This document shows, piece by piece, positions 1 to 20,785 of a DNA stretch of 20,785 nucleotides; position 1 is the stretch's first letter, and each line of letters begins with the position of its first letter. The stretch is from positions 1-20,785 of the IMG/VR virus record IMGVR_UViG_3300011113_000571; one strand, given 5' to 3'. The stretch comes from a virus. Under the pieces are notes generated by a model that had not been told where the DNA came from, did no database searches, and worked only from the letters and a program-made list of their open reading frames with translations. Position numbers and translations under genes: made by a program.

Positions 1-368
<368 letters not shown>

Positions 369-390
369 TATAATATCTAAAGTTCAAATG

Positions 391-417
391 GGGAGTCTTC
401 GGACTCCCTTTCTTTTT
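391..417 (+). terminator. Intrinsic terminator after psbA
   Basis: A perfect 7-bp stem GGGAGTC/GACTCCC (391-397 with 402-408) is capped by a UUCG tetraloop closed by C-G, one of the most stable RNA loops. The T-rich run TTCTTTTT follows. It lies 22 bases after the psbA stop and just before the psbD ribosome site, so psbA transcripts should end here or read through at a set level. Confidence 0.9.
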
Positions 418-418
418 C

Positions 419-423
419 GGAGG
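419..423 (+). promoter_or_regulatory. Strong Shine-Dalgarno of psbD
   Basis: GGAGG sits 6 bases before the psbD ATG, directly after the T-tract of the upstream terminator. It supports the chosen D2 start at 430. Confidence 0.85.
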
Positions 424-429
424 AAATAA

Positions 430-1491
430 ATGGTATCGTCTACACTTTCAAAACCTATTCAACAACGGGGGTGGTTTGATGTCTTGGATGATTGGCTTAA
501 GAGAGACCGTTTCGTTTTTGTTGGCTGGTCTGGACTTCTTCTTTTTCCCACAGCTTATCTTGCTCTTGGTGGTTGGCTTACTGGGACAACTTTCGTTACG
601 AGTTGGTACACTCATGGCCTTGCATCCTCCTATCTTGAGGGTGCAAACTTTCTTACTGCGGCAGTTAGTACTCCAGCAGATTCTATGGGTCATTCTCTTC
701 TTCTTCTCTGGGGTCCTGAGGCTCAGGGAGATTTCGTCCGCTGGGTCCAACTTGGGGGACTCTGGACTTTTGTGGCGCTCCACGGATCTTTCGCTTTGAT
801 TGGATTCATGCTTCGCCAGTTTGAGATTGCTCGCCTGGTGGGTATTCGTCCTTATAATGCAATCGCATTTTCTGGTCCTATCGCTGTATTCGTCAGCGTG
901 TTCCTGATGTATCCTCTGGGACAATCCAGTTGGTTCTTCGCACCTTCCTTTGGTGTTGCTGCTATCTTCAGGTTCCTTCTGTTCCTTCAGGGTTTCCACA
1001 ACTGGACGCTCAATCCCTTCCATATGATGGGAGTTGCTGGTATACTAGGTGGAGCATTGCTCTGTGCGATTCATGGGGCAACTGTAGAAAACACTCTATT
1101 TGAAGATAGTGACCAAGCAAACACTTTCAAGGCATTTGAACCAACTCAGGAAGAGGAGACCTATTCGATGGTTACTGCCAATCGGTATTGGTCGCAAATC
1201 TTTGGTATTGCGTTTAGTAATAAGCGTTGGCTTCATTTCTTTATGCTGTTTGTTCCTGTCATGGGTCTCTGGACTTCTTCTATTGGTATTATTGGTCTCG
1301 CTTTGAATTTGAGGGCTTATGATTTTGTAAGTCAAGAGATTCGTGCTGCTGAAGATCCCGAATTTGAGACGTTCTATACAAAGAATATATTATTAAACGA
1401 AGGCTTACGTGCCTGGATGGCTCCTGTGGATCAGATTCATGAGAATTTTGTCTTTCCTGATGAGGTTCTACCGAGAGGCAACGCACTCTAA
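430..1491 (+). CDS. psbD: Photosystem II D2 protein
   Basis: Full-length D2 (353 residues; the family is usually 352), the second reaction-centre subunit of photosystem II. It begins [21 protein letters not shown] and ends [14 protein letters not shown], both typical of D2. With a one-residue offset the redox-active tyrosine YD is Tyr161, its hydrogen-bond partner is His190, and the P680 chlorophyll ligand is His198 within [10 protein letters not shown]. Five hydrophobic membrane spans are evident. The protein appears intact and functional. It lies 61 bases after psbA, separated by a terminator, and has its own strong ribosome site. Phage psbD is known from many T4-like cyanophages and would keep photosystem II working during infection together with psbA. 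Base composition looks richer in GC than downstream genes, consistent with cyanobacterial origin. Confidence 0.98.
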
Positions 1492-1499
1492 AATAAATA
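1492..1499 (+). promoter_or_regulatory. NATAAATA late-promoter-like match
   Basis: AATAAATA matches the T4-like late promoter consensus NATAAATA. It lies immediately after the psbD stop and only two bases before a terminator hairpin, so any transcript would start inside that hairpin. It may be a chance match in an AT-rich gap. Confidence 0.25.
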
Positions 1500-1500
1500 A

Positions 1501-1525
1501 GGGAGTTCTAAGAACTCCTTTTTTT
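1501..1525 (+). terminator. Intrinsic terminator after psbD
   Basis: An inverted repeat GGAGTTC/GAACTCC (1502-1508 with 1512-1518) has a 3-base loop and is followed by seven T residues (1519-1525). It starts 10 bases after the psbD stop and isolates the photosystem genes from the metabolic cassette. Confidence 0.92.
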
Positions 1526-1600
1526 ATGTTCTTTATGCTTATCTCATTCATAGCATTTGGTATCTTTATGTTTCTGCTGTCCGTTTTTCAAGATATATAA
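1526..1600 (+). CDS. Possible tiny single-span membrane peptide
   Basis: A 24-residue ORF starts at the ATG touching the T-tract of the psbD terminator and stops 15 bases before the next gene. The peptide is almost wholly hydrophobic (begins MFFMLISFIAFG, ends SVFQDI), as expected for one membrane helix, and contains four methionines. Small one-helix subunits are common in photosystems, but I cannot match this peptide to a named one. Against it, there is no Shine-Dalgarno, and the only upstream sequence is the terminator. It may be a chance ORF in T-rich DNA. Confidence 0.25.
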   Translation: MFFMLISFIAFGIFMFLLSVFQDI

Positions 1601-1615
1601 GGTAAACTCTTTTTT

Positions 1616-2323
1616 ATGGCTTACGATACAGTTTTCATATCCGATGTCCATTTGGGTACAAATAGGTGTGATGCTCAAAGATTTCTTCAATTCCTCAAAG
1701 AACTTAAAACAAAGAAGTTAGTTTTAGTAGGTGATATTATTGATATTGCCTGTATGGAAAAATATGGCACAAAATGGAAGTCAATACATACTGAGTGTCT
1801 TCACCAAATCTTAAACTTAGCAAAGAAAGGAACAGAAGTCGTTTATATTCTTGGTAATCACGAAGGGCAGATTCGTCGTTACGCAAACTTTGAACACAAG
1901 AACTTTCAGATGGTGAATGAATACACACATAAAGATTCAAAAGGAAATAAGTTTCTTTGTATTCACGGGGATAAGTATTCAGAGTATTCTTCTGGTTCTT
2001 GGAAACAACTGATGTTTAATATGGGTTATGAGTTGATTACCCCATTGAGTATGTTTCTGGAAAGATTCTTTCGGTTCTCTTTGGTTTATGCCTTGAAGAA
2101 TACTGTTCGTGGAAAAGACTATATTAATCGTTATGAAACTGATATTGCTTCATATTGTATTCAGAGGGATAAGAAGTATGATGGTGTGATTTGCGGACAC
2201 ATTCATCACGGCAACATTCGTAACTTTGGAAAACTGACTTATATGTGCTGTGGAGACTGGTGTGATACTTGCTCTGCGATTGTAGAAAAAAATGGTATGT
2301 ATGCCCTTGAAAAATATAAATGA
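1616..2323 (+). CDS. Calcineurin-like metallophosphoesterase (LpxH-type)
   Basis: A 235-residue metallophosphoesterase, close in layout to the UDP-2,3-diacylglucosamine hydrolase (LpxH/COG2908) group. All dimetal-site motifs are present in order: SDVHLG (Asp10, His12), GDIID (Asp40), GNHE (Asn81, His82), IHGD (His117) and GHIHHG (His195, His197). The residues needed for catalysis therefore look intact. LpxH makes lipid X in lipid A synthesis. Whether this phage copy acts on that substrate or on another phosphodiester cannot be told from sequence. The ribosome site is weak (AAGG about 12 bases upstream). A small ORF starts at an ATGA overlap with its stop codon. Confidence 0.85.
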   Translation: MAYDTVFISDVHLGTNRCDAQRFLQFLKELKTKKLVLVGDIIDIACMEKYGTKWKSIHTECLHQILNLAKKGTEVVYILGNHEGQIRRYANFEHKNFQMVNEYTHKDSKGNKFLCIHGDKYSEYSSGSWKQLMFNMGYELITPLSMFLERFFRFSLVYALKNTVRGKDYINRYETDIASYCIQRDKKYDGVICGHIHHGNIRNFGKLTYMCCGDWCDTCSAIVEKNGMYALEKYK

Positions 2324-2466
2324 TTAGTTCAGAAACACCATATAAATTAGCAGAAATAATTAGAGACACTTGGCCACAACTTTACAGAAAACCACAACCA
2401 TCTTATAATAGTCAAAAGACATTGAATAATGAACAAGAAAAAGATAACAGTATTAGGTGCTGGTAA
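2320..2466 (+). CDS. Small unknown protein (48 residues)
   Basis: The ORF begins with an ATGA overlap of the metallophosphoesterase stop and ends 38 bases inside the halogenase gene in another frame. The first 30 residues (YKLAEIIRDTW then PQLYRKPQPSYN) have a natural mix of charged, aromatic and proline residues. The start arrangement is typical of coupled phage genes. There is no clear Shine-Dalgarno, and the region also holds a good promoter for the halogenase, so its bases may serve both purposes. No family was recognised. Confidence 0.45.
   Translation: MISSETPYKLAEIIRDTWPQLYRKPQPSYNSQKTLNNEQEKDNSIRCW
2381..2409 (+). promoter_or_regulatory. Sigma70-type promoter for the halogenase gene
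   Basis: TTTACA (2381-2386), a 17-base spacer and a consensus TATAAT (2404-2409) precede the halogenase ATG by 19 bases. A start point near 2416 would leave a leader of only about 13 bases with no Shine-Dalgarno. The same hexamers and spacing recur at 3543 and 13944. Confidence 0.75.
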
Positions 2467-3559
2467 TGCTGGATGTATTACAGCACTTAGTTATGTTTGG
2501 TTCAATAAAAGATATGATGATGTAGATGTAGAAGTCGAATTGATTTATGATCCAAGTGTATCTTCTGAAGTTGTTGGGCAAGCAACATTAATCGATCATC
2601 CACATTTGTTGTGGAGAACAATCGGATTTGATTGGTATAATAATAATATTCACGCCACATTTAAGAGTGGTATTTTATATGAAGGATGGGGTAAAGAACA
2701 CGATAAGTGGTTTCATCCTTTCCCTGCAGGATCTATGGCAATGCATTACTGCCCTTGGGTAATGCAAAAGGCAGTTTTAGAATCAGGGCAATTCAAAGTT
2801 ATTGAAGATAACATTGAAGATTATGATAGTATTGATTCCGATTTTATCTTTGATTGTCGCGGAAAACCAAATGATTTCTCCGATTATGATGTTCTAGATC
2901 ATCCAGTAAACTCTGTAGTTCTAGGACAACCTAATTGGGATACCTCAAATGAATACTGGAGTCGCCATGTAGCAACTCCAGATGGGTGGACATTTGTAAT
3001 TCCAACTAGAGCATCTTCCCCATCCAATAATTATTGTGTTGGATATTGCTACAACAAAAATATCACAACAAAAGAAGAGGCAGAAAAAAACTTTTCTAAT
3101 ATGTTTGATGTGAATATAAAGAAGCACATTGAATTTAAAAATTACATTACAAAGAATCCTATTATTAATGATAGGGTTATCTTGAACGGTAATCGTTTGT
3201 TTTTTCTTGAACCATTAGAATCATCGTCATCACACACGTATCTGCAGTGGGCATTGATGACTCAAGACTATGTTATGGGACAAGATATCAATCCATCAAA
3301 TAAAATTTTGGAGTATATTAAACAGACCCATAACTTTATCTTATGGCATTATCAAGCAGGATCAAAATATGAAACTCCTTTTTGGGATTATGCAAAACAG
3401 TTTTCTTTTGAAGATTCTTATTTTGATGATGTTTTGAGATATGTAAATGAATATCCTGACAAGGTTCTACCAACTCTTACAGATCTCACATATTCTCAGT
3501 GGGGTGCTTACAGCGTAAAGAATTGGTCTGATGGAATGTCTCTTTACAGATCATTATAA
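2429..3559 (+). CDS. Tryptophan halogenase-like flavoprotein
   Basis: A 376-residue protein of the flavin-dependent tryptophan halogenase family, which uses FADH2, O2 and chloride or bromide to halogenate an aromatic substrate. The N-terminal GAGNAG dinucleotide-binding loop (residues 10-15) is present. ATFKSG contains a lysine at position 79, the same position and context as the catalytic lysine of PrnA and RebH. EPLESSSSH (from residue 261) matches the EPLEST segment near the active site. The WxWxIP signature is altered to WTFVIP (187-192), with Phe for the second Trp. At 376 residues it is clearly shorter than characterised enzymes (about 500-540). Such genes are known in cyanophages, but no substrate has been assigned that I know of. 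Its start rests on the ATG 19 bases after a sigma70-type promoter; no ribosome site is visible. Confidence 0.85.
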   Translation: MNKKKITVLGAGNAGCITALSYVWFNKRYDDVDVEVELIYDPSVSSEVVGQATLIDHPHLLWRTIGFDWYNNNIHATFKSGILYEGWGKEHDKWFHPFPAGSMAMHYCPWVMQKAVLESGQFKVIEDNIEDYDSIDSDFIFDCRGKPNDFSDYDVLDHPVNSVVLGQPNWDTSNEYWSRHVATPDGWTFVIPTRASSPSNNYCVGYCYNKNITTKEEAEKNFSNMFDVNIKKHIEFKNYITKNPIINDRVILNGNRLFFLEPLESSSSHTYLQWALMTQDYVMGQDINPSNKILEYIKQTHNFILWHYQAGSKYETPFWDYAKQFSFEDSYFDDVLRYVNEYPDKVLPTLTDLTYSQWGAYSVKNWSDGMSLYRSL

Positions 3560-3571
3560 TTATCTTATAAT
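3543..3571 (+). promoter_or_regulatory. Sigma70-type promoter for the small-gene cluster
   Basis: TTTACA (3543-3548), a 17-base spacer and TATAAT (3566-3571) overlap the halogenase 3' end. The next ATG is at 3592, giving a leader of about 14 bases. The hexamers and spacing are identical to those at 2381 and 13944. Confidence 0.75.
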
Positions 3572-3591
3572 AATAAAAAAGCAATGATAAA

Positions 3592-3870
3592 ATGACAGAA
3601 GGAACTCCTGGAATGCTAGGGCAACTTGCAATTGCTCTTCAAAAACTTGGATGGGATCAAGCAGATGAACTAGAAGTTAATATTGGTGGAGTTGCAGTAA
3701 CAGGAACAGCAACTCATCCTGATGCAAATCCAAAGTGGGCAAAACCTTTTGGATCAGTTTCTTATCAGAATGATGCGTTTATTGTTATCAAAAATGCAAG
3801 TCGCAATCCAGTTATTCCCTCTCAACCAAACCCCGAATTAAAACAACATCATGAACAAGTACAGCACTGA
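3592..3870 (+). CDS. Unknown protein (92 residues)
   Basis: First gene behind the 3543 promoter. The protein has an amphipathic N-terminal half (MLGQLAIALQKLGWDQADEL), then a short beta-like stretch (LEVNIGGVAVTG) and a proline-, glutamine- and histidine-rich tail (NPVIPSQPNPELKQHH). No enzyme motif, membrane span or signal peptide is visible. Its 3' end overlaps the next gene by 20 bases. Small conserved proteins of this sort are common in cyanomyoviruses. I do not recognise a family. Confidence 0.75.
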   Translation: MTEGTPGMLGQLAIALQKLGWDQADELEVNIGGVAVTGTATHPDANPKWAKPFGSVSYQNDAFIVIKNASRNPVIPSQPNPELKQHHEQVQH

Positions 3871-4150
3871 AGAATATTTTTCCGTCCTTGATAAAAAAAC
3901 AGGAAGGAAACTTTTAGATTGTGGTGAAGAAGCAGATGCTCTTGCAATGGTTGCTTTTGATCCACAGAACCGAACTTATACTCGCAATAAATTTTTGATG
4001 GGTGAAGTCATTGATGTTCACGTTCCTAAAGCATTACCAACAAATGAAATTGTGGTAAATATGGATGGTGGTGTTGGTGGTTCTTGGGAGGTTAAAGAAC
4101 TTCCTCAGATCAAACTTCCAGAAGGTCAGCAAGAACCTGTGCGAATATGA
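3851..4150 (+). CDS. Unknown protein (99 residues)
   Basis: The ORF begins 20 bases before the stop of the upstream gene and ends in an ATGA overlap with the next, so the three form one coupled transcription unit. The protein opens with STEEYFSVLDKKTGRKLLDCGEEADALAMVAFDP, a strand-helix mix suggesting a small soluble domain. It ends with a proline- and glutamate-rich tail. No recognised family or catalytic motif. Confidence 0.7.
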   Translation: MNKYSTEEYFSVLDKKTGRKLLDCGEEADALAMVAFDPQNRTYTRNKFLMGEVIDVHVPKALPTNEIVVNMDGGVGGSWEVKELPQIKLPEGQQEPVRI

Positions 4151-4356
4151 ACCCCAGAAAACATAAACAAGCAGAAAACCAAAAAAATAAAAGACATAAA
4201 GAAGTGTTTACTCCAGAAGGGTATATTAATGATCCTCCAGGATCCAAATGTCCTCATTGTGGTGAAGAACATAAAGTTTGTTCTTACATAGATAGTCTTG
4301 CCCGTGCTTGGGGAAGGCAAGCTTGTGCTTATAAACATAATAATGTGAGAAAATAA
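4147..4356 (+). CDS. Small basic protein with a zinc-ribbon-like cysteine set
   Basis: A 69-residue protein whose first 20 residues are strongly basic (KHKQAENQKNKRHKE). CPHCGEEHKVC places Cys35, Cys38 and Cys45, and a fourth cysteine is at 60. This resembles a small zinc-binding fold with nucleic acid affinity, although the spacing of the last cysteine is irregular. It starts at an ATGA overlap with the upstream gene and ends two bases before the oxygenase ATG, so it is very likely co-translated with both. Function unknown. Confidence 0.65.
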   Translation: MNPRKHKQAENQKNKRHKEVFTPEGYINDPPGSKCPHCGEEHKVCSYIDSLARAWGRQACAYKHNNVRK

Positions 4357-4357
4357 T

Positions 4358-5017
4358 ATGGAAAAGAATGATACAAATAGTTATGATAACTTACTTGCAA
4401 AGACAGATCTTAAAATTTTAAACTCTGACATTAGTGATGATTTCATTGGAGTTTTTGATACCAATTATGATGGTACAGAGTTAGTTCATCTATTTGAAAA
4501 TTTGAAGAAATCAAATATAGGATTTACTCGAAATTCAAAAACCTTAGATAAACCATCTTTGCATCTCGAAGATGATGTTATATGGATGGCCGTGAATCAT
4601 GAAAAAGAAGATTCCTTTAATATGTCATTATCAATGAGTGTGATGACTAAGTATAATGAATTAACTGCTTTATGCTATAACGAATATGCCAAAAAGTTTG
4701 GATATTTGCATCATGTTCGAGGGCATCAATATACTGTAAATCTTCAAAGAACTCAACCTGGGGAAGGATATCACGTTTGGCACTCTGAAGTTGAGGCTTT
4801 ACAATATACAACTCGTTACCTGGCAACTATGGTGTATTTAAATACTGTGATCGAAGGTGGTGAAACAGAATTTAAATATCAACATCGTAGAGTTCAACCA
4901 AAAAATGGCAGAGTAGTTATTTGGCCAGCGCAATGGACTCATACACATCGAGGAAATCCACCACTTAAAGGTAATAAGTATATTGCAACAAGTTGGATTC
5001 ACTATACAAGTATTTGA
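4358..5017 (+). CDS. 2-oxoglutarate/Fe(II)-dependent oxygenase, prolyl-4-hydroxylase type
   Basis: A 219-residue member of the P4H-like dioxygenases, which hydroxylate a side chain or small molecule using O2 and 2-oxoglutarate. The double-stranded beta-helix core spans about residues 120-215. The iron triad appears as His142-Ser-Glu144 (HxE in place of the usual HxD) and a distal histidine in WTHTHRG (His195 or His197). The 2-oxoglutarate-binding basic residue is probably Lys207 in GNKY. YLNTVIEGGETEF is the typical strand between the two metal motifs. Cyanophage genomes often carry several such enzymes of unknown substrate. It closes the small-gene cluster started at 3592. The next genes are structural and have their own late promoters. 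Confidence 0.85.
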   Translation: MEKNDTNSYDNLLAKTDLKILNSDISDDFIGVFDTNYDGTELVHLFENLKKSNIGFTRNSKTLDKPSLHLEDDVIWMAVNHEKEDSFNMSLSMSVMTKYNELTALCYNEYAKKFGYLHHVRGHQYTVNLQRTQPGEGYHVWHSEVEALQYTTRYLATMVYLNTVIEGGETEFKYQHRRVQPKNGRVVIWPAQWTHTHRGNPPLKGNKYIATSWIHYTSI

Positions 5018-5023
5018 TAAATA
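5016..5023 (+). promoter_or_regulatory. Late promoter match (distal copy)
   Basis: GATAAATA matches the T4-like late consensus NATAAATA. It overlaps the stop codon of the oxygenase and lies 52 bases before the first structural gene. Confidence 0.5.
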
Positions 5024-5041
5024 TACGCCATTATTAAAATA

Positions 5042-5049
5042 GATAAATA
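5042..5049 (+). promoter_or_regulatory. Late promoter match (proximal copy)
   Basis: A second GATAAATA, 26 bases after the first and 26 bases before the ATG at 5076. Two copies in a 60-base gap favour a real gp55-type late promoter for the structural block. Confidence 0.65.
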
Positions 5050-5075
5050 ATTAAAATTCATTCTATCTTGAATTA

Positions 5076-5615
5076 ATGGCGACAATCTTCAAGCCAAAAA
5101 GAAGTCGAAATGTTGGTGCTATTCCAACACTTGCTCAACTGGCTGATGGTGAAATAGCCGTAAATATACCCGATCAGTTAATCTATATTCGTGATGGTGG
5201 TGATATTAAAATCATCGCTCAAGCGCCAACGGGTAACACCGCAAAATGGATTAACATTAATCATTTAACAGGTGGTGGTGGCGGTGGCACCGTTGGTGTT
5301 ATTGTCCAAAGAAGATATTATGTAGATTGTAGAACCGAAGGTGTAAACCTTATTCTTCCATCTACTGCTTTATCTGTTGGAGATAGTATTGAACTTGCTG
5401 ATCCTTATTATTCTTGGGGAATCAATCGAGTTAAAGTTGACGTTTCTGGTACTCCCGCATATACCGCTAGTTCAGGAACTGGTGGAACTTTAAGTGGAGA
5501 TAATCCTTTTAAAGATCAACTTGGAAATCTTGTTGATGGACCATTATTTTTGGATATCTCGGGAGCAAGAGTTTCGTTTATGTGGACTGGAAGTCACTGG
5601 GGGATAGTTTCATAA
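5076..5615 (+). CDS. Virion structural protein with phage-fibre N-terminal domain
   Basis: A 179-residue protein. Residues 1-50 (ATIFKPKRS, PTLAQLADGEIAVNIPD, LIYIRDGGDI) form the short N-terminal domain found on many phage fibres and tropism determinants (LxxGExxVN followed by a D/G turn), usually for attachment to the baseplate or another fibre. A glycine-rich linker (residues 66-72) follows. The C-terminal half (VNLILPSTALSVGDSIELAD ending MWTGSHWGIVS) has the same design as most of the protein at 9388, so the two share a domain. No ribosome site is obvious. Two late promoter matches lie in the upstream gap. The next gene begins one base after the stop. Probably part of the distal tail or fibre. 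Confidence 0.75.
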   Translation: MATIFKPKRSRNVGAIPTLAQLADGEIAVNIPDQLIYIRDGGDIKIIAQAPTGNTAKWININHLTGGGGGGTVGVIVQRRYYVDCRTEGVNLILPSTALSVGDSIELADPYYSWGINRVKVDVSGTPAYTASSGTGGTLSGDNPFKDQLGNLVDGPLFLDISGARVSFMWTGSHWGIVS

Positions 5616-5616
5616 A

Positions 5617-5982
5617 ATGGCACTCACACTTAGCGGGGCTATCATTGGCCCATATTCAGATTCAAATGGGTATTATGTTTATGCTCTAAGGCGTGATGAA
5701 AATCATATGCTTTGGTTGACCAAAGTAAGCGCAGCATCAACAACTGATACTCAGATAGATATTAATTATCGAAAAGATGGAAGTCAAATTCCTGAAGTTG
5801 CGGATTATCAAGATTATGTTATAGAGACAACGGAGCAGAAATCTTTAACGAATCATCCGCAAGATAAATACCAACAGATAAGATTTGATCGAAGAAATGT
5901 GAACTATTATGTTGATGATGATGGATATCTCGTTCTCCAATTGAACGGAACCTACGATTACACCACCATAGGACCAAAATAG
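5617..5982 (+). CDS. Unknown virion-associated protein (121 residues)
   Basis: A 121-residue protein with alternating hydrophobic and aromatic residues (GYYVYALRRDENHMLWLTKV, YYVDDDGYLVLQLNGTY), suggesting a small beta-sandwich. It is rich in Tyr and Asp and has no cysteine. It starts one base after the stop of the preceding fibre-like gene and ends 9 bases before the large fibre gene. It is therefore most simply a structural or fibre-assembly protein. No family recognised. Confidence 0.7.
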   Translation: MALTLSGAIIGPYSDSNGYYVYALRRDENHMLWLTKVSAASTTDTQIDINYRKDGSQIPEVADYQDYVIETTEQKSLTNHPQDKYQQIRFDRRNVNYYVDDDGYLVLQLNGTYDYTTIGPK

Positions 5983-5991
5983 GAAGAAACA

Positions 5992-8991
5992 ATGGCAGAA
6001 TTTAGACTTGGTAGATTAAAATTCAACTGGAGGGGTGCGTGGACCCCAAGCACTGCTTATGTTATTGATGATATTGTCACCCTAGGTGGTAATAGTTATG
6101 TTTGTACTGTTAACCATACTTCTGCAGCGAGAGAAGATCTATGGTTCGTTACAGACTATAATATTGGAACTCCTAGATGGGCAATTCATACTGAAGGTAT
6201 CCGTGTAAGAGGTGATTGGGTTGGTCTTACAACTTATAACCTCAATGATGTTTATACTTACGGTAATACTCAATATCGTGTAACAACTCCACACTATTCT
6301 TCTGGTGTTGGTGTTATCACTTTTAGCTACGCAACAGAATATGTTTCTGGTGTAAAGAATGAAGGTGGATGGTCGCCTAGCACCACATATCAAAAAGGTG
6401 ATATTGTAAATTATAACGGAAGTGCTTATATTGGTATTACAACTAATGCCTTTACAATTCCACCATTAGGTATTGGAACTGCCTGGAACTTGTTGGTTAC
6501 TGGTATTTCCACGAATGGAATTAGTACATATACGACTTCTTCAAACTATAGATATGGCGATATCGTAAGTTATGGTGGTGATACTTACATTGGTATTGGA
6601 CAAACAATTCCATTTGGAGCTCGTCCCGTTGGATTTGGTACAACTAGTACGGCAAACTGGCAACTTCTTGTAAGAGGTTTAAGATATGCTGGTTCTTGGT
6701 CTACTGCAACAGAATATCAAATTAATGATGTTGTTTCTTATATTGCATCTTCTTATGTTTCTGTTGGTTCATCCAACTTAGGTAAGCAACCTGGAACAAG
6801 TTGGGCAACAGGTAACTGGTCATTACTTGCTGATGGTTCTTCCGCTGCTGTTTTACTTCAGCGTGGTGATTTAATTACCAGAGACATTGGTTCTCCTGTA
6901 AGATTAGGTATTGGATCAACAGGAACGGCACTTCGTTCAACAGGTTTAGACCCTGTTTGGGATTATTATGGTAATGCAGCGAATAACTATTACGTTAATA
7001 ACTCTGGACAAGACTGGGCACAGTGGGGACAATCTCCAGAAACTGCTTGGAAAACTCTGGCATATGCCGTAACTCAAGTTCAAACTCCTTGTGTTATCCA
7101 TCTGCAGGCAGGAACGTATCAAGAACAATTGCCGATCGATGTTCCTGCATTCTGTGAAATTAGAGGAGCATCTCAGAGAGGTGTGTTCATTGAACCTGCA
7201 ACTGCTGGTTTAGCGACAGGAACAATGTTCCGAATGGGTGATGCATCACTAATTAGTGAAGTTACAGTCAGAGGAATGACTGGTTGGGCAAAAACAACTG
7301 GTAACCCTAGAGATATTTTAAGACAGGATACTGGAACAATTACTTGTCCTCCTACTGGAGTATTCTTTAGATTCCTCCCTTCAAGCCCAATTATTTGGAA
7401 ATCACCTTATATTAAGGATTCTTCTGGTATTTGTACTGGATGTGTTGGTGTTTATCTTGATGGTAATGTTCATGCTACTGGAAACAAGAGCATGGTTTTC
7501 CACGCATTCACCATTCTTCCCGACTCTGGTGTTGGATATTGGATGGATAATAATGCTAAGTCGGAGGTTATCTCAGGATTTACTTACTGGGCAGACTATG
7601 GATACCTATGTACAAATGGTGGTATTATCCGTGCTCTAAACGGAAACAACTCTTATGGAACCTGGGGTTCAGTTTCTCTTGGATATTCTCAGGCAGAAAC
7701 ACCAAAAACTGCACAAATCGATGGTGATCTTCTAGAATATCAAACAGGTACGCTTGTAAGCGTTGGTTCTGGAGTTACTGTTGGTGCTGCTGTTACTGGC
7801 GGTACTTCAGGTGCTCGTGGTGTTGTTGTTTTTGATATTTCATCTACAAACAGAATTGCATATCGTCCTGTTGGATTAACAACATTTGTTAAGAACGAAG
7901 TAATTTATGTTGGACCTGATGCTCTAGTTTCTTCTGGTGCAACTGCTCGTTTGGTTAATAATGATGATTTTGACAGTGGAATTAAAGGATATCTTATTCC
8001 TCTGAAGGGATTAACTGAGCGTCCTCGTGCAAGAGGTGGTTTACAATTTATTGGTGTTTCCACAAACGGTATTGGTCAAACCACAAGAAGAACCTCAGGC
8101 GCTCTCTATGGTGCTGGTGCAGGAACGGGATCTACAGTTGCTCCTGGTATTGGATCCGATACATCAGCATATACAATAAGTGATGTTACTTCCTATGTTG
8201 CTCCAACATTTGGTCTTGCTGGTTATGCTGGAACTTACTATATGGCAGCTCTTGGTGCTGCTGGATCATATCCAAGTGTTGCTGTTTCTGCTGGTGGAAC
8301 AGGATCGGGTGCTTTCTTAAATATCACGATCGGTGCTGGTGGTCTTCCCACACAAATTTCAATTTCTACAGCAGGATCAAATTATACCCAAGGTGAACAA
8401 ATTACAGTTAATGGTAACCAAATTGGTGGTATTACAGGAACTGCAATTACGTTTAGTGCTGATACTCTAAGAGGAACGGCAATTGTCAGACTTGCTTCTG
8501 AAAAACCAGCATCAGCAAAAGGATTTGATGGTCAGAGAATCACAATTCGTTATGACTTCAGTCAAATTAGATTAACTGGACACGACTTCCTTGATATTGG
8601 TATTGGTAATAGAGTTAATTCTAATTATCCAAACAAACCATTATCGACAGCAATTCAGGGTAACCAAACTGTTGAAGGATATCCTGGAAGAGTTTACTAT
8701 GTAAGTACTGACCAAGATGGAAACTTCCGTGTTGGACAATACTTTGCTGTTGATCAGGCAACTGGTAGCGCAACTCTGAACGCTTCTGCGTTCAATCTTT
8801 CGGGTCTGACATCTTTGAGACTGGGTTCTCTTGGAGGTCAAATTGGTGAAGCAATCAGTGAGTTCTCATCTGATGGAACTCTAGCTGGAAACTCTAATAC
8901 TGCAGTTCCAACAGAAGCGGCAGTGAAGACCTATGTAGATACTCAGATTACAAAATCTAGAGCGTTTGCGTACTGGGTAGCGACATCGTGA
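5992..8991 (+). CDS. Large tail-fibre/virion protein with carbohydrate-binding-like repeats and beta-helix
   Basis: A 999-residue structural protein with an AGGAAG ribosome site. Residues 13-262 hold about five copies of a motif close to W(S/T)xxTxYxxxDxVxYxGxxYxxxx (near 17-40, 76-97, 127-150, 172-203 and 235-262). This is the pattern of small CBM5/12-like carbohydrate-binding modules. From about residue 330 (NNYYVNNSGQDW) a right-handed beta-helix, pectin-lyase-like, is likely, with runs such as CVIHLQAGTYQEQLPIDVPA. The middle is rich in Gly, Thr, Ser and Ala. The end (DQDGNFRVGQYFAVDQATG from about 907, then NASAFNLSGLTSLRLG and PTEAAVKTYVDTQI) is a conserved fibre terminus in T4-like cyanophages, probably for trimer formation. 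It likely binds host surface polysaccharide. Confidence 0.85.
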   Translation: MAEFRLGRLKFNWRGAWTPSTAYVIDDIVTLGGNSYVCTVNHTSAAREDLWFVTDYNIGTPRWAIHTEGIRVRGDWVGLTTYNLNDVYTYGNTQYRVTTPHYSSGVGVITFSYATEYVSGVKNEGGWSPSTTYQKGDIVNYNGSAYIGITTNAFTIPPLGIGTAWNLLVTGISTNGISTYTTSSNYRYGDIVSYGGDTYIGIGQTIPFGARPVGFGTTSTANWQLLVRGLRYAGSWSTATEYQINDVVSYIASSYVSVGSSNLGKQPGTSWATGNWSLLADGSSAAVLLQRGDLITRDIGSPVRLGIGSTGTALRSTGLDPVWDYYGNAANNYYVNNSGQDWAQWGQSPETAWKTLAYAVTQVQTPCVIHLQAGTYQEQLPIDVPAFCEIRGASQRGVFIEPATAGLATGTMFRMGDASLISEVTVRGMTGWAKTTGNPRDILRQDTGTITCPPTGVFFRFLPSSPIIWKSPYIKDSSGICTGCVGVYLDGNVHATGNKSMVFHAFTILPDSGVGYWMDNNAKSEVISGFTYWADYGYLCTNGGIIRALNGNNSYGTWGSVSLGYSQAETPKTAQIDGDLLEYQTGTLVSVGSGVTVGAAVTGGTSGARGVVVFDISSTNRIAYRPVGLTTFVKNEVIYVGPDALVSSGATARLVNNDDFDSGIKGYLIPLKGLTERPRARGGLQFIGVSTNGIGQTTRRTSGALYGAGAGTGSTVAPGIGSDTSAYTISDVTSYVAPTFGLAGYAGTYYMAALGAAGSYPSVAVSAGGTGSGAFLNITIGAGGLPTQISISTAGSNYTQGEQITVNGNQIGGITGTAITFSADTLRGTAIVRLASEKPASAKGFDGQRITIRYDFSQIRLTGHDFLDIGIGNRVNSNYPNKPLSTAIQGNQTVEGYPGRVYYVSTDQDGNFRVGQYFAVDQATGSATLNASAFNLSGLTSLRLGSLGGQIGEAISEFSSDGTLAGNSNTAVPTEAAVKTYVDTQITKSRAFAYWVATS

Positions 8992-8995
8992 TTCT

Positions 8996-9003
8996 TATAA
9001 ATA
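8996..9003 (+). promoter_or_regulatory. Late promoter, perfect TATAAATA
   Basis: TATAAATA is an exact match to the T4 late promoter. It begins 5 bases after the large fibre gene and 50 bases before the ATG at 9046. Confidence 0.75.
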
Positions 9004-9045
9004 ACTTTAAATAACATGACCAAAGAAAAAATTGGAGAATTATAA

Positions 9046-9363
9046 ATGGCATCAGGAGTTCTAGGTCAAGTTTCGATTGCGGCAACTACAAATACAACAG
9101 TATATACAGTTCCGTCATCGAACTTAGCATACGCGAACGTTAATATTACAAACAGAAACACAACTAACGTTGCTGTTCGAGTTGCTATTACTACTGGTGC
9201 AGATCCAACAACTGCCCAGTACATTGAATATGATGTTGATGTGGCACCAAATGGTGTTCTTGAAAGAACTGGACTTGTTATGGAAGCAACTAGACGAGTA
9301 GTTGTTTATTCAGATACCGCCAACGTAAGTTGTAGCGTTTACGGTGTCGAGCAACCTGTATAA
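9046..9363 (+). CDS. Small beta-rich structural protein, single-domain
   Basis: A 105-residue protein with a GGAG ribosome site 8 bases upstream. The layout TNTTVYTVP, then ANVNITNRNT, then RVAITTGAD, then VLERTGLVMEATRRVVVYSD, then SCSVYGVE resembles each of the two repeats of the partial gene at 20058. These proteins therefore belong to one family of small beta-sandwich units. No enzyme motif is present. Placed between the large fibre and the Cys/Gly-rich proteins and behind a perfect late promoter, it is most likely a fibre- or capsid-decorating protein. Confidence 0.75.
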   Translation: MASGVLGQVSIAATTNTTVYTVPSSNLAYANVNITNRNTTNVAVRVAITTGADPTTAQYIEYDVDVAPNGVLERTGLVMEATRRVVVYSDTANVSCSVYGVEQPV

Positions 9364-9387
9364 TTATAACAAGGAGATTTAAGTACA

Positions 9388-9723
9388 ATGCCACGCACTA
9401 TCGCAGGACCAATCGCAACCAGTACACTAGTTGGTATTACTACTAACTATACTGCAAACCCAAATGAAACAATTCTTGCAGACACCACTGGTGGTCCAAT
9501 CACCGTTACAATTCCAGCATCAACTACTGCAATTGTAGGTACAAGAATTGCAATCATCGATCCAAACGGAAGATGGGGTCAATATAACTGCACAGTTGGA
9601 ACCACAACTTCAATTACCAGAATCGCTGGTCTAAATGAAACTCTGGTTATGAATATCCCTTACAGATCAATTGAACTTCTTTACACTGGGGCACAGTATG
9701 GTTGGGTCTTGACGAGATCTTGA
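9388..9723 (+). CDS. Small beta-rich structural protein, paralogous domain to gene at 5076
   Basis: A 111-residue protein with a good AAGGAG ribosome site (9371-9376). The segment ITVTIPASTTAIVGTRIAI followed by DPNGRWG and ending ELLYTGAQYGWVL aligns by eye with the C-terminal half of the 5076 protein (VNLILPSTALSVGDSIELAD, DPYYSWG, MWTGSHWGIV). The shared end (WTG/YTG, two residues, then WGxV) is a common fibre-domain ending in which aromatic residues may contact a ligand. The upstream fibre-attachment domain is missing here. The gene is cotranscribed with its neighbours and was probably separated from the fibre by domain duplication. Confidence 0.75.
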   Translation: MPRTIAGPIATSTLVGITTNYTANPNETILADTTGGPITVTIPASTTAIVGTRIAIIDPNGRWGQYNCTVGTTTSITRIAGLNETLVMNIPYRSIELLYTGAQYGWVLTRS

Positions 9724-9757
9724 TTTGTAAACCAACTACCAGGGAAGAGGATGAAAA

Positions 9758-10912
9758 ATGGCTAATTTAAGATCACTCATTGCATATGCTGACGATTCTA
9801 CTTTTAGATCTTTTGTTGGATTGACAACCAATTATGGTTCTCAATACCGTCAAATCAGAATGTATAATTTCTGTACTAATGATCCTAGCTGGGGTGCAAA
9901 CATTGGTAATTATGACTGGAGAGCTCCTCAGGGAACAAACTTTATTAAATTTGAAATTTGGGGAGGTGGAGGATCTGGTGCAAATAGTTGTTGTTGTATG
10001 TTTGGATATCCTGGTGGTGCTGGGGCATATGCATTTAGAACTTTATGTGCTAAAGATTTAGGTGATCTAAGTGGTTGTCCGTTTGAAATTTGTATTGGAC
10101 ACGGTGCTTGTTGTATTGCAACTGGTAGTGCTCCAACAGTTGGATATTATGGATGTAAAAGTTATGTTACTGGTGTAGGACTTTGCAACTTTTGTGCCGA
10201 AGGTGGATCACCAGGAATCGGATTCTGTGCTCTAAGTTTTATGTGCTGTTTCTGTTACAATGGACAGGGTGAAGCGGCAAATAATGGTGGTTCATATGAT
10301 ATAGCGAGGAGGGGTGAAAATTTATGTGGACCACATCCCGCGAACTGTGGGCATTCTTGCTTTACTCCTGGCGGCGGTATTGGACTGTTTTGGCGTTCAC
10401 AAGAAATGGGTAAACTGAGAGGAAACCCATATTGTGATATGTTTGGTAATGCAAGAAGATTTGATACCTGTGGAAATGCAGTTCAACTAGGACACGCAAC
10501 TAATCATTGTTATGGTGCAATGTACTTTGGTACTCTAAGTTGCGCTTCATATTATGGTGCAGATGGTGGAGCATTTGGACTTCCTGGTGCTCTTGGATCA
10601 CCTTGCAACCAAGATGCTGCTAACTGGTGTATGGTTGTTCAGCACCATCCTTTCCCAGGAGGATTGATCAATACAAGAGGTGGATATCAAGCTAGAAGAA
10701 TTGAAATGAACTATGCTGGTGAAAACTCTCAAGCTGCCTTTATGACTGCTGCAATGGGATTTTGGGGTGGTGCAAATGATGGTGCTTTTGCTCCTCCTGG
10801 AACTGGTGGATCAACTGCTGCATCTACTGGTGGCAACTGTTACTGTGGTGGTCCTGGATATGCTGGGATGGTACAAATCACCTATGGTGGTTCTGGACAA
10901 GGATATGTTTGA
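9758..10912 (+). CDS. Cysteine- and glycine-rich structural protein, paralogue 1 of 3
   Basis: A 384-residue protein with 27 cysteines (about 7%) and very high glycine, preceded by AGGGAAGAGG. It starts MANLRSL, like its two neighbours. From residue 65 comes FEIWGGGGSGANSCCC then PGGAGAY, next GCKSYVTGVGLCNFCAEGG, a GADGGAFGLPGALG segment, PGGLINTRGGYQ, and a closing CYCGGPGYAGMVQITY. These blocks recur in order in the next two genes. Runs of glycine broken by small and aromatic residues recall glycine-rich adhesins. The cysteines come singly, as pairs and as a triplet, rather than in a regular zinc-finger spacing. No signal peptide or membrane span is seen. Probably a receptor-contacting tail protein, but this is inference. 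Confidence 0.8.
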   Translation: MANLRSLIAYADDSTFRSFVGLTTNYGSQYRQIRMYNFCTNDPSWGANIGNYDWRAPQGTNFIKFEIWGGGGSGANSCCCMFGYPGGAGAYAFRTLCAKDLGDLSGCPFEICIGHGACCIATGSAPTVGYYGCKSYVTGVGLCNFCAEGGSPGIGFCALSFMCCFCYNGQGEAANNGGSYDIARRGENLCGPHPANCGHSCFTPGGGIGLFWRSQEMGKLRGNPYCDMFGNARRFDTCGNAVQLGHATNHCYGAMYFGTLSCASYYGADGGAFGLPGALGSPCNQDAANWCMVVQHHPFPGGLINTRGGYQARRIEMNYAGENSQAAFMTAAMGFWGGANDGAFAPPGTGGSTAASTGGNCYCGGPGYAGMVQITYGGSGQGYV

Positions 10913-10934
10913 TGCACTTAAGAGGTAAAAAACA

Positions 10935-11927
10935 ATGGCAGATTTAAGAAGACTACTTAACACAGAAAACGCTGATTACCTTGCAAGGCAAGCGAGAGCT
11001 GGTTATATTAATCCAACCACAAATACTGATGCTCCCGAATCTACAACGTGGGGTACTGGATGGGGTCCTATCCTTGAAGATGGATATACTCAATATTTTG
11101 TTGGAATGTGTAATAACTCTAACTGTGACACATCCAACTGGGCCTATTGTGGTGGATGGTGTGCGCCTCCTGGAGTAACTCAGATCACCTTTGAGATCTG
11201 GGGTGGCGGTGGATCAGGTGCAGGTGCCTGCTGCTGCCAGCAAGGATCTCCTGGTGGTGCTGGTGCATATGGACGTAGAACTCTTTGCGCCTGTGATTTC
11301 CCAGGTAATTCACTTGGAGGTTTCTGCTATCTTTGGTTCCTTGCTCCTCCAACTTGCTGTTCTGCCTGTTGTGTAGGTCTAAGAGGATGTAAGACTTACA
11401 TCACAGGATGTGGTCTATCTAACTTCTGTGCTGATGGTGGTCTTCCTGGTAAAACTTGCTGCTTTGTATATTATTCTGGTGGAGTAAGTCCAACATATGG
11501 CCCTGGATGCACACACTTTGCTAACCAATCGGGTGCTGGTTTAGGTGGACCTGGATGTTATACATTCCCACCTGATGGATTTACTGCTTGTGATTGTGCT
11601 TGTGCTTATGGTACAGATTATGCAATTGGTGGAAAACTAGGTTGGTTCCGTGTTGATTGTGCTTGTGGTGATACTTGTTGGGTAAAACTTGGTATTCCTC
11701 AACCTGGTGGTGTTCGTGACCAATGTACTCGTTACTTCATTACCAAAAACTGGGGTAATGCTTGCATTAATGATTGGGCTCATTGTGCAACAGGTGAATG
11801 GCCAACAAATACTTGCTGTGGTTGGTCAATGCACGGACAAGGATCTCCATCAGCAACATCTTGTGGTGGACCATGCTGTTTTGGTTGGCGTGGGACAAGA
11901 GGATTAATCCGTATTCACTATAAATAA
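10935..11927 (+). CDS. Cysteine- and glycine-rich structural protein, paralogue 2 of 3
   Basis: A 330-residue protein with 35 cysteines (about 10.6%), the most cysteine-dense of the trio. It begins MADLRRLL. From residue 86 it shows FEIWGGGGSGAGACCC, then PGGAGAYGRRTLCAC, GCKTYITGCGLSNFCADGG and a closing CGGPCCFGWRGTRGLIRIHY. A central portion differs from its neighbours and has clusters CDCAC and DCACGDTC. DNA around the FEIWGG block is nearly identical to that of paralogue 3, suggesting recent duplication or gene conversion. It has an AAGAGG ribosome site and a 22-base gap from paralogue 1. Its last codons contain a perfect late promoter for the next gene. Confidence 0.8.
   Translation: MADLRRLLNTENADYLARQARAGYINPTTNTDAPESTTWGTGWGPILEDGYTQYFVGMCNNSNCDTSNWAYCGGWCAPPGVTQITFEIWGGGGSGAGACCCQQGSPGGAGAYGRRTLCACDFPGNSLGGFCYLWFLAPPTCCSACCVGLRGCKTYITGCGLSNFCADGGLPGKTCCFVYYSGGVSPTYGPGCTHFANQSGAGLGGPGCYTFPPDGFTACDCACAYGTDYAIGGKLGWFRVDCACGDTCWVKLGIPQPGGVRDQCTRYFITKNWGNACINDWAHCATGEWPTNTCCGWSMHGQGSPSATSCGGPCCFGWRGTRGLIRIHYK
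11919..11926 (+). promoter_or_regulatory. Late promoter, perfect TATAAATA, inside a gene end
   Basis: TATAAATA spans the final Tyr-Lys-stop codons of paralogue 2 and lies 23 bases before the paralogue 3 start. The start point would fall close to the AAGGA ribosome site at 11933, so the leader would be very short. Confidence 0.55.
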
Positions 11928-11949
11928 TTTCTAAGGACGTAGAAACAAC

Positions 11950-12903
11950 ATGGCTATTTTAAGGAGTCTTTTAGGAACTAGAGATATTAATGTTTCTGGA
12001 ATTTATTCTGGAGGTATTGGTAGACTTAGACCTGGACAAACGACTTATTTTTATGTTCACGATTGTGGATCTTGTAACGACTATGCCTCAGGATATAATT
12101 CTCAGTTCTATTGCTGCTGGAGAGTTCCTGGTTCACCAACAGGTACTGGGACGACTGTAGTTACCTTTGAGATCTGGGGTGGAGGCGGCGGCGGCGCAGG
12201 CGCTTGTTGTTGTATGCTTGGTGTTCCTGGTGGTGCTGGAGCATATGCACGTAAAACAGTAACAGGTGTTGCATCAGGAACTGCATATGATATTTGCATA
12301 GGATCAATTGGATGTAGATGTCCCGAAGTTGTAGGAATGCGTGGATGTAAATCTTATGTTACGGGATCTGGTCTTTCTAATTTCTGTGCCGATGGTGGAT
12401 GGCCTGGATGTTCATTCTGCCATTATTGCCATGATTCTAGATTTTATCACTTTAAAACAGCAATGGGTGGCACTTGTGCTGGTTGTTGTCAAGGTGTTTT
12501 TGGTGGATGCTACGATATTGTTGGATTCTCAACTTTCTCTAACTTCTGTGTAGGATGTTGCGCCCAATATTTTGGTGCTGATTATGGTGCTCCTGGACTT
12601 CCTGGTGCTTTAGGAATTTACGCTTGGGGTGGATGTAGATGTAAGAATAAGTACTATATCCCATATCCTGGTGGATTAGTTAATGAGCAAGGTGGATATG
12701 TTTCAGTTGCAATGTCTTGTGATGTAACTTGCGGTTTCCGTGAACAATGTTGTGCTGCTGGTTTAGTTGGATTTGGTGGTGGAAATGCCTATAATTATGT
12801 TCCTGGTTTTGGCGGAGTTTCTGCTGCAGTTTGTGGTGGACCTTGCTGCTGCGGTACTCAAGGGTGGGCAGGAGCGGCTAGGATAACCGTACAATGGGTC
12901 TGA
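11950..12903 (+). CDS. Cysteine- and glycine-rich structural protein, paralogue 3 of 3
   Basis: A 317-residue protein with 32 cysteines (about 10%). It starts MAILRSLLGT. From residue 73 it shows FEIWGGGGGGAGACCC, then GVPGGAGAYARKTV, GCKSYVTGSGLSNFCADGG, GADYGAPGLPGALG, PGGLVNEQGGY and a closing CGGPCCCGTQGWAGAARITV. The order of blocks matches paralogue 1 better than paralogue 2, including the GLPGALG and PGGL segments. No catalytic motif is visible. The number and grouping of cysteines point to metal binding or to disulfide cross-links formed after release into the oxidising sea. It ends 4 bases before another late promoter match. Confidence 0.8.
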   Translation: MAILRSLLGTRDINVSGIYSGGIGRLRPGQTTYFYVHDCGSCNDYASGYNSQFYCCWRVPGSPTGTGTTVVTFEIWGGGGGGAGACCCMLGVPGGAGAYARKTVTGVASGTAYDICIGSIGCRCPEVVGMRGCKSYVTGSGLSNFCADGGWPGCSFCHYCHDSRFYHFKTAMGGTCAGCCQGVFGGCYDIVGFSTFSNFCVGCCAQYFGADYGAPGLPGALGIYAWGGCRCKNKYYIPYPGGLVNEQGGYVSVAMSCDVTCGFREQCCAAGLVGFGGGNAYNYVPGFGGVSAAVCGGPCCCGTQGWAGAARITVQWV

Positions 12904-12906
12904 TAC

Positions 12907-12914
12907 AATAAATA
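12907..12914 (+). promoter_or_regulatory. Late promoter match
   Basis: AATAAATA matches NATAAATA, lies 4 bases after paralogue 3 and 28 bases before the ATG at 12942, and is followed by an AGGAG ribosome site. Confidence 0.55.
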
Positions 12915-12941
12915 TAAATTACATAGGAGTGTATTTTACTT

Positions 12942-13904
12942 ATGGCTAAAATTCGTAAAGCATTTAGATATGATTTACCCGATGAGTATCTCTCTCAGGA
13001 GAGAAAACTTGGTTTGCAAGCAGAATGGACCTATGAAGGACCAGATAAAATTTGGGTTTTTGTAGATTACAAGACAAATAAAATTCTTGCAAGAGAGTCA
13101 TTCAGAGAATATGATTATGAAAATCCAGAAAAACAATATGAGGATTTAGAAGTTTATACTGGATTCAATTCATATCCTGTATTAATTACTTTTGAAGATG
13201 ATCCTTTGCTTCTTTCTGCAGTAGCACAACTTACACCTTTAGCATCAGATCTTCCACAAAAAGAATATAGACTACCTGGATCTGATGAAGTTTTTTATAG
13301 CAGACCAAATCCAACTACTCCAGATCACACGATTGAAGTTGCAGATTGTGAATATGATCCCGATAAAAAAGAATGGATAAAACCATATCCATGGAAAATT
13401 CCTCATATTCTTAAAGATGAATTTTTATTTGGACATTCTTCAGTTGTAGCAGATGCTGAAACTGTTAAAGCAGATGCAAAAAAAGGAGTTTATGAGTGGG
13501 ATGAAGAGAAATTTTCTAAGTGGGATGCATATATTAAAGAACTAAAAGATGCTCCAGTAAAATATGCTGATTATCTAGATACTCCTTGGATGATTCCATT
13601 TCCTATTGACCCAAGAACTTCTCCAGATTGGTCTAATTTTGTTGATGCAGATCCAGAATCTGGTGATATTTTACCACCAGATCCAGAACCAAAATTTATT
13701 GATCCATCACTTGAAGGAACTGTAATTAAAGAACACGATCCTAATGAAACCGATGAAGAATCAGGTAGACTTCCTGGTCTACCTGATTGGACAAAAGTAG
13801 AAGAACCAACCGCACCATTAGAAGGATATAATCCTAATGCTAGAGATGGTGATGGAGATGGAATTGTTCAAGAAGGAACTCCTTTTGAACGACCTGCATC
13901 ATAA
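12942..13904 (+). CDS. Acidic structural protein with C-terminal DGDGDG calcium-loop-like motif
   Basis: A 320-residue protein, strongly acidic and rich in Pro, Asp, Glu, Tyr and Trp, with one cysteine. This contrasts sharply with the Cys-rich genes just upstream. The N-terminus (MAKIRKAFRYDLPDEY) is followed by a probable globular part to about residue 220, then a proline- and aspartate-rich segment. The end, YNPNARDGDGDGIVQEGTPF, is a motif seen at the termini of several phage structural proteins and resembles a DxDxDG calcium-binding loop. The AGGAG ribosome site is 12 bases from the ATG. It is the last gene before a terminator, so it closes the late structural block. Likely a fibre or fibre-associated protein. 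Confidence 0.75.
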   Translation: MAKIRKAFRYDLPDEYLSQERKLGLQAEWTYEGPDKIWVFVDYKTNKILARESFREYDYENPEKQYEDLEVYTGFNSYPVLITFEDDPLLLSAVAQLTPLASDLPQKEYRLPGSDEVFYSRPNPTTPDHTIEVADCEYDPDKKEWIKPYPWKIPHILKDEFLFGHSSVVADAETVKADAKKGVYEWDEEKFSKWDAYIKELKDAPVKYADYLDTPWMIPFPIDPRTSPDWSNFVDADPESGDILPPDPEPKFIDPSLEGTVIKEHDPNETDEESGRLPGLPDWTKVEEPTAPLEGYNPNARDGDGDGIVQEGTPFERPAS

Positions 13905-13921
13905 ACAATAAAATAATAATC

Positions 13922-13946
13922 AAAGGGGAGGAAAACACTCCCCTTT
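13922..13946 (+). terminator. Hairpin terminator closing the structural block
   Basis: A perfect 9-bp stem AAAGGGGAG/CTCCCCTTT (13922-13930 with 13938-13946) has a 7-base loop, 17 bases after the stop codon. The only T run is inside the stem (13944-13946), and no long T tract follows, so termination may be partial. The last bases are also the -35 element of the next promoter. Confidence 0.7.
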
Positions 13947-13972
13947 ACAGTATCTAAATAGTGCTGTATAAT
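13944..13972 (+). promoter_or_regulatory. Sigma70-type promoter for the sugar module
   Basis: TTTACA (13944-13949), a 17-base spacer and TATAAT (13967-13972) stand 23 bases before the ATG at 13996. The -35 shares three bases with the terminator stem. A late-like TCTAAATA (13953-13960, one mismatch) lies in the spacer. The hexamers and spacing are the same as at 2381 and 3543. Confidence 0.8.
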
Positions 13973-13995
13973 TAAACATAATTATCGAGGCGAGT

Positions 13996-15174
13996 ATGAG
14001 ATCGACTGCGTTTTTCGTAAACGGCGGAGCTGGGCGTGTAATTTGCTCTATCCCAGCATTTGAAAAATATCAAGAAGAAAATCCTGATGATGATTTTATC
14101 ATTGTTTGTGAAGGAGGTACAGATTTTTTTAAAGGACATGCAAGTCTGTATCCTAGAGTATATGATAACTGGCATAAGAATCTTTTTAGGGAAAAGATTC
14201 AAGAAAGAAATATTGTAACAACGGAACCATATCGTATCTGGGAATATTACAACCAGAAATGTAATCTTTCCCAAGCATTTGATATTCAGATTAATAATAA
14301 AGGTATCAGAGAACTTCCTCGCCCAACTCTAAAGTTCTCTCGCCAAGAAATCATTCAAGCAAAGTTTGTAGTAGAAGAAGTTCGCCAAAAAACCAAGAGA
14401 AATAAACTTGTTGTCTTCCAACCATTTGGGCGCGGCGCTCAAATGATGGGAAATTTCATTACTGATTCTGGTGGAAGAAGTTTTGAACTTGGTAATGTTG
14501 TTTCTCTTGTAAAGAGACTCCAGAAAAAAGGTTATGGAGTTATCTTTATGAGTGAGTTTTCAATCGACTTTGTAAAAGAAGGATGTACCGAACCTGTTGC
14601 TGCTCCTATGGGAATTGACCTAAGGCAGTGGGCAGCAATTATTGCTGAGACAGATCTTTTCTTTGGATGTGATTCTGTTGGACAACATATTGCTTATGCT
14701 AAAGAAGTTCCTGCAGTAGTTGTTGTTGGTTCTACCTGTAAAGAAAATATCAGTTATCCTAACTATGAAAAGTTTGAAGTTCTTGATATGGGAGAAGGAC
14801 TGAGAATTTATGATCCCATCCGAATTGCCATGGATGAAGTTACACATCGTATCAATGATGGTATTATGGCAATGAATGATAAAATTGAAGATGTGATTAT
14901 CGATTCTATTGAAAAGATGATGAAAAAATATTACGTCAAGAAAAATGAAGTAGTTGTTCTTCCCAATCAAGATTGTGGTACAGAAGAATGTGGAGTTCCA
15001 CCACAGCAAAATACTCAAGCACCTAGAATGATCGGAGCATCAGAATCTGCTCCAACGATCAATTCTATGCTAGAATCTTCTAAGAAAAAAACTGCCATTG
15101 ATGAACTGATTCAATCGTCAAAGAATGGTAGTTCTAAAAAACCAACTGGATTTGTTGACACTGTTAAAAAGTAA
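13996..15174 (+). CDS. Family-9-like glycosyltransferase (heptosyltransferase-like)
   Basis: A 392-residue GT-B-type transferase. The N-terminal NGGAGRVICSIPAFEKYQEE corresponds to the GDxxxxxPAL loop of heptosyltransferases. QPFGRGAQM (about residue 138) starts the second Rossmann domain. CDSVGQHIAYAKEVPAVVVV (Asp226, Ser227, His231) is the donor-binding D(S/T)GxxHlAaAlxxPvv motif of GT9. After about residue 310 comes a low-complexity Lys/Ser/Gln-rich tail of about 80 residues not found in typical members. A GAGG ribosome site lies 5 bases before the ATG. As it leads an operon with ADP-heptose genes, it is a good candidate for the transferase that uses that sugar, but donor and acceptor cannot be read from sequence. 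Confidence 0.8.
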   Translation: MRSTAFFVNGGAGRVICSIPAFEKYQEENPDDDFIIVCEGGTDFFKGHASLYPRVYDNWHKNLFREKIQERNIVTTEPYRIWEYYNQKCNLSQAFDIQINNKGIRELPRPTLKFSRQEIIQAKFVVEEVRQKTKRNKLVVFQPFGRGAQMMGNFITDSGGRSFELGNVVSLVKRLQKKGYGVIFMSEFSIDFVKEGCTEPVAAPMGIDLRQWAAIIAETDLFFGCDSVGQHIAYAKEVPAVVVVGSTCKENISYPNYEKFEVLDMGEGLRIYDPIRIAMDEVTHRINDGIMAMNDKIEDVIIDSIEKMMKKYYVKKNEVVVLPNQDCGTEECGVPPQQNTQAPRMIGASESAPTINSMLESSKKKTAIDELIQSSKNGSSKKPTGFVDTVKK

Positions 15175-15187
15175 TTAAGGATTTTAT

Positions 15188-16870
15188 ATGACGACTATTC
15201 TTTCTTGTGCTCGTGGTCACAATGCAAGTACCACTTTGATGGTTGATGGTGAGATTGTTTTTTATCTAGAAGAAGAAAGACTTTCTAGATTTAAATATGA
15301 TGGTGCTCCATTAATGGGTCTCATTAAAGCATTTGAGTATGTGGATGAGATTGATCACCTAGTAATTTGTCACACTCATCGCCATGGACCTGTTCTTGAT
15401 TGGTGTGGTGATGATGCTTATCAAGGTCTAGTCCGCAAGATTGCACGTAAGCGATTTGAGTTTGAAACGCATTTCATTGATACAATTCATCATCAAATGC
15501 ACGCTGCTTGTGGTTTTTATAATTCTGGATTTGAAACTGCCGCTTGTGTAATTGCTGATGGTGCTGGAAGTTTCCTTCAGTTTGAAGGTGTTCAAGATAC
15601 CTTCTATGAATTTGAATCAATTTTTAAAGCATCTTATCCTCATGAATTTGAGGTTGTGTACAAGCATATTGGTACTAAAGCGGCAATCGGTATGATTGAA
15701 ACACAACCAGGAGTGTTTGCAACAGAATATCCTGGTTTGACAAAGATGTATGAGGCAGTGACCGAGTATTGTGGTTTCCCTGCTATTGAAGCTGGTAAAC
15801 TGATGGGTCTTGCTCCTTATGGAAAATCAAATGAAGAGATTCCTCCATTTTTTAGCAATGGTTGGGGAAATCGTGAACTAATTATTCCAACTTATCCTAA
15901 CGCTGCTAAGATCAATGTTGGTCGTTATCCAATTCTTGCAGAAGATGTTAAGAATCATCAGAAGGATGAGTATACTGATGTTCAAAAGGATATGGCATAT
16001 GCAATTCAGGAAGCAACTGAGAATCGGATGATCGAACTGATTCGCAGGGCTCATGAAGAAACTGGAGAAACAAATATTGTTGTCTGTGGTGGATATGGTC
16101 TGAACTGTGTTGCCAACTATAAGTATTGGCAAGCATTCCCTGATCTGAATATCTACTGTGAACCTATTTCTCACGATGGTGGAACTTCGATTGGTGGAGC
16201 ACAGTTTATGTGGCACCAGATTAGTGAGAATACTGAACCTAGAAAGCAAGCATCTGTTTATTATGGTCCTCAGTATTACATTGATTCTTATGAGGATGAT
16301 CTAGAAGGTCTTGATGTTACCGATACTTCTTACGATGAAGTTGCAAAATTGATTCGTGATGGTAATATCGTAACGATGTTCCAAGGTCGTTCTGAAGGTG
16401 GTCCTCGTGCTCTTGGTAACCGTTCAATTCTGTTTGATCCAACGATTAAGGATGGTAAAGATATTGTGAATGCTGTGAAGCGTCGTGAGTGGTTCCGTCC
16501 CTTTGCTTGTTCAATCAAACAAGACCAAGTTAATGATTGGTTTGATCTCGCTGGACGTGAAGAAACTCCTCATATGATGTATGCTGTGAAGTGTCTTCCT
16601 GGAGTTGAAGAAAAGATTCCTTCAGTGATTCACGTTGATGGAACTTGCCGTATTCAAACAGTAACTCCAGAGCAGAATGAGCATTACTATAAACTGATTG
16701 ATGCTTTTGAGAAACTGAGTGAAGTTCCTATTCTCTTTAATACCAGTTTCAATCTTGGTGGAGATCCTTTGGTTGAAACTATTGAGGATGCTGTTCTGAC
16801 TCTTCGTAAGAGTGATATTGAATATATGTATCTTCCTGAAATTCAAAAACTAGTATACGTTCCTAATTGA
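15188..16870 (+). CDS. O-carbamoyltransferase (NodU/CmcH/TobZ family)
   Basis: A 560-residue full-length enzyme that activates carbamoyl phosphate with ATP and transfers the carbamoyl group to a hydroxyl, usually of a sugar. The Kae1-like N-terminal domain starts ARGHNAS (His11) with EEERLSRFKYDGAP, has the metal-binding HHQMHAACGFYNSGF, ADGAGS, GLAPYGK, and CGGYGLNCVAN with ISHDGGTSIGGA. The YrdC-like C-terminal domain has FQGRSEGGPRALGNRSILFD, REWFRPFACSI and FNTSFNLGGDPLVETIEDA. All characteristic motifs look intact. An AAGGA ribosome site precedes the ATG. It lies 13 bases after the glycosyltransferase and 3 bases before the cytidylyltransferase, so the acceptor is probably the same glycan. 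Such genes are known in cyanophages. Confidence 0.92.
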   Translation: MTTILSCARGHNASTTLMVDGEIVFYLEEERLSRFKYDGAPLMGLIKAFEYVDEIDHLVICHTHRHGPVLDWCGDDAYQGLVRKIARKRFEFETHFIDTIHHQMHAACGFYNSGFETAACVIADGAGSFLQFEGVQDTFYEFESIFKASYPHEFEVVYKHIGTKAAIGMIETQPGVFATEYPGLTKMYEAVTEYCGFPAIEAGKLMGLAPYGKSNEEIPPFFSNGWGNRELIIPTYPNAAKINVGRYPILAEDVKNHQKDEYTDVQKDMAYAIQEATENRMIELIRRAHEETGETNIVVCGGYGLNCVANYKYWQAFPDLNIYCEPISHDGGTSIGGAQFMWHQISENTEPRKQASVYYGPQYYIDSYEDDLEGLDVTDTSYDEVAKLIRDGNIVTMFQGRSEGGPRALGNRSILFDPTIKDGKDIVNAVKRREWFRPFACSIKQDQVNDWFDLAGREETPHMMYAVKCLPGVEEKIPSVIHVDGTCRIQTVTPEQNEHYYKLIDAFEKLSEVPILFNTSFNLGGDPLVETIEDAVLTLRKSDIEYMYLPEIQKLVYVPN

Positions 16871-16873
16871 CAT

Positions 16874-17281
16874 ATGGAGAATAAAAAGAAGATCTTTGTA
16901 AATGGCACTTTCGACCTTTTACACGTTGGGCATCTCCAACTTCTTAATCACGCTAGAGGGTTAGGTGATTTTCTAACAGTTGCAATTGATAATGATGAAA
17001 GAGTTGCTGAGAAGAAAGGTTTGGATCGACCTATTCTTCCAGCAAAAGAAAGACTCTTTCATTTAATGAATTTACGAGCAGTTGATGAAGGTTATATTTT
17101 TGACTCTGATGAAGCACTCGAATTGATTGTAAGTAAAGTAAAACCTGATATAATGGTAGTTGGTTCTGATTGGAGGGGTAAAGAAATTGTTGGATCAAAT
17201 TATGCTGGAGAAGTTCAATTCTTTGACCGACTCCCAGAGTGGTCAACCACTGAACTTATACAACGTATTGCTAATCGGTGA
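16874..17281 (+). CDS. rfaE2: ADP-heptose synthase, nucleotidyltransferase part (RfaE domain II type)
   Basis: A 135-residue HIGH-type nucleotidyltransferase. NGTFDLLHVGHLQLLNHARG carries the HxGH motif. AIDNDERVAEKKGLDRPILP, DIMVVGSDWRGKEIVGS and a closing EWSTTELIQRI match the RfaE domain II pattern (STTxxI at the end). This part adds AMP to heptose 1-phosphate to give ADP-D-glycero-beta-D-manno-heptose. In E. coli it is the C-terminal half of bifunctional HldE; here it is a separate gene placed before the kinase. No Shine-Dalgarno is visible, and the ATG is 3 bases from the previous stop, implying coupled translation. A glycerol-3-phosphate cytidylyltransferase is a less likely alternative because of the ADP-heptose neighbours. 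Confidence 0.87.
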   Translation: MENKKKIFVNGTFDLLHVGHLQLLNHARGLGDFLTVAIDNDERVAEKKGLDRPILPAKERLFHLMNLRAVDEGYIFDSDEALELIVSKVKPDIMVVGSDWRGKEIVGSNYAGEVQFFDRLPEWSTTELIQRIANR

Positions 17282-17993
17282 TAGTTGCACCGATGAATAC
17301 GTTTATGGAACCTGCACAAAGTTAAATCCTGAATCTCCTGTTCCCATCTTAAGTTTCAAACATAAGGAAACTAAGATGGGAATGTCTGGTAATGTGCTTG
17401 AGAACCTTAAAGCATTTGATATTAATGTAACTCACATTACAAATCGAGAAAAAATAATCAAGACAAGATATGTTGATGAGAGATATAATCATCAACTTCT
17501 TCGAGTTGATGAGGATATTCGTGTTGAAACTTTTTTAGGTTTTCTACCAGAGCAGAACTTTGATGCAGTTGTGATCTCTGATTATGCGAAAGGATTTCTA
17601 ACAATTGATAAGATCTACGAGATTGTAGAAACTTATAGTTGCCCTATTTTTATTGATAGTAAGAAAGTTCATCTTCCTGATGAAGAACACGTCTTCATTA
17701 AGATCAATGAATTGGAAGCTCAGCGATTAAGAACTCGCCCTAAAAATCTAATTATAACAATGGGTGAGAAAGGAACCTTTTACAAAGATACAATTTATCA
17801 GGCAAATAAAGTCAATGTATTTGATGTTGTTGGAGCAGGAGATACCTTTCTTGCTGCTTTGACTTATTTTCATTTGGAATCAAATAGTATTGAGAGTGCT
17901 ATTATTAAAGCAAATCGAGCAGCAGCAATTGCTGTCCAGCATCGGGGAACTTATGTATTAACTAAGGAGGATATTAATGAAATACGTGGTTGA
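17268..17993 (+). CDS. rfaE1: ADP-heptose synthase, kinase part (RfaE domain I type, PfkB family)
   Basis: A compact sugar kinase of about 241 residues predicted to phosphorylate D-glycero-D-manno-heptose 7-phosphate at C1. LIGDSCTDEYVYGTCTKLNP with PESPVPIL matches the HldE kinase start, GMSGNVLENLKAFD the GGAANVAxNL motif, and DVVGAGDTFLAAL the PfkB ATP/active-site signature. There is no ATG near the expected N-terminus. The best start is TTG at 17268, overlapping the upstream gene by 14 bases in the +1 frame; a TTG at 17160 would add 36 residues with no similarity to the family. At 241 residues it is shorter than the roughly 318-residue E. coli domain. Its end overlaps the HAD gene by 17 bases. 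A 15-bp imperfect hairpin lies in the coding region at 17341-17382. Confidence 0.8.
   Translation: MLIGDSCTDEYVYGTCTKLNPESPVPILSFKHKETKMGMSGNVLENLKAFDINVTHITNREKIIKTRYVDERYNHQLLRVDEDIRVETFLGFLPEQNFDAVVISDYAKGFLTIDKIYEIVETYSCPIFIDSKKVHLPDEEHVFIKINELEAQRLRTRPKNLIITMGEKGTFYKDTIYQANKVNVFDVVGAGDTFLAALTYFHLESNSIESAIIKANRAAAIAVQHRGTYVLTKEDINEIRG
17341..17382 (+). repeat. Imperfect inverted repeat inside the kinase gene
   Basis: TTCCCATCTTAAGTTT (17341-17356) pairs with AAACTAAGATGGGAA (17368-17382) as 15 base pairs with one bulged base around an 11-base loop. It lies about 75 bases into the kinase coding sequence and has no T tract after it. Confidence 0.6.
17964..17970 (+). promoter_or_regulatory. 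Consensus Shine-Dalgarno of the HAD gene
   Basis: AAGGAGG lies 6 bases before the ATG at 17977 and inside the kinase coding region. It is the strongest ribosome site in the sugar module and fixes the HAD start. Confidence 0.85.
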
Positions 17994-18300
17994 TATTGAC
18001 GGTACAATTTGTACAAATGGTGATTGCTCTGCCTGTAAATATGAAGGTAGTGTTCCTCTCCCCGATCGAATTGCAAAGATCAATAAACTTTATGATGAAG
18101 GACACATCATCTGGTACTTTACTGCACGAGGAATGAGTCAAGATCCTCCTCCATCTGAAGCAACAAAAAAGTGGTATAATCTAACTAAGATGCAACTTGA
18201 TATCTGGGGATGCAAGTATCATCATCTGATGATGGGAAAACCATCGGCAGATTATTACATTGACGATAAAGCAATTCAATCCGATGATTTTTTTATTTGA
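17977..18300 (+). CDS. Small HAD-family hydrolase
   Basis: A 107-residue minimal HAD phosphatase. Motif I is VDIDGTIC (nucleophile Asp6, Asp8), motif II is the threonine in YFTARG, and motif III/IV is MGKPSADYYIDDKA with the lysine and two aspartates. It lacks a large cap domain. In the ADP-heptose pathway GmhB removes the 7-phosphate from heptose 1,7-bisphosphate; GmhB is larger (about 190 residues), but position between the kinase and the later genes makes this small HAD a possible substitute. Four cysteines in the motif I loop (CTNGDCSACK region) could bind a metal. It overlaps the kinase by 17 bases and the next gene by 17 bases. Confidence 0.82.
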   Translation: MKYVVDIDGTICTNGDCSACKYEGSVPLPDRIAKINKLYDEGHIIWYFTARGMSQDPPPSEATKKWYNLTKMQLDIWGCKYHHLMMGKPSADYYIDDKAIQSDDFFI

Positions 18301-18877
18301 TAAACAAGACGAAAATCTAACTTGGATAACTGAATCGATTAAAAGATTAGATTTATTGTCTATTTCCAAATTGGAATTTTATGTCGAGAACAATCAAGAT
18401 CAACTTCTAGATGCAAAGATAGTAGATCCTAGAGGTAATGATGGAAGTTTAGACGTTAGAAGTTCTCGTATTCTATGGATTTCTGATGAGAAAAAATTTA
18501 ATTATCTGTATGAGGAAATGGCAGACATCATTAATAATGTTAATGATCATTGCTATAATTATTCTTTGTATGGATTTGAATGCTTTCAATATAGTGAATA
18601 CCACGCATCAGAAAATGGTCATTATACTTGGCACATTGATACATCAGTTCGTGGTGGTCAAAAACACGTCAGGAAATTATCGTTCAGTGCTGGATTGAAT
18701 GATAATTATGAGGGTGGTGAATTAGAATTTCGAATGGGTCCGAACACCGTCCAATACAAATTGAAAAAAGGACAGGTTATCGTGTTCCCATCTTTTATAC
18801 TACATAGAGTAGCACCAGTGACAAAAGGTGTTCGCAAAACATTAGTTGGGTGGAGTCGAGGACCTAATTTTGTATGA
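18284..18877 (+). CDS. 2-oxoglutarate/Fe(II)-dependent oxygenase (PKHD-type)
   Basis: A 197-residue dioxygenase counted from the ATG at 18284; a TTG at 18260 would add eight residues but is less likely. The iron triad is His117-x-Asp119 (YTWHIDTS) and His174 (FPSFILHRV); Arg184 (KGVRKTLVGWSRGP) would bind 2-oxoglutarate. KLSFSAGLNDNYEGGELEF is the characteristic strand pair between them. The motif set matches PKHD-type hydroxylases such as PiuC/YbiX. It overlaps the HAD gene by 17 bases and the cupin by an ATGA, so it is made with the sugar enzymes. It may hydroxylate a sugar intermediate or a host or phage protein. It is only distantly similar to the oxygenase at 4358. Confidence 0.85.
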   Translation: MIFLFDKQDENLTWITESIKRLDLLSISKLEFYVENNQDQLLDAKIVDPRGNDGSLDVRSSRILWISDEKKFNYLYEEMADIINNVNDHCYNYSLYGFECFQYSEYHASENGHYTWHIDTSVRGGQKHVRKLSFSAGLNDNYEGGELEFRMGPNTVQYKLKKGQVIVFPSFILHRVAPVTKGVRKTLVGWSRGPNFV

Positions 18878-19236
18878 CTGATATTAAACTCGTTCCCAAA
18901 GGATGGGGATATGAAAAGTGGATTGTCAATACCGAAGAGTATTGTGGAAAACTTCTGCACTTTGTAAAGGGTGGTAGATGCTCTTATCATTATCATAAAT
19001 TAAAGGATGAAACTTTCTATATCCAATCAGGAAAGATTCGTCTTTATTATGGAACTAATGATGATTATGACAACGCAAATCATCTCACCTTAGTAAAGGG
19101 TGATAAGTTTCACGTTCCAAGAGGTTTAAGACATCAAATGGTCGCGCTTGAAGATACGGAGATGTTTGAATTCTCCACGCAACACTTTGATGAAGATAGT
19201 TATCGGATTATACCTGGAGATACTCTTCAACTGTGA
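18874..19236 (+). CDS. Cupin protein, sugar-isomerase-like
   Basis: A 120-residue single-domain cupin. The first motif GGRCSYHYHKLKDETFYIQS gives His39, His41 and Glu46, and the second, GDKFHVPRGLRHQM, gives His87; together these are the metal ligands. The start VPKGWGYEKWIVNTEEYCGK resembles the C-terminal cupin of mannose-6-phosphate isomerase/GDP-mannose pyrophosphorylase (type II) and related sugar isomerases. It could interconvert a sugar phosphate feeding the module; no SIS-domain GmhA isomerase is present in the window. It begins at an ATGA overlap with the oxygenase, and its 3' end overlaps the convergent HldD-like gene by 29 bases. Confidence 0.8.
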   Translation: MTDIKLVPKGWGYEKWIVNTEEYCGKLLHFVKGGRCSYHYHKLKDETFYIQSGKIRLYYGTNDDYDNANHLTLVKGDKFHVPRGLRHQMVALEDTEMFEFSTQHFDEDSYRIIPGDTLQL

Positions 19237-19996
19237 TGAAAGGATAGTTCTCAATCCAATTCATATTTGCACGGGTATAATCTTGATATTTGCCAACCAA
19301 ATGCTCAGGGAAGGGGATGTAACGTATATCTCCTCCCTCTTTTTGTGCAACACACTCTGCAACGTGTTGGAACGACACAGGCGATCCTGTGCCTATATCA
19401 TAGATCCCACTAGGTTGATTATTTTTTAAAACAAGATCAACAACATCATTTACACACACAAAATCTCTATAGAACTTATCTGATCCTTCGAAGAGTTCGA
19501 GATATCCTTTTTCTTTAATTTGTTTGGTAAATTTACTGACTGGACTTGCTTGATCTCCCTTTTGATCCTCTCCTTTTCCATAGACATTGAAATATCTAAA
19601 ACCTTGTATTGAGTTAAATCTGTCAATGTTATCGAGAACAAAATAATCGATTTGAAGTTTTGATATTGCGTAGTAATTGAGGGGATTGATACATCCAACA
19701 GTGTTACCATAAACTGATGCCGAAGATGCATATTTAACGGGAATTTGATATTCAATTGCTTTCTCAAATAATTTAATTGAGAAGTCAACATTGTACTTAT
19801 GTATTTTATTAATATCTTTCTCTACTGTGCTAGAAATTGCACCTTGATGAATAATGAGTTCTACCTTATCCCAATCTTTATAATCATTGAGAAATGGATA
19901 TGCACCATCTCCTTCTACTCTGTAAACATTTTCAAGATCTAGGTTGTTGCAAAAGTGTTGCCCAATAAAACCTTTATATCCAGTAAGAATGATCAT
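19208..19996 (-). CDS. hldD: ADP-L-glycero-D-manno-heptose 6-epimerase-like (HldD)
   Basis: A 262-residue NAD(P)-dependent short-chain sugar epimerase. GYKGFIG (6-12) is the nucleotide loop. IIHQGAISSTVEKD parallels the E. coli HldD segment IFHEGACSSTTEWD, and SSASVYG, Tyr109-xxx-Lys113 and RYFNVYGKGEDQKGDQASP (134-152) are close to HldD. Lys146 lies where HldD has its second catalytic lysine. The enzyme would convert ADP-D-glycero- to ADP-L-glycero-D-manno-heptose. It is about 50 residues shorter than E. coli HldD (310). It is the only minus-strand gene in the window and is convergent with the cupin gene. An AGGAG ribosome site lies 4 bases before its ATG. Confidence 0.9.
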   Translation of the reverse strand: MIILTGYKGFIGQHFCNNLDLENVYRVEGDGAYPFLNDYKDWDKVELIIHQGAISSTVEKDINKIHKYNVDFSIKLFEKAIEYQIPVKYASSASVYGNTVGCINPLNYYAISKLQIDYFVLDNIDRFNSIQGFRYFNVYGKGEDQKGDQASPVSKFTKQIKEKGYLELFEGSDKFYRDFVCVNDVVDLVLKNNQPSGIYDIGTGSPVSFQHVAECVAQKEGGDIRYIPFPEHLVGKYQDYTRANMNWIENYPFITVEEYLQV

Positions 19997-20018
19997 ATCA
20001 CTCCTGTTTTTACTATGT

Positions 20019-20027
20019 ATTCTATCA
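20019..20027 (-). promoter_or_regulatory. Possible extended -10 promoter for the minus-strand epimerase gene
   Basis: On the minus strand TGATAGAAT reads as an extended -10 (TGnTAGAAT), 22 bases before the hldD-like ATG. No good -35 is visible, so the site is tentative. It lies in the 61-base gap between two divergent genes. Confidence 0.4.
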
Positions 20028-20035
20028 CATAAATA
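20028..20035 (+). promoter_or_regulatory. Late promoter match in divergent gap
   Basis: CATAAATA matches NATAAATA and lies 22 bases before the GTG start at 20058. It adjoins the minus-strand extended -10, so late and sigma70-type promoters stand back to back. Confidence 0.55.
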
Positions 20036-20057
20036 CTAAAAAAGAGACGTTAGATAC

Positions 20058-20785
20058 GTGGCAATAGGAAGACTTGGTTCTTTTAAAACTTCAACTACCG
20101 TTGGATTAAACACCAACACTGCACTGTATACATCAACTGGAACCTTATCAAAGGTTACTATCAATGTAACAAATCAGGGTGTAGAAGACGCCACTTTTTC
20201 TATTGGCATTAGTTCAGGAACAGCATTTAGAGATTCTGATTTTATTGTTTTTGGTCAAACCATTAAAAGAGGAACCTATGCATCAATTACAAACATTGCT
20301 GTTTGTAGTGGAGAAACAATTTTTGCGAGATCAAATGAAGCAGACGTAAGTTTTGTTGCTCATTCTGTTTTAGATTATGATGCTTCTATTGGATCACTTT
20401 TTGGTAGACAAGAATCTGTAAGAACTTCTTTATCTGGTCCAGCTCCTGTAAACAATCCTGTAGTTCTTTACACTGCACCAAGAGCGGCACAAGTTAGCAT
20501 TTCAATTAACAATACCAGTCAAGATGACGCTACTTATTCGATTGGTATTTCTTCTGGTGGTCTAACACAATTTACTTCTGCTGATTATATTATCTTTGGA
20601 CAATCTCTTCCAAAGAGAACTACGCAAATTATTGATTCAATTGGAATTGGTACAGGTCAAAGCATTATTGTAAAAGCAAATGAACCTGATGTAACTTTTG
20701 TTGCTTATGATCTTCCAACATCAATTCTTGAAAAAACGGGTAGTGATGCAATTAGTATTGCATCAAGTGTAACTGCTCGTGGTGG
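20058..20785 (+). CDS. Structural protein with two repeated domains, 3' end outside window
   Basis: An open frame runs from 20040 to the window end; GTG at 20058 is the only reasonable start and gives 242 codons so far. After VAIGRLGSFKTSTT, residues about 18-108 and 127-217 are two copies of one unit. Shared elements are LYT, then (I/V)xNxxxxDATFSIGISSG and DATYSIGISSG, then DFIVFGQ and DYIIFGQ, then EADVSFVAH and EPDVTFVAY. The 9046 protein resembles one unit. Ser- and Thr-rich, with one cysteine and no enzyme motif, it looks like a beta-sandwich virion protein. A late promoter match lies 22 bases before the start. The ribosome site is weak (AAGAGA). Confidence 0.75.
   Translation, partial: MAIGRLGSFKTSTTVGLNTNTALYTSTGTLSKVTINVTNQGVEDATFSIGISSGTAFRDSDFIVFGQTIKRGTYASITNIAVCSGETIFARSNEADVSFVAHSVLDYDASIGSLFGRQESVRTSLSGPAPVNNPVVLYTAPRAAQVSISINNTSQDDATYSIGISSGGLTQFTSADYIIFGQSLPKRTTQIIDSIGIGTGQSIIVKANEPDVTFVAYDLPTSILEKTGSDAISIASSVTARG

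Follow-up and report, generated by a model that had tools for sequence, protein, structure and literature searches.

The closest described counterpart of the genes analysed here is the tail fibre of cyanophage Pam3 (7YPX, 7YFW), in which gp24 is present in the virion as a homotrimer and has a helical domain at the N-terminus, a TNF-like domain and a domain rich in glycine whose distal tips vary; its authors proposed that the glycine-rich domain binds the receptor, and also pointed out its similarity to ALK (PMC9608196). A separate gene adjoining the fibre gene encodes the Pam3 assembly chaperone, gp25. In Salmonella phage S16 a separate adhesin, gp38 (6F45), stands at the end of the long fibre and has a beta-helix middle and a sandwich of more than 50% glycine (PMC6851490); mycobacteriophage Bxb1 carries polyglycine 'brush' proteins at its tail tip (9D93), and Syn9 has glycine-rich proteins, gp36, gp38 and gp39, that follow its fibre genes. 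For most marine T4-like cyanophages the proteins that bind the receptor have yet to be assigned, and the open-access subset of the literature yielded no description of cysteine-/glycine-rich tail proteins in cyanophages or pelagiphages.

We analysed a 20,785-nucleotide stretch of viral DNA (the whole of IMG/VR record IMGVR_UViG_3300011113_000571 from position 1 to 20,785; the window) that carries three adjacent cysteine- and glycine-rich genes, here called A, B and C. The window comes from a marine T4-like cyanophage: the psbD/psbA genes at its left end match those of Synechococcus phages, and beyond them lie tail genes, then the trio and then a cluster for sugar modification (Table 1). The best reading of the trio is a cysteine-rich variant of a known adhesin fold, and we consider it likely that the three proteins are paralogous receptor-binding tips of the cyanophage tail fibre, assembled with the help of a chaperone and stabilised by cysteines in their loops.

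Table 1. Features of the window, with positions, strand and supporting match where available
Feature	Position	Strand	Basis
Tryptophan halogenase-like	2429-3559		PF04820 3e-24
2OG-Fe(II) oxygenase, first of two	4358-5017		PF13640
Tail fibre protein, 999 aa	5992..8991	+	phrog_9851 tail fiber 6e-256
Small conserved protein between fibre and trio	9046..9363	+	phrog_11338 tail fiber 1e-10
Second small protein, fibre-trio interval	9388..9723	+	phrog_9648 tail protein 7e-6
Cys/Gly-rich protein A, 384 aa, 27 C, putative TNF-like/glycine-rich adhesin	9758..10912	+	phrog_4205 1e-47
Cys/Gly-rich protein B, 330 aa, 35 C	10935..11927	+	phrog_4205 5e-56; own ortholog clade
Cys/Gly-rich protein C, 317 aa, 32 C, structure modelled	11950..12903	+	phrog_4205 1e-57
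C86-C87-C88 of C, after GGGGGG run, first glycine-rich loop	12205..12213	+	predicted secondary structure
C299-C300-C301 of C, last glycine-rich loop before final strand	12844..12852	+
Putative tail-fibre assembly chaperone, trio partner (gene 12942)	12942..13904	+	family co-occurrence; PF16778 in relatives
Carbamoyltransferase	15188-16870		PF16861/PF02543
Cytidylyltransferase-like	16874-17281
PfkB kinase	17202-17993
2OG-Fe(II) oxygenase, second of two	18284-18877		PF13640
Cupin	18874-19236
Epimerase	19208-19996	minus

The three cysteine-rich genes have exactly the coordinates, lengths and cysteine counts given in the original prediction. Cysteine makes up 7-11% of the trio and is encoded by TGT as well as TGC codons; relative to the 1.27% cysteine of the 20 other genes in the window, the binomial P of the excess is 2e-12 for A, 2e-21 for B and 5e-19 for C. 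The neighbours are indeed poor in cysteine, with one residue each in the products of genes 12942 and 9046 and 7 in the 999 residues of the fibre protein. A, B and C are homologous, and the blocks originally read in them are real: the MAxLRxL N-terminus (MANLRSL, MADLRRL and MAILRSL, respectively) and FEIWGGGG followed by CCC occur in all three, while the GCKSYVTG and NFCADGG blocks are shared with small variations, B reading GCKTYITG and A reading NFCAEGG. The C-terminal CGGP block held for B and C, but in A the string aligns a few residues downstream, so that the CGGP label does not denote one homologous block, although all three proteins terminate in the same Gly/Cys loop and final strand. 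Of the trio only A exceeds the gathering cut-off (24.3) of PF21722 Gly_rich_2, with 27.8 bits, B falling below it at 16.1 and C giving no match to it in the Pfam search; 41 of 94 relatives match the family at E<=0.001.

An AlphaFold (AF2) model of C, predicted as a monomer from a 94-sequence alignment, has a pLDDT of 78, with 154 of 317 residues at or above 90 and low confidence at the N-terminus, including a short helix at residues 2-7, and at residues 172-199. In structural comparison, residues 28-317 of this predicted monomer align with residues 77-277 of 7YPX (Z 17.5, rmsd 3.0, 195 residues), and the Pam3 fibre in 7YFW scores Z 17.0, the two alignments spanning 193-195 residues. The top two PDB matches in Foldseek have E values of 4e-5 to 7e-5 and modest TM-scores of 0.43 and 0.52. 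The Bxb1 tail tip (Z 14.0) and the glycine-rich domain of ALK/LTK (Z about 8) come next, and every other PDB match listed has Z <=4.0; PDB searches by sequence and by profile, using A and the family, returned no match. Among viral predicted structures, those resembling C include uncharacterised proteins of S-CAM3 and P-SSM2 and many glycine-rich phage proteins. The predicted structure of C is thus of the Pam3 gp24 kind, a TNF-like sandwich extended into glycine-rich loops. The Pam3 fibre has a GGGGxGG motif in its central loops L1 and L6; in A, B and C the first glycine-rich loop reads GGGGxGA or GGGGGGA, and the last loop has a Cys/Gly sequence such as CGGPCCCG in its place. By sequence order and predicted secondary structure, the CCC-bearing first and last loops of C would correspond to the central loops of Pam3.

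The likeness to Pam3 gp24 lies in the predicted TNF-like and glycine-rich core, the GGGG-rich first loop, the variable loops and the presence nearby of a separate gene for a known or, here, putative assembly chaperone. The differences are that loci of the present type usually have two or three paralogs, that the N-terminal helix predicted here is far shorter than the long helical bundle on which the Pam3 homotrimer is built, and that the trio is rich in cysteine, a residue absent from the main text of the Pam3 paper (PMC9608196). The original prediction had drawn an analogy with T-even gp38. S16 gp38 resembles the trio as a separate adhesin with a glycine-rich lattice and variable loops, and in its fibre-end location if the trio proteins are also placed there, but Pam3 gp24, with its TNF-like and glycine-rich domains, is the better analogue and replaces it; 6F45 is not among the structural matches listed for C, an absence that carries no weight. 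Bxb1 shares the fold match and a tail-tip location with the proposed role of the trio, but its hosts differ, and the part of its description available to us mentions no cysteine-rich tandem set. Syn9 gp38 matches the trio family profile at 2e-7, and gp36, gp38 and gp39 follow fibre genes in a virus of the same family; they differ from the trio in having 0.8-2.5% cysteine, with 22-35% glycine.

A tblastn search of annotated phages with C matched S-CAM1, S-CAM3 and one single-cell marine virus, and A and B each recovered the same isolates. The Synechococcus phages S-CAM1 and S-CAM3 carry the trio in the order found in the window, and their arrangement of fibre, trio and carbamoyltransferase genes is identical to the window's. 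More broadly, a fibre gene is followed by trio-type genes, with small genes intervening, in the window, S-CAM1, S-CAM3, P-SSM2 and S-SSM7; the slot holds two such genes in P-SSM2 and three in S-SSM7, and all of these copies in the four cultured phages are annotated 'hypothetical protein'. The small protein directly after the fibre gene in the window is 96-97% identical to those of the closest loci, and the fibre protein itself is the likely carrier of the trio tips. In Pelagibacter phage Mosig, a protein with 23% glycine and 0.8% cysteine directly follows a related fibre gene. The same slot in single-cell virus AG-345-P14 (locus L094, 5117-5965) holds a protein with 26 C in 282 aa to which the family profile gives no match. 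The fold match and the chaperone partner described below make the copies of S-CAM1, S-CAM3, S-SSM7 and P-SSM2 adhesin candidates in cultured phages.

A profile-derived scan of viral contigs found relatives in at least about 80 uncultured viral loci. At least 203 distinct members have 6.0-12.6% cysteine (median 9.2) and 12-29% glycine, and none of the 203 distinct matches listed has less than 3% cysteine, a range to be read with the possibility that the scan, since matched cysteines add much to the score, is biased towards relatives rich in cysteine. Searches of bacterial genomes and of plasmids found no relatives; a cellular origin or a cargo role for the trio is unsupported. A search for proteomic records placing the trio proteins in virions returned none.

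The product of gene 12942 belongs to a family found beside the copies in 63 of the 65 interior loci among the matches listed. PF16778 Phage_tail_APC is matched by 38 of 65 members of this family, and the S-SSM7 relative scores 38.4 bits against a threshold of 26.6; the 12942 protein itself has no Pfam match, PF16778 included. The family consensus includes WxxYRxxLRDLP...FPxxP. In the model of the 12942 protein (pLDDT 84) a predicted N-terminal region rich in beta structure is joined by a helical hairpin, which is the modular plan described for Pam3 gp25; a PDB fold search with it gave no clear match, and over its helical part the profile matches 2KZ6, the solved structure of an uncharacterised protein, at 4e-6. 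The C-terminus of the protein (13830-13904) reads DGDGDGIVQEGTPFERPAS and resembles a calcium-binding loop; among 11 aligned relatives this ending is confined to those of the two nearest loci, L003 and L004.

Copy number varies around a prevalent three. The 65 interior loci among the matches listed have three copies in 44 cases, two in 16, one in 4 and four in 1, and their gene orders include copy-copy-copy-chaperone (28), copy-chaperone-copy-copy-chaperone (12), copy-chaperone-copy (7), copy-chaperone-copy-chaperone (6) and copy-chaperone (4). In a tree of 24 sequences from 8 loci, grouping is mostly by gene position, giving A, B and C lineages, with some weak forks; in a tree of 106 sequences B and C stay distinct lineages, and where A falls with respect to the first copies of S-CAM1 and S-CAM3 is not firm. 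The recurrent three-copy sets hint at a three-part tip. An A:B:C heterotrimer, or some other hetero-oligomer of an obligatory kind, that makes up one cysteine-locked tip would accord with the 1:1:1 co-inheritance of the genes in fixed order, the dominance of three-copy sets, the suggestion from the tree that triplication took place separately several times, the single chaperone gene that often serves three copies and the common N-terminal MAxLRxL. We regard it as rather unlikely, given that Pam3 gp24 is a homotrimer, that one copy with one chaperone can evidently suffice in some phages, and that chaperone genes are interleaved with copies in many of the orders above; single-copy loci and interleaved chaperones mean that a three-part tip is not obligatory. 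Tentatively, and on balance doubtfully, the set could represent a widespread class of marine phage adhesin in which two to three co-inherited paralogs, with separate duplications in several lineages, build a receptor-binding tip whose glycine-rich loop lattice is held by conserved cysteines through disulfides or metal, possibly as a heterotrimer. Two loci (L029, 935-6864; L022, 2314-6927) carry at least four Cys/Gly-rich copies in tandem with a chaperone-like gene after them, which suggests larger adhesin arrays.

The trio evolves faster than most, though not all, of the flanking genes. Against the two nearest loci, with dS comparable across genes, dN is 0.24-0.25 for A, 0.12-0.13 for B, 0.16 for C and 0.16 for the chaperone gene, compared with 0.08 for the fibre, 0.03 for the carbamoyltransferase and 0.04-0.05 for gene 13996; a small HAD-like gene (17977) likewise evolves fast, at 0.14. 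Relaxed constraint may be a partial cause of the raised dN in the trio. Together with the fold of the C model, the proximity of the fibre gene and the chaperone-like neighbour, the elevated dN supports the receptor-binding reading originally proposed, which was probably right about the class of role. That the trio proteins are instead shaft, baseplate or decoration proteins, whose glycine-rich fold is structural and binds no receptor, is quite improbable: proteins with glycine-rich domains are widespread in viruses, giant viruses included, but C has its closest solved relatives in a fibre for host recognition and a protein of the tail tip, and the trio evolves fast, with divergence greatest in the loops.

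Cysteine is retained amid this divergence. In the trio 92% of cysteines and 90% of glycines are kept against 71% of other residues, and in more distant loci the values are 79%, 76% and 43%, indicating that the cysteines behave as structural positions in an otherwise divergent protein; their conservation shows that they matter. Among 94 relatives (weighted), the columns of C86-C88 hold cysteine in 79-93% and that of C299 in 88%, with 54-59% at 300 and 301. The same 94 relatives have even cysteine counts in 50 cases and odd counts in 44, a near-equality that argues against complete intrachain pairing and leaves interchain disulfides, metal and free thiols. Some pairs of cysteine columns tend to be present or absent in the same relatives (87 with 157, phi 0.50; 58 with 112, phi 0.81), a co-occurrence confounded by shared ancestry, and parity and co-occurrence across these relatives give no decisive pattern of pairing. 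Were the cysteines to ligate a metal, such as iron or zinc, in place of forming disulfides, the tip would be a metalloprotein; the CC and CCC runs and the lack of a parity preference fit this, but the Pfam search matched no known metal-site family, and the co-occurring columns, subject to the same confounding, would also fit disulfides, so we give this possibility about one chance in four. The conserved excess raises the question of how tips are stabilised in oxic seawater and of metal in tail tips.

If the trio proteins are receptor-binding tips, each would combine a beta sandwich of TNF-like type with bundled glycine-rich loops and would probably dock on the fibre through its short MAxLRxL helix. 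The product of gene 12942 would probably fold or trimerise the tips and then leave, in the manner of Pam3 gp25. Many of the conserved cysteines lie in these loops, and their most likely role is to hold the lattice of loops together, either with bound metal or with disulfides arising after lysis in oxic seawater. The distal loop tips would touch the host surface, as in Pam3 gp24, and the residues between the cysteines would diverge with the receptor.

A sugar cluster (13996-19996) follows the adhesin module, and a similar sugar set adjoins the fibre module in S-CAM1, S-CAM3 and P-SSM2, a hint that receptor binding may be connected with the modification of surface sugars. The two 2OG-Fe(II) oxygenase genes flank a stretch that takes in the fibre gene, the adhesin genes and most of the sugar cluster, and the window's tryptophan halogenase-like gene has counterparts in Syn9, where two annotated tryptophan halogenases lie near fibre genes.
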